A stretch of DNA of 64,000 nt from Brevundimonas sp. GTDB taxonomy: Bacteria > Pseudomonadota > Alphaproteobacteria > Caulobacterales > Caulobacteraceae. Position 1 is the first letter of the stretch. Each line of letters begins with the position of its first letter. Positions 1 through 64,000 of this stretch are shown piece after piece. Location: positions 62,001 through 126,000 of the forward strand of contig JAPZRF010000006.1 of assembly GCA_027531145.1 (NCBI GenBank). The letters run 5' to 3'. A program made the position numbers and the translations under genes. The notes beneath the pieces were generated by a model, which saw only the letters and a program-made list of their open reading frames with translations, was not told the origin of the DNA and searched no databases.

Positions 1-2
1 CG

Positions 3-395
3 GCGGCCATCCCGCGCTTCATCGCCGTCAACTCGGCGATCGAGATCGATCTGTTCGGGCAGGTGAACGCCGAGTGGATGGATGGGCGGCAGGTGTCGGG
101 GGCCGGTGGTTTGATCGACTTCCTGCGCGGGGCCTGGGCGTCCGACGGCGGGATGCCGGTCATCGCCCTGCCGGCCTCAGCCAAGGGCGATGCGCTCAGC
201 CGGATCGTGCCGCGCCTGTCGTCTCCGCCCAGCGTCGGCCGAGGCGATCCGGTCGTGATCGTGACGGAGCACGGCGTCGCCGATCTGCGCGGCTTGTCGA
301 TCGATGCGCGGGCTGCAGCTTTGATCGACGTCGCAGCACCCTCGCACCGCGATCGACTGGCCGAGGACTGGTCCGCCATGCGACAGGCAATGTAG
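3..395 (+). CDS. acetyl-CoA hydrolase/transferase family protein, C-terminal part (5' end outside window)
   Basis: Frame open from the window edge: AAIPRFIAVNSAIEIDLFGQVNAEWMDGRQVSGAGG...VTEHGVADLRG, typical of the acetyl-CoA hydrolase/4-hydroxybutyrate CoA-transferase C-terminus. Confidence 0.85.
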   Translation, partial: AAIPRFIAVNSAIEIDLFGQVNAEWMDGRQVSGAGGLIDFLRGAWASDGGMPVIALPASAKGDALSRIVPRLSSPPSVGRGDPVVIVTEHGVADLRGLSIDARAAALIDVAAPSHRDRLAEDWSAMRQAM

Positions 396-402
396 GAAAA
401 CC

Positions 403-1116
403 ATGGCATCCCCCCGCTATCGTCAGCTCGCCGAGACCCTGCGCGCCGCCATTGCGCGGGGCGACTTCCCCGTCGGGTCTCAGCTGCCGCCCGAACTGGA
501 GCTTGCCCAGACCCACGGGGTGTCGCGCCACACCGCTCGCGACGCCATCCGCCTGCTGACGGAGGCCGGGCTGATCGCACGGCGACGGGGAGCGGGCACC
601 ACGGTGATCGCCGCGTCCAGCCCTCAGGCCTATGTCCAGCCGCTAGGTGGGGTCGAGGATCTGATGCAGTATGCCCAGACCGCCCGGCTGACGGTGCTGG
701 CCCAGGTCGAACGTCCGCTGACGTCCGAGGAAGCGGCGCGGATCGGTGGGGATCTGGCGCGAGTCTGGCTGGTGATCGACGGGCTGCGTATTGCGGAGTC
801 GCTGCCACTGGCCCTGTCGCGGATCTATGTACCCCAGCCGTTCACCAGCGTTGCGGGTGTTCTGGGCGAAGGCCGCTCCGTGCACGTCTTGCTTGACGAA
901 CGGTTCGGCGTCGCGGCAGGTCGGATCGACCAGGAGATCACGGCAGAGCTGCTGTCCGCAGTGGACGCCAGGACCCTCAAGGCCGAGACGGGCGGGGCCG
1001 CACTGCGGACGCTTCGTCGCTACTTCGCCGAGGACGATACCCTGATCCTGGCGTCGGACTCCGTCCATCCTGGCGCGCGGTTCGTCTATGCGATGACGTA
1101 CCGGCGGGAGGGATAG
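403..1116 (+). CDS. GntR family transcriptional regulator with UTRA-type effector domain
   Basis: N-terminal wHTH MASPRYRQLAETLRAAIARGDFPVGSQLPPELELAQTHGVSRHTARDAIRLLTEAG plus a C-terminal ligand domain. Confidence 0.9.
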   Translation: MASPRYRQLAETLRAAIARGDFPVGSQLPPELELAQTHGVSRHTARDAIRLLTEAGLIARRRGAGTTVIAASSPQAYVQPLGGVEDLMQYAQTARLTVLAQVERPLTSEEAARIGGDLARVWLVIDGLRIAESLPLALSRIYVPQPFTSVAGVLGEGRSVHVLLDERFGVAAGRIDQEITAELLSAVDARTLKAETGGAALRTLRRYFAEDDTLILASDSVHPGARFVYAMTYRREG

Positions 1117-1199
1117 ACGTCCCTCCCCTTTTCTGGAGGCGGATTCGAGCTCCTGGCGACCATACGGAGGGCACCAGCCGCACATGCCGCCATTCGTGG

Positions 1200-2360
1200 C
1201 TACCGCCCTCCACCGCTTCGCGGTCCCCATCCCCCAACGGCGGAGCATCCAAGCCGCGCCCGGATATCCGCACCGTGTCCGTCCAGCGACGGCACCGTCG
1301 GGTCGATCACCGCAGGCTCTTCGCGAAAGCGGATGGGCGTGCCGACGATTTCGTAGCCGTCCGCGTCCTGCGCCAGCATCTCCCGTTCGACCAGCGCCGG
1401 ATCGTCGAAGGCCTCCTTCAGCGTCCGGACCGGTGCCCAGCAAACGTCCTTGTCGGCGAACCAGGTCTGCCACTCCGCCAATGTCCGGCCCGCGAACGTC
1501 TCACGAAGGAAGACTCGCAGCGGCTCCTGCCCCGGCCCCGGAGGCAGCCCTGCGCACCGGACCAGATCCTCGCGGCCGAGCGGCGTCAGCAGGTTGCGAG
1601 CGAACTTCACCTCCGCCCCACCCAGCGCGAGCCAGCGTTGGTCGGCGGTGCGGTAGAGGCCGTACATGGCATTGCCGCCCCAGGACCGTTCGTCCTTGAC
1701 GACGTGGGCCTGCCCGGTCGCGAAGATCCGGCCCGTGACATTCGGGGTCCAGGCCATGACGCTGTCGAACATCGCCACATCCAGATAGTCGCCCTGCCCG
1801 GTCTCTCGCTTGCGCAACAGCGCCATCAGGACGCCCGAAAGCGCTGTCAGCGACCCGAGCGCATCGGCCACCGGCATGGCGGGCATGGCGGGCAGACCGT
1901 CCTGTCCCTCATTCAATGACACCACGCCTGCCAGCGCCTGGACCGCCACGTCATGTGTAGGGCGATCCCGATAAGGTCCGTCCTGCCCGAAGGCTGAAAT
2001 CGCGCAGTAGACCACGCCGGGATTGACCGCCCGCACAGCATCGTAGTCGACGCTCAGCCGCATGGCGACGCCGGGCCGGAAGGCCTCGACCACGACGTCG
2101 GCTTCGGCTGCGAGCGCCATGAAGATGGCATGATCCGCCGGGTCCTTAAGGTTCAGTTGGATGGAGCGCTTGCCGCGATGAGTGTTCCTGAACCAGACGC
2201 TCTCACCACCCTTGCGGTAACCGACGTGACGGGTGGGCTCGCCCTCTCCGACCGGCTCAACCTTGATCACCTCGGCCCCGTGGTCGGCCATCATCAGTGT
2301 CAGCATTGGTCCCGGAAGGAACAGGCTGAGGTCGAGGACCTTGACCCCCTCGAGCTTCAT
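1200..2360 (-). CDS. CaiB/BaiF family (class III) CoA-transferase
   Basis: LEGVKVLDLSLFLPGPMLTLMMADHGAEVIKVEPVGEGEPTR; class III CoA-transferase signature. Confidence 0.92.
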   Translation of the reverse strand: MKLEGVKVLDLSLFLPGPMLTLMMADHGAEVIKVEPVGEGEPTRHVGYRKGGESVWFRNTHRGKRSIQLNLKDPADHAIFMALAAEADVVVEAFRPGVAMRLSVDYDAVRAVNPGVVYCAISAFGQDGPYRDRPTHDVAVQALAGVVSLNEGQDGLPAMPAMPVADALGSLTALSGVLMALLRKRETGQGDYLDVAMFDSVMAWTPNVTGRIFATGQAHVVKDERSWGGNAMYGLYRTADQRWLALGGAEVKFARNLLTPLGREDLVRCAGLPPGPGQEPLRVFLRETFAGRTLAEWQTWFADKDVCWAPVRTLKEAFDDPALVEREMLAQDADGYEIVGTPIRFREEPAVIDPTVPSLDGHGADIRARLGCSAVGGWGPRSGGGR

Positions 2361-3496
2361 TCGCCCAGCACCCTGGCAGTCTGCTCGCCCAGCTTTGGAG
2401 CCCTTACGCCCGGCGCACGCTTGCCATCGATCTTTACCGGGCTCGCCAGCATGTGCAGCCCACCGTCGCGGTCAGGGTGCTCAACCAAGTCCCGCATACC
2501 GACCTCGGCGACAAAGGGGTTGGACAAGGCCTCGGGCACGTCGCGGACCGGTGCGAACGGAACATCGCCGCCGAGCAGACCCAGCCACGCATCTGTGGTT
2601 CGGGTCGAGGTGACCGCATCTACCGCCTCGCTGAGGGCCACCAGATTGGCCCGGCGCGACGGGATGTCGGCGAAGCGCGGGTCGGCCCTCAGGTGCGGCA
2701 CGCCCGCCAGCTCGCAGAAGCGGTCCCAGAACTTCGGCGTCTGGCACATCAGAAGCCCCCAACCGTCCAGGGTCTTCACCAGCTGCGAAGGCGCGATCGA
2801 GGGATGGGCACCCCTCGGCAGGCGACCGACGTCGTGGCCCTCGTTCATGGCCCACACGGCCGGATAGCTCAGCTGGTGAAGGGCGACGTCGAACAGGCTG
2901 ACATCCACGTCACAGCCGACGCCGGTCTCGCGCGCCTTCAGCATGGCGCTGACCGTGGCCATAGCCCACATCGTCCCGGTCATGAAGTCGACCATCGACA
3001 GTCCGAACCGTGTCGGCGGAGCATCGGGCTCTCCGGTCAGGCTCATGAACCCGGCCTCGGCCTGCATCAGGTAATCATAGCCGGGCCAGGCCTCGCGGCT
3101 GTTGCCCCGCCCATAGGCCGAGAGGTGGGCGCAGACGATGGATGGCTTGGTGTCCTTTAGCGCCGGATAATCGATGCGCATCTTCGCCGGCTGGTCGCCA
3201 CGCAGGTTGTTGACGACGGCGTCCGCCGAGCGCACCAGCCGCTCGAAGTCGGCCCGACCCTGCGGCGTCTTGATCTCCAGCGCCACCGAGGACTTTGAGC
3301 GCGAGAAAGTCTGGAAGAACTGGCTGTCCTGATCGCCGAGAAAGTAGGGCCCGGTCTGGCGGCTGACGTCCCCTCCCATGGAGGGAGCCTCGATCTTGAT
3401 GACCTCCGCCCCCAGCTCGGCCATCAGCATGGTGCCGTAGGGGCCAGCCCCGTACTGCTCGACCGCGAGGACGCGAACGCCTTCGAGGGGGCGCAT
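2357..3496 (-). CDS. CaiB/BaiF family (class III) CoA-transferase, second copy
   Basis: LEGVRVLAVEQYGAGPYGTMLMAELGAEVIKIEAPSMGGDVSR; overlaps the downstream gene by 4 nt. Confidence 0.92.
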   Translation of the reverse strand: MRPLEGVRVLAVEQYGAGPYGTMLMAELGAEVIKIEAPSMGGDVSRQTGPYFLGDQDSQFFQTFSRSKSSVALEIKTPQGRADFERLVRSADAVVNNLRGDQPAKMRIDYPALKDTKPSIVCAHLSAYGRGNSREAWPGYDYLMQAEAGFMSLTGEPDAPPTRFGLSMVDFMTGTMWAMATVSAMLKARETGVGCDVDVSLFDVALHQLSYPAVWAMNEGHDVGRLPRGAHPSIAPSQLVKTLDGWGLLMCQTPKFWDRFCELAGVPHLRADPRFADIPSRRANLVALSEAVDAVTSTRTTDAWLGLLGGDVPFAPVRDVPEALSNPFVAEVGMRDLVEHPDRDGGLHMLASPVKIDGKRAPGVRAPKLGEQTARVLGE

Positions 3497-4689
3497 CAGA
3501 TCTTGTTCCTCGCCACCAGCTGCTTGGCGATGATGATACGCTGCATCTCGTTGGTGCCCTCACCGATGCACATCAGGGGGGCATCGCGGTACAGGCGTTC
3601 GATCACGTATTCCTTGGAGTAGCCGTAACCGCCGTGGATGCGCATCGCCTCGGTGGCGACCTCGACGGCGGTCTCGGAGGCGAAGTACTTTGCCATGCCG
3701 GCCTCCATGTCGATGCGACCGCCGGCGTCGAAGGCGCGGGCGGCATCCTCAACCAGCAGCTCGGCCGCGCGCGTGCGGGAGGCCATGTCGCCGAGCTTCA
3801 ACTGGATGGCCTGATGCTCGGCAATAGGCTTGCCCATGGTCTTGCGGGTCTGGGCGTAGGCGACGCTCTCGCGCAGCGCCCGCTTGGCGATGCCGACCGA
3901 GCGGGCGGCGATGTTCACGCGGCCGATCTCCAGCCCGCCGGTCGCCATGGCGAAGCCCTTGCCCTCCTCGCCGCCGACGAGGCTCAGCTCGGCACCACAG
4001 CGATAGCCGTCGAAGATGAACTCGCCGGAATCGATGCCCTTGTAGCCAAGCTTCTCCAGCTTCTTGCCGTTCGAGATGCCGTGCAGCGGTGCCTTGGTCT
4101 CCGGGTCGATCTTGGACACGATCAGCATCGACATGCCCTTGTGGCGCGGCTGGGCCTCCGGGTCGGTCTTCACCAACAGGGCGCAGCAGTGGCCCATGAT
4201 AGCGTTGGAGATCCAGGTCTTGGTCCCGGTCACGACGTAGTCGGAGCCGTCGCGCGCAGCGACGGTACGGATGGCCTGAAGGTCGGTGCCCGCGTCCGGC
4301 TCGGTCAGGCCGAGGCCGCCGCGCATCTCGCCGGTGACAAATCGGGGCAGCCAGTAGTCCTTCTGCTTCCGGGTGCCGAAGCGCTGGACGACGGTGGCCA
4401 TCATCAGGTGGGAGTTGAAGATGCCCGTCAGGCTCATCCACTCCTCGGCGATACGCATGACGATGCGCGAGTAAGTCGTCGCCGACAGGCCGAGGCCTCC
4501 GTATTCCGGATCGATTATGGCTCCGAACAGGCCCAGCTCGGCCATGTCGTCCACCAGATCGGCAGGCCAGATGTCGCCGTGCTCAAGCTGCATGGCGACG
4601 GGACGGACCTTCTTTTCGATCCACTTGTCGATGGCGTCCAGGATGGCGCGTTCATCAGCGTCGGTGATGATCGGACTGTAGGCGTTCAT
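3496..4689 (-). CDS. acyl-CoA dehydrogenase family protein
   Basis: GGLGLTEPDAGTDLQAIRT, RIHGGYGYSKEYVIERLYRDAPLMCIGEGTNEMQR signatures. Confidence 0.95.
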   Translation of the reverse strand: MNAYSPIITDADERAILDAIDKWIEKKVRPVAMQLEHGDIWPADLVDDMAELGLFGAIIDPEYGGLGLSATTYSRIVMRIAEEWMSLTGIFNSHLMMATVVQRFGTRKQKDYWLPRFVTGEMRGGLGLTEPDAGTDLQAIRTVAARDGSDYVVTGTKTWISNAIMGHCCALLVKTDPEAQPRHKGMSMLIVSKIDPETKAPLHGISNGKKLEKLGYKGIDSGEFIFDGYRCGAELSLVGGEEGKGFAMATGGLEIGRVNIAARSVGIAKRALRESVAYAQTRKTMGKPIAEHQAIQLKLGDMASRTRAAELLVEDAARAFDAGGRIDMEAGMAKYFASETAVEVATEAMRIHGGYGYSKEYVIERLYRDAPLMCIGEGTNEMQRIIIAKQLVARNKI

Positions 4690-4690
4690 G

Positions 4691-5212
4691 TCAGTAGTTC
4701 CCGACGCGATCCTCGACCGCGTTGCCGCGCGCCGGGATCAGCATGTTGCGCACGAAGGTGCAGACTCTCACCCCGTCCTGGTTCAGGCCGATGGTGCGGA
4801 TGGTAACGATGCCCTGGCCCGGCCGCGACTTGCTCTCGCGTTTTGCCAGGACCTCGCTCTCGCCATAGATGGTGTCGCCGGCGAAGACGGGGGCTGTGAA
4901 CTTGACCTCGTCCATGCCCAGGTTGGCGATGGCCTTCTGGCTGCAGTCCGTCACGCTCATGCCGATCAGCAGCGCCAAGGTGTAGGGGCTGACCACGATG
5001 TTCCGCTTGAACTCCGAGGACTTGGCGAACTCGGCGTCGAAGTGCATCGGGTGGGTGTTCATGGTCATGAGCGTGAACAGGTGATTGTCGTACTCCGTCA
5101 CCGTCTTGCCGGGGCGGTGCTCATAGACGTCACCGACGACGAAATCCTCGAAATAGCGGCCGAAGGTCTCCCGATAGCGTTGGGGGCCAACTTCCTTGAA
5201 CTGCTGCACCAT
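4691..5212 (-). CDS. MaoC family dehydratase/hydratase
   Basis: Hotdog fold: DNHLFTLMTMNTHPMHFDAEFAKSSEFKRNIVVSPYT. Confidence 0.88.
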   Translation of the reverse strand: MVQQFKEVGPQRYRETFGRYFEDFVVGDVYEHRPGKTVTEYDNHLFTLMTMNTHPMHFDAEFAKSSEFKRNIVVSPYTLALLIGMSVTDCSQKAIANLGMDEVKFTAPVFAGDTIYGESEVLAKRESKSRPGQGIVTIRTIGLNQDGVRVCTFVRNMLIPARGNAVEDRVGNY

Positions 5213-6055
5213 TCAGGCACCTCCGACGTGTTCGAGCGTGCGCATCGCGGCGCGGATCAGGGGTTTTTCGATCAGCTTGCCGTCCAGCAGGGCTGCGCCG
5301 CCGCCGGCCGCCTCGAAGGCCTCCAGTATCCGGCGCGCACGGGCGATTTCGGCCTCGGTCGGTGTGAAGACGGCGTGGACGGGGCCGATCTGGGAGGGGT
5401 GGATGCAGGCGCGGCCGGTGAAGCCCATGGCCTTGATCCGGCGCGTTGAGGCCGAGAGGTCCAGCTCGTCGGCGATGTCGAGGTGGGGCACGTCCAGGAG
5501 CTCGACGCCCGCCCGCGCGCAGGCGGCGACGAGTACGCTCCGCGCATGGAACAGCGGCTCCCACTCCATGGTGCAGCCCAGGTCGGCGGCATAGTCTGCC
5601 CCGCCGAACAGGACGCCGGCGACGCCCGGCGCAGCGGCGATCTCCCAGGCGGCGTGCAGACCACCGGCGCTCTCCACGATCGGCCACAGGGGGGCGTCCG
5701 TCGCGGCCCCTAAGGCGGCGACATCGGCGGCAGAGGCCGCCTTGGGGATCATGACGAAGACCGGCTTTGCGGCCGCAAGCGCGTCCAGGTCCGCCTCGCT
5801 CTCAGCCGTGCCGACCGCGTTGACCCGCAGCCCGAACAGGCCATCCCGGGCCGCGACTGCCGCCTCGCGCGCCGCGTCCTTGCCGTCAGGCGGCACGGCG
5901 TCTTCCAGATCGATGCAGACGGCGTCGGCCCCCGCCCTGGCCGCCTTGTCGAAGCGGTCGGGTCGCGAACCGGGCACGAACAGGAGCGAGCGATAGGCCA
6001 TGACGCCTCGGATCAAATGTCCGGACATTTTGTCGGAGCCAGGCGCGAAGGTCAA
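5213..6055 (-). CDS. HpcH/HpaI aldolase/citrate lyase-type CoA ester lyase (CitE-like)
   Basis: RSLLFVPGSRPDRFDKAARAGADAVCIDLEDAVPPDGKDAAR; GRACIHPSQIGPVHAVFTPT. Confidence 0.93.
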   Translation of the reverse strand: MTFAPGSDKMSGHLIRGVMAYRSLLFVPGSRPDRFDKAARAGADAVCIDLEDAVPPDGKDAAREAAVAARDGLFGLRVNAVGTAESEADLDALAAAKPVFVMIPKAASAADVAALGAATDAPLWPIVESAGGLHAAWEIAAAPGVAGVLFGGADYAADLGCTMEWEPLFHARSVLVAACARAGVELLDVPHLDIADELDLSASTRRIKAMGFTGRACIHPSQIGPVHAVFTPTEAEIARARRILEAFEAAGGGAALLDGKLIEKPLIRAAMRTLEHVGGA

Positions 6056-6681
6056 TCCATCCCGACCGCCATGCCTCTTTGAACGGCTGGGCGTCTGGCT
6101 ACCTCGTCATGCCAACGCCTGAGCGACGGGTAGCCCTCCAGCCAGCCGTCCAGCCGCTTCGACGAGGTTGCAACGACCGGGAACAGCAGGCAATCGACGA
6201 CGCTGAAAGTCGGGCCGCAAACCCACGCCCGCTCCGCCAGAAGCGCCTCGAACACGTCGAGTGAGCGGCGCGCGCCACTGGTCATCGTCTCGATGAGCCA
6301 GGGGTCGGGCTTGGGAGCCAGGTGAGTGGCGAAGAACTGCATGGCGAAGGGCATGGAGACCGAGGATGAGATGGCGGCGGCCCACATCATCTGCTCGGCG
6401 CGCGCGGCCGGGTCGTCGGAGATCAAGCCGTTCGCGCCCTTCTCGGCCGCGTACCAGGCGATGGCGAGCGTCTCGGCCAGCACCAAGGGCCGCCCGCCCG
6501 GTCCGTCCGGATCCCGCATCACCGGGGCCTTGCCGAAGGGGTTCAGCGCGAGGAACTCCGGCGTCCGGTGCTCGCCCTTGGTCAGGTCGACCATGGTCGC
6601 GCGCCAGGCCAGCCCGGCCTCGTCCAGCGCGATGTGGACCTTCTGACCGTTAGCCGTCGGGACGGACCAGAGGTCAATCAT
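6052..6681 (-). CDS. glutathione S-transferase family protein
   Basis: N-terminal thioredoxin-fold DLWSVPTANGQKVHIALDEAGLAW..LNPFGKAPVMRDPDG. Confidence 0.9.
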   Translation of the reverse strand: MIDLWSVPTANGQKVHIALDEAGLAWRATMVDLTKGEHRTPEFLALNPFGKAPVMRDPDGPGGRPLVLAETLAIAWYAAEKGANGLISDDPAARAEQMMWAAAISSSVSMPFAMQFFATHLAPKPDPWLIETMTSGARRSLDVFEALLAERAWVCGPTFSVVDCLLFPVVATSSKRLDGWLEGYPSLRRWHDEVARRPAVQRGMAVGMD

Positions 6682-7562
6682 GCGACGGGCGGCGGAACGG
6701 CGGCAGCGAAGGCTTCGGCGATCCTTGCGCGGCTGGTGATCCAGACCCCAGGCTTCCCTGCAACGTGCTCCAGGAAGCCGCGGAACGCGCCGATCCGACC
6801 GGGCCGGCCGATGATCCTTAGGTGGAGCCCCAGGCTCATCATCCTTGTCTCGCCGTCCATGGCCTCGGCGTGCATCTGATCGAAGGTGTCGGTGGCATAC
6901 TGTAGCCAGTCCCGCGCGGTCAGAGCCGGGGCCAGCCAGAACTTCATGTCATTGGAGTCAAGCGCATAGGGCAGGATGACGATGGGTTTAGCGCCCTCTG
7001 AAGTCTCGACCACGTCCCAGAAGGGAAAGTCGTCGGAATAGTCATCCATGTGATAGGTGAACCCCTCCTCGGCCAGCAATCGCCGGGTCGCCTCGGTGTG
7101 CAGATAGCGGCTGAGCCACCCGGTCGGACGCTTGCCGATCGTGCGCTCGATGGACTGCCAGCCCTTCCGGATGAAGTCGCGCTCCTTCTCCTCGTCCATC
7201 CAGAACTGGTGCGCCCAGCGCCAGCCGTGGCAGCAAACCTCGTCACCCCGCTCGGCGATCCTGGCCGCAAGCTCCGGAGCTCGCTCCAGCGCCAGAGCTG
7301 CCGCCGTCCAGGTCGCCTCGATCCTGTGGTCGTCCAGTAGCTTCAGGATGCGCGGTGCCCCCGCCCTTATGCCGTACTGATAGTTGGACTCGTTTCCGTG
7401 CATCCGCATCGGCCGCTTGGGCACGGCCGACAACTCATCAACGGGCTCGGGCCCCTTGTCGCCGTCGCGGATATTCTGCTCCGCTCCCTCCTCGACATTG
7501 ACGACAATGGACAGGGCCAGGCGATGGCCGCCGGGCCAGATAAAGTCGGACGGTGCAGGCAT
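6678..7562 (-). CDS. polysaccharide deacetylase family protein (PuuE/allantoinase-like)
   Basis: RLALSIVVNVEEGAEQ, ATWTAAALALERAPELAARIAERGDEVCCHGWRWAHQ. Confidence 0.85.
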   Translation of the reverse strand: MPAPSDFIWPGGHRLALSIVVNVEEGAEQNIRDGDKGPEPVDELSAVPKRPMRMHGNESNYQYGIRAGAPRILKLLDDHRIEATWTAAALALERAPELAARIAERGDEVCCHGWRWAHQFWMDEEKERDFIRKGWQSIERTIGKRPTGWLSRYLHTEATRRLLAEEGFTYHMDDYSDDFPFWDVVETSEGAKPIVILPYALDSNDMKFWLAPALTARDWLQYATDTFDQMHAEAMDGETRMMSLGLHLRIIGRPGRIGAFRGFLEHVAGKPGVWITSRARIAEAFAAAVPPPVA

Positions 7563-7633
7563 CGAAAACTCTTGCGGCCAGATCTTTTGATCGATTGATA
7601 TTACTTTATGCGCTTTCGGGGGAAGGGCACGCG

Positions 7634-8313
7634 ATGATCATCGGCGAAATCGAGGTCCTGCGCTGGCTGCACATTCTGGCCATGGTCTATTGGCTAGGGG
7701 GGAGTGGGGGGTATTTCAGACATCCTACAACGTTGTGAACCCCAGGCTGAGCCTCGATGAGCGGCGTCGGCACATGGAGACGGCCTACCGCATCGACATC
7801 CTCGCACGGACCGGAATCATTCTTCTGCTGCCGCTGGGGCTGCATATGGGGACCCTGTATGGCTTCGTACCTCTGGATCGCGCCTGGCTGGCCCCGATGT
7901 GGGGGGGCTTCATCGCCTGGCTAAGCCTGACCTGGGCCGCCTTCTTCCAGCGCGAAACGGATCTGGGTATCCGGCTGACAAAGATCGATGAGGCCCTGCG
8001 CTACATCCTCATTCCGGCCTTGCTGATCGTCGGCGTCGCCTCCCTTCTGGACCAGGGTCCTCTGGCTGTCGGGGAAGGCACGCTGTGGTACCCGGCGAAG
8101 ATCACCGTCTATGGTTTGATGCTGGTCATCGGGCTTGGCCTGCGCTTCATCATGCGGGCGTGGACCACGCGCTTCCGTCGCCTCGCCGAGGGCCCCAACC
8201 CCCGGGAAGAAGCCGCGCTGAAGCGCGAAATCGCCATCGGACGCGGCCTCGCCTATGTCTACTGGATCGGCATTGCGTCGGCGGCGTTCCTCGGGGCCGT
8301 CAAACCGTTCTGA
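7634..8313 (+). CDS. integral membrane protein, split by an apparent frameshift in a G6 run (N-part 7634-7702, C-part ORF 7690-8313)
   Basis: N-part MIIGEIEVLRWLHILAMVYWLGG in frame 2 continues logically as EWGVFQTSYNVVNPRLSL in frame 1; one extra G would restore a single ORF. Confidence 0.6.
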
Positions 8314-8317
8314 CCTA

Positions 8318-9142
8318 TCAGTGGGGCTCTTCGCCTCCGGAGACGTTCAGGCTTTCGGCAGTGATGTACCTGGCCGCGTCCGAGCATAGGAAGGCGACAG
8401 CGTCCGCTGTGTCCTGCGGCAGGCCCGGGCGGCGCATGGGAATGCGATTGGCCATCGCCTGCAGGTAGTCGTCGACCGAGGCAGCCCCCACGACCTTTGA
8501 GAAGTACTCGTTCTGCCAGGCCCCCAGACCCGTAGTGACGTGGTTGGGGCAGACGTTGTTCAGCGTGATCCCGTGCGGGCCCAGTTCAATCGCTGCCGAC
8601 CGCGTCAGACCGACGAGGCCGTGCTTGGACGCGGTATAGGCCTGGGCGTGGGGAAAGCCGGACTTGGCGGCCTGGGAGGCGATATTGACGATCCGTCCAC
8701 CGCGGCCCTGTCTGATCATTACCTCCGCAGCCGCCTGGATGCCGTAGAAGCAGCCAGACAGATTGACGTCGATCACGGCGCGCCAGTCGTCGGGCGTCAC
8801 ATCCATCAGGGGCTTCATGATGTAACCGATGCCGGCGTTATTGACCCAGATGTCGAGCCCGCCGTGCGTCTTGACCGCATGGGCCGCGAGAGCCCGCACC
8901 TGGTCCGGATCGCGCACGTCGCAAACACAGGTCGAGGCACCCGGCAGTTCGGCTGCGATCGCCGCCATCTCTCCGGTCGCGCCGATCATACCGCCTGGCG
9001 TGGCTGCATCCCGCGAAGCGCCGATGTCAGAGATGACGACCCGCGCGCCCTCCGTCGCCAACGTCTTCGCGATCGCCTCGCCCAGACCCTTGCGGCGGCC
9101 TGATCCGGTGACGACCGCCACCTTGCCATCGAAGCGACCCAT
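8318..9142 (-). CDS. SDR family NAD(P)-dependent oxidoreductase
   Basis: VAVVTGSGRRKGLGEAIAKTLA, NNAGIGY, YTASKHGLVGLTRSAA. Confidence 0.95.
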   Translation of the reverse strand: MGRFDGKVAVVTGSGRRKGLGEAIAKTLATEGARVVISDIGASRDAATPGGMIGATGEMAAIAAELPGASTCVCDVRDPDQVRALAAHAVKTHGGLDIWVNNAGIGYIMKPLMDVTPDDWRAVIDVNLSGCFYGIQAAAEVMIRQGRGGRIVNIASQAAKSGFPHAQAYTASKHGLVGLTRSAAIELGPHGITLNNVCPNHVTTGLGAWQNEYFSKVVGAASVDDYLQAMANRIPMRRPGLPQDTADAVAFLCSDAARYITAESLNVSGGEEPH

Positions 9143-9462
9143 CAGAGACTCTTGGTCACGAGGAAGGTCACGTCGACCATCGACTGGAACTCGCCTGCGA
9201 TCTTCTGCGCCTGCGGAGTGGAAACCTCGGCGAAGAATTGATCCATGTCACGGACATCAATGGTCTCGATGTAGCCATATGGCGGGGTGGCATCGGAGCC
9301 GAGCAGACCTTCGACCTTGTGGACCTGAAAGTCGTCGACCGACGCCATGGCCCTGACCGCAGGAATGTCGGTCGCCTTGGCCCACGCTTCATAGGCCGCG
9401 GGATCCTGGCCGGGCTTCAGGTTGAAAAGGGCTAAGACTCGGGTGGCGGCCATGTGCGTCAT
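9142..9462 (-). CDS. RedY/HapK-like small protein (dimeric alpha/beta-barrel type)
   Basis: ATRVLALFNLKPGQDPAAYEAWAKATDIPAVRAMASVDDFQVHKVEG; family assignment from memory of similar proteins. Confidence 0.6.
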   Translation of the reverse strand: MTHMAATRVLALFNLKPGQDPAAYEAWAKATDIPAVRAMASVDDFQVHKVEGLLGSDATPPYGYIETIDVRDMDQFFAEVSTPQAQKIAGEFQSMVDVTFLVTKSL

Positions 9463-9490
9463 CCTGGAAGCTGAAGGAACCCTCGACGGG

Positions 9491-9516
9491 CAAATGATAT
9501 AATCCTATATCATTTG
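9491..9516. promoter_or_regulatory. palindromic operator-like site 1
   Basis: CAAATGATATA-ATCC-TATATCATTTG: perfect 11-bp inverted repeat, 4-nt spacer, in the divergent 9462/9543 intergenic region. Confidence 0.8.
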
Positions 9517-9542
9517 CGCGCGGCAAGCCCCGGAGGTCGATC

Positions 9543-10772
9543 ATGGATGGTTCACCCGATGTGAAGAATGCCGGCCCGGCCCAGTCCTACTCGGGTCCGC
9601 CAGACTATCGCGTGGTCGGCCGCCACGGTGTGTTTCCTGACACCAGCCACGACGAGATCGCGCGATTCAACTTCCTGGCCCACATGAACCGGCACCTCTC
9701 GACCAAGGTCATGCCGGCGGTGAAAACGGCATGGGAGCGCCGCGCCGGTCCGGCGTTCGAGGCCCGCGAAGGCCGCACCCCGAAGGACCGCCACGAGGTG
9801 CGCAAGGCTTTGCTGCAGGATCCCTACTACCAAGCCTGGTCTGCCTTGCGCCGCGCGACGATGGAACAACGTCAACAGGCCGGCCGCTGGATCGCGCTGC
9901 GGCAGGCCGAAACCCTGTCGGCCAAGGTCGATGCCCTGACCAGGTCGGGCGACCGTCTGGAGCTGAACCCAGCCCTAACGATTCCACGCTATGTCTCGGC
10001 TGTGGATCATCACTGCATGCCCGGCAGCTATCACCTCGAGGTCTTTCCTGGTGACGTTTCCGGGGCGGCCAACTACGACAGCGGCATCTTCGCCACCACG
10101 GGCGGTGCGCTGGGCCGATTCTCCGACGGTGGCGGCCATGCTGTGGTCAAATGGATCAGAAAGTCCCTGCCAGACTTCCGGCCGCGTCGCATCCTCGACA
10201 TCGGCGCGAACCTCGGCCAGAACGTTCTGCCGATCGCGGAGGCCTTTCCCGAGGCCGAGGTGATCGCCCTGGATGTCGGCGCGCCCATGCTGCGCTACGG
10301 AGCGGCGCGGGCGAAGTCGCTGGGCGTCGAGAACGTGCGCTTCGTTCAGGGCGATGGATCGGACCTGTCGCGCTGGGCCGACGGCTCGTTCGATTGGGTG
10401 CAGACGACCATGACCCTGCACGAGCTGTCCCTGACATCGATGAAGGCCATCTTCGCAGAAACCTTCCGAGTCCTGTCGCCCGACGGGATCGTGCTCCACG
10501 TTGAACAGCCCCAGTACGCTGCTGACATGCCCCTGTTCGAACAGGCCATGCGCGACTGGGACGCCTTCTACAACAACGAGCCCTTCTGGAGCACGATGCA
10601 CGGCCTGGACATCGACGGATTCCTGATCGAGGCGGGCTTCCGGAGCGATCGACTGATCCACGGCGGCGTCACGGCCGTGGTCGACAAGGATGTCTTCCCC
10701 GACGCGGCCGACGATGAGGGCGAGGACTATGGCCGCAAGGCCGCATGGCATGTGATCGGGGCTCGAAAATGA
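9543..10772 (+). CDS. class I SAM-dependent methyltransferase
   Basis: RRILDIGANLGQNVLPIAEAFPEAEVIALDVGAPMLRYGAARA; long N-terminal extension. Confidence 0.9.
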   Translation: MDGSPDVKNAGPAQSYSGPPDYRVVGRHGVFPDTSHDEIARFNFLAHMNRHLSTKVMPAVKTAWERRAGPAFEAREGRTPKDRHEVRKALLQDPYYQAWSALRRATMEQRQQAGRWIALRQAETLSAKVDALTRSGDRLELNPALTIPRYVSAVDHHCMPGSYHLEVFPGDVSGAANYDSGIFATTGGALGRFSDGGGHAVVKWIRKSLPDFRPRRILDIGANLGQNVLPIAEAFPEAEVIALDVGAPMLRYGAARAKSLGVENVRFVQGDGSDLSRWADGSFDWVQTTMTLHELSLTSMKAIFAETFRVLSPDGIVLHVEQPQYAADMPLFEQAMRDWDAFYNNEPFWSTMHGLDIDGFLIEAGFRSDRLIHGGVTAVVDKDVFPDAADDEGEDYGRKAAWHVIGARK

Positions 10773-11131
10773 GTATCGATCTTGCGCTGGCCCTGTCGTC
10801 CGCCAAGCCGGCGGGCAAACGACCCTACTTCATGGACCGCGAGGTTGAGCGGGTCCTCAACATCCTGATGGCGACGGTACAGGAACTGGCCGTCACGCGC
10901 GAAAGGCTGGACACTCTGGAACGGCTACTGGAGGCCAGGGGCGTGGTCGCCCGGTCCGAGATCGAGCGCTTTGGGCCAAACAAGGACGAGGCCGCCGAGC
11001 GGGGCTTGTGGATGCAGGAGTACCTCAACCGGGTGCTGCGCACCCTGCAACAGGAAGCGGAAGCGATGCAGACCACGGACGACCTGGCCTCGGAAGAGGT
11101 CGCGCTTGAAGTGTCCAGGGCCGACGCCTGA
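10769..11131 (+). CDS. hypothetical protein, coiled-coil-rich
   Basis: ATG overlaps the upstream TGA (ATGA coupling); MSIDLALALSSAKPAGKRPYFMDREVERVLNILMATVQELAVTRERLDTLERLLEARG. Confidence 0.75.
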   Translation: MSIDLALALSSAKPAGKRPYFMDREVERVLNILMATVQELAVTRERLDTLERLLEARGVVARSEIERFGPNKDEAAERGLWMQEYLNRVLRTLQQEAEAMQTTDDLASEEVALEVSRADA

Positions 11132-11132
11132 G

Positions 11133-11621
11133 ATGCCGATCTCCAGCCTCATCCGCTCGGCCGTGTTCTGCTCGGACCTGGATCGATCCACCGCCTTCTA
11201 CCGTGCGCTGGGCCTGAACGCCGTCTACTTCGAGGGTGACCTCGACCCCGAGTCCTCCCAGGGCGCGCTTCATGTCCCGGCGGTATCGACCCTGCGCTGT
11301 CGAATCCTCAAGCGCAGCGCGGACGCAGCCAACTTCGGCATGGTCGGCCTGTTCGAGCTGACGCCGCTGCCGGAGCCCCTCCCCGTGCCCGCCGGGCCGC
11401 CGCGCCTGGGCGAGACGGCGCTGGTCTTCTACGCCCAGCCCTTCATGGAGGTGCTGATCGCGGCGCGACGGGCCGGCGCCACCTGGTCGCCAGAGCCGAT
11501 CACCTTCACCATGCCGCATCGCAGCCAGATGGAGGTCTGCCTGCGCGATCCCGACGGCGTGCTTGTCAATCTCATCGACCGCGACCCTGCCGAGCAGGTC
11601 CGGACGACCCCGGTCAGATGA
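11133..11621 (+). CDS. VOC (glyoxalase/bleomycin resistance) family protein
   Basis: SSLIRSAVFCSDLDRSTAFYRALGLNAVYFEGDL ... VCLRDPDGVLVNLIDRD. Confidence 0.85.
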   Translation: MPISSLIRSAVFCSDLDRSTAFYRALGLNAVYFEGDLDPESSQGALHVPAVSTLRCRILKRSADAANFGMVGLFELTPLPEPLPVPAGPPRLGETALVFYAQPFMEVLIAARRAGATWSPEPITFTMPHRSQMEVCLRDPDGVLVNLIDRDPAEQVRTTPVR

Positions 11622-11661
11622 CGGCCATCCCTCTCCCACCGGGAGGGGGAGACCTGTTCCC

Positions 11662-12594
11662 TCACTGGGCCGCGGCACGTTCCGCGTCGAAGACTTTCCG
11701 GAAATACGTCCAGCTGGTCTCGTTCGGCCGCGCATCATTCAGCGGGGGCGGGGTGACATAGTCCGGGTAGTTCGTCGCGATCTCGTCCCTCAGAACCTGG
11801 GGCAGGCCGTCGATGCCATTCGCCATGGTCTGGCCGATCGCGTTGAATACCAGCCCGCCTGGCCGACCGCCCATCCGCATCCAAGGCAGCCACGGCGAGA
11901 TCCGCACCCAGGCAATCGAAGCGTCGGCGCGGGAGCGCGAGGCGTCGAGGAGGTCGTCTTCCCGCACCGAGAAGTCGAAGATCTCCATGGCGTGGTAATG
12001 GTTGCCGACATACTCTTGATAGTCGCCGCCCAGCGGGTTCAGGTAAAACAGCGGTGCCTCGAATGGCAGGAAAACCCAGCCTTGGTTGACCCGGCCCGAA
12101 AACCGTAACGGGGACCCGTCCGCTGTCCGTTCAAAGGTCGGGCGCGAGTTCACCGGATCGTTGGCGACGTGTACCACCTCGACCACCTGGTCGGTCTCAG
12201 GATTGGTCCAGGTCCGAAGGATCTCGTTGGTACGGGGGTCGAGATAGATCATGAGTTCGCGCGACACGAGGCGATAGCCGGTCCCGCGTGCGGAATCCGT
12301 CACCGTGCCACACTGGCGCACGTTCATCCCTTCGACATTGAAGACGTGACGGTCCGGCACGCCCGGCGCACGGGCGTAGACCCGACCGGACCAGTGATAG
12401 ACCACCGGCTCGCCGTCCACGGTCGAGCACTGGATCTTGCGGTTCGCCGCGATCGCGCCGGCCGGTGTCGACAGGTCGATCGTCTGCGCCGATGCCGCCA
12501 TCGGCATCGCCATAGCGGCCAGCACGGCCGAGGCCATCAGTACAAGCCTCATCTCTTTTCCTCCGATGAGTTCAGATAATTCATGGGACCTCAA
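11662..12594 (-). CDS. DUF1838 family protein with N-terminal signal peptide
   Basis: Signal-like MRLVLMASAVLAAMAMPMAASAQ; ANRKIQCSTVDGEPVVYHWSGRVYARAPG..FNVEGMNVRQ is DUF1838-like. Confidence 0.75.
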   Translation of the reverse strand: MRSHELSELIGGKEMRLVLMASAVLAAMAMPMAASAQTIDLSTPAGAIAANRKIQCSTVDGEPVVYHWSGRVYARAPGVPDRHVFNVEGMNVRQCGTVTDSARGTGYRLVSRELMIYLDPRTNEILRTWTNPETDQVVEVVHVANDPVNSRPTFERTADGSPLRFSGRVNQGWVFLPFEAPLFYLNPLGGDYQEYVGNHYHAMEIFDFSVREDDLLDASRSRADASIAWVRISPWLPWMRMGGRPGGLVFNAIGQTMANGIDGLPQVLRDEIATNYPDYVTPPPLNDARPNETSWTYFRKVFDAERAAAQ

Positions 12595-12874
12595 CGGCCC
12601 ATACGCGGCAGTCGGCGACGTCCTGGCGGAGCTTCTTCAATTCTGCGTACTCGGGGCTGTCCCAGAAGGTGCGCAAAGTCGCCATGTCCGGCCACTCGGA
12701 GATGACCGCCGACGATCCGTCGCCCCAGTCACCCTCCAGCAGCCGCACCCCTGGCCCGCGCAGCAGATAGCGCCCGCCGTGCTGTTCGATCAGGGCCGCG
12801 GCTGCCTTGCCGTAGCCACCGAGGAAAGCCTCGCGGTCCGCGATCTTTGCCAGCACGATCATGTATGCCGCCAC
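12581..12874 (-). CDS. DUF1330 domain-containing protein
   Basis: MAAYMIVLAKIADREAFLGGYGKAAAALIEQHGGRYLLRGPGVRLLEGDWG. Confidence 0.88.
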   Translation of the reverse strand: MAAYMIVLAKIADREAFLGGYGKAAAALIEQHGGRYLLRGPGVRLLEGDWGDGSSAVISEWPDMATLRTFWDSPEYAELKKLRQDVADCRVWAVEVP

Positions 12875-12908
12875 GTCAGCCCCCTTGCTATGACCACACT
12901 AGCGCGCT

Positions 12909-12934
12909 CAAATGATATAAATCTATACCATTTC
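12909..12934. promoter_or_regulatory. palindromic operator-like site 2
   Basis: CAAATGATATA-AATC-TATACCATTTC: same 11-4-11 layout as site 1, in the divergent 12874/12959 intergenic region. Confidence 0.78.
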
Positions 12935-12958
12935 GCCAATTGACGAGAACCGGGCCTC

Positions 12959-13840
12959 ATGGAACTCCTGCGCGCCGCTACCTTGACCGTTGCCGATCCG
13001 GAAGCGACGGCGGCTCGTTATGTCGAGTGGCTCGACTATTCGATTGTCGAGCGCGGCCCGGTCTCCGTCGATCTGGCTGCCGCATGGGGATGTCCGGCGT
13101 CGGCTGGCCGCGCGTCGGTAGTCTGCCGTCCGGCGTCGGCTGTGGAGGTCTTCCTTCGCTTTATCGAGGGCGCGACGCCTGCTGACTACAAGCCCCTGCG
13201 CACCTTCGGCTGGGCGGCCATCGAGATCTGCACTCAGGACACCCACGCCGTAAACGCGCGCATGGAGGGCTCGCCCTTCCAGATCATCGGTCCGCCCAAG
13301 GAGCTTGACGGGCTGCCCGCCATCTTCCCCATGCAGGTGAAGGGTCCGGATCAGGAAATCGTCTACCTGACCCAGATTCGTGAAAATCTGCCGGCCTACG
13401 ACCTGCCCCGTGCTGCCAGTCCGATCGACAAGCTGTTCATCATTGTGCTGGCCTGTTCGGACCTTCAGGCTTCGCTGGACTGGTTCGAGACCGAGCTGAA
13501 GCTGTCAGCTGGCCGTTCGATGGACCTGGTCTACACCATGATCAACGCAGCCTTCGACCTGCCAGCGGACACGAAACACGCCCTCGCCACCATGGTGCAC
13601 GGGCGCGACTGCTTCCTGGAGCTGGACCAGTATCCGGACGAGACGACCGCCCGCCCGACGGAACCCGGGGCTCTGCCCCCCGGCATCGCCATAACCACCT
13701 TCCGCCACCCGGACTTCGACGCCCTGAAGGGCTGGATCAGCCCGCCGGTTGTCCGCAACGGTGCCGTCTACGGCGGCAGGCGCGCGGGTACGCTTCGCGC
13801 GCCAGACGGCACCCTTGTCGAGGTCGTCGAGGCGGCATGA
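12959..13840 (+). CDS. VOC family protein (two-domain)
   Basis: MELLRAATLTVADPEATAARYVEWLDYSIVERG; second half KLFIIVLACSDLQASLDWFETELKLSAG. Confidence 0.8.
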   Translation: MELLRAATLTVADPEATAARYVEWLDYSIVERGPVSVDLAAAWGCPASAGRASVVCRPASAVEVFLRFIEGATPADYKPLRTFGWAAIEICTQDTHAVNARMEGSPFQIIGPPKELDGLPAIFPMQVKGPDQEIVYLTQIRENLPAYDLPRAASPIDKLFIIVLACSDLQASLDWFETELKLSAGRSMDLVYTMINAAFDLPADTKHALATMVHGRDCFLELDQYPDETTARPTEPGALPPGIAITTFRHPDFDALKGWISPPVVRNGAVYGGRRAGTLRAPDGTLVEVVEAA

Positions 13841-14838
13841 CCAACACCGCTCGCGAAGTCGTACTGGCCCGCCCTGTCACAGCCGTCCCGGTCGCCGCAG
13901 ACTTCACCGTCGTGACTCGTGACCGTCAACAGCCCGAGGGCGAGGGGTGGCTGAAAGTCCGGCCGCTGTTCCTGTCTCTCGACCCCTATATCGGTGCCCG
14001 CATCCGGGGTCGTCACATGGGCGAGGCCGCCCCTGCCCCCGGCGAGCCCCTGCCCGGCTTCTGCGTCGCCGAGGTCGAGGAGAGCCGTGACCCCGCCTTC
14101 GCGCCGGGCGACCGCGTCGTCACCGAGGCCGGCTGGACCGACCTCGTCTGGGTCCGATCCGGGACCGCACGCAAGGTCTCATCCGATATCGCCGCGTCCC
14201 TCCATCTCAGCGTGCTCGGCATGCCCGGCCTGACCGCCTGGGCCGGTATGACCCAGCTGGCGAAGACCGGCGCTGACGATCTCCTGACCGTCAACGCGGC
14301 GGCCGGAACGGTCGGCGGCGTCGCCGGCCAGATCACCAGAAACCTCGGCGGCCGCGCCATCGGCATCGCGAGCGGATCGGAAAAGTGCGGCCTCGTCGTT
14401 GATCGCTATGGCTTCGAGGCCTGCATCGACTACGGTGCCGAGGACTGGGAGATGCAGCTGGCTTCCGCGGTCGCTCCGGGGTCGACCATCCATTTCGAGA
14501 ACGTCGGCGCGAGCCAACTCGCCGTCGGCATCCGAAACCTGAACCTCTATGGCCGCATCGTCCTGTGCGGGCTGGCCGAGCATTATCACGCTGACGCCGG
14601 CCCGGCCGTCACCGCCATCGGTCCCCTCCTGGGCAAGCGGGCTGCCGTCTTTGGTCTGGTCGTCTACGACTTCTATCCCCGCTGGTCGGAGTGGACCGCT
14701 CTGGCCGAGCCCTGGGTCAAGGCGGGCCGCCTGACCATCGCCGAGGACATAGGGCAAGGCCTCGACAGCGCAGGCACCCAGCTCGAACGGCTTGTGCGCG
14801 GCGAGAACGTCGGCAAGACCCTGGTCCGGGTAGCGTGA
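13837..14838 (+). CDS. NADP-dependent oxidoreductase, MDR superfamily (CurA/YncB-like)
   Basis: GEGWLKVRPLFLSLDPYIGARIRG; DLLTVNAAAGTVGGVAGQITRNLGGRAIGIASGSEKC. Confidence 0.92.
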   Translation: MTNTAREVVLARPVTAVPVAADFTVVTRDRQQPEGEGWLKVRPLFLSLDPYIGARIRGRHMGEAAPAPGEPLPGFCVAEVEESRDPAFAPGDRVVTEAGWTDLVWVRSGTARKVSSDIAASLHLSVLGMPGLTAWAGMTQLAKTGADDLLTVNAAAGTVGGVAGQITRNLGGRAIGIASGSEKCGLVVDRYGFEACIDYGAEDWEMQLASAVAPGSTIHFENVGASQLAVGIRNLNLYGRIVLCGLAEHYHADAGPAVTAIGPLLGKRAAVFGLVVYDFYPRWSEWTALAEPWVKAGRLTIAEDIGQGLDSAGTQLERLVRGENVGKTLVRVA

Positions 14839-16235
14839 TCCGCCCCGGCGGCGAGCGCGGCTTCGTCACGGTCGACGGCCGTCGCGTCCTGATCCGTCGT
14901 TACGGACGCGGCCCTGCGGTCTTTGTGATCCACGGCTCGCCCCAGTCCTCGCGCGCCGTCGAGGCCGTGTGTCAGACCCTCGCCGCACGCGGCCTGACCG
15001 CCATCGCCCCGGACACGCCGGGGGCCGGAGCTTCGGATCCCCTGCCCCTTGCAGACCCCGACAGCGCCGACTTCGCCGCCGCCCTGCACCGCCTGACCGG
15101 GACGCTGGGCCTTTCCCGTGTTGGCCTTTACGGCTTCCACACCGGAGCCGCGACCGCCGCAACTTTTGCGGCCCTGTTCCCTCAGAACACCGCCGCTCTT
15201 GTCTGTGACGGCCTGCCCGCATGGACCGAAACCGAACGCGCCCGCTTTCTTGCGGACTATCTGACGCCGTTCGAACCCAGGTGGGACGGCTCCCACATGG
15301 CCTGGCTGTGGGCGCGGATGGAGGCTCAGACCGTCTTCTTCCCCTGGCACTCGACCGCCCCTGCAGAGCGCATGTCGATGGCCGTCTCCAGCCCGGAGCA
15401 AATCCACGCCAACGCTATGGACCTCCTGGCCGCGGGCGATGGCTATCGCCCGGTCTATCGCGCCGCCTTTACGTTCCGGGCCGAGGCCGTTGTTGATCGC
15501 CTGCCGTCCACCGCCCTCGTCGCATGCGCCGCCTCCGACGTCCTCGCCGCCCACCTTGACCGCCCGGCACTCGCTGGTCGTGGCCTGATCCTGCCGGACA
15601 TTCCGAACCTTCACGCCGCCGCCGCCGACCACCTCGCAGCCCATCCTGGTGAGCCGGCTCCCGATCACCTTGCGGGCGGTTTCCTCGCGCTCGGCGACGA
15701 CCGCCTCGCGATCCACCGCCTCTCGGAAGGGCCCGGCTGCCCGCTCGTGATGCTCCACGACGCCGGCGGTTCAGCCGCAGATCTGACAGCGCCGACCGAC
15801 CGCCCCGTCATCGCGCTGGATCTCCCTGGCCACGGACTTTCCGCAGAGGGCTGGCACGGTCCCGTTGACTGGCCCTGGACCGTCCGCACCGCGCTGAACG
15901 CCTTGAACCTTTCTGACGCCGAGGTCTCCGGCGTGGGCGCTGGCTCTGTGCTCGCGTCGGCCCTGTCCGGCGCAGAGCCCATGCCCTGCCGTGTCCTCGG
16001 CGTCCCAAATCCCCCGCCAAAGCTGTCGCCCGAATGGGACGGCGCCCACCTGATCCGCGCCTTCCGCATCGCCTCATGGGAGCAGCTGTTCGATCCGTGG
16101 TACCGCCGCGACCCTGCTCATCGCATCCACCGTCCGTCACACTTGAGCGCCGCCCATGCCCGCGCCGTCAGTCTGCTCCTGGCCCAACAGAGATGGTCAG
16201 ATCTGGAGACATGGGCGGCTCAAAACGCGCCCTGA
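14835..16235 (+). CDS. alpha/beta hydrolase (GTG start overlapping the upstream stop)
   Basis: VFVIHGSPQSSRAVEAVCQTLAARGLTAIAPDTPGAGAS; second half repeats the hydrolase-like PLVMLHDAGGSAADLTAP..IALDLPGHG. Confidence 0.85.
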   Translation: MIRPGGERGFVTVDGRRVLIRRYGRGPAVFVIHGSPQSSRAVEAVCQTLAARGLTAIAPDTPGAGASDPLPLADPDSADFAAALHRLTGTLGLSRVGLYGFHTGAATAATFAALFPQNTAALVCDGLPAWTETERARFLADYLTPFEPRWDGSHMAWLWARMEAQTVFFPWHSTAPAERMSMAVSSPEQIHANAMDLLAAGDGYRPVYRAAFTFRAEAVVDRLPSTALVACAASDVLAAHLDRPALAGRGLILPDIPNLHAAAADHLAAHPGEPAPDHLAGGFLALGDDRLAIHRLSEGPGCPLVMLHDAGGSAADLTAPTDRPVIALDLPGHGLSAEGWHGPVDWPWTVRTALNALNLSDAEVSGVGAGSVLASALSGAEPMPCRVLGVPNPPPKLSPEWDGAHLIRAFRIASWEQLFDPWYRRDPAHRIHRPSHLSAAHARAVSLLLAQQRWSDLETWAAQNAP

Positions 16236-16348
16236 CGGCGACACGACCGGTGTTGAAGTCTCGATGCAAAGGGTTGCCTGATGTCGAAGTCGGGCGGCTC
16301 AATCCGGACGACGAGGTGGACCCAGCGGACAGTGTCCTTCAGCGGGTC

Positions 16349-17656
16349 TCAGGCCGCCGGGTCCGCCGTTCGCTCCGCTGCAGCCAGGCTCTCGGTCCGA
16401 TCCCCACTGAAATTGCGGTACTTGCCCATCAAGAGCAGCAGCGCCGCTCCCGCAACCAGCCCCACGGCCGAGTACAGCAGAATCGTCTCATAGCTGCCGG
16501 TCCGATCGAAGTACTGGCCGAAGATCACCGGCCCGATGCCGGCTCCCAGCGCGAAGAATCCGTACAGCGCGCCATAGATGCCGCCATAGCTCTTCAGCCC
16601 GAAGTAGCGCGCCACCATGAAGGCCATCAGATCGTATTCCACACCCGCCGCGAACCCGATCAGTACGATTGACAGGCCCGCGACAAGCGGATCGGTTGTT
16701 CCGGCAGCCAGGAGCCAACAGGCCACGGCGGGCGCGCTCAGCAGCACAAAGGCCACACCTGGTGCCCAGAAGCGGTCGATCAGCCAGCCACCCAAGAGCC
16801 GACCTCCGATCACCGACAGACCGATAAGCGAGGCGAGCGTCACTATATCCCCGGCTTCGAAGCCATTGGAGCGCAAGATGTTCTCGATGTTCGGGATCGG
16901 TCCCCCGACCGCGAAGCTGATCGGCACGAAGGCGACCGCCAGGATCCAGAAACGCCAGTCACGCAGAGCCTCGCCGAAGCTCTTGCCCGGCGTCACGGCC
17001 TTGCGCTCCGCATCCGCCGCGCGCCGCTCAGCCGCCGTGACGGTCCTGCCGCCCACGTCGTGGAAGAAGATGAAGGCGATCGGCAGGGCGATCAGAAGCG
17101 GCAGGGCCGCCACACCAAGGTAGGCGATCCGCCAGCCGAACTCTTCCACCAGCCAGGCCGTGTAGGGCTTGCAGGCGAAGCCAAACAGGCCGGTGCCCAC
17201 CAGCGACAGTCCGAGCGCCAACCCCTTGTGCACCTCGAACCGGTTGTTCACCGCCCGCGTCCAGGTCACCGGCAGAGTGCCCGCGCCAACTAGCGCCATG
17301 ACACCCCAGGTCACGTAAAAGAGCATGATGTTACCGTTGCTCGCCGCGAACCCCGCGAAAGCCAGGCCGAACAGCAGCAGCGACCACAGAGCCACCGTCC
17401 GTACCCCGATCCGGTCCGCCAGCAGCCCCACCAGGGGGCTCGCTAACAGCACGGCGAACGTCATGATCGGTAGCCCACCCAGGATCTCGGCGAAGCCCCA
17501 GCCAAACTCTCTGGCCAGCTCCGGGGCCAGGATGCCAATAGTGTAAAACGGCAACGGCGACAGACCGAGCCCGATGCCAAGCATGGCGGACACCACGACG
17601 GGCCAGCCCAGCTTGAACTCACCATATCCGGCCTTCGCCCCAGACTGTCCTTGCAT
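16349..17656 (-). CDS. MFS transporter
   Basis: 12-TM-like hydrophobic pattern, SPLVGLLADRIGVRTVALWSLLLFGLAF motif; start taken at MQGQSGAKAGYG. Confidence 0.9.
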   Translation of the reverse strand: MQGQSGAKAGYGEFKLGWPVVVSAMLGIGLGLSPLPFYTIGILAPELAREFGWGFAEILGGLPIMTFAVLLASPLVGLLADRIGVRTVALWSLLLFGLAFAGFAASNGNIMLFYVTWGVMALVGAGTLPVTWTRAVNNRFEVHKGLALGLSLVGTGLFGFACKPYTAWLVEEFGWRIAYLGVAALPLLIALPIAFIFFHDVGGRTVTAAERRAADAERKAVTPGKSFGEALRDWRFWILAVAFVPISFAVGGPIPNIENILRSNGFEAGDIVTLASLIGLSVIGGRLLGGWLIDRFWAPGVAFVLLSAPAVACWLLAAGTTDPLVAGLSIVLIGFAAGVEYDLMAFMVARYFGLKSYGGIYGALYGFFALGAGIGPVIFGQYFDRTGSYETILLYSAVGLVAGAALLLLMGKYRNFSGDRTESLAAAERTADPAA

Positions 17657-17668
17657 GCCGGTCCCGAT

Positions 17669-17694
17669 CAGTTGGTATACAATTATACCATTTG
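17669..17694. promoter_or_regulatory. palindromic operator-like site 3
   Basis: CAGTTGGTATA-CAAT-TATACCATTTG: same 11-4-11 layout, in the 36-bp divergent gap between MFS and YciI-like genes. Confidence 0.75.
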
Positions 17695-18117
17695 CAGATG
17701 GATTCCCGACCGATGCAAGAGCCGACCGCCGCGACGCTGTCTGACGCCCCACCTTGTGTCGCGAGGGACGAGACTCGGCTGTTCCTGTTTGTCTGCAAGG
17801 ACAGCCCGATCGGCCCTGATGGTCGGGTCGAGCACCTGGAGGGCCACCTCGCCCACGTTGAGGCGAACTGGCGTCGCTACGTTGTGGCCGGCCCCATGCG
17901 GCGACCCGGCGAGACCGCGTTCTGCGGTTCCTGCTTCCTCGTTCGCGCAAAGGATGCCGATGAGGCCTGGAGCGTCGTGCACGGTGACCCCTACATAACC
18001 TCCGGCCTCTACGCCAACATCGAACTGACCGAGATTACACCGTCGATCGGCCTGTGGGTCGGCGGAAAAATCTGGGCCGACGCAGCCGCGATCGCCCATC
18101 GGGCAAAGGGCGGCTGA
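17692..18117 (+). CDS. YciI family protein
   Basis: LFLFVCKDSPIGPDGRVEHLEGHLAHVEANWRRYVVAGPM...FLVRAKDADEAWSVVHGDPY. Confidence 0.82.
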   Translation: MQMDSRPMQEPTAATLSDAPPCVARDETRLFLFVCKDSPIGPDGRVEHLEGHLAHVEANWRRYVVAGPMRRPGETAFCGSCFLVRAKDADEAWSVVHGDPYITSGLYANIELTEITPSIGLWVGGKIWADAAAIAHRAKGG

Positions 18118-18204
18118 GCGGGCTTCGTCAACCCAAACTTATTGCCGGTCCCCAACCGGGCACCTGGGGTCGCCGGCATGGCCAGCTCCACCAACCCTTT
18201 CCTT

Positions 18205-18760
18205 TGCCTCAACGGCTCGCCGGAGATGATCCGGACGGCGGTGATGATGTACGTGCAACTTCCCTAACGCTGCGGCACGTGGACGACCTGCTGGCCGGGC
18301 TGAGGATCGACATCTGCCACGAGACCGTGCGGCCCCGTTGGAACCGGTTCGGCCCTATGTTCGCCGCCGAGATCCACGGGAATCGAGCCCGACGGATGCG
18401 ATCCTTCACCCACTGTCGGTGGCACCTCGACGAGGTCAGCGTGAGAATCAACGGCGAGATGCACGACCTCTGGCGCTGTCATTCACGAAGACGAGATGCT
18501 GGACTCCCTTGCCGGCATGACCACGGAGAAGACTGCAGGCCGCACCTTCATGAAGAAGCTGATGAAGGGCCAAGGCCGAGCCAAGGCGATCACGGCCGAC
18601 GGTATGCGCTCCTGCCACGCCACCATGAAGCACCCCGGCAACACCGCCAGACGGGAGGTCGGCCACTACGCCAGCCGGCGCACGCCGCGCGAGTGGGACG
18701 AGGGATCGGAGCTTTTCAGCCCTCGGGGGCCGTCTTCATCTTGCCGGGACCGGGACGGCG
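18205..18760 (+). pseudogene. IS6-family transposase relic with at least two frameshifts and a degenerate C-terminus
   Basis: Reading across frames: GSPEMIRTAVMMYVQLP / SLTLRHVDDLLAGLRIDICHETVRPRWNRFGPMFAAEI..MRSFTHCRWHLDEVSVRINGEMHDLWR / MLDSLAGMTTEKTAGRTFMKKLMKGQGRAKAITADGMRSCHATMKHPGNTARREVG. Confidence 0.85.
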
Positions 18761-18870
18761 GGCAGCCGGAGAGGGTTCATGGAGGGGGCGATCCTCTCGG
18801 GCCTGCGGGCTGCGGGGGAAGAACGGAGGTCGACATGGTCGATATCCGCGCGAAGATCTGGATCTTGACA

Positions 18871-18892
18871 TTAGTGAGCCATCGCTCATTAT
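18871..18892. promoter_or_regulatory. inverted repeat upstream of TetR (candidate autoregulatory operator)
   Basis: ATTAG-TGAGC-CATC-GCTCA-TTAT a few nt before the TetR start at 18896. Confidence 0.6.
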
Positions 18893-18895
18893 ATC

Positions 18896-19540
18896 ATGAT
18901 GGTATCCACTGCACCCAGAAGTCCGGCTTCAGGCCGACCCGCCAATCCGGAGGCGCGCGCCCAGCGTCGGGAAAACATTCTGGCGGGTGCCTTCAGATGT
19001 TTCGTTCGCAAGGGCTTCCACGCCGCCACGACCGCCGAGATCAGCGCCGAGGCCGGCGTCAGCGTGGCGAATCTCTATCAGTACTTCCCCTCCAAGGATG
19101 ATCTCATCAAGGCGCTCGTCCAGGCCGATCTGGCGATCGACCTTGAGCTTGTCCGGATGGTCGATGCTGCGGATACCTTGGCTGAGGGGCTGGAGCACAC
19201 GACCCGCATGCTCGTCACCGACCCGGATCTACTGTCCGGCGTCCGCCTGCGTCTCGAGATCCTTGCAGAAGCGGGCCGGAACCCGGTCATCGCGGAAGAA
19301 GTGCGTCGAGCGGCGGCGCAGATGGTCGACGCCATCGTGCAACTGATCGTCCGTCGGCAACGCGCAGGCGAGGTTCGGAACGATGTCTCTCCGGAAACCG
19401 CGGCCGAGCTCATCCTGTCCATGTACGACGGCCTCGCCAGCCGCCTCGCCTTTGGAGGCGGCGACCCCGCAGTCCTGGCTCGGGCTGCAGACCAGATGAT
19501 CCTGACCAGTTTCGGTGTTGGCCGCTCCCCCCCCACCTGA
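18896..19540 (+). CDS. TetR/AcrR family regulator
   Basis: RRENILAGAFRCFVRKGFHAATTAEISAEAGVSVANLYQYFPSKDDLIKAL. Confidence 0.95.
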   Translation: MMVSTAPRSPASGRPANPEARAQRRENILAGAFRCFVRKGFHAATTAEISAEAGVSVANLYQYFPSKDDLIKALVQADLAIDLELVRMVDAADTLAEGLEHTTRMLVTDPDLLSGVRLRLEILAEAGRNPVIAEEVRRAAAQMVDAIVQLIVRRQRAGEVRNDVSPETAAELILSMYDGLASRLAFGGGDPAVLARAADQMILTSFGVGRSPPT

Positions 19541-19576
19541 CTTCTCAATCAACCTCCCTCTCCGCATGAGCATAAT

Positions 19577-20638
19577 ATGAGCAAGTCCTCCCTTATCACT
19601 GTTTTGTGTGCCGCGGCGCTTCTGCAAGCCTGCGGCAGCAGCCCCTCCGCATCCGTCGACGGCGATCCGGCCAAAACTGCTCTGGTCAGCGAGGTGCAGG
19701 ACAGCGCTGGTGCCGAAGCCATAGCCCTTGGGAAGGTCCGGGCATCCCGCCTCGCGGTCGTCAGCTCCGAGCAGGGGGGGCGTATCATCGAGCTGCTCGC
19801 CAATGTCGGGGACCGCGTCTCGGCCGGCCAGACTCTGGCGCGACTGGACCCCACTCCCGCACGCCTCAGGGAACAACAGGCTGGTGCCGAGCTGCAGCGC
19901 GCAGAATCCGTCGCCCAGGAGCGGCAGCGAAACGCAACCCGCCTCGCTGCCCTGCATCGCGACGGAGTCGCGACCGAGGTCGACCTTGAAGCCGCCGAAG
20001 CCGAAGCTCGCGCAGCCAAGGCCGTGCGTGACGCCGCTGCAGCCGGCCTGATGCTGGCGGAGCGCGATCTGCAGGAAACCGTGCTGCGAGCCCCGATCGC
20101 CGGCGTCATCGCAGCGCGACCGATCGACCTGTCGATGCTCGCTCCGGGGGCCGCCGCCTTCGAGATCGACGGCGAGGACGGACGCCGGATCCACGCGGTT
20201 CTGCCGACGGCGCTGGCGGACGCGCTACAGCCGGGCACACGGGTGACATTCGCCCACGGTCAGGACGTGGGGGCCGCCCGCCTGACCGGCGTCAGCGCCC
20301 GTGACAGTGGAGCCGGAGGCCGCGAAGCCGTCTTTGTGGTGACGAGCGGCTCGCCGCCCCCTGGCGGCAGTGTGGAACTGCGCCTCTCCCGGGTCCCCTC
20401 GGACGGCGTACATGTCGTCCCGCTCGCAGCCGTCCTGACCGATCGCAGAGGCCAGCAGGCCGTTCGGATGGTTGGTCCGGAGAACAAGCTTCGCGATGTC
20501 CCGGTCAGACTCCTCGCGACCCGCGGTGACATGGCCGAAGTGACGGGGCGACTTGCTCCGGGTCAGCTCGTCGTCGTCGCCGGTGCCGAGTTTCTCCAGG
20601 CCGGTACGACCGTCCGGCCGCGCGTCGCTCAGCGCTGA
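19577..20638 (+). CDS. RND efflux periplasmic adaptor subunit (MFP family, lipoprotein-like N-terminus)
   Basis: LLQACGSS lipobox-like; GGRIIELLANVGDRVSAGQTLARLD; LRAPIAGVIAARPIDL. Confidence 0.93.
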   Translation: MSKSSLITVLCAAALLQACGSSPSASVDGDPAKTALVSEVQDSAGAEAIALGKVRASRLAVVSSEQGGRIIELLANVGDRVSAGQTLARLDPTPARLREQQAGAELQRAESVAQERQRNATRLAALHRDGVATEVDLEAAEAEARAAKAVRDAAAAGLMLAERDLQETVLRAPIAGVIAARPIDLSMLAPGAAAFEIDGEDGRRIHAVLPTALADALQPGTRVTFAHGQDVGAARLTGVSARDSGAGGREAVFVVTSGSPPPGGSVELRLSRVPSDGVHVVPLAAVLTDRRGQQAVRMVGPENKLRDVPVRLLATRGDMAEVTGRLAPGQLVVVAGAEFLQAGTTVRPRVAQR

Positions 20639-20652
20639 CAGGAGGACAACCC

Positions 20653-23600
20653 ATGTCCCTCACTGCCGCCGCGCTGCGACGCAGCCGCTTCACGCTTGTC
20701 GCCGCCATCTTGCTTGTCCTCGCGGGCATCACATCGCTCCTGGACTTTCCCGCCACCGAGGAGCCCTTCATCCAGGTCCGCACAGCGACCGTCGAAGCCT
20801 ATCTGCCCGGCGCGACCAGCGAACGCACCGAGCAGCTGGTGGCCCGGCCGATCGAGGAAAAGCTGAGAGAGGTCCCCGACATCAAGACGATCGAGACCGT
20901 CGTCCGTCCCGGGGCCACCTTCATCGTCATTACGCTTCACGATGGAACCCCGGGGGATCGACTGCCGGCCATCTGGCAGCGGGTGCGGGTCAAGATGGAA
21001 GAGGCGCACGCGAGCCTTCCCGGTGGAACCAGTAACCTCATCATCAACGACGAGTTCGCCAGGGTCGCGGTTCGCAGCCTCGCCCTGACCGGAGAAGGTT
21101 ACTCTGCCGGCCAGCTGCAGGACTGGGCGCGCATCACGCGCGAGCGCCTGCAGTCCGTCGCGGGTGTGGAGCGGATCTCCCTCCACGGCGTGCGGGAAGA
21201 GCGCGTCTTCGTCGATCTCGACCCCCGCCGCATGGCGAACGCCGGCCTGTCGTTTGACGCCGTCGCCGCCCAGCTGGCCGCGCGCAACATTGTAGCCCCC
21301 GCCGGCGAGATTGACACCGGACGGCGGGTGCTGGCGCTCGAACCGACCGGCGACCTGCCGGACAGCTCAACCCTCGCCAGCGTGGCCATCACCTTGCCCG
21401 GAGGGGGTACCCTTCCCCTGAGCGCCCTCGGCAGCATCGCCCAAGGGCCCGCGGATCCGCCCCAGACTGCGGTCCTGGTCAATGGTCAACCCGCCGTCGT
21501 TCTCGGCGTGTCGATGCGCAACGGCCTCAACGTCCTGTCCTTTGCCGAGCGCGTGGACGCCCGCCTCGCCGAAGTGCGCGCAGAGCTCCCTGCCGGGATG
21601 ACGCTGACCTCTGTGACGGACCAGTCCGAGGTCGTCCGCAAGGACCTCATCAAGGTCGGCCAAACCTTCCTCGAAACCGTCGCCGTGGTGATGCTGGTCG
21701 TCGTGCTGTTCCTCGGCTGGCGCGCCGGACTCGTCACCGGGGTCATCGTGCCGCTGACGGTGCTCGGCACGCTGATGATCATGAGGGTGCTCGGGATCGA
21801 GCTTCACATGGTCTCGATCGGTGCCATCATCATTTCCCTGGGCCTCTTCGTCGACAACGGCATCGTTATTGTCGAGGACTACCAGCGCAGGCTGAGCGTG
21901 GGTGCGTCCCCGCGCGAGGCGGCTATCGAGGCGGGGCGGACGATGGCCGCGCCGCTGCTGACCTCCAGCCTCGCCATCATCCTTGCCTTCGCGCCGCTCG
22001 CCGCGGGCAACAGCGACACGGCAGAGTACATGCGCAGCCTCGCCATCGTCCTCGCGATCACGCTCATGCTTTCGCTGTTCCTGGCGCTCACGGTCACGCC
22101 GCTGATGGCCATGCAGTACGCGGGCTCCCATGACCCTTCGCACGGCAATGGAGGCTGGCTGGGCAAGATTCGCGACTGGTATGCTGGGCGCGTTCGCCTC
22201 ATCGTCGAACGGCCGCTGATCATCGGCACCAGCATGGCGGGCCTGCTTCTGGCGGCGCTGGCCCTGCTGAGCACGATTCCCCCCCAGCTGCTCTCGGCGT
22301 CCGCGAGGCCGCAACTCCAGATCCCGATCGAATTGGCACCGGGCGCCTCCACCCGCGCCACCTTGAGGCTCGCGACAGACGTGTCGGCGCTGCTCGCGGA
22401 CAAGCGAGTGTTTCCGGAGCTCGAGAACAACGCCGTCTACGTCAACGACGGGGGACCTCGCTTCATTCTGGGCCTCACCCCCCCCTTGCCGGCCCCGCAT
22501 CGCGCCTACGCTGTAGTGAACCTCGATGCGAAGGCTGATCCGGATGCAGTGGTGATGCGGCTGAGGCAGGAGCTCGGGCAACGGTTCCCCGAGGCGCGGA
22601 TCGAACCGAAGCGCTTCTCGCTGGGCGTTTCAGAAGCCGGAACCGCCGTCTTTCGTCTGGTCGGACCCGACCGTCCCGAGCTGGAACGCGCGGCAGACGA
22701 GCTCAAGCAAGCCCTCGCCGCCGTGCCGGGTGTCCTTGACGTCAGGGACGACGCTGAAGGTCGCATCGTTCGGCTGGTCGTGGACATTAACCAGCCCCGC
22801 GCCCTCGCTGCGGGCGTGTCGTCGGCAGCGGTCGCGCGTTCACTTGAGGCGGCGACCTCCGGCATGCCGGTGTCGGTGCTGCGGCAGGGTGACGTTCTCG
22901 TGCCCGTTGTCCTGAGGGGATCGGAGCCCGACCGCACCCTGAGCGAGCGCCTCGAGTCCCTTCCCGTGTTCGGCGAGACCGGCAGCGTGACCCTTGGCCA
23001 GATCGCCTCCATCCGGCTGGCGTCGCAGCCGAGCGTGCTGATGCGACGCAATGCAAGCCCCCTGATCACGGTCAGCGCCCGCCATCCCGACCTCGCGTCG
23101 CAGGAACTCGTCGACCGGGTCGGCGAGACGATCAACGCCCTTGACCTCGCTCCCGGGTACCGGCTCGAGCTGGGCGGCGAAATCGAGGAGAGTGCGACGG
23201 CCAACCAGGGCATCGAACGCTACTTTCCACTTGCCCTCCTCGGCATGGCAGGCTTGTTCCTCTGGCAATTCGGATCTCTTCGAAAAACTGCCATCATCAT
23301 GGCCTCGATCCCCTTCGTCCTGATCGGCGCATCGGCGGGTCTGAAGATCACGGGGCAGCCTTTCAGCTACACTGCCACGCTCGGCCTGCTCGCTCTTGCC
23401 GGCATCATCGTGAACAATGCGGTGTTGCTTCTGGGCCGGATCGAGGAGGAACGTCAGCCAGGCGTTCCCCTGAAGGAGGCCGTCGCCTCCGCCGCAGCGG
23501 TCCGCCTGCGCCCGATCGTCATGACCAAACTGACCTGCATCATGGGCCTGCTGCCGCTTTACCTGTTCGCCGGCGACCTTTGGCGGCCCTTGGCGGCCGC

Positions 23601-23703
23601 CATGATTGGCGGCCTCGCGCTAGGCACCCTCATCACCCTTGTCCTCATCCCCGCGCTGTACACCCTGCTGTTTCGCGAACGGCAGGCCCCGACGGCCGCT
23701 TGA
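20653..23703 (+). CDS. RND efflux transporter permease subunit (AcrB/MdtC-like)
   Basis: 1016 aa; GATFIVITL, VDNGIVIVEDYQRRL, FSYTATLGLLALAGIIVNNAVLLLGRI. Confidence 0.97.
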   Translation: MSLTAAALRRSRFTLVAAILLVLAGITSLLDFPATEEPFIQVRTATVEAYLPGATSERTEQLVARPIEEKLREVPDIKTIETVVRPGATFIVITLHDGTPGDRLPAIWQRVRVKMEEAHASLPGGTSNLIINDEFARVAVRSLALTGEGYSAGQLQDWARITRERLQSVAGVERISLHGVREERVFVDLDPRRMANAGLSFDAVAAQLAARNIVAPAGEIDTGRRVLALEPTGDLPDSSTLASVAITLPGGGTLPLSALGSIAQGPADPPQTAVLVNGQPAVVLGVSMRNGLNVLSFAERVDARLAEVRAELPAGMTLTSVTDQSEVVRKDLIKVGQTFLETVAVVMLVVVLFLGWRAGLVTGVIVPLTVLGTLMIMRVLGIELHMVSIGAIIISLGLFVDNGIVIVEDYQRRLSVGASPREAAIEAGRTMAAPLLTSSLAIILAFAPLAAGNSDTAEYMRSLAIVLAITLMLSLFLALTVTPLMAMQYAGSHDPSHGNGGWLGKIRDWYAGRVRLIVERPLIIGTSMAGLLLAALALLSTIPPQLLSASARPQLQIPIELAPGASTRATLRLATDVSALLADKRVFPELENNAVYVNDGGPRFILGLTPPLPAPHRAYAVVNLDAKADPDAVVMRLRQELGQRFPEARIEPKRFSLGVSEAGTAVFRLVGPDRPELERAADELKQALAAVPGVLDVRDDAEGRIVRLVVDINQPRALAAGVSSAAVARSLEAATSGMPVSVLRQGDVLVPVVLRGSEPDRTLSERLESLPVFGETGSVTLGQIASIRLASQPSVLMRRNASPLITVSARHPDLASQELVDRVGETINALDLAPGYRLELGGEIEESATANQGIERYFPLALLGMAGLFLWQFGSLRKTAIIMASIPFVLIGASAGLKITGQPFSYTATLGLLALAGIIVNNAVLLLGRIEEERQPGVPLKEAVASAAAVRLRPIVMTKLTCIMGLLPLYLFAGDLWRPLAAAMIGGLALGTLITLVLIPALYTLLFRERQAPTAA

Positions 23704-23717
23704 TCGAGACCGGAATC

Positions 23718-25130
23718 ATGCCCCGTCTTGCCCCACTCCTCCTCGCCGCCTTGCTGGCCGGCTGTGCAACCGCGCCAGCGGTGAGGCCCCCCCTTCCCAC
23801 GACGCCGTCGGCAGACTGGTCTGCCGGAACGTTACCTCCCCCGGGTCAGCAGCTACAGCTGGACTGGTGGGCGGCCTTTCAGTCGGCGGAACTTGACCAG
23901 CTGGTGGCGGATGCGCTGGCCGCCAACCGCGACGTCCTCGCGGCCGAGGCCAGCCTTCGGGCTGCACGGGCTCTGGCCGGCGAGGCCAGGACGCTCCAGG
24001 AACCGCAGGGAGGCACCTCCGCCGGACTGCGGAGGAGCCGGGAGGCAGCCCTGTCGCAACCGCTCGTACTCGGGACACCGGACCGCTTCGAGGACCAGAC
24101 GCTGGGGTTCATGGGCGCGGAGCTGGGCTGGGAACTGGACCTTGCCGGTGGTCTGGCTGCCGCGACACGCGCCGCCGAAGCCAACGCCGGAGTCGCCCTG
24201 TGGCAGCGCCGGCAGATCGAAGCGGCTGTGGCGGCACAGGTGGTCAGGGCTTGGCTCGATCTCGGCCGGGCGAACGCCCTCGACAGCCTCTCGCAGCGTC
24301 GCCGCGTCGCCCTCGAGGCTTCAGTCGCGCTGATGGTCCGCCGGCAGGCGCATGGTGCAGCGACAGAAGCCGATGTGGCCGCCCTTCGCCGTCTCGGTGC
24401 CGAGTCCGCGGCGGAGCGGCCGATGATCTCCCTGACTCGAAACAACGCCCTGCGCCGCATCGCCGTACTGACAGGACGGGACCCCGTGGACTTCTCCAGG
24501 GCTACAGCGGCTCTGACCGGACGGGCGGCGACACCCGACGCCCTTGTTGCGCCGGCCCCGGCCGACATGCTGCGGCAGCGCCCCGACGTCCAGGCCGCCG
24601 AACTCAGGGTCATCGCGACCTTCGAGCGTGCAGGGGTGGCCCGGGCGGCGCTATACCCCAGCCTGTCCCTTGGTGCCGCAGCTGGTAGGACGGCGGCTCC
24701 AGGGGACCTGGACCGGCCCGGGGCTCTCCGTTTCTCGATCGGTCCGTCAGTCAGCTGGGGTCTGTTCAATCTCCGCCGGATCCGGGCCGGCGTCCGCGCC
24801 GCCGATGCCGAGGCCGAGGCCGCCACCGCCGCATGGGGCCAGGCGATCCTGGTCGCCCTCGAAGAGGCCGACGGGGCCCTCGACGCCTGGCGTACAGCCC
24901 GGTCGAGCGCTCGCGCCGTACGTGCCGCCGCAGAGCACGCCCGGGTCGAGGCCGAGACGACGCGCGCGCGCGCGCGGTCCGGGGCCGCGACACCTCTGGA
25001 CGTCGCCCTCGCCGAGGCTACCCTGCTCTCGGCGGAGCTCGCTCTGGCCAATGCAGAGGCCGCTGAACGCGAGGCTTGGGCCCAGGCTCACCTCGCGCTG
25101 GGTGCGGGCTGGCGGTCGGAGGCCTTGTGA
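23718..25130 (+). CDS. outer membrane efflux factor, TolC/NodT family lipoprotein
   Basis: MPRLAPLLLAALLAGCATAP lipobox; RPDVQAAELRVIATFERAGVARAALYPSLSLGAA. Confidence 0.95.
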   Translation: MPRLAPLLLAALLAGCATAPAVRPPLPTTPSADWSAGTLPPPGQQLQLDWWAAFQSAELDQLVADALAANRDVLAAEASLRAARALAGEARTLQEPQGGTSAGLRRSREAALSQPLVLGTPDRFEDQTLGFMGAELGWELDLAGGLAAATRAAEANAGVALWQRRQIEAAVAAQVVRAWLDLGRANALDSLSQRRRVALEASVALMVRRQAHGAATEADVAALRRLGAESAAERPMISLTRNNALRRIAVLTGRDPVDFSRATAALTGRAATPDALVAPAPADMLRQRPDVQAAELRVIATFERAGVARAALYPSLSLGAAAGRTAAPGDLDRPGALRFSIGPSVSWGLFNLRRIRAGVRAADAEAEAATAAWGQAILVALEEADGALDAWRTARSSARAVRAAAEHARVEAETTRARARSGAATPLDVALAEATLLSAELALANAEAAEREAWAQAHLALGAGWRSEAL

Positions 25131-25376
25131 GGGAGCTGGCCTGGCTGGGAAACAGCCCGGAGCCTGATCGGTTGAGGTGTAAGTGCTCCGCGGTTCCGAA
25201 GATGCAGTGAATCAGGCTCACGCCATAATCCGGTCCAGTTCCGGACCAGCTGGACGGGGTCCAACTCAACCGGTCTTGGTCCGGCGGCCCGGGATCCAGC
25301 CGACGACCCTGATGAAACGGATCCACGCTCAAGTCGAGGGATCAGGATTGTCGGGCAGATCCGGCCGCCTCCGGCC

Positions 25377-26117
25377 TCAGGCAGATCGGCGCAGCGCGCG
25401 CCAGAGGAACAGAAAGCCAAGTGCCATGAACCAGAGCTGGATACCCGTCGTTGAGAGCACGATTGAGACCGGCGGCGCGACGCCGAACAGCTCAAGGCCA
25501 GGCAGCGCGACCACTACACCCGCAACCAGCCCCGTCAGACCCGCCCAGGCCGGAAGCTGTCTGTCGCGGAGAATGATCAGACTCACCGATATCGCCCAGA
25601 TCGCCGCGAAAGCCGCTACGCCCAAAGTCTCGCCAATCGCCCCGCCCCAGGCATTCATGGCTGCCTGCATCGCCTCAATGGCGGCACGCGCGTCTGGTGA
25701 CAGACCCTGAACGGAGTAGGCTTCCGCCAGGACCGTGCTGCCCGTGAGCCAGCGGATGATCCCTATGGCCCTTGCGAGGGTCGAAACCGATGCAGCGCCT
25801 ATGGCTATGAGGCCGAGGATGCCCAGCGGCCCGGGCCTAGCCGCCAAACGCACGGTGAGCACTCCGGTTACAAGGAACAGCAATGAATAGCCGAGATACA
25901 GTCCATACCCCAGTCGCACAGCATCCAGCTGTTCGAGGAGTAACGGCAGCATCCTTGCGGGAGCATAATCGAGGCTGTCAGGCCATTGGATCGCTCCGCC
26001 AAGTACAGCCATGGGCGCGAAGATGCTGAATCCCTGGAGAAGCAGGACAAACGCGGCAACGAGATAGGGGAGACGGGAGGGAGCCAATGAGCTGCGGGAC
26101 GGGATATCTGTAGTCAT
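25377..26117 (-). CDS. DUF4386-like integral membrane protein
   Basis: Multiple TM segments; ARMLPLLLEQLDAVRLGYGLYLGYSLLFLVTGVL. Confidence 0.6.
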   Translation of the reverse strand: MTTDIPSRSSLAPSRLPYLVAAFVLLLQGFSIFAPMAVLGGAIQWPDSLDYAPARMLPLLLEQLDAVRLGYGLYLGYSLLFLVTGVLTVRLAARPGPLGILGLIAIGAASVSTLARAIGIIRWLTGSTVLAEAYSVQGLSPDARAAIEAMQAAMNAWGGAIGETLGVAAFAAIWAISVSLIILRDRQLPAWAGLTGLVAGVVVALPGLELFGVAPPVSIVLSTTGIQLWFMALGFLFLWRALRRSA

Positions 26118-26147
26118 GGTGCGGGATCTTTCATCGAAAACTGACTG

Positions 26148-26705
26148 CTAAACTCTGTCAAGCCAGGCTTCACGCTGGGCCTCGGTCGATACTCGCATGG
26201 AACCAAAACGCCGAACCCGCGTGACCTTGACGCCGCAGAACTCGAGAATGTTGCGGCGCAGTTCGCTGATCCCCGCATCACGGTAGATGGTGCGATAACA
26301 CCATGGGGGCGTGTCCATCGTGACCAACAGCTCCGCTGTCTTGCCCGTAAGCAGGCGCTTCCAGTGGATCGAGTTCTTCATGTACTGAAAAGCAAACCCC
26401 GGCCTCAGGGCCAGCTCGATCAGCGATTTGAAGCGCCCCGGCATCCCTCCCCACCAGATCGGAAAGATGAAGACCAGATGATCTGCCGCGCGGATCGCGT
26501 TCTGGAAGCGCGCGACTTCCGGCTGCAGCGCCAGGTCATCGTCCGCTCTTCCCTCCGCCGGCACCGAGAACTGAAGATCGGCGAGCCTGAGCAGTTGCGC
26601 TTCGCTGCCCATCGCGAGGGCCCGGTCGAGCGCGCGAACAGCCATCGCGCCACAGTAGCTCTCCAGCGCCGGATGCCCAAGAAAGATAAGCGTCTTCCGG
26701 CTCAT
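26148..26705 (-). CDS. NAD(P)H-dependent oxidoreductase/quinone reductase (flavodoxin-like)
   Basis: KTLIFLGHPALESYCGAMAVRALDRAL; ADHLVFIFPIWWGGMPGRFKSLIELAL. Confidence 0.9.
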   Translation of the reverse strand: MSRKTLIFLGHPALESYCGAMAVRALDRALAMGSEAQLLRLADLQFSVPAEGRADDDLALQPEVARFQNAIRAADHLVFIFPIWWGGMPGRFKSLIELALRPGFAFQYMKNSIHWKRLLTGKTAELLVTMDTPPWCYRTIYRDAGISELRRNILEFCGVKVTRVRRFGSMRVSTEAQREAWLDRV

Positions 26706-26759
26706 GGTCGTGACGACCCCTTGTTTTCTTCGCCTGCCGGCATTGACACGGCCGCACAT

Positions 26760-26789
26760 ACAGTTCGATATCGTACTATATAGGACTGT
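26760..26789. promoter_or_regulatory. imperfect palindrome between divergent redox genes
   Basis: ACAGTTCGATAT-CGTACT-ATATAGGACTGT: 10 of 12 arm positions symmetric. Confidence 0.6.
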
Positions 26790-26918
26790 GTCGGTTTGGC
26801 AAGCCTGATCTGACGCCGGCCCCGGACCGAAATGTCGGGATGGGGATCGGGATCAGACCCGACTGGCCTGTTGAGGCCCCGGAATGGTATGCCGGGCAAC
26901 CGGAGAGAGGGAAGAACG

Positions 26919-28031
26919 ATGCGTCTTGCAAGTCGAAGAACGCTGCTTTTGGTTGGCGGTGGTGCAATCGTGGCGGCGGGTGTTGGTGCCGGCGCGATCG
27001 AGGCAAGCCGCGCCCCAACCCGGGCGATGGAGCCCTGGTCAATCGCAGGCAGCTATGGCGAGATCCGCCGCAATGCCCTCTCCTGGGCGCTACTCGCTCC
27101 CAATCCGCACAACCTGCAGCCCTGGAGGGCCCAACTGGTTGGTCAGGACGGCGTCGCCCTGTTTCTGGATCCTGAACGTACCCTGCCCCAGACGGACCCA
27201 TTCGGCCGCCAGATCACGATCGGCCTCGGCTGCTTTATCGACCTGATGCGAATGGCCGCTGCTGAGTCGGGCTTCGGCGTTGATCTGGACTTCTACCCCG
27301 AAGGAGAGGCCGAGCAGGCACCGGTGGTCCGGGCATGGTTCCGCCCCGAAGCCGCACAGCCTGACCCGCTGTTTCGTGCGGCGCAGACCCGGCGAACCAG
27401 CCGGGCAGTCTATGACCCCCGGCCCCTGCCGGCAGAGGCGGTGGCAACTCTCTCCGGTTACGGGGCTGTGGTCAGCGAGCCCGAGGCGGTGGCGAACCTG
27501 CGCGCCCTCGCAAAGGAGGCCTGGGATATCGAGCTGGCGACGCCTCGCACCTGGAAAGAGAGCGTCGACGTGCTGCGCTTCGGTGCGCGACAGATCGACG
27601 CCTCGCCTGACGGTCTCGCTGTTCGAGGCGGCTTCATCAATCTCATGGCCGCGCTCGGTCTGGTCACGCGAGAGGCGCAGTTGCCTCAAGGCAGTATGGG
27701 CTGGCAGCAGGCGATGAACTCCTTCAACGACGCAATTGCGTCGACGCCGGCCTTTGTCGTGCAGGTCTCGGAGGGAAACCGTCGGCGCGATCAACTCGAC
27801 GCGGGGGCGCGCTGGCTGAGGCTGAGTCTTGCGGCGACCCAGCTGGGGTTGTCACTACAGCCGGTGAGCCAGGCCTTGCAGGAGTATCCTGAAATGTCGG
27901 GGCCATACGGCCGTATACATGCGCTATACGCAGACCCAGGTCATACTGTTCAGATGCTCGCTCGCATTGGATTTTCTCCCGTGGTGCCGCCCGCTCCACG
28001 CTGGAGGCTTGAGACAAAGCTTGTGGGTTGA
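26919..28031 (+). CDS. Acg-like nitroreductase-fold FMN protein with Tat-like signal
   Basis: MRLASRRTLLLVGGGAIVAAG; RRNALSWALLAPNPHNLQPWRAQLVGQDGVALFLDPERTLPQTDPFGRQ. Confidence 0.8.
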   Translation: MRLASRRTLLLVGGGAIVAAGVGAGAIEASRAPTRAMEPWSIAGSYGEIRRNALSWALLAPNPHNLQPWRAQLVGQDGVALFLDPERTLPQTDPFGRQITIGLGCFIDLMRMAAAESGFGVDLDFYPEGEAEQAPVVRAWFRPEAAQPDPLFRAAQTRRTSRAVYDPRPLPAEAVATLSGYGAVVSEPEAVANLRALAKEAWDIELATPRTWKESVDVLRFGARQIDASPDGLAVRGGFINLMAALGLVTREAQLPQGSMGWQQAMNSFNDAIASTPAFVVQVSEGNRRRDQLDAGARWLRLSLAATQLGLSLQPVSQALQEYPEMSGPYGRIHALYADPGHTVQMLARIGFSPVVPPAPRWRLETKLVG

Positions 28032-28478
28032 ATGCGCGAGGATGTCCCTGATCTCTTCCGTTTCTTCAATGAGATCGGGATCATCAATCAACTGGCAAAT
28101 GCGATCCTCCAGTCCCGCTTGCCAAAAGGCGTCCTGGTGTCGCACTTCACGATTCTGAACCATCTGGTTCGTGTTCGGGATGGGTCGACACCGCTTGAAC
28201 TGGCGCTGGCCTTCCAGGTGCCGAAGACGACCATGACCCATTCGCTGTCGGGGTTGAAGGAGCGGGCCTGGGTTGAAGAGCGCCCCAATCCGTCGGACGC
28301 GAGATCGAAGCAGATCTGGCTTACCGGGGCCGGCAGACAATTTCGCAAGGAGATGATCCAGTCATTGGGGGCGGATCTTGCCGGGATTGAGCGCGCCCTG
28401 CCCGGCCTCGCCGTTTCACTTATTCCGGACCTCACCAGGGTAAGGGAGCATCTCGACGCGTCACGAGATTGCGGCTGA
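28032..28478 (+). CDS. MarR family transcriptional regulator
   Basis: VLVSHFTILNHLVRVRDGSTPLELALAFQVPKTTMTHSLSGLKERAWVEERPNPSDARSKQIWLT; immediately follows the nitroreductase. Confidence 0.9.
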   Translation: MREDVPDLFRFFNEIGIINQLANAILQSRLPKGVLVSHFTILNHLVRVRDGSTPLELALAFQVPKTTMTHSLSGLKERAWVEERPNPSDARSKQIWLTGAGRQFRKEMIQSLGADLAGIERALPGLAVSLIPDLTRVREHLDASRDCG

Positions 28479-28686
28479 CCTGTTCCAACGGGTGCCTCGT
28501 GCATTTCGAGGACCGGTGGGGTTGATGGCCAGTCTGTTTCGCCCGCGGGAGTGACGGTGCAGCCGATGGGATCGGGTTGCGCGGCGGGTCACTCGCGTCG
28601 GGCGATCAGCCGACCCAGATCCCGCGCCATGCGCCGGCCACCGACCGAGACCCAAACCGGCTGGGCTGGACGCAGCACAACCCGGC

Positions 28687-29283
28687 TCAGACTTCGGTCT
28701 CATCCGCAAACAGGGGCAGGGCGCAGTCGAGGACTACATGGAGCCGCCCGATGCGTTCCCAGGGTTCGCCGGGAACGAGGTCCCGCAGTTGATTGTCGAT
28801 TGCCAGCGTCGCCAGTCCGTGAACGATGCTCCATGCTAGGAGTGTGCGAGGGTCGCCTGGGTCGCCTTTCGCGCCCGCCGCAAGAGCCGTTCGAGCGAGG
28901 AGTGGGTCGGCGGCGGCCTTGAGGTCAGCGTCGGTCATGTCCAGCGCGTCGCCACTGTACATCAGACGGAACAGGTTCGGCTCCTCGATCGCAAACCCAA
29001 GGTAGGCCCGGCCGATTGCCAGCAGGAGATCCTGACGCATCGGCCCCGGCTGCGCTGCCGCGGTTGCCCGGGCCAGCATGATGAAGCCCTCTGTGGCGAC
29101 GGCGGTCAGAAGCGCCCGTCGGTCGCGAAAATGCCGGAAGACGGCCGATGACGATACGCCATTCAACTCTGCGCAGGCGCGCGTCGTCAGCGCCGACTCG
29201 CCGCCCTCGCGCACCAGTTCGACGCCCGCGGTCACCAGACCGCGCCTCAGATTGCCGTGGTGGTACCCTTCACGCCTCATCAT
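28687..29283 (-). CDS. TetR family regulator
   Basis: MRREGYHHGNLRRGLVTAGVELVREGGESALTTRACAELNGVSSSAVFRHFRDRRALLTAV; start set at the MM after the operator-containing upstream extension. Confidence 0.92.
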   Translation of the reverse strand: MMRREGYHHGNLRRGLVTAGVELVREGGESALTTRACAELNGVSSSAVFRHFRDRRALLTAVATEGFIMLARATAAAQPGPMRQDLLLAIGRAYLGFAIEEPNLFRLMYSGDALDMTDADLKAAADPLLARTALAAGAKGDPGDPRTLLAWSIVHGLATLAIDNQLRDLVPGEPWERIGRLHVVLDCALPLFADETEV

Positions 29284-29301
29284 GCTTTCGAGGATCCCTT
29301 C

Positions 29302-29376
29302 GTTGTGATCGTTGCTCACATCCAGCTTGACAGATCCCCTCACCCGATCTCAATATGTGATCGCTGCTCACATTGA
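29302..29376. promoter_or_regulatory. two direct copies of an inverted repeat (tandem operators)
   Basis: TGTGATCGTTGCTCACA at 29304-29320 and TGTGATCGCTGCTCACA at 29356-29372, 52 bp apart, in the TetR/SDR divergent region. Confidence 0.72.
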
Positions 29377-29395
29377 TCTCCGGGAACCTCGCTCC

Positions 29396-29602
29396 ATGCT
29401 CCGGCTCCGCAACTTCCTGCGTCTGCTGCACTTGTCAGGCGGCCTCTACCTCGGTGCCTTCCTTTTTTCGCCGCTTATGGAAAGCGCCCTCGCAACAGCT
29501 CTGGCCCGCATTGTGGCAATCGGCCTGCTCGTCTCGGGCCTCGCCATGTGGCAAATGAAGCGCCTCGTTTCGTCGCTCGCAGTCGCGAAGGATCGAGCAT
29601 GA
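29396..29602 (+). CDS. small membrane protein
   Basis: MLRLRNFLRLLHLSGGLYLGAFLFSPLMESALATALARIVAIGLLVSGLAMWQMKRL; overlaps the SDR start. Confidence 0.65.
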   Translation: MLRLRNFLRLLHLSGGLYLGAFLFSPLMESALATALARIVAIGLLVSGLAMWQMKRLVSSLAVAKDRA

Positions 29603-30477
29603 CGGCCGGCTTCGCAAGACCGCGCCGCGCCCTGGTCACCGGCGCATCCGCCGGGCTGGGCGCTGCACTTTGTATCGAACTCGCCCGCAGGGGCTGGCTG
29701 GTGATCGGCGCATCCCGACGCGGCACCGTACCGGCCGCGGGCAAATCATCAAAGGGTACCATTGAAGGGCGACGGCTCGATGTGACCGACGCGGCTGCGG
29801 TGGAGGCGCTCGTCGAGGAACTGGACGCAGCCGGCGGGATCGACCTCTACGTTCTCAACGCCGGAATCAACACTCCGCAACCCGTCGAGGAGTTACCGCT
29901 GAAGCGTGCCCGCGAAATCATGGAGACGAACTTCTGGGGCGTTGTCACCCTGGCGCGCGCCGCCGTGCCCGGTCTTCGGGCGCGGGGCGGTGGAACCATT
30001 GCCGTCATTGGTTCTCTGGCGGGGAAGATCACGCCGCCTGGCGAAGCGATCTACGCCGCATCGAAACATGCGCTCGAAGGCTGGTGCGAAGGGCTCCTGC
30101 ATGAAGTTGGCCGGTTTGGCATCCACATCCGACTGCTGGCCCCCGGATTCATCACCACGACCCAAGTCCCGGCGAAACCACCGCCCCAGGCCGCAGAGTC
30201 GCCCTACGGTGACCTTACCCGGCGACTGGTCATCGGCTGGCAGAAGCACGCTCGCGAGGGCATGGCACCAAAGGTTGCAGCCCGGCGGATCATACGCGCA
30301 CTTCGGCACGGGACTGGACCCTGGCGCATACCGATCGGTGCCGGGGCCACCTGGCTCCCGCGGTTGCGGTTCCTCATCGGTGATCGTCTGTTCCTGCCGA
30401 TCACCCGGCGCCTCTTTGGTCTGTCCCCGGACTTGCCCTCTTCCTCTACGGCAGGGCGACCGCAGAAGCGGAGCTGA
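29599..30477 (+). CDS. SDR family oxidoreductase
   Basis: RALVTGASAGLGAALCIELARRGWLVIGASR; LNAGINTP; YAASKHALEGWCEG. Confidence 0.93.
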   Translation: MTAGFARPRRALVTGASAGLGAALCIELARRGWLVIGASRRGTVPAAGKSSKGTIEGRRLDVTDAAAVEALVEELDAAGGIDLYVLNAGINTPQPVEELPLKRAREIMETNFWGVVTLARAAVPGLRARGGGTIAVIGSLAGKITPPGEAIYAASKHALEGWCEGLLHEVGRFGIHIRLLAPGFITTTQVPAKPPPQAAESPYGDLTRRLVIGWQKHAREGMAPKVAARRIIRALRHGTGPWRIPIGAGATWLPRLRFLIGDRLFLPITRRLFGLSPDLPSSSTAGRPQKRS

Positions 30478-30560
30478 TTGCCCTTCAAGCACCAGCCCGG
30501 AGCGTCAGTCACAGGCCAGCCCCACAGGAGCCGGGCCGCCTGCAGCGGAGTCGACACGAT

Positions 30561-30870
30561 GGCATCCAGTTGCGCTGTCCTCCGCCCGTCATCGTGCCGG
30601 TGCCGATGCTGATCGGCTATTCTCCCGAGGTGATCCAGACCACCAGCCGGATCGGCGATTCCTCCAACAACATCATCAACCCTATGATGAGCTGCTTCGG
30701 GCTGATCATCGCCCGGGCGAGTCGCTACGACAGGACTGGCGGCATCGGCACCATGATCGCGATGATGCTGCGGTCCTCGATCTTCTTCACCCTGGCGTGG
30801 AGCGCCCTGGTCTTCCACCGGATGTTCGGTCTCGATCTGCTGGTCGGGCCGGGATCGCCGACCTGCTCCA
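30561..30870 (+). pseudogene. AbgT-family transporter C-terminal fragment
   Basis: PVIVPVPMLIGYSPEVIQTTSRIGDSSNNIINPMMSCFGLIIARASRYDRTGGIGTMIAMMLRSSIFFTLAW resembles the AbgT C-terminus; no upstream remainder. Confidence 0.72.
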
Positions 30871-30891
30871 CCCCGGGCCGAGCCGAGGGGC

Positions 30892-31908
30892 TCAGTCGAG
30901 GAAGCGGACGGCAGCTGGGTCCAGTCGGACCCGCACCGTCTCGCCAACCGTCAGCCGGCCGGGCGCGGCGATCAGGGTCGCCCCGGCCTCGCCGACCTTC
31001 AGGCGCACCTCGCTGGCAGCGCCACCGTAGGCCACCGCCGTCACCTGCGCCTCGACCCCTTGCGGGTCGAGGCGCAGGGCCTCGGGGCGGAACATCAGGC
31101 GGCAGGCCCCGTTCGACCCCCGTGCCTCGAACCGGCCGAGCGGCGTCTCCACCCGGCCATCCCGGCGCTCTCCAGCAATAACCTCGATGTCCCCCAGCAG
31201 GCGGGCGGCGTCGAGCGAGGCCGGGCGGGCGTAGCAGGCCTCGGGCGACCCGGCCTGCAGCACCTGCCCCCGGTCCATCAGGATCAGGTCGTCGGCCATC
31301 AGCATGGCGTCGCGCGCGTCGTGGGTGACCACGAGGGCCGCGGTCCCGGCGTCGCGCAGCGCGCCGGCGATATCCTGGCGCACCTCGCCGCGCAGGTGGG
31401 CGTCGAGGCTTGAGAAGGGCTCGTCCAGCAGCACCGCCCGCGGCGCCGGGGCCAGCGCCCGGGCGAGGGCGACGCGCTGCTGCTGCCCGCCGGACAGCTG
31501 GTGCGGCCAGTCGCGGCCGCGATCGCCCAGCCCGACCCGCGTCAGCCAGCGCGCGGTGATCTCGTGCCGCTCGGCACGCGGACGCCCGGCCAGCCCGAAG
31601 GCGACGTTGTCGCGCACGCTCAGATGCGGGAAAAGGGCGTGGTCCTGGAACACCAGACCGATGCGGCGGCGCTCGGGCGGCAGGGCCTCGGCCGGCGAGG
31701 CGATCAGGGTCTCGCCGTAGAGGATCTCGCCGTCGTCGAGCGGCTCCAGCCCGGCGATCAGCCTCAGCAGGGTACTCTTGCCGCAGCCGGAGGGCCCCAG
31801 AAGGGCGGTGATCCGCCCCGGTGCCAGAGTCAGGCTGACGCCGTCCACAGCGAGGCGCTTGCCGAACCGGCGGGTCAGGCGGCTGCAGATGAGGATCTCG
31901 GTTATCAC
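30892..31908 (-). CDS. ABC transporter ATP-binding protein (ferric iron type, FbpC-like)
   Basis: GPSGCGKSTLLRLIAGLEPLDDGEI; LSGGQQQRVALARALA. Confidence 0.93.
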   Translation of the reverse strand: MITEILICSRLTRRFGKRLAVDGVSLTLAPGRITALLGPSGCGKSTLLRLIAGLEPLDDGEILYGETLIASPAEALPPERRRIGLVFQDHALFPHLSVRDNVAFGLAGRPRAERHEITARWLTRVGLGDRGRDWPHQLSGGQQQRVALARALAPAPRAVLLDEPFSSLDAHLRGEVRQDIAGALRDAGTAALVVTHDARDAMLMADDLILMDRGQVLQAGSPEACYARPASLDAARLLGDIEVIAGERRDGRVETPLGRFEARGSNGACRLMFRPEALRLDPQGVEAQVTAVAYGGAASEVRLKVGEAGATLIAAPGRLTVGETVRVRLDPAAVRFLD

Positions 31909-33431
31909 GTCACGGGGTCCCGCCGGGGATCGGCCAAGCGTCGGCTAAGCCACATCACGCCCGGCAAGGCCAGCAGGATGATCATCAGCGAAGGTGGTCC
32001 GGCCTGGGCCAGCCGCTCGTCCTGGGCGTAGTTGGACGCCAGCACGGCCAGGGTGTCGAAATCGAACGGCCGCAGGATCAGGGTGGCCGGCAGCTCCTTC
32101 AGCACATCGACGAAGACGATCAGAAAGGCCCCGAACACGGCGGTGCGTGCCACGGGCAGCCGGACACCGAAGGCCGCGCCGGCCTCGCTGCGGCCCAGCA
32201 GCCGGGCGGCCCCGACGAGGCTCGGTCCAGCTTGGGCAAGGCCGGCCTCGACCGGCTCCAGCGCCGCCGCCGCCAGCCGCGCGGCATAGGCGTAGACCAG
32301 CAAGGCCAGGCCCCAGCCGAAGCCGGCCGCCGCGCCTGGCACCTGGCTCCAGACCACGGCCGCCGGTGCCAGCAAGCCTATGGCCATGACAGCGCCGGGC
32401 GTAGCGTACCCGAGACTGACGCTGCGGGCGACCGGCCCGAGGCGCGGCAGGGTCAGGGCCAGCAGTACCGCCAGCGCCACCGTGGCGACGGCACCGGCAC
32501 TGCCGAGCGTGACGGTCCGAACCGCCGCCTCGACCAGACGCCCCCACTGCGGCTCGATCTGCAGAGCTGAAACGGCCAGCCAGGCGGCCGGGATGAGGAG
32601 GGCCAGGGTCAACAGCAGGGTGCAGAACAGGGTGGCGGCCAGCGCCGCCGCACCGGTCAGCCGGGCCGGCTGGAACGGACGCTGTCCGCCTGCCGGCACG
32701 AAGCGCCGCCGCCCCCGCGCCGTCCGCTCGATCCAGAACAGCAGGGCCGCGGCCCCCAGCAGCGGCAGGGCGAAGCGCGCCGCCGCCTCCGCCGAGCCAT
32801 AGACCGACCAGGCTCGCACCACGCCGGTGGTCAGGGTCTGCACGCTGAGGAACTTGACCGCCCCGTAGTCGGCGAGGGTCTCCATCACCGTCAGGGACAG
32901 GCCGGCGGCGACGGCCGGCCAGGCCATAGGCAGGGCGACGCGGCTGAAGGCGCGCCACGGCCCGGCCCCGAGTGTCCGCGCCGCCTCGACGGCCTGGGCC
33001 GCCTGGCTCTCCAGCGCCGTGCGCAGGGTCAGGTAGGTGTAGGGATAGAAGGCGAGGCCCAGCACGAAGGCCGCGCCCCAGACCGAACGCACCCCCAGCG
33101 GCAGGTCGAACCCGAACTCGGCCCGCACGAAGGTTCTGACTGGCCCGGCCACATCGAGCAGATCGGCATAGCCATAGGCCACGGCGAAGGCCGGGGCGGC
33201 CAGCGGCAGGGCCAGGGCCCAGCTGAACAGGCCGCGCCCGGGAAAGCGGTGCATGGTCACCACCCAGGCGGCCAGAGCGCCAAGCCCGCCCGAGATCAGC
33301 GCCACCAGCCCGACCAGCGCCGCTGTCGTGGCAGCGTAGCGGATCACCTCGCGCTGGGCGATGGCCGCCTCGCCAGGGCCCAGGGCGGCCGCCACCACCC
33401 CGCCCAGCGGCAGCAGCAGGGTCAGGGTCAC
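31905..33431 (-). CDS. iron ABC transporter permease (FbpB-like); true start may lie slightly upstream
   Basis: Two-domain permease, EAARTLGAGPWRAFSRVALPMAWPAVAAG EAA loop. Confidence 0.92.
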   Translation of the reverse strand: MTLTLLLPLGGVVAAALGPGEAAIAQREVIRYAATTAALVGLVALISGGLGALAAWVVTMHRFPGRGLFSWALALPLAAPAFAVAYGYADLLDVAGPVRTFVRAEFGFDLPLGVRSVWGAAFVLGLAFYPYTYLTLRTALESQAAQAVEAARTLGAGPWRAFSRVALPMAWPAVAAGLSLTVMETLADYGAVKFLSVQTLTTGVVRAWSVYGSAEAAARFALPLLGAAALLFWIERTARGRRRFVPAGGQRPFQPARLTGAAALAATLFCTLLLTLALLIPAAWLAVSALQIEPQWGRLVEAAVRTVTLGSAGAVATVALAVLLALTLPRLGPVARSVSLGYATPGAVMAIGLLAPAAVVWSQVPGAAAGFGWGLALLVYAYAARLAAAALEPVEAGLAQAGPSLVGAARLLGRSEAGAAFGVRLPVARTAVFGAFLIVFVDVLKELPATLILRPFDFDTLAVLASNYAQDERLAQAGPPSLMIILLALPGVMWLSRRLADPRRDPVT

Positions 33432-33523
33432 CAGCAGGCCGAGCCAGGTCAGGGGCGAGCCCGACCATTCGGCCAGGGCGCGCCAAATCGGGCCTGCGCG
33501 GCCGCTGCTGGCGGTCGCGACGC

Positions 33524-34582
33524 TTATCGCCAGCCCGCCGCGCTCATCATCGACTGGGCTTCACCCTGTCGCGGCCCGTACAGCGACACGGCCATCGGAT
33601 TGGCCTGGAAGCCGGCGTAGGCGTCGATCGGGGCCGGAGCGGCCACGTCGGGGCTGATCGGATACTCATAGTTCATCTGCGCGACCAGCGTCTGCGACTC
33701 CGGCGTCGACAGGAATTCCAGCAGGCGCACGGCATTGTCGCGGTTCGGCGCGTGGGCGGCGACGCCGCCGCCGGAGACGTTCACATGCGCGCCCTGCCCG
33801 TTCAGCGACGGCCAGGCCAGACGCAGCTTGCCGGCTACCTCGCGGTCCGCTGCCTCCTCGCCGTTGCCCATGCGGATGAAGTAGTAGCTGTTGGTCAGGG
33901 CGATCTCGCAGACCCCGGCGGCCACCGCCCGGATCTGGTCACGGTCGCCGCCTTCCGGAGGCCGGGCCATGTTGGCGACTACCCCGTCGACCCACTGGCG
34001 GGCGCGCTCCGGCCCCCAGGCCTCGATCAGGGCCCCGACCAGGGACAGGTTGTAGACGCTCTCCGAAGAGCGGACGCACAGCTTGCCGCGGAAGCGCGGC
34101 GCGGCGATCTCCTCGTAGGTATCAACCTCCTCCGGACGGACGCGGGCCGGATCATAGGCGACGATGCGCGCGCGTCGGGCGAAGCCGAACCACTCCCCGC
34201 CGGGAGCGCGCAGATTGGAAGGGATCCGGCTGTTGATCGTGTCCGAACGGGTCGCCTGCAGCAGGCCGGCGTCCTGGGCGCGCCACAGGGCACCGGCGTC
34301 AGCGGCGACGAAGACGTCGGCAGGGCTGGCCTCGCCCTCGGCCCGCAGGCGGGCGATCAGCTGGTCGGCGTTGCCCTCGACCACATTGACCCGGATGCCG
34401 GTCTGCTCGGTGAAGCGGGCATACAGCGCCTCGTCGGCGTCGTAGTGGCGCGAGGAGTAGACATTGACCACGCCAGGGTCGGTCGCGGGCGCGGCGCTGT
34501 CGCCGGACTGGCCGCAGGCGGCGAGGATCAGGGCGACGGCGGCGACGGCGGCGGAGCGGGGCGTGACAAGGGTGCGAGACAT
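33524..34582 (-). CDS. Fe(3+) ABC transporter substrate-binding protein (FbpA/FutA-like)
   Basis: GVVNVYSSRHYDADEALYARFTEQTGIRVNVVEGNADQLIARLRAEGEASPADVF. Confidence 0.94.
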   Translation of the reverse strand: MSRTLVTPRSAAVAAVALILAACGQSGDSAAPATDPGVVNVYSSRHYDADEALYARFTEQTGIRVNVVEGNADQLIARLRAEGEASPADVFVAADAGALWRAQDAGLLQATRSDTINSRIPSNLRAPGGEWFGFARRARIVAYDPARVRPEEVDTYEEIAAPRFRGKLCVRSSESVYNLSLVGALIEAWGPERARQWVDGVVANMARPPEGGDRDQIRAVAAGVCEIALTNSYYFIRMGNGEEAADREVAGKLRLAWPSLNGQGAHVNVSGGGVAAHAPNRDNAVRLLEFLSTPESQTLVAQMNYEYPISPDVAAPAPIDAYAGFQANPMAVSLYGPRQGEAQSMMSAAGWR

Positions 34583-34620
34583 GCCGCTGACCTAGCAGTC
34601 CTGAGAACGGCTCGCCACCA

Positions 34621-35823
34621 TCACGCCGTGTCGCAGGCGACGACGGGCGCGGTCATGCCAAGCAGAGGCTCGAAAAGCGTCCGGGCCAGCCACGCCACTA
34701 CCGGGGCCGGCACGCCGTCACCAGTGAGGTGGTAGGCGTCGGTGTCACTGTCGGGCAGCACATAGTCGTCGTCCAGTCCCATCAGCCTGGCCGTTTCGCG
34801 CGGGGTCAGCAGGCGCGAGCGCACCTCGCCGCGGTCGATCACCAGCAGGGTCTGTCGGCTGGAGCCCCCCGCGGGCGTGCGCAGACAACCGGCGATCCCG
34901 TCGAAGCGGACCTCGGCGCGCTGGACCCGCCCTCCGCCCCCGTCAGGGCGCGTGCGGCGATAGACGGTCCCGACCGCGAAGCCGCCGCCGCGCTGCGCCG
35001 CCTCGACGCGGGCGCGATGGGCGGGTGCCATCAGGGCCAGCAGGGCCGCGGTCCGCTCGGGACTGCGCCAGGACACCGCCGGCAGGTCGCGCTCCAGCAG
35101 ATCGGCCAGCGTCGGCCCGGGTGCATTCGGCGTCGGCAGCCGCCACCAGGCCAGCTGCTCTCGGACATGCGGCGCGAGTCGCGCGACGGCGCGCAGCAGC
35201 GCCTTTGGATACCACGGCCCCTCGGGCTCCGGAGACGTCAGACCGGTGCCGGGGGCACCCAGAACGCCGACGACGAACAGGCGCGGCCGACTCTGGGGCA
35301 GGAAAGCGTCAGCGTTGATGACCAGCGCTCCAAAGCGGTAGCCAGCCCGGGCGAAGGCCTCACAGATCGCCTCGAAGTCGCAGCCACCCCGCGAGGTGAG
35401 CGTGCCGCAGACATTCTCCACCACCACCAGCCGCGGAGCCCGGCCGCCCTCGGCAAGGCCGGTGACGAGCCGCCAGAAGGCGTGGAAGGCCCCCGACCGG
35501 GCCCCGGCGAGCCCGGCCCCCTGCCCCGCCAGCGACAGGTCCTGACAGGGAAAGGAGCCCCACATCAGCTCGGCCAGGCCCGGCAGATCGGCGGGCGTCA
35601 GATCAGCCACATCGCCGACCGTCAACTCGCCGCCGTCGCCCCAGTTTTGGCGGTAGGCGCGCGCCTTGCGCGGATCCAGGTCATTGGCGAACAGGCAGCG
35701 CCAGCTGGACCCGAGGCCCGCCCGGACCATGCCGCCGCCGGCGAAGAACTCGTACAGGCCGGGACGCGTCGGCACCGCAGGAGGCTCGGGCCGGAGGCGG
35801 CGCGGGTCGCTGGAATCAGCCAT
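34621..35823 (-). CDS. DNA (cytosine-5-)-methyltransferase
   Basis: FAGGGMVRAGL; WGSFPCQDLSLAG (PCQ motif); VVENVCG (ENV motif); PQSRPRLFVVG; LTPRETARLMGL. Confidence 0.94.
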   Translation of the reverse strand: MADSSDPRRLRPEPPAVPTRPGLYEFFAGGGMVRAGLGSSWRCLFANDLDPRKARAYRQNWGDGGELTVGDVADLTPADLPGLAELMWGSFPCQDLSLAGQGAGLAGARSGAFHAFWRLVTGLAEGGRAPRLVVVENVCGTLTSRGGCDFEAICEAFARAGYRFGALVINADAFLPQSRPRLFVVGVLGAPGTGLTSPEPEGPWYPKALLRAVARLAPHVREQLAWWRLPTPNAPGPTLADLLERDLPAVSWRSPERTAALLALMAPAHRARVEAAQRGGGFAVGTVYRRTRPDGGGGRVQRAEVRFDGIAGCLRTPAGGSSRQTLLVIDRGEVRSRLLTPRETARLMGLDDDYVLPDSDTDAYHLTGDGVPAPVVAWLARTLFEPLLGMTAPVVACDTA

Positions 35824-35877
35824 GCCGCACGCTGACCCGCCCGGCCGCGCCCGTCCAGAGCCCGACCCGGCAGGGGC

Positions 35878-36753
35878 TCAGCCGCGGAACAGCGCCTGGG
35901 GAAGGCCCGGGGTCTCGACCCTCAGGCGGAACAGGCCGCCCGCCAGCGGATGGTCGGCCCGGCGCGCCGCGCCCATGCCCAGCCAGGCGGTGGTGCAGTA
36001 CAGGGTCTTGAGGTCCGGCCCGCAGAAGGCGGCCTTGGTCACCGCCGGCACCGGCAGCGGCAGCACCGGCAGGGCCGTCCCGTCCGGCGCCCAGCGGCCG
36101 ACGCCCCAGCCATTGAAGAGACCGACATGCAGGACCCCGGCCGTATCGACGCTGGGCCCGTCCGGATACCCCTCCTCCGTCACCGCGAAACGCCGCTTGC
36201 CGCTGAGGCACCCGTCGGCGTGATCGAAGGCGTAGATCACCTTCTCAAGGGTGTCGTGGTGGTAGAGCGTCCGCCCGTCGGGGCTCATGGCCGGGCCGTT
36301 GGTGACGCCGTAGCCGTCATCCATCCGGGTCAGCTCCCCGCCGGCGAAGCGATACAGCGCGCCGGTCTGCGCCATCTCCCCGTCGTCCATCGAGCCGAAC
36401 CAAAGGGCACCGTCGGGGCTGACGAAGCCGTCATTGAGCCGGTTGTCCGGCCGGTCGGCCTCTACCGCCTGAAGCAGGCTGAACCGCCCGGTCCCGCGCT
36501 CGAAGCGGTAGAGCCCGCTCCGTACGCCGCAGATCAGGGAGCCATCCTCAGAGGGCAGGGCGAAGCCGATCTGATCCGGCGCGTCCCAGGTCTGCCGGCT
36601 GCGGTCGGCATGGCCATAGGCGTGCAGCCGGCGTCCCTTTACATCGACGCTCCACACCAGCCCCCGGGCGGCGTCCCAGACAGGGCCCTCGCCCAGCTCT
36701 GCCTTCAGGTCCCAGACCAATTCCGCGGCGGCAGCGGGCGACAGGTCGGTCAT
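35878..36753 (-). CDS. SMP-30/gluconolactonase/LRE family protein
   Basis: ELGEGPVWDAARGLVWSVDVKGRRLH; RLNDGFVSPDGALWFGSM; NGPAMSPDGRTLYHHDT. Confidence 0.93.
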   Translation of the reverse strand: MTDLSPAAAAELVWDLKAELGEGPVWDAARGLVWSVDVKGRRLHAYGHADRSRQTWDAPDQIGFALPSEDGSLICGVRSGLYRFERGTGRFSLLQAVEADRPDNRLNDGFVSPDGALWFGSMDDGEMAQTGALYRFAGGELTRMDDGYGVTNGPAMSPDGRTLYHHDTLEKVIYAFDHADGCLSGKRRFAVTEEGYPDGPSVDTAGVLHVGLFNGWGVGRWAPDGTALPVLPLPVPAVTKAAFCGPDLKTLYCTTAWLGMGAARRADHPLAGGLFRLRVETPGLPQALFRG

Positions 36754-36885
36754 TCACGAACTCCGTCAGCAGAATCAGCAGGCAAGGCTTGCATCCCGGC
36801 CTCGGTCCGACCAGCAGGACCCCGCAATCCGGGGGACGGCTGGCGCGATATTGTCTGACTACCTGGCAGCGGGTACAGCCGGAAC

Positions 36886-38670
36886 GTGACCCGCACCTTC
36901 CGCTCCAGGGCCTGGTTTGACGATCCGACCAATCCGGACATGACCGCCCTCTACCTGGAGCGGTACCTGAACTACGGCCTGACGCTTGAGGAACTTCGGT
37001 CGGGCAAGCCGATCATCGGCATCGCCCAGACCGGCTCGGACCTGTCGCCGTGCAACCGGCACCACCTCGATCTGGCCCAGCGCGTGCGGGAGGGCATCCG
37101 CGAGGCGGGCGGGATCGCCCTCGAGTTCCCCGTCCATCCGATCCAGGAGACTGGCAAACGCCCGACCGCCGGGCTGGATCGCAACCTCGCCTATCTCGGC
37201 CTGGTCGAGCTGCTGTATGGCTATCCGATCGATGCGGTGGTGCTGACCATCGGCTGCGACAAGACCACGCCGGCCTGCCTGATGGCGGCGGCCACGGTCG
37301 ACATTCCGGCCATCGCCCTGTCGGTCGGGCCGATGCTCAATGGCTGGCTCCGCGGCGAGCGCGTCGGCTCCGGCTCGATCATCTGGTCCGCGCGCCAGAA
37401 GCTGGCCGCCGGGGAGCTGGACTACGAGGGTTTCATCGAGCTGGTCGCCACCTCGGCACCCTCGGTCGGCTACTGCAACACCATGGGCACGGCCACGACC
37501 ATGAACAGCCTGACCGAGGCGCTGGGCATGAGCCTGCCCGGCTCGGCCGCGATCCCGGCACCCTACCGGGAGCGCGGCCAGATGGCCTGGCGCACCGGCA
37601 AGCGTATCGTCGAGATGGCCCATGAGGACCTCAAGCCGTCGAGGATCCTGACGCGTCAGGCCTTCGAGAACGCCATCGTCGTCAACTCGGCCATCGGCGG
37701 CTCGACCAACGCCCCGATCCATCTGACCGCCCTGGCCCGCCACATCGGCGTGGATCTTCCTCTGCAGGCCTGGGAGGAGGTCGGCCATAACGTGCCGCTA
37801 CTGGTCAACCTGCAGCCGGCCGGGATGTATCTCGGCGAGGACTACCACCAGGCCGGCGGCGTGCCCGCTGTGGTCGCAGAGCTGATGCGCCATGGCCGCA
37901 TCCACGAGGACGCCCTGACCGTCAACGGCCGGACCCTCGGCGACAACTGCCGCACCGCGGAGATCGTCCTGCCGGACGTGATCCGTACCCATGAGACGGC
38001 GCTGGTCCATGACGCCGGCTTCCTGGTGCTCAGCGGCAACCTTTTCACCAGCGCCCTGATGAAGACCAGCGTCATCAGCCCGGACTTCCGTGCGCGCTAC
38101 CTGTCGAGCCCCGACGACCCGGACGCCTTCGAGGGTCCGGTCGTCGTCTTCGACGGACCCGAAGACTATCACCACCGCATCGATGACCCGGCCGAAGGCA
38201 TCACCGACAGCCACATCCTCGTCATGCGGGGCGCGGGCCCCATCGGCCACCCGGGCTCGGCCGAGGTCGTCAACATGCGGCCGCCCGCCTATCTGATCCG
38301 CGAGGGCGTGGCCGCCCTGCCCTGCATTGGCGACGGGCGGCAGTCGGGGACTTCGGGGTCGCCCTCGATCCTCAACGCCTCGCCGGAAGCGGCGGCCGGC
38401 GGGGATCTCGCCCTGCTGCGCAACGGCGACCGGCTGCGGGTCGATCTGAACAAGCGCCGCGTCGACGTGCTGCTCGACGCTGCGGAGCTGGCGACCCGCC
38501 GGGCGGCGCTGGAGGCCGCGGGCGGCTACCGCTATCCGGCCAGCCAGACGCCCTGGCAGGAGATCCAGCGCGCCACGGTCGGCCAGCTGGAGAGAGGCGC
38601 CGTGCTCGAGCCGGCCATCAAGTACCACCGCATCGTCGATACCCTCGGGCCGCCGCGACACAATCACTGA
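36886..38670 (+). CDS. IlvD/Edd family dehydratase (sugar-acid dehydratase, arabonate/xylonate type)
   Basis: [69 protein letters not shown] start. Confidence 0.93.
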
Positions 38671-38681
38671 GGCGGGCGGGC

Positions 38682-38820
38682 TCAGGTGCCCGGCTGGACG
38701 TAGGGAATACGGGCGAAGAAGCGCCGCTCGTCGCCCCTCGGATCAAGCGCCACGCGCGGCGTCCGGTCGAGGATCATCGTCGCCCGCTCCGGCAGGCGGT
38801 ACTGCGGCCACGGCCCCAGC
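38682..38820 (-). pseudogene. carboxylesterase type B C-terminal fragment
   Basis: Minus-strand reading [45 protein letters not shown]-stop. Confidence 0.65.
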
Positions 38821-38945
38821 GGTCAGCCGTTCCTCGCGAGAGAGCCGCTGGACCCGCTTCCTGTTCACCGCATGGCCTTGGCGTCGAAGCATCACGTGCA
38901 GGCATCAGTAACCGAAGCGGCGGAGCTCCTGCGCCAGCGCCAACT
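38821..38945 (-). pseudogene. IS3-family OrfB transposase fragment with an in-frame stop
   Basis: Minus-strand [38 protein letters not shown], matching the typical RRFGYRRLHVLLRREGHxVNRKRVxRLYREEGL segment. Confidence 0.8.
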
Positions 38946-39300
38946 GGTTCCTCAGCCTGGCCGGCACCCGGAGCCAGGCGCGAAGCTTGGCGGAAAGAGT
39001 ACAACACGCTACGACCGCACGGCCCCTCGGCTGGAAAGCCCCGATGGAGCAAGCGCAGGCGCTCCTCGGGATACCTCGCCGGAGGGCCAGGGAACCGGCC
39101 GAATTTCCATGACCGGCGGTTCCGGGGTCGGGGTGCGGACCATAACCCTCTGGGCCCTCACACTGATCGAGGTATCGGAGAGGGGCAGGCCAACGGGAAA
39201 CTCCCTGAGGATCATCGGGGCCGCGGGATCACGTCAGAAGACGTCCGCCGAGCCAAGCGGGCGTCTTGACCGCAGCGATCACGAGGCGCAACCGACCGGC

Positions 39301-39933
39301 ATGTCCGCGCCGTCCTGCCAACTCTATCTGATCACCCCGCCGACCCTCGCCGACCTCGACGCCTTCGCCGGCAGGCTGGCCGCGGCGCTCGAAGCGGGGC
39401 CGGTCGCCGCCCTGCAGATCCGCCTCAAGCCGGCCGATGACGCGACGATCCTGAAAGCGGTCGAGCGGCTGGCACCGGTGGCCTGGTCACACGGGGTCGC
39501 GGTGATCCTCAACGACCGCCCCGATCTGGCGAAACAGGCAGGCTGCGACGGCGTGCACCTGGGCCGCGAGGACATGGACGTGGCCGCTGCCCGTCGCGTG
39601 CTGGGGCCGCAGATGATGATCGGGGCCACCTGCCATGACAGCCGCCACCTCGCCATGGAAGCGGCCGAGGCGGGGGCCGACTACGTCGCCTTCGGGGCCT
39701 TCTTCCCCACCGGCACCAAGGAGACGACGCACCGGCCCGATCCGGAGATCCTGACGGTCTGGCAGGAGACCATGGAAACGCCCTGCGTCGCCATCGGCGG
39801 CATCACGCTGGAAACCGCCCCGGTTCTGGTCGCGGCAGGGGCCGATTTCCTCGCCGTCTCGGCGGGCGTCTGGGCCCATCCAAAGGGACCGGCCCGGGCG
39901 ATCGTGGAGTTCACCCGGCTGCTTTCAACCTGA
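39301..39933 (+). CDS. thiE: thiamine phosphate synthase
   Basis: [96 protein letters not shown]. Confidence 0.9.
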
Positions 39934-40004
39934 AATAGGCAAGTTTCAGGGGATGTTAGGATACTTACAGTAGCGTCGAGCCTCTCCCCGAGGTCGACGC
40001 TGTC

Positions 40005-41693
40005 ATGTCCGTCCAGTCTGCCAACCTGTCCAATTCGACCGTCTTGCGCCCCCTGGCGGATGCGGTACCCGCCCGCGTCAGGCGTCTGCCGGAGGGCATG
40101 GAGCTATTCTCGCGGCCGCTCGTCCCGCTGGCGATCGTCCTGATCCTGGCCTTCCTGGTAGTGCTCGGGATCAGTTTCGCCCGCTCGCCGGTAGCGGCGC
40201 TCTGGGGTGCCTCGTCCTTCGCCGTGGCCATCTGGCTACGCGGCGGACACGGCTGGGCCTTCGACCTGTCCTTCGCCAGCCTGATCGCCGTCGGCATCGC
40301 CGCCGGCGAACTCATGGCCGGCAACAGCGCCGAGCTGACGGTGATGTTCACCGCCATGCAGGTGCTGGAAATCGTGACCGCCCTGATTCTCATCCGTCGC
40401 TTCGCGCCCTCCGACCCTTTCAGCACGGTTGACGGCAGCGTCCGCTTCCTGATCGCCGCTGCGGTGCTGGCACCCGTTCCGGCCGGTCTCTCCGCGGCCG
40501 CCTGCCTGACGCTGATTCACGGCCATGACTTCCTTTCGTCGTTCCAGACCTGGTGGTTCGGCCACGCCCTCGGGTTCGCCACCCTGACGCCCCTGGCGAT
40601 GTCGATCACACGCGACCGGATCCGTCTGTTCGCCCATCCCGCGCGCCTTGCCGAGGGGGTCGGCCTGCTCCTCCTGCTGGCCGGGGTCGTCACCTGGGTG
40701 TTTCTGCAGAACAGCCTGCCGCTGAGCTTCGTGGCGTCGCCGCTGCTGCTGCTCGTGGCGATGCGCCTGCGCCTGCTGGGCTCGACCCTCGGTCTCATAC
40801 TGGTCAGCCTGATCGCCATCGGCATGACCATGGATGGCTATGGCCCCTTCACGCTCAACGACAGCCTGACACGCAGCGAGCAGGTCATGCTGGCGCAGTT
40901 GTTCGTGGTACTCGGCTGCCTGCCGACCCTGCTGGTCAGTTCGGTGCTGGAGGAGCGTGACGCCCTGGCCGCCGCCGCCAGGATCGGCAAGCGCAATGCC
41001 GAGCTCGCCTCCGGGGCCAAGTCCCGCCTGCTCGCCAATGTTGCGCACGAGATCAAGAGCCCGATCGGCGGCATCATCGGCATCGCCGACCTGTGGTCGT
41101 CCGGCCAACTCGGCCCGGTGACCCCGGCCCAGGCCGAGGTGACTGGCATACTGGTCAAGACGGCTCGTCAGGTCGAGGCTCTGGCCCACGATCTGCTGGA
41201 TGTGGCGCGGGCGGAGGCGGGAGCCGTCTTGGTCCAGCTGCGCCCGACCAACGCGACCGGCCTGATGGAGGACATGCGCCGCAGCTGGGCCGTACGCCCC
41301 GAAACGCACGGGCTCGCCATCACCCTGACCCGGAACCCCGAACCGGTCATCGCCCTGGCGGACTCCCAGCGCCTAGCCCAGGTACTCGACAGCCTGATCT
41401 CGAACGCCGCGAAGTACGGGGCCGCCGGGGGGCGGATCCAGCTGAGCGCCAGTCGGCTTGACGATCACGTTCGCCTGGAAGTGCGCGACGACGGGCCCGG
41501 CCTCTCGCCGGAGAAACAGGCGCAGCTGTTCGAACCCTTCAACCGGAGCGGCCTCGAGCGATCGACCATCGAGGGCCACGGGATCGGCCTCGCGCTCGCC
41601 AAGCGTCTGGTCGAGCTGCAGGACGGGCGCATCGGCGTGACCTCCACTCCGGGCCGGGGCGCCACCTTCTGGGTCGAGCTGCCCGCAGCCTGA
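40005..41693 (+). CDS. sensor histidine kinase with MASE1-like membrane domain
   Basis: N-terminal TM block, H-box NVAHEIKSPIGGIIGIADL, N-box LDSLISNAAKYGA, GHGIGLALAKRLVELQDGRIGVTSTPGRGATF. Confidence 0.9.
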   Translation: MSVQSANLSNSTVLRPLADAVPARVRRLPEGMELFSRPLVPLAIVLILAFLVVLGISFARSPVAALWGASSFAVAIWLRGGHGWAFDLSFASLIAVGIAAGELMAGNSAELTVMFTAMQVLEIVTALILIRRFAPSDPFSTVDGSVRFLIAAAVLAPVPAGLSAAACLTLIHGHDFLSSFQTWWFGHALGFATLTPLAMSITRDRIRLFAHPARLAEGVGLLLLLAGVVTWVFLQNSLPLSFVASPLLLLVAMRLRLLGSTLGLILVSLIAIGMTMDGYGPFTLNDSLTRSEQVMLAQLFVVLGCLPTLLVSSVLEERDALAAAARIGKRNAELASGAKSRLLANVAHEIKSPIGGIIGIADLWSSGQLGPVTPAQAEVTGILVKTARQVEALAHDLLDVARAEAGAVLVQLRPTNATGLMEDMRRSWAVRPETHGLAITLTRNPEPVIALADSQRLAQVLDSLISNAAKYGAAGGRIQLSASRLDDHVRLEVRDDGPGLSPEKQAQLFEPFNRSGLERSTIEGHGIGLALAKRLVELQDGRIGVTSTPGRGATFWVELPAA

Positions 41694-41749
41694 TCCGGAA
41701 GTCCACGCTACCCTTGCCCGCCTCGCGCGGACCAGCGATGGTTCCCGTC

Positions 41750-42622
41750 ATGCGACAGACCCTGACATTTGCGTTCTCCGCCATGACGCTGTGCGCCTTT
41801 GCGACGAGTCCGGCCAAGGCCGCTGCTCAGGCCGCGCCCCAGACCCCGCCGCCATCGGGCCAGCCCCGGACCACCGAGGACCTGACCCGCGACCTGAACA
41901 GCGGCCCCCCCTACCCCGCAGCTCGTCCCGCCGCGACCGCGGTGCCTGCGCCCATGGCAGCGCCAGCCGCTGCGAGCCCGGCCGCCGAGGCGCTGACGCG
42001 CAGCCTCAACAGCGGACCGCCGGCTGCCGCCCTCCCGGCGCGCCCGGCGGCCCCCCCGCGCGCGGAGCCGGCTCCGGAACGAACGCCTCAGCCGTCGCCT
42101 GAACCGGCTCCGCGCGCGGCGGCACCGGAGGTTCGCGCCGCCCCGCCCGCCACACCGTCCTTGAGCCCCCCGGCAGCTTCACCCCGGCCGACGCCGCCAC
42201 CTGCACCCGCCGCTCAGCCGGCGGCCGCGCCGCACCCGCCGGCGGCCGCGGGACCCGCGCCGCTCGACGCCGCCGCCCGCGCCAGACTGCCCTTCACCCT
42301 GACCCTGCCGGGCGGGACCGAGATCGTCGAGACGCCCTCCGGCGAGACCTTCGACACCTGGGCAGTGCGGCACGGCGACACCACCCTGGTGCGCCTTTAT
42401 GCGGGCCCGGCCTCGCAGTTTCCCGTCTATGACGGGGAGATTCGCACCCTCAACGGCCGCTCGACGGTCGTCGTGGCCGACGGTACCGCGCGCCGGGCGC
42501 TGGAGCACCTGTTCGAGCGGGATGGGGCCACGCCCCGCGAGATCCATGTGCTGGTGGCCACACTGGACGGCGCAGACCTCGCCCTCGCGGAGGCCATCGG
42601 CCAGTCGATCGATCCGCGCTGA
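41750..42622 (+). CDS. secreted Ala/Pro-rich protein with LTRxLNSGPP repeats
   Basis: Signal-like N-terminus; two copies LTRDLNSGPP and LTRSLNSGPP; low-complexity linker; folded C-terminal 100 aa. Confidence 0.7.
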   Translation: MRQTLTFAFSAMTLCAFATSPAKAAAQAAPQTPPPSGQPRTTEDLTRDLNSGPPYPAARPAATAVPAPMAAPAAASPAAEALTRSLNSGPPAAALPARPAAPPRAEPAPERTPQPSPEPAPRAAAPEVRAAPPATPSLSPPAASPRPTPPPAPAAQPAAAPHPPAAAGPAPLDAAARARLPFTLTLPGGTEIVETPSGETFDTWAVRHGDTTLVRLYAGPASQFPVYDGEIRTLNGRSTVVVADGTARRALEHLFERDGATPREIHVLVATLDGADLALAEAIGQSIDPR

Positions 42623-42720
42623 CCGCCCCTCGCCTTGCCCTTCGGGGCCCGCTCGTCTAGACGCGGGTCCCGATTTGAGCCGGGCGTTCCGCCCCGGATC
42701 CCCCTTCATCCGAGCGTCCC

Positions 42721-43287
42721 ATGAAGATCAACGGCAACGCCATCAAACCCGGCATGGTCCTGCAGCACGAAGGCGGGCTGTGGGTCGTGACCAGGACCAA
42801 CCACGTCAAGCCCGGCAAGGGCGGGGCCTTTGCCCAGGTCGAGGCCAAGAACCTCGAGACCGGCTCCAAGCTGAACGAGCGCTTCCGCTCGGACGACAAG
42901 GTCGAGCGCGTCACCCTCGAGCAGAAGGACTACTCCTTCCTGTTCGACAACGGCGACAGCCTCGTCTTCATGGACGACGCCAGCTACGAGCAGATCGAAC
43001 TGCAAAAGGACTGGGTCGGCGAGGATCGCATCCCCTACCTGCAGGACGGCATGAAGGTGGTGATCGAGAGTCATGAGGGCCGCCCGATCGGCCTGTCGCT
43101 GCCGGAACAGGTCGTGCTGGAAATCTCCGAGACCGAGCCCACGGTAAAGGGCCAGACCGCCTCGTCCTCCTACAAGCCGGCCACGGCGTCGAACGGCATC
43201 CGCATCATGATCCCGCCCTACATGAGTGCGGGCGAGAAGGTCGTCGTCGACACTGCCACCGGCGAATACGTCCGTCGCGCCGACTAA
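42721..43287 (+). CDS. efp: elongation factor P
   Basis: [63 protein letters not shown]-like and [26 protein letters not shown]. Confidence 0.98.
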
Positions 43288-43291
43288 CTTC

Positions 43292-43364
43292 GGGTGAGCA
43301 AGAGGTGCTAGTGCGCGAGAGGTGAGCCCGGCTCGCCTCTGCTCACCCCTTGCTCACTAGCACG
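43292..43364. promoter_or_regulatory. nested/alternative inverted repeats between efp and the inositol monophosphatase gene
   Basis: GTGAGCAAG(43294)/CTTGCTCAC(43349), GTGCTAGTG(43305)/CACTAGCAC(43355), AGAGGTGAGC(43318)/GCTCGCCTCT(43331), GGTGAGC(43321)/GCTCACC(43341). Confidence 0.75.
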
Positions 43365-43434
43365 CTTCACTCGAACTTCTCCGCATCTCCGGGCCAGAGC
43401 GCCTTTTCAGGACCTGCGGACCAGGAGATCAGAC

Positions 43435-44238
43435 ATGGCCCTTGCCTCCGCCCTCCTCCAGGTCATGATCGAGGCGGTCCGCCGCACCGCTCGCCCGATC
43501 ATGCGCGACTTCGGCGAGGTCTCGCAGCTGCAGGTCTCGCGCAAGGGCCCCGGCGACTTCGTCACCGCCGCCGACGTCAAGGCCGAGCAGACCCTGTTCG
43601 AGCTGCTGATCAAGGCGCGCCCGGGCTACGGCTTCCTCGGCGAGGAGCGCGGCCTGGTCGAGGGCACCGACAAGACCCACACCTGGATCGTCGACCCGAT
43701 CGACGGCACCACCAACTTCATGCACGCCATGCCGCACTTCGCCATCACCGTGGCGCTGGAGCGGACCCATCCGGACAGCTCCGCCGAGATCGTTGCCGGG
43801 GTCACCTACAACCCGATCCTGAACGAGATGTTCTGGGCCGAGAAGGGCAAGGGCTGCTACCTCAATGACACCCGGATCCGGGTCGCCGGGCGCAAGGACC
43901 TGTCGGAGAGCCTGATCGCCACCGGCCTGCCGTTCATCGGCAAGACCGGCCACGCCCAGGCCATCAAGGACCTGCACGCCATGGGCCAGCGCGTCGCCGG
44001 CATCCGCCGCCTCGGCTCCGCCGCCCTGGACTTCGCCTGGGTCGCCGCCGGGCGCTACGACGCCTACTACGAGCGCAACCTGAAGCCCTGGGACGTGGCC
44101 GCCGGCCTGCTGTTCGTGACCGAGGCGGGCGGGGTCGTCACCACCATCGACGGCGAGGGCGAGGCCCGGTCCGGCGCGTCAATCCTGGCTGCCAACGCCG
44201 ACCTGCACCCACAGCTGAAGCGGGTGCTGAACGGCTGA
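43435..44238 (+). CDS. suhB: inositol monophosphatase family protein
   Basis: GPGDFVTAADVKAEQ; FLGEERG; TWIVDPIDGTTNFMHAMPHFAITVAL; KPWDVAAGLLFVTEAGG. Confidence 0.94.
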   Translation: MALASALLQVMIEAVRRTARPIMRDFGEVSQLQVSRKGPGDFVTAADVKAEQTLFELLIKARPGYGFLGEERGLVEGTDKTHTWIVDPIDGTTNFMHAMPHFAITVALERTHPDSSAEIVAGVTYNPILNEMFWAEKGKGCYLNDTRIRVAGRKDLSESLIATGLPFIGKTGHAQAIKDLHAMGQRVAGIRRLGSAALDFAWVAAGRYDAYYERNLKPWDVAAGLLFVTEAGGVVTTIDGEGEARSGASILAANADLHPQLKRVLNG

Positions 44239-44293
44239 CATCGGGGCTTGCCCACGACGGCGGCGCGGGCTATGTCCGCGCCTCCTGAAAGCG

Positions 44294-44368
44294 GGATGCG
44301 TAGCTCAGCGGGAGAGCACCTCGTTCACACCGAGGGGGTCACAGGTTCAATCCCTGTCGCATCCACCA
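44294..44368 (+). tRNA. tRNA-Val (anticodon CAC)
   Basis: GGATGCGTAGCTCAGCGGGAGAGCACCTCGTTCACACCGAGGGGGTCACAGGTTCAATCCCTGTCGCATCCACCA: acceptor, D, anticodon (loop TTCACAC) and T arms all pair; encoded CCA. Confidence 0.97.
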
Positions 44369-44431
44369 TTCCTCCCGACATCGTCAGCTGCCTCCCGCCG
44401 CCCTTTCAGCCGGCCCCGCCGCCCGACGGGA

Positions 44432-45091
44432 TCACCGCGCCGTGGAGGTCACGCGCACGGCCACCTCGTTGCGCCGCAGCGGCGGGACGGTCCAGGGTGG
44501 ATCGTAGAACCAGACGACCGGCTCGCCGTCGGCCGTCCACGTGCTCGCCTGCACCGCCGCAGCGAGCTCCGCCTGCCGGGCGGCTACCGCCTGCGTTCCG
44601 GCGAGGCCGGAGAAGCGCAGCACGGCATAGGACTCGGGCGGGAGTTCCACGAGGGAGACGGCGGGATCCCGAGGAATCGGCAGGGTCTCCATCGTCCAGG
44701 CACCGGGCATGAAGAACTGGATGACCCAGCGACCTGAGCCGGCGGGCCCTTGGGCGACCGGGGCGGTCATGGCGATGCTGCGGGAGCCCGCCGGGCCCCC
44801 GGGCTCGGGGGCCTGGGCGACAGGTGCCGTCATGGCGATGCTGCTGCGGCTCGTGTTGCCCCCGAAGATGTAGCCGGCCAGCCTCTGGAAGCCACGGTTG
44901 CGCGCCGCCTCGCTGGAGCCCGTGACCACAGTCTGGGCCGCGATCCTCGGGCCATAACGGCGGATCTCCACCTCGCCGATCCGCTCGACGACCGTATGGG
45001 CGGGCTCCTCCGTGCCCGAACGTACGCCAACCGTCGAGCACCCGGCGGTGAGAAGCGCCGCCGCGAGGCCGAGCAGGCTCGTCTTCTTCAT
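44432..45091 (-). CDS. SOUL-type heme-binding family lipoprotein
   Basis: MKKTSLLGLAAALLTAGCSTVG lipobox; VVERIGEVEIRRYGPRIAAQTVV; GGNTSRSSIAMTAPVAQ. Confidence 0.92.
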   Translation of the reverse strand: MKKTSLLGLAAALLTAGCSTVGVRSGTEEPAHTVVERIGEVEIRRYGPRIAAQTVVTGSSEAARNRGFQRLAGYIFGGNTSRSSIAMTAPVAQAPEPGGPAGSRSIAMTAPVAQGPAGSGRWVIQFFMPGAWTMETLPIPRDPAVSLVELPPESYAVLRFSGLAGTQAVAARQAELAAAVQASTWTADGEPVVWFYDPPWTVPPLRRNEVAVRVTSTAR

Positions 45092-45382
45092 GGTCGATCC
45101 TTCCGGAGGGCGGGCGCGCTTCCCGCATTCATCAGGGCCTACCATCCCGCGGCGGGAATGGCGCATCCCCGGACGTCGCCCTGGTGTCGCATTGACAAGG
45201 TGTCGCAGTCGGCGGTCCTGCCGCCGCCGGGTCACCGACTCCCCAAACCGCATCCAGTTTCCGGTCTTGAACGCTCATCGCCACACCCCTTCACCATCAC
45301 CGCTTGCAGAGACTTGACGACTACCCCTGATGATCCGCTTCGAGGGGCCTCACCTTATCTTCCGAGCAGTTCGGTGCCCACA

Positions 45383-45643
45383 TCACCGAAGGAGACTTCG
45401 CGGCACACTCTCGTCGAGATGCCACTGGCCGCTCGGCCGAGGTCGGCTGGCGGACAGGTTGCGCGCGACCTGCAACCCGATCTTCAGGACCCATCGGCGG
45501 ATCGTCTCGCACGAAACATCGAGGCCACGTTCTGCCGGGCGTTCCTCGGCGGCGCGACAGCATAGCTTGAGGCGCAGATAGAGCCCGGTGTGGCGGATCT
45601 CCCCGGGCGGGACCCGGTGTCGAGCGTGCGAGATGGGCGTCAC
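45383..45643 (-). pseudogene. IS6-family transposase N-terminal relic
   Basis: RHRVPPGEIRHTGLYLRLKLCCRAAEERPAERGLDVSCETIRRWVLKIGLQVARNLSASRPRPSGQWHLDE, then homology ends. Confidence 0.85.
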
Positions 45644-45781
45644 TCCAAACCCGATCGTCCCGGTCGGCAGCCGTCAGCGTTCCCGTGACGGAGCCGCCTT
45701 GTCCAGATCACGCTGGCGATCGACCGCGCCGTCGCGGCAGGAGCGCACTCCGGTCGGCGCTTGACCCGATCCGGCTGAAAC

Positions 45782-45796
45782 GGTAACGTTGTTACC
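45782..45796. promoter_or_regulatory. inverted repeat just upstream of the TetR start
   Basis: GGTAAC-GTT-GTTACC, 1 nt before ATG 45798. Confidence 0.65.
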
Positions 45797-45797
45797 A

Positions 45798-46460
45798 ATG
45801 AATGATGCCCACGATAGCTTTGACTACCAGAGCGCCCGCGCCGCAGGCGATGACGTGGTCCGCCGCGGGCTGCTGGATCTGGCGGTCCGGCTGCTGGCCG
45901 AGGACGGGCCGAAGGCACTGACGTTGCGTCACCTCGCGCAACGGGCCAATTGCTCCACCAAGGTCGTTTACACGCTGTTCGGCGGCAAGAACGGCCTGAG
46001 CGAGGGCCTGAAGGTGGAGGGCTTCGCGCGGCTGCGCTTTGCCGTCGAGCGCGAGCGACGTCGCCACCGTGACCCCGTGCAGGCACTGCTGCCGGTGATG
46101 CTCACCTACCGCAGCTTCGCGCTCGCGCGCCGGGCGCTTTTCGGTGTGATGTTCGGCAATGCGCTGCCCGAGTTCGTACCGACCGAGTACTCTCGGCAGC
46201 AGGCGCAGCTGGCCCTGGGCGCGGTGGAGTCGGCGGTGGTCGAGGCGCGCGCTGCACTCGGTACAGGGCCGGACGACGCCCGCGAGGCTGCCGTGCGCCT
46301 GTGGGCTGCGGTGCACGGGCCGGTCACCCTCGAAGTCGAGGGCATCATGCCCTTCGACTGCGACGGCGAGCGGCTGGCCCGCCTCGCGGTAACCGATATG
46401 CTGGCCAGCCTTCGACTCAATCAGCCTCGCGCTGCAATCTCGTTGGAGAAAACACCATGA
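45798..46460 (+). CDS. TetR family regulator
   Basis: RRGLLDLAVRLLAEDGPKALTLRHLAQRANCSTKVVYTLFGGKNGLSEGL. Confidence 0.9.
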   Translation: MNDAHDSFDYQSARAAGDDVVRRGLLDLAVRLLAEDGPKALTLRHLAQRANCSTKVVYTLFGGKNGLSEGLKVEGFARLRFAVERERRRHRDPVQALLPVMLTYRSFALARRALFGVMFGNALPEFVPTEYSRQQAQLALGAVESAVVEARAALGTGPDDAREAAVRLWAAVHGPVTLEVEGIMPFDCDGERLARLAVTDMLASLRLNQPRAAISLEKTP

Positions 46461-46915
46461 ATCACCTCGTCCGAATCCTGGCGGCGCTTTGCGTTGCCGC
46501 CCCACCATCGGCATGTATGGCCGCGCCGGCGCAGGCTCGTGATGAGGGTGCCGCCACCGTGCGGGTGGAGGTGGCCTCCTTTCGCAACGCCAGGGGCACC
46601 CTGAGCTGCCGCCTGTTCACCGACGCGGCCAGCTTCCCGGACGGCGAGGGCGTGCGCACCGTGCGCGCCCGAATCGATGGTGCCCAGGCCGCGTGCGTGT
46701 TCGAAGGTCTGACGCCCGGCACCTACGCCGTGGCGGCTTTGCATGACGAAAACGGCAACGGTCGGGTCGACAGGAATTTCGTGGGCATTCCGTCCGAGGG
46801 CTACGGCATCTCGAACAACCGCACCTATGCGACGGCGAGCCCCAAGTGGGACGAGTCGCGCTTCACCCTGGCAGCGCGCGAGGCGTTGGTGCTGCGCATC
46901 CGCCTTCGTTACTGA
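46457..46915 (+). CDS. DUF2141 domain-containing secreted protein
   Basis: RNARGTLSCRLFTDAASFPDGEG..CVFEGLTPGTYAVAALHDENGNGRVDRNFVGIPSEGYGISNN. Confidence 0.92.
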   Translation: MNHLVRILAALCVAAPPSACMAAPAQARDEGAATVRVEVASFRNARGTLSCRLFTDAASFPDGEGVRTVRARIDGAQAACVFEGLTPGTYAVAALHDENGNGRVDRNFVGIPSEGYGISNNRTYATASPKWDESRFTLAAREALVLRIRLRY

Positions 46916-47092
46916 GGGCACCGGTGATGCGGCAGCGACCCTCTCAACGCGCAACCCACTTTTCCTGACGGGTGCGGTAACAATGTGTTTAAACAGAAAC
47001 GCCGTTTCTCCGCTGGGCAGCAGGAGCGAGGCACCGCGCCGCGGCTGTTCGATTTCGCCGGCTGACAGGGGTCGCGCGACGGAGGGGACACC

Positions 47093-47722
47093 ATGAAGCT
47101 CGCCCTCTTCGGTGCCACCGGCCTCACGGGTGGACTCGTACTCTCGCAGGCGCTTGAGCAAGGCCATGAGGTGACGGCGCTGGTTCGTGACCCGAGCCGC
47201 GTGTCGCTGAGCCATCCGCGGCTCACCATTCTGGGCGGCAGCCCCACCGTGTCGGAAGATGTCGATCGCTGCGTCCGCAGCAGCGACGCGATTATTCACT
47301 GTCTCGGCATCGGCGGCAAAGGCGACGGCCGACCAACCACGCTCGTCTCGGACTCGGTGAAGGTGGTCCTCGCCGCGATGGAGAAGCACGGCTTGCCGCG
47401 CATTGTATGCATGTCGAACGTCGGGGCCGGCAGCAGCGGGACCTGGTTCGCGAAACGCATCGTACTCCCGCTCTTCGTCCGTTGGCTCCTGCCCATCATC
47501 GAGGACAAGGACCGCATGGAGGCCGCGCTCCGCGCAAGCTCCGTCGAGTGGGTCTCGGTGCGCTTGCCGAACATCGTCGAGGGCCCGGAGAGGGCGCTGC
47601 GGATCAGCAAGGATGGCCGAGGCATCGGCCTGTCGATCACCGCCGCATCTGCCGCTCACTTTCTTCTTCAGCAGGTCACCGCTTCCGATTGGGTCCGCTC
47701 TGCCCCGAGCATCAGCAACTGA
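47093..47722 (+). CDS. NAD(P)-binding (atypical SDR) protein
   Basis: MKLALFGATGLTGGLVLSQALEQGHEVTALVRDPSRV. Confidence 0.9.
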   Translation: MKLALFGATGLTGGLVLSQALEQGHEVTALVRDPSRVSLSHPRLTILGGSPTVSEDVDRCVRSSDAIIHCLGIGGKGDGRPTTLVSDSVKVVLAAMEKHGLPRIVCMSNVGAGSSGTWFAKRIVLPLFVRWLLPIIEDKDRMEAALRASSVEWVSVRLPNIVEGPERALRISKDGRGIGLSITAASAAHFLLQQVTASDWVRSAPSISN

Positions 47723-47731
47723 GGTCCAGAA

Positions 47732-48538
47732 ATGACGACACCTTCCCACCTCCGCCAGGTCTCGACCCGCGTCGGCTCCCTTGCGATCGCCGATGAAGGT
47801 GCGGGCACGCCGGTCGTGCTGTGGCCATCGCTGTTCAGCGACCACCGCTTGTACGCACTCGTGGCACCCCTGCTCGGCGAGGGGTGGCGCACAATCCGCA
47901 TCGACGGCCCTGGCTTCGGTCAAAGCGATGCGCCTCGCAGAGAGGTTCAGCCTGACGCTTACGCCGACGTCGTGGTCGACCTGCTCGACGCGCTCGGCCT
48001 CGAACGGGCCTTCATTGCCGGCTGCTCCTGGGGCGGCCAGATCGCCGCGCACCTTGGCGTAAAGGTGCCGGATCGCGTGCTAGGCGTGCTGATGATGAAC
48101 ACGCCGCTCGGCCCGAGCCTCGGCGGACACACGCTCCAAGTGTGGGGCACGCGCTGGTTAGGCGCGACCGGGTTCTGGGGCAACGGCGTCGCGAGCTCGA
48201 TGTTCTCTCCTGCGTCGCGGAAGGCCCATCCCGAGCGGGTCCGCGCCTTCGTGTCCGCGTTCAGGAGCTTCGACAAGGCCGCGGCCGCAGTGACTGTGCG
48301 TACCGTGCTGACACGGTCTGCGGGGCTCCGCGAGGTGCTGCCGCGCCTTACGGTGCCGACAACGATCCTGATGGGCGCCGAGGACCGGCTCTACCCCGTC
48401 GAGCACATGCGCCCGTTCGCGGCGCTCGCGCCGAACGCCACGCTCGAGGTCGTACCCTCGTGCGGACACCTGGCGCCGCTGGAGGCGCCCGAAGCGGTGG
48501 TCGCGGCGCTCAAGGGATTGGCGAGAGGCAGGGCATGA
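47732..48538 (+). CDS. alpha/beta fold hydrolase
   Basis: VVLWPSLFSDHRLYALVAPLLGEGWRTIRIDGPGFGQSD; FIAGCSWGGQIAAHLG. Confidence 0.92.
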   Translation: MTTPSHLRQVSTRVGSLAIADEGAGTPVVLWPSLFSDHRLYALVAPLLGEGWRTIRIDGPGFGQSDAPRREVQPDAYADVVVDLLDALGLERAFIAGCSWGGQIAAHLGVKVPDRVLGVLMMNTPLGPSLGGHTLQVWGTRWLGATGFWGNGVASSMFSPASRKAHPERVRAFVSAFRSFDKAAAAVTVRTVLTRSAGLREVLPRLTVPTTILMGAEDRLYPVEHMRPFAALAPNATLEVVPSCGHLAPLEAPEAVVAALKGLARGRA

Positions 48539-48579
48539 AGCCAACCGGCATAAGGAAGGTGGCGATCCTGAACGGCGAC

Positions 48580-48999
48580 CCCGCCGGGATAAACCCAATC
48601 GTCCGCGGTCGGCTCGGTCAAGGTGACGCGTTTGAGCGGTTCCATAGTGCCGGGGTTGAACATCGTCACGCTTGGCGGTCCTGCCGCTCCTACGCCGCCG
48701 AGCACGCCGTGTAGGGCAAAACCGCGCTCGTTGGACGAGAACGCCGCATTCCAGAGGCCAGACAGATCGCTGAGGTATTGGACGCTCGCTTCGCTTCTCG
48801 GCGCGGAGAAGGCTTCAAACTCGGGAAAGTAGCTCGTGCGGGCAGAATCGTGGTGCTCAAATGATCCGATGGTTGGGGACCAGTCGGCGTCCACCCGTCC
48901 TTCCTGATCAGGGACTGTTGCGCATCCGGCCAGTACTGGCGGAATCGCTGCGCAAAGATCTCGTCTTGTTATTCGCATGTCGCTAACCCGGGCGTTCAA
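48580..48999 (-). pseudogene. truncated secreted protein N-terminal fragment; ORF runs on antisense into the hydrolase gene
   Basis: MRITRRDLCAAIPPVLAGCATVPDQEG (Tat/lipobox-like) followed by coherent sequence to about VYPGGVAVQ, after which the ORF overlaps the convergent hydrolase. Confidence 0.4.
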
Positions 49000-49188
49000 T
49001 TATGAAGATATCGAAAGTCTCCAGCCGGTCGATTGATTCGAAACGGTCCGACACACGGAATGCGAATAAAAGTTCGTAATCCTGTCCCGTTCGAACCAAG
49101 AGCCGAAAGTCGGTCGCCAACCGCAATCTGACCGGGGAGTTCCGCCTGATCATCGCCGAGAGCAGCGACTTCTGCTGCTCTCGGCGCG

Positions 49189-51261
49189 TTAAAGCGCCTC
49201 CCGTTCCAGGACCTTGATGCGCATGGCGTGTTCTCCGGGCTCATCAAGGCTGCAAACCTCTATCCGGAACCGGCACTGCTGGCCATCGGGTGTGGTAACG
49301 GCAAGATCGTCGCTGTCGGCAGCGAGCGCCATGCGATGGCGCTGGTAGTGGACACCTTGGCCCCGCGGGGGCAGCCGCTCATTGATAAGGGCAGCGATCT
49401 CGCGCGCGCCCGTGATCTCGCCAAAGTGCGAGGCGGTAATCCAGACGCCGTCCGGATGGAACAGGCGCGCCGCCGCATCGCCATCGCGTCGGTCCACGGA
49501 ATCGAGAAAGCGCATCAGCAGCGAGCGCTTCGAGCGCCGGGGTGCATAGACGGTGTGCAGAAGCGCGTGGGCGACTTGGGAGTTTGGCGAACCGAGTTCG
49601 GTCTCATAGAGCTTCTGCACGTCCCGGTTTTCATGTGAACGTCGACGAGGAGCGGAGTTGTCGACGCGGTAAACCGCGGCGGCGCGTTTCTCCAGGACCT
49701 TAGGATCGAGGGACTTGGGCTCGCCACCACCGCCGAGACAGCCGCCGACGCACGCCATGACCTCGATTGCGACATAGTCTTCGCGCCACTCGTCGGTCTG
49801 CAGCATGCGCTGGGCAGTCGCGATGCCATTGCATACGGCCACCCGGCCCAGGCCCGGAACATCGGCCGTCTTCACGCCTTCACTGACGCCTCGAAGCGCC
49901 TGCCATACCAGTGGGAGCTCATCGCCGGCACCCGCCAGATGCGCGGCGGTACGCAGCATGGCCTCCATTACGCCACCCGAAGCCCCGAAAATCTGAGCCG
50001 CGCCTGTGCTCTGGCCCAGCGGACTGTCGAACACGCCATCCTCGGGCAGGGCACCGAAGGCGATGCCCCTGGAGCGGATCATCCGGGCCAGTTCCCGAGT
50101 GGTTAGCACATGGTCCACGTCGCCAGACAAACCGGGCCGTACGGCTTCATCCTTCTTGGCAGTGCAGGGCATGACGCTGACGACATAAGGCTCATCCTTG
50201 CCGTTCGCGAAATCCGGCCCAAGCGACCGGGCAAAGGAGCCACGCTTGGTTATTGCGCCCTGCATCTGTTGGGGTGACTTCGTCGTGCTGAGATGGCCCA
50301 GCAGGTCTGGCCGGTTGATCTCCACCCAGTTCACCCAGCCCGGGCAGCAGGAGGTGAACAGTGGCAAATTGGAATTCGCCTTCAGCCGCGCCAGCAGCTC
50401 GGAACCTTCTTCCATGATAGTGAGATCGGCGGCGAAGTTAGTGTCGAAAACATAATCAAACCCAAGCTTACGCAGGGCGTTGATGAGTCGCCCGGTGCTC
50501 ACAACGCCGGGTTCCAGCCCAAACTCCTCGCTGATGGCGATACGCGTAGCGGGCGCGACCTGGACCACAGACACGCGGCGGCGCGAAGCCAGTACGCGCA
50601 GGACGTCATGCCAGTGCGGGGCCTCGATGATGGCCCCAACCGGACAAACGAGAGTGCATTGACCACAGGAAATGCAGGCGGTTTCACTTAGGGGCTGATC
50701 AAAAGCGGTCACAACCAGGCGATCGAAACCGCGCTCGGCAAAGCCGATGACATGTTGCTGCTGGCCAGCCCCGCCGCAGGCCTCCACGCAAAGACCGCAC
50801 TGGATGCACTTCGAGGAGTCCCGCCAGATGCTTGGCGAGGTGTGGTCGACAGAGAGGTGTTCGGGATGTTCCGGCGAACCTGGCGGGACCTCCGGCCAGC
50901 GCTCGGCCCACTGGTTTTCCGCCACGAGGGTCTGCAACCGGCAATCACCATTCACTTCGCAGCGCATGCAATCATTCGGATGTCGCGCGAGCATCCATTC
51001 TGCATTGGTCCGGCGGAACTCTTGCAACGCGTCGGTGTCGGTCTCAACAACATCGCCACTCTTCGCAGGTGTGCAACAAGCGGGCTGAGGTCTGTCCTCA
51101 CTATCGACCTGCACCAGGCACATACGACAGACCGCGTGCGTTGGCAGGCCCGGATAGTGGCAAAGCGTCGGCACATGGCAACCCGCCGCCCGGATAGCCT
51201 CAAGCAGTGTGGCACCTTCGTCGACCTCGACCGGTCGTGCATTCACCATCAGCTTGAGCAT
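49189..51261 (-). CDS. [FeFe]-hydrogenase, M3-type (CpI-like) domain arrangement, with C-terminal SnoaL/NTF2-like extension
   Basis: [2Fe-2S] CHYPGLPTHAVCRMC; HPNDCMRCEVNGDC; CIQCGLCVEAC and CISCGQCTLVCP; H-cluster L1 TSCCPGW, L2 MPCTAKKDE, L3 EVMACVGGCLGGGGEP; small-subunit tail RRRSHENRDVQKLYETELG; last 114 aa not hydrogenase. Confidence 0.96.
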   Translation of the reverse strand: MLKLMVNARPVEVDEGATLLEAIRAAGCHVPTLCHYPGLPTHAVCRMCLVQVDSEDRPQPACCTPAKSGDVVETDTDALQEFRRTNAEWMLARHPNDCMRCEVNGDCRLQTLVAENQWAERWPEVPPGSPEHPEHLSVDHTSPSIWRDSSKCIQCGLCVEACGGAGQQQHVIGFAERGFDRLVVTAFDQPLSETACISCGQCTLVCPVGAIIEAPHWHDVLRVLASRRRVSVVQVAPATRIAISEEFGLEPGVVSTGRLINALRKLGFDYVFDTNFAADLTIMEEGSELLARLKANSNLPLFTSCCPGWVNWVEINRPDLLGHLSTTKSPQQMQGAITKRGSFARSLGPDFANGKDEPYVVSVMPCTAKKDEAVRPGLSGDVDHVLTTRELARMIRSRGIAFGALPEDGVFDSPLGQSTGAAQIFGASGGVMEAMLRTAAHLAGAGDELPLVWQALRGVSEGVKTADVPGLGRVAVCNGIATAQRMLQTDEWREDYVAIEVMACVGGCLGGGGEPKSLDPKVLEKRAAAVYRVDNSAPRRRSHENRDVQKLYETELGSPNSQVAHALLHTVYAPRRSKRSLLMRFLDSVDRRDGDAAARLFHPDGVWITASHFGEITGAREIAALINERLPPRGQGVHYQRHRMALAADSDDLAVTTPDGQQCRFRIEVCSLDEPGEHAMRIKVLEREAL

Positions 51262-51462
51262 ATCGTGCGATCCTCGACAGGCTGGAGCGATGCCAACCTA
51301 TCCAAACAGTCGTTGGTTGTCTTAGTCGCCAACAAAGAAATTCATCAATTTGCTATGCTGGACCACGACCGAACATTCATGGATCAACTCGCGGCCGCTT
51401 GCTTTGGTCTAGTGATTGCGACGCCAGGCTTGGCCCGGTTTAGTTCTGCGTGAGTGCATAGG

Positions 51463-51584
51463 TGAACCGCCCCGGGTTTCCCGGAGGCTCCAACTCCTGA
51501 GTCGGATGGAGCCCGATGAGCAAGACAACCAACAAGTCTGCGCCTGAGGTACGCGATCGCGCGGTGCGGACCATGGACCGAAGT
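51463..51584 (+). mobile_element. IS3-family left-end relic with start of orfA
   Basis: TGAACCGCCCCGGGTTTCCCGGAGGCTCCAACTCC terminal sequence, then MSKTTNKSAPEVRDRAVRTMDR (OrfA-like), truncated at the SDR 3' end. Confidence 0.78.
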
Positions 51585-51589
51585 CCTGG

Positions 51590-52474
51590 TCAAACTGCAC
51601 CGCGTCCAGCTTGGCCAGTTCCGGCCTGGGCTCCGGCACCGGGGCCTTGGCCCGCTGCGTCGAGTCGGTACTCCCTCGCCACGAGTCTCTCGAACAGTCG
51701 GCCCGGAAGAAGGTGCTTCACAGGGATCATCAGACGTTCGATCAGCGTGCCTCCCACATAGCGAAGGGCTGGCTTCCGCTCGGCAATGATCGCCTCGATC
51801 TTCCTCGCGATCATTAGTGGCGATGAGCCTTCGCGCTCATTCGCGACCGCTGCTGCATAGGCGTTCTCATGGAACTGGAAGTACGGTGACTTCGTATCGT
51901 GGGTCTGCTTCGTCGACGATCGAAGGGTCATGCTCGTGTTGATGTTGCCCGGCTCAAGGATGACGACCTTGATGCCGAACGGAAGCAGCTCAAGGCTCAG
52001 CGCCTCCGAGAGCCCTTCGAGAGCGAACTTTGAAGCACTGTAAACACCATCGAACGGAATCGCGATCTGGCCGCCGATGGATGATGTGTTGATGATGAGG
52101 CCCCGCCTCCGCTGGCGCATCGAGGGAAGGACAGCCTGAATCACCCGCAGCGGCCCAAGGGTGTTGATCTCGAACACCCGGCGGGCATCCTCGATCCTGG
52201 TCTCCTCCACCGGTGCGTTAAACCCGACGCCGGCATTGTTCACCAGAACATCGACGTGCCCGGCCCGGGCCATGATCGCTCCGACGGCCTGACGCACAGC
52301 TGCGTCGTCCCGAACGTCCATCGTCATGATGTGGTAGCCGTCAGGATGTTGCTGGAGGCCGTCAACCGGCTCCGGCACCGTGCCGAATACCTGCATCTGC
52401 CTGGACGCCAGATAGGCCGCCGTGGCACGTCCGATGCCAGAAGTGACGCCGGTGATGAGCACGACCGGCGACAT
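51590..52474 (-). CDS. SDR family oxidoreductase
   Basis: VVLITGVTSGIGRATAAYLASRQMQVFGTV; NNAGVGFNAPVEET; YSASKFALEGLSEAL. Confidence 0.93.
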   Translation of the reverse strand: MSPVVLITGVTSGIGRATAAYLASRQMQVFGTVPEPVDGLQQHPDGYHIMTMDVRDDAAVRQAVGAIMARAGHVDVLVNNAGVGFNAPVEETRIEDARRVFEINTLGPLRVIQAVLPSMRQRRRGLIINTSSIGGQIAIPFDGVYSASKFALEGLSEALSLELLPFGIKVVILEPGNINTSMTLRSSTKQTHDTKSPYFQFHENAYAAAVANEREGSSPLMIARKIEAIIAERKPALRYVGGTLIERLMIPVKHLLPGRLFERLVAREYRLDAAGQGPGAGAQAGTGQAGRGAV

Positions 52475-52974
52475 CAGGGCACCGCACTGGCGAAGTCATC
52501 GGCAGCGTCCCGAAGGTCCGCGACGAAACGATCGACGGCGTCCTGCAACGGGTAGCTGGCTCGCACGATGGGCCGCAGCAGGAAGTGTTTCACTACCAAC
52601 TCCTCATAGATGTAGATCGTCGTCGCAGCGTCACCTGCCGCTGTGAAGCGGACCAGCCAGCGGCCACAAAAGCCCCTGCCCCGGAAGTCAGCCTCGAACA
52701 GCGAATTGGACACCCGGCGGACCTGCTCGTACTCGACAGGCGGCGAGTCGTTCGCCAGCTCCCGCCAGCGCGTATCGGACAGGATCTCCACGCCCTTGAG
52801 GTCGCTTCGGAACGACTGGCGGCGGTCTACGGCGATGACGGCGAACAGCCGATCGATCGGTGCCGGGATGGTGGCTGTCGAGGTGGCGACGGCCACCCGA
52901 CGAGGCATGACTGCGCCAGCGATGCCGTAGGCGATGGCCGACACTGCCAAGATCGCGATGGTGCATGCGACCAT
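52474..52974 (-). CDS. SRPBCC-like membrane-anchored protein
   Basis: N-terminal TM helix; ATIPAPIDRLFAVIAVDRRQSFRSDLKGVEIL. Confidence 0.65.
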   Translation of the reverse strand: MVACTIAILAVSAIAYGIAGAVMPRRVAVATSTATIPAPIDRLFAVIAVDRRQSFRSDLKGVEILSDTRWRELANDSPPVEYEQVRRVSNSLFEADFRGRGFCGRWLVRFTAAGDAATTIYIYEELVVKHFLLRPIVRASYPLQDAVDRFVADLRDAADDFASAVP

Positions 52975-53400
52975 TATGAACTCCCGTGAGGTTTCGGGGA
53001 CGACGGGCGGCGGCTTGGTGCGCCGGGGAGGAGGTCATGGGGAGCGCCTGCCGATGTGCCGAGGGCGGGTGTGGGCTCCGCATGGGAACCGCCGCCCGGC
53101 CTCTCGTCCGGCTCTGAAGACGTCGGCTCGGGACACAGACTTCACGAAATCGCTGCCTTCAAGCAGAACTCCCTGCAAGGCGACATCCACCGGATGACCG
53201 TCGTCTTGGGCTTGAGGATGCCGCGTTGCCGGTCATGCCGCAAGGTTCCCGCACCACCGCGCCCGCCAACGTAGGCCGTCCTGCACCGACGGCGGCAACA
53301 ACAGCATGTTCAGCGCCAGGGTTGACGATTTCTCCTTCATCGAGACGCACCCCTCACTCGGTTTTCGCTGGAGCTCTTTATGATCGGTTCGTTCATGTCG

Positions 53401-53710
53401 CTACCGGACCAGGCGGCGGCGCAGGTCGGCGCTCATGCGCAGGGTGTCGACGAAGAGATTTCGCGGAATGGCGACCTCGGCCGGCTGAAGCGCGAGATGG
53501 CGCGCATGGCCGACGACCTTCGCGCCCGATCTTGACCAGCTTCTCCCTCAGCGTCGTCATCGACCAGTCCTTGGCCGAGTCCGGCTTCGCCAGCATGCGC
53601 AGGAAGTTGCCGGGATTGTCGTGGAGCGCGTGAAGCTGAGGCGAACCGCATGGCGAAGGAGCGGCACGGCAGCCGCTTCCATTTGATCGCGCCCTGGCCC
53701 TCCTTGATCC
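53401..53710 (-). pseudogene. IS1380-family transposase C-terminal relic, frameshifted
   Basis: Across frames: IKEGQGAIKWKRLPCRSFA / LHALHDNPGNFLRMLAKPDSAKDWSMTTLREKLVKIG / HARHLALQPAEVAIPRNLFVDTLRMSADLRRRLVR-stop. Confidence 0.82.
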
Positions 53711-53999
53711 GCTGCCCGGCGGGGCCGCCAGAGCGGGGATATGGGTGCGGGCCCAACGCACTCGGAAGCGAGGTTGAGGCAACATGGCGGTACCTCCCGC
53801 CCACATCCGGATGCCGGGCAGGCCCACCTGCCCAACCCCTCCCCCGTCGAAGGTAAAGGCTGTCCGATGCTGGCCCGGTACGGCGCATGCACCTTGTCCC
53901 GGCCCGGTGCCGCTACCAGCGGCGGTGTCGGGAACAGGCCAGAGCAAGATACCCCCGCGGTCCCCGCCAGCCGGTTCATGACGGCGGAGACACCCGAAC

Positions 54000-54024
54000 G
54001 CCGGGTCCCCTTCGGGGACCCGGC
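54000..54024 (-). terminator. strong GC hairpin downstream of the TonB-receptor fragment
   Basis: GCCGGGTCCCC-TTC-GGGGACCCGGC: perfect 11-bp stem; U-tract not obvious. Confidence 0.6.
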
Positions 54025-54064
54025 GCCTCGGGCGGCTGGCAGGACCGGCCAAAGCCGGTCCGGA

Positions 54065-54550
54065 TCAGAAGTAGAAGCGGACGGCCGCGCTGACGTTGCG
54101 GCCCGGCAGGACCCGCACCAGGGACAGGCCGCTGGCGGGCACGGTGGGCGCGCTGACATCGACCAGGGCCAGTTCGTCGAACAGGTTGTTGGCGTTCAAC
54201 GAAACCACCACCCGCTCGATCGGGCGCAGCTGCAGGAAGGCGTTGACGGTAGTGTAGGCGGGCATGATCAGGCCGTTGACGTCCTGACTGTAGCTCTCGG
54301 TGGTTCCGACGATGCTCGCGCCGACCGTGAACAGGTCGGTGTCATACTGCGGCAGCAGCGCGTAGATCAGATCTGCCTGGTGCCGCGGCGTATTGCCGAT
54401 CACGGCCGGATCACCCGCGTTGGTGATCTCGGCACTGGTCAAGGTGGCGCTGCCGGTCAGGCTGAACGGTCCGCGACGGACGCCACCCTCGAACTCCGCG
54501 CCGATAGCCCTGTAACCCTGGCGGACCAGATCAACACTGGTTTGCCCATT
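54065..54550 (-). pseudogene. TonB-dependent receptor C-terminal fragment
   Basis: NGQTSVDLVRQGYRAIGAEFEGGVRRGPFSLTGSATLTSAEITNAGDPAV...AYTTVNAFLQLRPIERVVVSLNANNLFDELALVD...PGRNVSAAVRFYF (C-terminal aromatic); plug and most of the barrel are missing. Confidence 0.82.
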
Positions 54551-54928
54551 GGCGTCAGACCGTCCTCGCCCGCTGCCACCCCTACGGCGACTGGATCGAC
54601 TGGCTGGGCCCGATCGCGACCTGAGCGGACGCGGGAGGGTGTGAGTCGCTCACTGCCCGGTCCTGTCCCGAGACCGCCCGTGACCACCCACCGGATGAAT
54701 GAAGCCGGACTGGGCGATGATCCTCACAGCCATCCGCCCCGTCGCCGCTGGATTGTCGCGGGAACTGAGGCGGACGCCCTCAGGCTTGCAGCTCCGGAGG
54801 CCGCGCCCGAGACAGCCGGCACAATTGATCAACTGTTGATCGGCAGACAGGAAGAGGCGTTCGCCCGCGCCGGGTTCGACACCTCGCCCGACCATCACGC
54901 TGGCGAAGGCGTCCAGGACCCGGGCGCT

Positions 54929-56743
54929 TCAGCGGCCGCGCAGCCCGAGCGCGGCGGCGACCGCTGACCACGGCAGATACTTGAAGTTCTGGGTCTCGTC
55001 GGGCAGCACGTTACGCCCGTCCTGAACCACGACCGCCCCCGCCTCGAAGCCCGGCCCGAGGTTGGCGCTCGATACGTCGAGGCCATCGGTCTCCGACGCA
55101 CCGTCAATGCCGAGCTCGGCGTTGGCCACGACGGCGAAGGACCCGAGGTAGCGATTGTCGCCGATCCGCTCGAACACGGCATAGCTGTCGTTGCCCTGAC
55201 TGGACACCACCAGATAGCCCTCGCCGCCGCCCAAATCGTAGAGGGCGATGCCTTCGACATCGTCCTTCAGCGCAGGATTCCCGGCGACCATGGCCACGGG
55301 CGTGCGCGCCTCGCCGGCGTCCGGCTCGGCGCCGAAGCGCCAGACGCCCACGTCCTCCTCGCCCACATAGAGCCAGCCATGGACGTCATCAGCGAGGCAC
55401 CCCTCAGGCTGGGTCGCGAGGGCGAAGTCGCGCACGCGCTCGGCGCGCACCCGGTCCCCTGTCTCGATCAGGCGCCACTGGCGCATCCGGCCGTCGGAGT
55501 CGTTGATGAAGGCGTAGGTCGAGCCGTCTCGTGGCGAGCGGTACAGGCAGAGGCCATAGGGGTCGTCGAGCCCCGTCGGCTGCAGCCCGGCCGCGATGTC
55601 GCTCAACTGCCGCGTCGCCGGATCGAGACGGTAGAGACCTAGGCTGCGGTCGGTCCGGTTGCTGGCGGCCACGAGACTGATCTCCTGGCCCGCCAGTCTG
55701 AAGCCGGAACGGAGGTCGACGTTGTTGACGCGCCCCACCGCAAGGTATTGCAGCTGGCGGCCGGTCATGTCGTACACCGCGAGGCCGCCCCGCTTGTCGG
55801 TGCCGACGACGAGGCTGGCGGCCGGATCGGTCGGGTGGACCCAGATGGCCGGATCATCGGCGGCATCGCCGAAGCTGGGCATGGGCGTGGTCTCGACCAT
55901 GGCCGGCAGGGCGGCGAAGGGCGACGGCGGCGCAGCCAGGGCGACAGGATCGCCGGCCTCAACCCCGAGGGCCGCCGCTATTGCGGTCATTGTCAGGCCG
56001 CGCCAGACATCGGCGGCGTCGTCCTGAACCAGAAGTCGCCCGTCGACGACGGCAAGGGAGCCCGTCTCCTCGATGGCAGCCCCCTGCCCGGCAAGGAATA
56101 CCCGACCGACGAAGGCATGGTCGTGGCGACGGTCGTAGACGGTCAGCGCGCCGACCGAGGAGTCCGAGGCGATCAGCCACGGACCGTGCAGGGCCACGCC
56201 CTTGGTCTCGCCGTTCAGCTGACCGAGGCGCGGCGCGTCAATGACTTCAGGGGCAGCATCGGCTTCGGCATCGGCATTGAAGCGCCAGACGCCCACCGCC
56301 TCCTCGGCCACGTAGAGGTCCCCCGTGGCGCTGTCGGCGACGCACTGGGTTGCCGTGGTCGGAACATGCAGCCGGCGCACCGGCGCGACCGTCAGCCCCC
56401 CGCGCCCCCGTCCCACCAGGAACTGGGCGATCTCGCCGCCATCCCCCACCACAAAGGCGTAGGGCAGACCATCACGCGCCCCCGCGATCAGACAAACGCC
56501 CTCGCCGGCGAAACTCAGCGGGCGACGCGCCTCAGCACCGCCTGAGGCCACGACCAGGGCATTGGCGGCTCTGTCGAGCCGGGCGATGACCTCGACCACC
56601 GCACCGGCAACGCGGGCAACAATGCGAGCCGCCGGCGGCTCCTCGACGGCCATTGTCGGCAGCGGTGCCGGCACCGCCTCCTGGGCCTGGAGCGCGCCTG
56701 CTGCGGCCCAGGCCGCCGTCGCCATAAGAATCGCACGCATCAC
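54929..56743 (-). CDS. beta-propeller phytase, two-domain
   Basis: DAADDPAIWVHPTDPAASLVVGTDKRGGLAVYDMTGRQLQYLAVGRVNNVDLR; DDVHGWLYVGEEDVGVWRF; N-terminal half repeats a degenerate propeller (GDLYVAEEAVGVWRF). Confidence 0.94.
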   Translation of the reverse strand: MMRAILMATAAWAAAGALQAQEAVPAPLPTMAVEEPPAARIVARVAGAVVEVIARLDRAANALVVASGGAEARRPLSFAGEGVCLIAGARDGLPYAFVVGDGGEIAQFLVGRGRGGLTVAPVRRLHVPTTATQCVADSATGDLYVAEEAVGVWRFNADAEADAAPEVIDAPRLGQLNGETKGVALHGPWLIASDSSVGALTVYDRRHDHAFVGRVFLAGQGAAIEETGSLAVVDGRLLVQDDAADVWRGLTMTAIAAALGVEAGDPVALAAPPSPFAALPAMVETTPMPSFGDAADDPAIWVHPTDPAASLVVGTDKRGGLAVYDMTGRQLQYLAVGRVNNVDLRSGFRLAGQEISLVAASNRTDRSLGLYRLDPATRQLSDIAAGLQPTGLDDPYGLCLYRSPRDGSTYAFINDSDGRMRQWRLIETGDRVRAERVRDFALATQPEGCLADDVHGWLYVGEEDVGVWRFGAEPDAGEARTPVAMVAGNPALKDDVEGIALYDLGGGEGYLVVSSQGNDSYAVFERIGDNRYLGSFAVVANAELGIDGASETDGLDVSSANLGPGFEAGAVVVQDGRNVLPDETQNFKYLPWSAVAAALGLRGR

Positions 56744-56799
56744 CAGTTCCCTTGCCCCGCGGACGTCCTGGCCGTCGTCATTGACGGTTACACGACGAC

Positions 56800-58332
56800 T
56801 CAGCGCCTGTCCTGCCAGCGCGCGAGAAGTTCCAGCCGCGCGCCGAGCGGATCCTCAAGCAGCTGCGGCCCGTCGTTGCTGAACTGCAGCGTCGTCAGCG
56901 CGTCGCCGGCCTGTGGCCACACGGGGCGATCGGCACCGTTCGGATCCCCCGTGCGCCCGAATCCGGCCCAGTAACCGCTGATCAGGTCGGCCGCCCGCTC
57001 ATCCATGTCGTCCGTCGGCCACGGCGAGGCGTGGAGCGTGTGGAAGACATACTGCCGGTCCCACGCATGGCCGGCTCCGCCCGGTTCCCGGGGAGCCGCC
57101 GCTGAAACGACGTCAAAGCGGTAGAGCCAGGCCGGGGCCCCGCTCCGGCCATGTAGCCGGGCGATCTGACGCGCCGGCTCCAGAAAGATCAGGTCCGAGA
57201 TCACATGGACGCGATATGCGTCGGTACCGCCGTAGGCCGCGATCAGCGCCGCACGCTCCGCCTGCGGGATGGCGTCATCCAGGGTCCCCTCCTGCGGATT
57301 GTCGGCCGTGACCCAGAAGAACTCGGCCGAGTTCGCGCCGACGATCAGAGGAACCTTCGCCTGCCGGCCGGCCGCAAAGGCGTCCATCACCGGCTCCGGC
57401 ACGACCTGGCCGTCGACGATGTTGAGCACCCCCTGGCGGAAGCTGGGCCAGGGCTGCAGGAAGGCCTCGGCCGGCAAGGCCCGCAGGGCGTCGGCGCTCG
57501 CCGCGCCGAGGCCGCGCTCGGCCATCCAGGCCACCGCCGCGTCCTGCACCGAGGGCTCGCCCCGGGGGCCGGCGCGGTCGAGCCGGCGCGTCGGCAGACG
57601 TGGCGGACCGGACTGCACCACGGCCCTGTGGAACAGTCCCTGCGCCGCCGGTGCCGTCATCAGCTGCAGCACTGCCATCCCGCCGGCGGACTCGCCGAAG
57701 ATCGTCACCTGCGCCGGGTCACCGCCGAAGGCAGCGACGTTGCGGCGCACCCATTCGAGGGCTGCGATCATGTCCATGACGCCGTAGTTGCCTGCAGGCT
57801 CGTCGGCCGGACGATCCTGCGCCAGGGCCGGATGGTCGAAGAAGCCGAGACGGCCGAGACGGTAGTTTATCGTCACCACCACCAGACCCTGCCGCGCCAG
57901 GGCGGTCCCGTCGTACAGATCCGCCGTGGCTGATCCGTTGACGTAGCCGCCGCCATGGATCCAGACCATCACCGGCGTGTCGCCGGTCGCCCCCGCCGGC
58001 GCGAAGACATTGAGCTGCAGGCAGTCCTCGCTCATGGGCAAGGGCCCGACGCCGTTGTCCCCATTGGCCGGCGGCTGGATGCAGATCGGTCCGCGACGGG
58101 TCGCGTCGCGTACGCCGGACCAGACCCGAGCCGGCTGCGGCGGCCGCCAGCGCAGCGCTCCGACGGGCGGCGCGGCGTAAGGGACGTTCAGATAGCGGGC
58201 GATACCGTGGCCGGCCGATCCGGCCAGCAGCCCCTCCGCGACCTCCACTTCGACGGGATGAGCCTCCGCAGTCGGGGGCGTTCCGGAGAGACTCGACAGG
58301 ATCATCAGAGCAGCAAGACCAGGGATCATCAT
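56800..58332 (-). CDS. carboxylesterase type B family protein
   Basis: RYLNVPYAAPPVGALRWRPPQPA; EDCLQLNVFAP; VTIFGESAGGMAVLQLM. Confidence 0.94.
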   Translation of the reverse strand: MMIPGLAALMILSSLSGTPPTAEAHPVEVEVAEGLLAGSAGHGIARYLNVPYAAPPVGALRWRPPQPARVWSGVRDATRRGPICIQPPANGDNGVGPLPMSEDCLQLNVFAPAGATGDTPVMVWIHGGGYVNGSATADLYDGTALARQGLVVVTINYRLGRLGFFDHPALAQDRPADEPAGNYGVMDMIAALEWVRRNVAAFGGDPAQVTIFGESAGGMAVLQLMTAPAAQGLFHRAVVQSGPPRLPTRRLDRAGPRGEPSVQDAAVAWMAERGLGAASADALRALPAEAFLQPWPSFRQGVLNIVDGQVVPEPVMDAFAAGRQAKVPLIVGANSAEFFWVTADNPQEGTLDDAIPQAERAALIAAYGGTDAYRVHVISDLIFLEPARQIARLHGRSGAPAWLYRFDVVSAAAPREPGGAGHAWDRQYVFHTLHASPWPTDDMDERAADLISGYWAGFGRTGDPNGADRPVWPQAGDALTTLQFSNDGPQLLEDPLGARLELLARWQDRR

Positions 58333-58546
58333 GCTCGACCCTAGCGCCAACGCTCCGAGACGCCAGTGAGCAAGTGTTCCAGACAGGCGCAAGACGTGAC
58401 GACCCAGGGCTTCCCGGCGGCGCATCGGCCGTGCATCTGCCCGGAAGTACGCCACGAACCGGCGGCGACACTCCGTGTGAGTTGCCAGCCGGGAGTCGAG
58501 GGTCGGAGGCGGCGATCTCCATCCCCGTCCAGAGGGAACCCCGGGC

Positions 58547-58924
58547 ATGAGTGCGGAACTGGTCGGTCGGCGAATCCTGCTTCTCGAGGACAAGTCGCGC
58601 GTCGCCATGCTGATCGAATCCATCGTCGAAGACCTTGACGGTGCGACAGTCGGCCCTCTCGCGAGCGTCGAGGAAGCTTTCGCCTTTCTGGCGACTTCCC
58701 CTGCGGTGGGAGCTGCCCTGCTCGCCGTCAATCTGGCTGGCCGGCAGGTGTTCCCGGTGGCTGAAGCGTTGACCGCCAGCGGTGTGCCCGTCGTCTTTTC
58801 GACCGGCTATGGCGAGCGGGGCCGGCCCCGGACATGGCGCGGCAGGCCCAACGCGCGGAAACCCTTCACCGAGGCGAGCCTTCGCGACGCCCCGCGCCAG
58901 GTGCCGGCTCTGCCCGAAGGCTAG
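58547..58924 (+). CDS. single-domain response-regulator receiver protein lacking the phospho-acceptor Asp
   Basis: RRILLLEDKSRVAMLIESIVEDL..GAALLAVNLAGRQVFPVAEAL..VVFSTGYGE..ARKPF. Confidence 0.82.
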   Translation: MSAELVGRRILLLEDKSRVAMLIESIVEDLDGATVGPLASVEEAFAFLATSPAVGAALLAVNLAGRQVFPVAEALTASGVPVVFSTGYGERGRPRTWRGRPNARKPFTEASLRDAPRQVPALPEG

Positions 58925-60564
58925 GCCGGCCAGCGACGGCGCAGATCTCGGAGGATTTCCCGCGCCGCGTTATGTCCCGGCGCGCCCGTGACTCCGCCGC
59001 CCGGATGGGCCCCGGAGCCGCACAGATAGAGCCCCTTCGCGGGCAGGCGATAGTCAGCGTGGCCCGGGACCGGCCGGGCGCTGAACAGCTGGTCGAGCGT
59101 CAGCCGGCCGTGGAAGATGTCTCCGCCGACCAGGCCGAAGCGCTGCTCGAGGTCCATCGGTGTCAGGGTCATCCGGCCCAGCACCGAGGCCGCGAAGCCG
59201 GGGGCCAGCGCGTCGACCGTCGCGATCATCAGGTCGGCCACCGTCTCGCGCGCCGTTTCCCACGAGCGCCCGTCCGGCAGGGTCGGCGCCACATGCTGGC
59301 AGAACAGGCTGGCCACATGGGCCCCGGCCGGGGTGAGGCTGTCATCCAGCGTCGAGGGGATCAGCATCTCGACTATGGGCTGCGACGACCAGCCGTTCAG
59401 CCGCGCCTCTGCATGGGCGCGATCCATGTAGGCCAGGCTCGGGGCGATGATGATCCCCGCGGTGAGGTGGTCGCCGGGCTCGGGCGCACAGCTGAAGCGC
59501 GGTAGCTCCGACAGGGCCACGTTCATCCTCAGGGTGCCGGAGCCGGACGCGTACCGCCCCATGCGCTCGCGGAAGTCTTCCGGGAGCACCGCCGGGTCGA
59601 TCAGCCGCTCGACCAGCAGCCTCGGGTGCAAGCCGGAGACCACCACCGGTGCCGAAAGCCGCTCCCCGTCCGCCGTCACCGCGCCGGTGACGCCGCCGCG
59701 ACCGGTGACGACCTCGACGACCTCGGCCCCGGTGCGGATCTCCACACCCGCCTCGACGCAGGCGCGGGCCATGGCCTGGGTGATGGCCCCCATCCCGCCC
59801 AGCGCATGGCCCCAGGCACCGCGCTTGCCGTTCACCTCGCCGAACACATGGTGCAGCAGCACATAGGCCGAGCCGGGCGTGTAGGGGCTGGCGAAGTTGC
59901 CGACGACACTGTCGAACCCGAACAGGGCCTTGACCGGATCGCTCTCGAACCAGCCGTCCAGCCAGTCGCCGGCCGATTTTGTGAACAGGTCCAGCAGGTC
60001 GCGCCGGCCCTGCATCGGCAGGTCGCCCACCCGCCGCGCCAGGCTGGCCGAGCGCAGCAGCTCGGGCAGGGCCTCGGCCCAGCCGCCCTCGACGAGATTG
60101 GGCGGCGTGGCCAGCACCATGGCCCGGAGAATGTCCGCCACCACCTCCAGCCGCCGCTCGTACCCGGGCAACCGACCGGCGTCGCGGGTAGAGAAGCGCG
60201 CCACCCCGGCCGCCGTCAGCCCTGGCCCGGCGAACAACCGATCCGTGGGCGACAGGGGCAGGAAGTTCGACATCCGCCGCTCGACCACGGTCAGGCCGTG
60301 GCGCGCCAGATTCATCTCGGCGATCACCTTCGGGTTCAGCAGGCTGACGGTGTAGCTGGCGGTGGAATTGCGGAAGCCGGGATGGAAGGTCTCGGTCACC
60401 GCCGCGCCGCCAACGACGTCGCGCCGCTCCAGCACCACCACACGCAGGCCGGCGCGGGCCAGGTAGAAGGCGCAGACCAGCCCGTTGTGACCGCCGCCAA
60501 GGACGATCACGTCCCGGGCGGGAGTGTTCGGGACGGCTGGCGACATTGGTCGGGAAATCGGCAT
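58921..60564 (-). CDS. phytoene desaturase/PYROXD2-like NAD(P)/FAD-dependent oxidoreductase
   Basis: DVIVLGGGHNGLVCAFYLARAGLRVVVLERRDVVGGAAVTE; YLCGSGAHPGGGVTGAPGHNAAREIL. Confidence 0.93.
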   Translation of the reverse strand: MPISRPMSPAVPNTPARDVIVLGGGHNGLVCAFYLARAGLRVVVLERRDVVGGAAVTETFHPGFRNSTASYTVSLLNPKVIAEMNLARHGLTVVERRMSNFLPLSPTDRLFAGPGLTAAGVARFSTRDAGRLPGYERRLEVVADILRAMVLATPPNLVEGGWAEALPELLRSASLARRVGDLPMQGRRDLLDLFTKSAGDWLDGWFESDPVKALFGFDSVVGNFASPYTPGSAYVLLHHVFGEVNGKRGAWGHALGGMGAITQAMARACVEAGVEIRTGAEVVEVVTGRGGVTGAVTADGERLSAPVVVSGLHPRLLVERLIDPAVLPEDFRERMGRYASGSGTLRMNVALSELPRFSCAPEPGDHLTAGIIIAPSLAYMDRAHAEARLNGWSSQPIVEMLIPSTLDDSLTPAGAHVASLFCQHVAPTLPDGRSWETARETVADLMIATVDALAPGFAASVLGRMTLTPMDLEQRFGLVGGDIFHGRLTLDQLFSARPVPGHADYRLPAKGLYLCGSGAHPGGGVTGAPGHNAAREILRDLRRRWPA

Positions 60565-61570
60565 GAAGGCGCGGGTCCTCAGGATCGTGGGAGGACAGCA
60601 TCGCTGTCCCCTCGCGCATAAGGAAGCCCTGGATACAACAAGGGTGGCGCGCGCCTTCGCCATCACGGGTGACGCCTGGACCCAGCTGATCCTGCGTGAG
60701 GCCTTCTATGGTGCCCGCCGTTTCTCGACCTGGCGCGAGCGGCTGGGTATTCCCCGCAGCGTCCTGACCGACCGGCTGGCGCGGCTGGTCAGCGCGGGCC
60801 TGTTCGAGCAGCGCCTGGGGCGCAGGGGCGAACGCCGCGAGTATCGCCTGACCGGCATGGGACTGGACATGTTCGGGGTGGCGGTGATGCAGGGCCAGTG
60901 GGAACGTCGCTGGGCCCGTTCGTCCCTGCAGGATCGCTATGCTCTCGCCTTCTTCGACCGCGACAGCGGCGAGCGTCTCACCCCGGCGGTCTTCGACCAC
61001 GCCTTCGGTCATCCGGTCGACGCGCGGCGGGTGCGCTGGGTGGCGCATGCGGGGTTTGTCGCCGTGCCCCCGCCGACCTCGCGCCGCCGCCGCGCCGTAC
61101 CGATCGAGACCGACCGGCCGATCATCGACCGCTCGACCGACATCATGGGGTACTACTGGAGCTGGGCCGTGCTGTCGGCGGCCTTCTTCCGCCTGCGCCG
61201 CTTCCACGCCATCCATGCGGCGCTGGGGGTGGCGACCAACATCCTCGCCGACCGGCTTCAGCGGCTGGTGCTGCAGGGCCTGCTGCGCAAACATCTCTAC
61301 CAGACCTCACCGGCCCGCCATGAGTACCGACTGACCGAAGCCGGACGGGAGCTGTTTCCGATCACCATCGCCATGCACGGCTGGGCCGTCCGCTGGCTGT
61401 GCCCCGAGGGGCCGCCGCTGGACCTCGTCGACACCGTGAGCGGGCGGGTCATCGAGGGCATGGTCTGCGACCTGCGGAGCGGCCGCCCGCTCGATCCCCG
61501 CCGGGTCCGCTGGGAGGTGGAGGCGGTGCCGGTCGGTTCGGCCACTTTCCTCCCGCCGCCTGCGCCATAG
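60563..61570 (+). CDS. tandem HxlR-type wHTH regulator (start uncertain; a downstream start near 60640 is possible)
   Basis: Two HxlR-like modules: DAWTQLILREAFYGARRFSTWRERLGIPRSVLTDRLARLVSAGLFEQR and WAVLSAAFFRLRRFHAIHAALGVATNILADRLQRLVLQGLLRKH. Confidence 0.82.
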   Translation: MKARVLRIVGGQHRCPLAHKEALDTTRVARAFAITGDAWTQLILREAFYGARRFSTWRERLGIPRSVLTDRLARLVSAGLFEQRLGRRGERREYRLTGMGLDMFGVAVMQGQWERRWARSSLQDRYALAFFDRDSGERLTPAVFDHAFGHPVDARRVRWVAHAGFVAVPPPTSRRRRAVPIETDRPIIDRSTDIMGYYWSWAVLSAAFFRLRRFHAIHAALGVATNILADRLQRLVLQGLLRKHLYQTSPARHEYRLTEAGRELFPITIAMHGWAVRWLCPEGPPLDLVDTVSGRVIEGMVCDLRSGRPLDPRRVRWEVEAVPVGSATFLPPPAP

Positions 61571-61664
61571 CGCCGCCTTCCCGGAGGCCCCATGGCCGCG
61601 CCGTGGCTTGTGTAAGCGTACCGTTCTGGCGCAACCTGACAACGGGTAACCCTCGAGGCTGGAC

Positions 61665-63137
61665 ATGGCTGGTGATATCGGCGTCCGCCGCCGGATCGAG
61701 ACCGGCGAGCTGAACGCGCTGAACGCGCTGAACCCCTATGTGCAGGGGCTGTACGAGCCGGTGGCGCGCGAGACCACGGCGCTGGAGCTGCCGGTCATCG
61801 GGAAGATCCCGAGCGATCTGCACGGGGCGTTCTTGCGCAACGGTCCGAACCCGGCCGAGGCCCCGGCCGGGATGCACCACTGGTTCGACGGCGACGGCAT
61901 GGTCCACGCCGTCTACTTCGAGAACGGCCGGGCCGAGTATCGCAACCGCTGGATCCGCACCGCCGACTATGTCGCCGAGCGCGCCGGGCAGGGCATCGGG
62001 GCCGGCGGTGTCATGTTGCCCTCGGCCCGCGCCCGCCCCGACAACCGACGCGGCGAGCTGGTCTACAAGGACACGGCCAACACCGACCTGGTGTTCCACA
62101 ACGGCTCGCTGATGGCCCTCTGGTACATCGCCGGCAAGCCGGTGCGGGTCGACGCCCGCACGCTGGAGACCCTCGGCGGGGAGAGCTTCGGCGGGGCCCT
62201 GCCCCGCCACGTCTCGGCCCACGGCAAGGTCGATCCGCGCACCGGCGAATTCTGCTTCTTCGACTATTCGCTCTACGAGCCGTGGATGACCTTCGGCGTC
62301 GTCAGCGCCGACAACCGGCTTACCAACTTCCAGAAGGTCGAGCTGCCCGGGCCGCGCCTGCCGCACGACATGGGGCTGACCGGGAACTACATCATCCTGC
62401 ACGACCTGCCGGTGGTGTTCACGGACTCCGGCCTGCGCAACAGCCGGTGGCAGATCCGGATTGCCGACCAGCCGGCCCGATTTGGCGTCGTGCCGCGCAA
62501 CGGGCGGGGCGACCAGGTGCGCTGGTTCGAGACCGACAGCTGCTATATCTACCACGTCATCAACGCTTGGGAGGACGGCGACGAGGTGGTCATGACCGCC
62601 TGCATGATGACGCCCAACGGCTATCCGCCGAACCCGGGCTACGGTCCCTATGCGGCGATGGTCAATGTGCTGGCGCTCCATGCCGTGCCGGTCGAGTGGC
62701 GCATGAACCTGCGCACCGGCGCGGTGACGAAGCGGCAGCTGGACGATCGCATCGGCGAGTTTCCGGTGGTCAATCTCGACATGACGGGTGTCAAGACGCG
62801 CTGGAGCTATCACGTCTCCATGGCTCCGGAGGAGCTGCAGCGCTTCGATGGCCTGTACAAGTATGACCTGGGGACGGGCCAGGCCCAGACCTGGCGCTTC
62901 TCGCCCGGCGTCGGCGGCTCGGAGCCGGCCTTCGCCCCGCGCATCGGCGCAACCTCGGAGGACGACGGCTATGTCATCGTCTTCACCACCGATCCGGAGG
63001 GCAAGTCCGAGGTGCAGGTCCTCGCCGCCCGGGACTTCGAGGCCGGGCCGATCGCCCGCATTCTCCTGCCCGTCCGCGTGCCCGCCGGCTTCCACGGCAC
63101 CTGGGCTCCCGGCGACCTGATGGCCGCAGAGCGCTGA
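61665..63137 (+). CDS. carotenoid oxygenase family protein
   Basis: GAFLRNGPNPAEAPAGMHHWFDGDGMVHAVYFENGRAEYRNRWIRT; LPHDMGLTGNYIILHDLPVVF; HGTWAPGD. Confidence 0.95.
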   Translation: MAGDIGVRRRIETGELNALNALNPYVQGLYEPVARETTALELPVIGKIPSDLHGAFLRNGPNPAEAPAGMHHWFDGDGMVHAVYFENGRAEYRNRWIRTADYVAERAGQGIGAGGVMLPSARARPDNRRGELVYKDTANTDLVFHNGSLMALWYIAGKPVRVDARTLETLGGESFGGALPRHVSAHGKVDPRTGEFCFFDYSLYEPWMTFGVVSADNRLTNFQKVELPGPRLPHDMGLTGNYIILHDLPVVFTDSGLRNSRWQIRIADQPARFGVVPRNGRGDQVRWFETDSCYIYHVINAWEDGDEVVMTACMMTPNGYPPNPGYGPYAAMVNVLALHAVPVEWRMNLRTGAVTKRQLDDRIGEFPVVNLDMTGVKTRWSYHVSMAPEELQRFDGLYKYDLGTGQAQTWRFSPGVGGSEPAFAPRIGATSEDDGYVIVFTTDPEGKSEVQVLAARDFEAGPIARILLPVRVPAGFHGTWAPGDLMAAER

Positions 63138-63141
63138 GCGG

Positions 63142-64000
63142 ATGAGCGCCTACATCCGTGACGCGGTGCGCACGGTGCGGGGCAAGGCGCGGCCGGACGG
63201 CGGCCTCGCTGCGCTGAGGCCCCACGAGCTGATCGGGACCCTGGTCGAGGCCCTCGATCAACGGACCGACGGCGCGGCCCACCGGGCCGGCGGCCTGATC
63301 CTCGGCACCGTCGGCCAGGTGGGTGCCCAGGGGGCCAATGTCGCGCTGGTGTCCAAGTTGCATGCCGGACTGCCCGAAGACGGCTTCGCATTCAGCCTCA
63401 ACAACTGCTGCGCCTCGGGGCTGACAGCCGTCGGCCAGGCCAGCCGGATGGTGCAGACGGGCGGCCCGGACATCCTCGCCGGCGGGGTCGAGATGATGTC
63501 GCGCGTGCGCTTCATGGCTGACAGGGCCGACTACTACGCGGACGCCAGCTTCCCGCCGCGCACCCGCTACATTCCCGTGGCGCTGGCCGCCGACCGGCTG
63601 GCCGAGGACCTGGGCGTCACCCGCGTCGAGCTGGACGCCGCCGCCCTGACCTCGCAACAGCGGACCGCCGCCGCCGAGGGTACGCCGCTGGTTGCCTCGC
63701 GCATCCCCGTCAATGGCCTCGACCGGGAGGAGCCCGCCCGCGCCTCCACCTCGGCCGAGAGCCTCGCCGCCCTTGAGCCGGCCTTCGCCGCCCTGTCCGA
63801 CCCTTACGCGGAGGCGCTGGAGGGGCGACGCATCGATCACCGCCACACGGTCGGCCACGCCCCGCCGATGTGTGACGGCGCTGCCCTGGCCCTGGTCAGC
63901 GCCTCGCCCGACGGTGCCCGCGCCCGGATCGTGGCCTGGGCCGAGGCCGGCGGCGACCCGGCCCAGTCCCTCACCGCCGGCTTCACCACCATGGACCGGG
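63142..64000 (+). CDS. thiolase/acetyl-CoA C-acyltransferase, N-terminal part (runs off window)
   Basis: MSAYIRDAVRTVRGKARPDGGLAALRPHELIGTLVEAL; NNCCASGLTAVGQASRMVQTGGPDILAGGVEMMSR. Confidence 0.9.
   Translation, partial: MSAYIRDAVRTVRGKARPDGGLAALRPHELIGTLVEALDQRTDGAAHRAGGLILGTVGQVGAQGANVALVSKLHAGLPEDGFAFSLNNCCASGLTAVGQASRMVQTGGPDILAGGVEMMSRVRFMADRADYYADASFPPRTRYIPVALAADRLAEDLGVTRVELDAAALTSQQRTAAAEGTPLVASRIPVNGLDREEPARASTSAESLAALEPAFAALSDPYAEALEGRRIDHRHTVGHAPPMCDGAALALVSASPDGARARIVAWAEAGGDPAQSLTAGFTTMDR

Follow-up and report, generated by a model that had tools for sequence, protein, structure and literature searches.

The hydA-snoaL gene of a Brevundimonas species belongs to a horizontally spread, stand-alone family of [FeFe]-hydrogenase-like proteins whose carrier genomes lack the maturases HydE, HydF, and HydG. 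The gene lies in a 64,000-nucleotide stretch of DNA that is called the window below. The family had gone unremarked in open-access full text, where we found no description of a fusion of HydA to SnoaL, of a stand-alone mobile form, or of a maturase-less bacterial HydA family. Because [FeFe]-hydrogenase activity is held to require HydEFG strictly and to occur mainly in anaerobes, a conserved, mobile, single gene with a full active site and no maturase in aerobic or microaerophilic Proteobacteria points to either a new mode of H-cluster assembly or a new reaction or cofactor in the hydrogenase pocket. We give roughly even chances to the explanation that this monophyletic single-gene family, derived from group-A [FeFe]-hydrogenases, works without HydE, HydF, and HydG and reduces or senses something other than H2. 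HydA-SnoaL is most likely a redox enzyme or sensor that uses housekeeping Fe-S clusters.

The open reading frame is intact, with an ATG start and no internal stop codons. Pfam models recover the full clostridial-type domain order (Table 1), with matches to Fer2_4 (9e-16), NADH-G_4Fe-4S_3 (3e-11), two Fer4 domains, Fe_hyd_lg_C (1e-78), and Fe_hyd_SSU (3e-19). The window protein passes the NCBIfam model TIGR02512 ("[FeFe] hydrogenase, group A") with 428.6 bits against a cut-off of 405.95, and all 51 rows of the family alignment match this model with E < 1e-100. It misses the cut-off of NF040763 for group A6 (644 versus 765 bits). Judged by sequence, the window protein is a group A [FeFe]-hydrogenase. 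In an AF2 model of the whole protein, confidence is good for most of the H-domain (pLDDT mostly 65-95, with the L3 loop at about 45-60) and for the SnoaL domain but poor in the F-domain, owing to a shallow alignment. The top Foldseek matches for this model are Thermoanaerobacter kivui HydA1 and the Clostridium pasteurianum enzyme CpI.

Table 1. Features of the hydA-snoaL gene and of the nearby edge of the variable region (window coordinates).
Feature	Position	Strand	Remarks
hydA-snoaL gene	49189..51261	-	Stand-alone [FeFe]-hydrogenase-like protein, 690 aa, SnoaL at C-terminus; 51 full-length homologues
[2Fe-2S] domain, Fer2_4	51034..51258	-	Residues 2-76; C34, C45, C48, C62 invariant (>=98%)
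His-ligated [4Fe-4S] domain, NADH-G_4Fe-4S_3	50917..51015	-	Residues 83-115; H94, C98, C101, C107 invariant (>=98%)
Ferredoxin-type [4Fe-4S] sites (two)	50620..50820	-	Residues 148-214; C152, C155, C158, C162, C196, C199, C202, C206 invariant (>=98%)
H-domain, Fe_hyd_lg_C	49726..50571	-	Residues 231-512
H-cluster motif L1, TSCCPGW	50335..50355	-	52/52 invariant
H-cluster motif L2, MPCTAKKDE	50146..50172	-	M364, P365, C366, K369 each 52/52 invariant
H-cluster motif L3, EVMACVGGCLGGGGEP	49717..49764	-	M502, C504, C508
Fe_hyd_SSU segment	49537..49701	-	Residues 521-575 (Pfam)
C-terminal SnoaL/NTF2-like domain	49192..49527	-	Residues ~579-690, about 112 residues
tRNA-Val(CAC)	44294..44368	+	Edge of variable region, directly after genus-conserved efp-IMPase block

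At its C-terminus the protein carries a SnoaL domain, which an earlier sequence-only reading of this DNA had overlooked, as it had the existence of a conserved family. The domain passes the Pfam cut-offs for SnoaL_4 (2.8e-7) and SnoaL_2 (1.7e-6) and is present in all 52 family sequences, whereas the characterized HydA proteins compared here lack it. When modeled alone (AF2 pLDDT 91), it adopts a fold like that of ketosteroid isomerase (KSI), and Foldseek returns KSI-fold matches with E values of about 3e-5 to 2e-4 and TM scores of 0.4-0.67. Catalysis of the KSI type was considered and rejected, as the catalytic Tyr16 and Asp40 (P. putida numbering) face Phe and Thr/Ser-type residues in what is a weak alignment.

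The active site is preserved throughout the family. Motifs L1 to L3 and their four Cys ligands are invariant in the 52 sequences, and each of the 20 Fe-S ligands is conserved in at least 98% of them. Residues were mapped onto CpI with a numbering taken from established knowledge. On this mapping, C305 and C306 of L1 correspond to the CpI proton relay C299 and ligand C300, and M364, P365, C366, and K369 of L2 to CpI M353, P354, C355, and K358. Residues of the [2Fe] pocket and of the proton path (CpI C299, E279, E282, R286, and S319) are retained in 51 or 52 of 52 sequences. All 16 pocket and proton-path positions examined reach at least 98% conservation, compared with 131 of 262 other H-domain positions (50%; p = 2.5e-5). 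The sequence-only reading had reported H-cluster motifs, F-cluster ligands, and a CpI-like proton path, and each of these extends from the window protein to the family.

Near this conserved core, the family has fixed substitutions of its own: E514 (GGGEP), where 14 of 14 reference HydA proteins have Gln (GGGQP), as well as T239 and D371. Further family-fixed changes are C477, W89, W122, and W217. The position of CpI Q325 is Gln in 51 of 52 HydA-SnoaL sequences. Among ordinary HydA relatives, this residue is altered in six of seven from genomes without HydG (five His, one Ile) and is Gln in four of four from genomes with HydG, a small and phylogenetically clustered sample.

A pattern scan of 84,980 species genomes located family members at 54 loci (L010-L063), of which some end at a contig edge and one is a broken copy. 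Because the scan words were exact 8-residue matches to the window protein, more distant members may be missing and the family count is a lower bound. The set of 52 sequences comprises 50 full-length proteins from the scan, one found by six-frame search (genome G232), and the window protein, to which the other 51 are 66-76% identical. Carriers represent at least 50 species of Alpha-, Beta-, Gamma-, and Zetaproteobacteria that are mostly oxygen-using, including many cultured aerobes. They include Hyphomonas, Thioclava, Jannaschia, Lutimaribacter, Alloyangia/Salipiger, Phenylobacterium, Janthinobacterium, Pseudoduganella, Paraburkholderia, Aquabacterium, Nitrosomonas, Gallionella, Mariprofundus, Thiomicrorhabdus, and Pleionea. 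With few exceptions, carriers have only one PF02906 gene.

Placed in a phylogeny alongside 14 ordinary HydA proteins, HydA-SnoaL forms a single clade (support 100/100); its stem measures 2.32 changes per site, and its crown branches are short. A six-frame search of 385 Alphaproteobacteria recovered two members only (that of the window genome and one at 74% identity) and no sequence between 74% and 46% identity. The gene is under purifying selection, with pairwise whole-gene dN/dS values of 0.05-0.24 and weaker constraint on the SnoaL part than on the rest. No member was found in the viral contigs searched or among the 72,556 plasmids of PLSDB, which yielded only ordinary HydA at <60% identity. 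Broken second copies were observed in Aquabacterium sp. CECT 9606 (L063:10001-11365) and Jannaschia seohaensis (L123:6007-7187), and both genomes also have an intact copy at another site.

None of the three maturases scores above its cut-off in any carrier. HydE and HydG are each missing from 49 carrier genomes and from both the window genome and G232 (0/51), and HydF is likewise found in 0/51. The window genome (2.85 Mb, 100% complete, 0.49% contaminated) has none of the three. Among 17 control Alphaproteobacteria with ordinary HydA, HydE occurs in 12 and HydG in nine (Fisher p = 8.5e-10 and 4.9e-7, respectively, with relatedness uncorrected). Genome incompleteness is a poor explanation for the result in carriers because the control genomes are mostly fragmented as well. 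HypCDEF was considered and rejected as another source of CO and CN ligands, since HypD, which marks the pathway to Fe(CN)2CO in [NiFe] enzymes, occurs in only 8/51 carriers.

A review reports all three maturases to be essential (PMC6212873), and the gene complement of the window genome does not provide what an active [FeFe]-hydrogenase requires. The sequence-only reading had called the protein an orphan with no maturases in the window; this description holds for the whole genome and extends to 50 other carrier genomes. Its further suggestion of catalytic competence finds no support in that form: although the pocket is intact, no route to the [2Fe] subcluster is known that bypasses HydE, HydF, and HydG. 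It was right to ask what the real function might be.

Some genomes with ordinary HydA also lack HydE and HydG. Five Alphaproteobacteria with genomes of 1.1-1.6 Mb (loci L110, L111, L112, L115, and L113 in genomes G250, G139, G087, G215, and G138, respectively) carry an ordinary HydA and neither HydE nor HydG. A NuoF-like gene adjoins HydA in four of the five, and those four form one clade. The CpI Q325 position is His at L110, L111, L112, and L115 and Ile at L113. A Tropicimonas genome, in which HydE, HydF, and HydG were not found, carries both HydA-SnoaL and a second HydA of ordinary layout that adjoins a NADH_4Fe-4S/GltD-like pyridine-nucleotide oxidoreductase (L122:4331-8237).

HydA-SnoaL has no dedicated partners either. 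A NuoF/HydB-type motif is absent from the window, consistent with the earlier claim that HydB and HydC partners are missing there, and from the fetched flanks of every family locus, whereas nine of the 11 HydA loci used as references carry it, and one of the two without it begins at a contig edge. The adjacent NuoF-like HydB and HydC typical of group A6 HydABC are accordingly missing at HydA-SnoaL loci. A search for operon partners by clustering and by Pfam revealed no recurring neighbor family, and neither ISC/SUF-type genes nor any candidate maturation gene travels with hydA-snoaL. At 28 of 45 loci there is no same-strand neighbor within 100 bp, so these genes look monocistronic. The sequence-only reading had called the setting beside SDRs, an alpha/beta hydrolase, and TetR unusual. 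These genes are uninformative about function, since neighbors vary in almost every homologous locus; the SDR, SRPBCC-like, hydrolase, NmrA-like, and TetR genes seen in the window probably lie there by chance. Upstream sites for FNR, CRP, Fur, sigma-54, and LexA were also sought; nothing emerged beyond a slight excess of FNR-like boxes with at most one mismatch (3 versus about 0.2 expected from mononucleotide shuffles), which was set aside because the positions are unrelated.

Within Brevundimonas, hydA-snoaL appears to be a recent arrival. Each of the 40 congeners sampled has some match to the query DNA, mostly in the efp-IMPase block, and none has a match to the hydrogenase gene among the DNA matches listed; a protein search of two congeners likewise found no HydA-SnoaL. 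Colinearity with congeners stops just past IMPase, at tRNA-Val(CAC), and the GC content of hydA-snoaL is 62.9% compared with 67.7% for the window. These results support the horizontal acquisition suggested by the sequence-only reading. Contamination of the contig from an anaerobe, a contingency also raised there, is unlikely and was rejected, as the efp-IMPase block on the same contig is genus-typical (79-88% identity to congeners) and many genomes of isolates carry hydA-snoaL too. The segment from about 44240 to 54900, up to a phytase gene, varies between congeners as a genomic island would. Within it, a short ORF (45383-45643) looks, on visual inspection alone, like the beginning of an IS6-type transposase and has no Pfam match, and a truncated TonB-receptor barrel (54065-54442) lies beside the phytase-family gene (54929-56743), whose 604-aa product contains two stretches of the phytase family (PF02333, 4e-106).

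How might such a protein work? If HydA-SnoaL acts on something other than H2, its four F-clusters and the [4Fe-4S]H cubane would be loaded by the housekeeping ISC/SUF systems. Because there is no dedicated partner subunit, electrons would be supplied by a common soluble carrier and pass through the series of F-clusters into the pocket of the H-domain. Given that no known route leads to a [2Fe] subcluster, the pocket would be vacant or would hold an ordinary Fe-S cluster or small molecule. Such a pocket and the intact proton path could jointly support proton-coupled reduction of a non-H2 target, or redox or gas sensing. The SnoaL domain may be an oligomerization or ligand-binding module. This explanation is favored by the count of HydE, HydF, and HydG (0/51) and of HypD (8/51), by the lack of a NuoF/HydB motif or conserved neighbor, by the monocistronic look of 28 of 45 loci, by purifying selection and the invariant Fe-S ligands, by retention of SnoaL throughout the family, and by family-specific substitutions near the active site. 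Nar1, a eukaryotic homologue of HydA, is a published precedent for function without [2Fe]H (PMC12621388). Two observations run against this explanation. The pocket and proton path are more conserved than the remaining H-domain, as expected if a real H-cluster is present, and the Gln at the Q325 position is kept, whereas ordinary HydA proteins from genomes without HydG have mostly changed it.

Conservation of the pocket and proton path lends some weight to a possible, if rather doubtful, alternative: that HydA-SnoaL is a genuine [FeFe]-hydrogenase whose H-cluster is made by a HydEFG-independent route and that takes up, releases, or senses H2 in aerobes and microaerophiles. The pocket and proton relay have persisted despite 2.3 changes per site along the stem, no part of the F-cluster chain is missing, and the group-A model is passed by the window protein and strongly matched by all 51 rows. 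By the same tentative account, this aerobe-borne family would fill the pocket with an H-cluster, a new diiron site, or some other new cofactor without HydE, HydF, and HydG and spread as a single self-sufficient gene. Against this, Nar1 probably also retains some H-cluster second-shell residues without [2Fe]H. Moreover, HydE, HydF, and HydG are missing throughout, HypD is rare, and no candidate maturation gene accompanies hydA-snoaL. A maturase-free hydrogenase would also contradict the published need for all three proteins (PMC6212873).

It is unlikely that the protein is an Fe-S cluster carrier or assembly factor, and so a bacterial functional analogue of Nar1/CIAO3. A HydA fold without maturases, encoded by a stand-alone gene, has its precedent in Nar1 (PMC12621388), but the complete electron chain and proton path would be superfluous for a carrier, the gene is patchy and dispensable (with no listed DNA match in the 40 congeners), and ISC/SUF-type neighbors do not recur. 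There is even less to recommend the idea that maturases were missed because they reside on unassembled plasmids or have diverged too far for the models. Many carriers are indeed incomplete MAGs, and the genomes reached through loci come with no completeness figure, but the result of 0/51 for all three includes about 20 cultured isolates and the complete window genome, and the family itself is absent from the PLSDB plasmids. Modest divergence would not hide HydG because HydG proteins of related genomes score 460-930 bits. Least probable of all is a decaying relic of a hydrogenase stripped of its operon, which the truncated genes around it in the window and the decayed second copies in Aquabacterium and Jannaschia might suggest, but which the intact state and conserved ligands of 52/52 full-length members and the dN/dS values contradict.

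The family also has a practical consequence: annotation pipelines may label carrier genomes as H2-producing, since the window protein passes the group-A cut-off. HydEFG-independent H-cluster assembly is the more exciting alternative, and an H-cluster built in a new way would be of direct use in biotechnology. Cultured carriers such as Thioclava, Jannaschia, Janthinobacterium, Thiomicrorhabdus, Salipiger, and Hyphomonas make the question testable now.

Among known systems, the closest are the group A6 HydA subunits of HydABC from T. kivui (HydA1, 8a6t), A. woodii (HydA1, 7q4v), and T. maritima (HydA, 7p5h), which share the order [2Fe-2S], His-ligated [4Fe-4S], two [4Fe-4S], H-domain, and SSU. 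T. kivui HydA1 is 42% identical to the window protein in the Foldseek alignment, and the catalytic residues are common to both. Unlike these subunits, HydA-SnoaL lacks HydB, HydC, and maturases, has an added SnoaL domain and GGGEP in place of GGGQP, falls below the A6 cut-off, and forms a separate clade. CpI, a ferredoxin hydrogenase, shares with HydA-SnoaL the monomeric architecture, the F-domain and H-domain, and the proton-path residues, but its host is an anaerobe, it is matured by HydEFG, and it carries no SnoaL domain. The SnoaL/KSI-like members of the NTF2 superfamily share Pfam family and fold with the C-terminal domain, which here is fused to a hydrogenase.

Nar1/CIAO3 (IOP1) of the eukaryotic CIA pathway is a HydA homologue in hosts that lack maturases and hence has no [2Fe]H; a [2Fe-2S] cluster has been proposed to occupy its pocket (PMC12621388). 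It has two conserved [4Fe-4S] sites only and a CIA-targeting C-terminus (PMC12621388), an architecture from which the window protein departs. Compared with Nar1 as described in that publication, HydA-SnoaL keeps the [2Fe-2S] and His-ligated [4Fe-4S] domains and the proton-relay Cys and ends in a SnoaL domain.

Follow-up and report, generated by a model that had tools for sequence, protein, structure and literature searches.

A SnoaL/NTF2-like domain fused to an M3-type [FeFe]-hydrogenase in proteobacterial genomes without detectable HydE, HydF or HydG

What might an [FeFe]-hydrogenase with an added C-terminal domain do in a bacterium whose genome appears to lack the maturases HydE, HydF and HydG? 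The question is raised by a gene, here termed hydA-snoaL, located at 49189–51261 on the minus strand of a 64,000-nucleotide stretch of Brevundimonas sp. contig JAPZRF010000006.1 (the window). An initial annotation had placed a SnoaL/NTF2-like domain at the C-terminus of a hydrogenase and suggested that it may bind a small molecule and gate or couple that enzyme. The fold and the fusion were borne out; the assumption of a working hydrogenase is put in question, as HydG was found in none of 14 fusion genomes and HydE and HydF above cut-off in none of eight.

Architecture and authenticity of the fusion gene

The open reading frame is translated into a 690-aa protein, and all of its features lie on the minus strand. 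The order of Pfam matches was Fer2_4, NADH-G_4Fe-4S_3, Fer4, Fe_hyd_lg_C, Fe_hyd_SSU, and SnoaL_4 with SnoaL_2. An N-terminal [2Fe-2S] domain with a His-Cys3 [4Fe-4S] region (residues 1–113; 50922–51261; Fer2_4 and NADH-G_4Fe-4S_3) is followed by two [4Fe-4S] ferredoxin-like sites (residues ca. 144–214; 50620–50832; Fer4 family), the H-cluster domain (residues 231–512; 49726–50571; PF02906, Fe_hyd_lg_C, 264.7 bits), and a hydrogenase small-subunit segment (residues 521–575; 49537–49701; PF02256, Fe_hyd_SSU, 69.1 bits). Residues 1–575 therefore display the complete order of an M3-type [FeFe]-hydrogenase, and the SnoaL part of about 114 aa (residues 577–690; 49192–49533) follows in the same reading frame with no linker, at exactly the limits first proposed. 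The nearest solved structures were Thermoanaerobacter kivui HydA1 and other HydA subunits, with the alignment limited to residues 1–577. Among the NCBIfam models, TIGR02512 (group A [FeFe]-hydrogenase) gave 428.6 bits, above its curated cut-off of 405.95, and NF040763 (NADH-dependent group A6/HydABC) gave 644 bits, below its cut-off of 765. The G+C content of the gene (0.629) is lower than that of the window (0.677).

The isolated tail exceeded the gathering thresholds of SnoaL_4 (PF13577; 33.8 bits vs. 24) and SnoaL_2 (PF12680; 31.5 bits vs. 27); the homologous tails matched SnoaL_2 in 14 of 14 cases and SnoaL_4 in 13 of 14. An AF2 model of the tail, calculated with eight sequences, had a pLDDT of 83.7, a pTM of 0.79, and the helix/strand order of NTF2-like proteins. 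When this model was compared to the PDB using Foldseek, 225 matches were obtained at E ≤ 1e-3; the best 50 of these were all of the NTF2-like/KSI/LinA/SgcJ type, with a probability of 1.00 and moderate TM-scores (0.4–0.6). A search of PDB sequences with the tail returned weak matches, of the KSI type only. Structure prediction thus agrees with the fold that had been read from the sequence. The full-length AF2 model, also from eight sequences, was poor (pLDDT 52) and was unusable for domain docking. The tail shares fold and Pfam family with SnoaL_4/LinA-type proteins and with the NTF2-like ketosteroid isomerases; unlike the stand-alone members, it is a fusion partner, and KSI aligns to it over the first ca. 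55 residues only, with gaps around the KSI catalytic Asp40. Its invariant residues across 14 sequences include D590, W607, R641, H642 and R687. D590 and H642 may resemble the Asp/His catalytic pair of LinA-type members.

The initial annotation had also named a frameshift as a conceivable source of the extension. The same domain combination is carried by 15 other genomes; the 16 in total belong to the Alpha-, Beta-, Gamma- and Zetaproteobacteria, and the junction is in register. When the first eight fusion proteins were aligned, they were 67–74% identical to the window protein, and there was no gap at the junction. Since the fusion recurs in this manner, a frameshift is not involved. With an identical junction in 16 independent assemblies and no point in favor of an artefact, an origin by frameshift or misassembly was ruled out, and its likelihood is practically nil.

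Distribution, surroundings and selection

Six of the additional genomes were located by scanning genome contigs with the tail, and the hydrogenase was in the same open reading frame in each: an Alphaproteobacteria MAG, Mariprofundus, Thioclava JE_KL1, a Hydrogenophaga MAG, a Gammaproteobacteria MAG and a Roseateles MAG. In a sample of the window's order, 8 of 398 genomes had the fusion (the window genome and G075 included); sampling of the order of the Roseateles MAG gave three of 400, two of them new. Only 3 of 399 genomes in a phylum-wide sample had it, and none of the listed congeners of the window genome did; the distribution is therefore patchy. The hydrogenase part from Mariprofundus is 72% identical to that of the window, vs. 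76% for a member of the window's own family. Such near-equal values are as expected if the gene had spread laterally. Searches of plasmid and phage collections returned ordinary HydA only (best identity ca. 43%), with matches ending near residue 576–581.

The hydrogenase parts of 14 fusion proteins were placed in a maximum-likelihood tree together with a limited outgroup sample of 24 HydA proteins without SnoaL. All 14 fusion proteins formed one clade (support 100/100) on a long stem of 1.59 changes/site. Among the residues specific to this clade is E514 (in GGGEP), which is Q in 23 of the 24 SnoaL-less proteins. For related pairs unsaturated at synonymous sites, dN/dS (Nei-Gojobori) was ca. 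0.07–0.11 in the hydrogenase part and 0.17–0.30 in the SnoaL part, which evolves faster; synonymous sites are near saturation in more distant pairs. Purifying selection acts on both parts, and the low ratios indicate that the gene is functional and no relic.

An all-against-all comparison of flanking open reading frames at 15 loci revealed no partner genes conserved beyond one genus. In that genus (loci L038, L123 and L124 of genomes G075, G1053 and G1016, respectively), the neighbor order is shared, and hydA-snoaL is surrounded, in antisense orientation, by genes for cytochrome c biogenesis (CcmF, CcmH/CycH-TPR). Assignment of a function from operon context was dropped because neighbors are not shared more widely. 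No NuoE/NuoF-like partner gene adjoins hydA-snoaL in any locus examined, the flanking genes being unrelated in each. The window's genome has one hydrogenase, and its sole Complex1_51K (NuoF-type) match is on another contig. Upstream, FNR, NifA and sigma-54 sites were represented by weak matches only, at no common position.

Several other features were noted near the window gene. About 3.5 kb downstream of its stop codon is an IS6-family transposase-like remnant of 86 aa (45383–45643, minus strand), 60% identical to an annotated one and without a Pfam match. A tRNA-Val gene is at 44294–44368. The two may be the trace of an insertion region. Genes for a SOUL heme-binding protein (44432–45253) and a phytase-family protein (54929–56743) are nearby, both on the minus strand.

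Cofactor sites and maturases

The H-cluster motifs TSCCPGW (L1), MPCTAKK (L2) and MACVGGCLGGGGEP are present, L3 being MACVGGC, and the motif residues, including the cubane cysteines C306, C366, C504 and C508, are invariant in 14 of 14 fusion proteins. The same is true of all 16 accessory-cluster ligands, i.e. those of the [2Fe-2S] cluster (C34/C45/C48/C62), the His-Cys3 cluster (H94/C98/C101/C107) and the two ferredoxin-like sites (C152/155/158/162 and C196/199/202/206). Positions equivalent to those of Clostridium pasteurianum CpI were counted along a HMMER alignment, and we took their roles from what is established for CpI. The equivalents of its cubane ligands (C300, C355, C499, C503), its diiron-pocket residues (C299, M353, K358, M497) and its proton-path residues (C299, E279, S319, E282) are likewise invariant (14/14). 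Compared to M3-type HydA proteins (T. kivui HydA1, 8a6t; CpI, 4xdc), the window protein has the same N-to-C order and retains all ligands. It differs in its added SnoaL domain, in having GGGEP for GGGQP, in the lack of adjoining hydB/hydC and of HydEFG in the genome, and in its long tree stem. Eukaryotic Nar1 keeps part of these H-cluster motifs without having a diiron unit, so motif conservation alone is no proof of H2 chemistry.

An active [FeFe]-hydrogenase is generally taken to require HydEFG. Judged by homology, nothing resembling HydG was found at E ≤ 1e-3 in 14 of 14 fusion genomes searched; in 8 of 8, no HydE (best 27.8 bits vs. a cut-off of 254.6) or HydF (best 91.8 bits vs. 325.55) was above threshold. 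The sub-threshold HydF matches were confined to the GTPase domain of the profile, which Der/Era-type proteins would match as well. Given these absences, ordinary H-cluster assembly is unavailable to the carriers; a maturation route that is divergent or non-homologous could escape searches of this kind. As positive controls, Thermotoga maritima was above the cut-offs for HydE, HydF and HydG, and HydE and HydG adjoin HydA in the proteobacterium G290.

HydG was present in 10 of 17 genomes with a SnoaL-less HydA, G290 included (in one of the ten, it was split over two contigs); the difference from 0 of 14 fusion genomes gives p = 0.0005 in a Fisher test that ignores kinship. The remaining 7 of the 17 also had no HydG, and a maturase-less HydA is therefore not peculiar to the fusion clade. 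It could be supposed that maturases are present and were overlooked in draft assemblies, on plasmids or as divergent sequences, given these seven genomes and the several carriers that are MAGs of uncertain completeness. We deem this quite improbable: eight carriers are listed as 99–100% complete, the negatives agree over 14 genomes, and the controls were strongly detected.

Five alphaproteobacterial genomes (G460, G586, G435, G484 and G483; loci L069, L073, L074, L076 and L079) have an ordinary HydA of ca. 584–614 aa and no HydG match. They are small (1.1–1.7 Mb; listed as 94–100% complete) and, by the HydG search, constitute a second set with maturase-less HydA.

A maturase-less alphaproteobacterial HydA was known before. 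An excerpt of Degli Esposti et al. (2016, PMC4967309) describes one in Rhodospirillum rubrum, deemed inactive or differently employed by earlier authors because the genome has no maturases. The fusion protein is like it in this respect; a SnoaL domain is not mentioned in that excerpt. The fusion itself, of which the initial annotation was aware of no description, may be new, as no report was found in the open-access literature.

Candidate roles of the fusion protein

We propose, at roughly even odds (a probability of about 0.5), that the protein is a repurposed, HydEFG-independent Fe-S redox protein with a hydrogenase fold and a C-terminal NTF2 domain that binds a ligand or is catalytic. The subfamily would be a horizontally spread, single-gene M3-type [FeFe]-hydrogenase with a permanent SnoaL domain in hosts without HydE, HydF and HydG. 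The protein would be produced in its hosts, and its four accessory Fe-S clusters and [4Fe-4S]H cubane would be filled by the general Fe-S machinery. A diiron unit made by HydEFG would not be held; it may be absent, replaced or otherwise made. The ferredoxin-like chain would carry electrons into or out of the cubane/diiron pocket, so that the protein might act as an Fe-S redox enzyme or relay. The NTF2-like domain would furnish a small-molecule pocket, possibly with Asp590/His642 as an acid-base pair, and redox state could be coupled to substrate chemistry within one chain.

The invariant diiron pocket and proton path count against repurposing, as they are expected of a real hydrogenase. Together with the strong purifying selection on the hydrogenase part and the TIGR02512 score above its cut-off, they argue for a genuine hydrogenase that makes or acquires its diiron unit without HydE/F/G, by a novel maturation route or as a scavenged cofactor, with the SnoaL domain aiding maturation, O2 protection or gating. 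The uniform absence of the maturases speaks against this, as do the named hosts: Thioclava, Hydrogenophaga, Roseateles and Mariprofundus are aerobic or microaerobic bacteria, in which an O2-sensitive enzyme would be ill placed. We consider such a hydrogenase, matured in an unorthodox way, unlikely and rank it as the main rival; the repurposed redox protein is regarded as the most likely reading.

A separate question is what the SnoaL domain contributes: it might be a module for dimerization or stability without a catalytic function of its own, with all of the chemistry left to the hydrogenase part. NTF2-like domains commonly dimerize, and the SnoaL part evolves the faster of the two, both of which are consistent with a structural role. 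A precedent is CbA5H, which also combines a hydrogenase with an accessory domain of the ligand-binding type, and in which the SLBB domain sits at the dimer interface (PMC13397568). That domain is N-terminal, and the enzyme, unlike the fusion protein, is matured by HydEFG and active (PMC13397568). The invariance of the polar and aromatic residues listed above goes beyond obvious packing need, although catalysis is not proven thereby. We consider a purely structural role less likely than not.

An analogue in design is HydR, a chimera of [FeFe]-hydrogenase and rubrerythrin from Clostridium perfringens, which a 2025 paper calls unique in that its hydrogenase is linked to a further catalytic domain (PMC11926857). 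It too has a hydrogenase and a second domain in one chain; however, its partner is rubrerythrin, HydEFG can mature it, and it is an active hydrogenase (PMC11926857). Next to HydR, the present fusion would be the second natural example of a hydrogenase with an attached domain that might carry out chemistry itself.

Automatic annotation of aerobic proteobacteria could mistake this clade for evidence of H2 metabolism. A clade that is under selection, has an intact active site and is missing all three maturases offers a direct test of another maturation route vs. a new reaction. The chances are about equal for and against a hydrogenase-fold metalloenzyme that functions without HydEFG, which would mean either that the H-cluster can be built by a second pathway or that there is a new class of enzyme in which the scaffold and its electron chain drive chemistry on a substrate held by the NTF2 domain.
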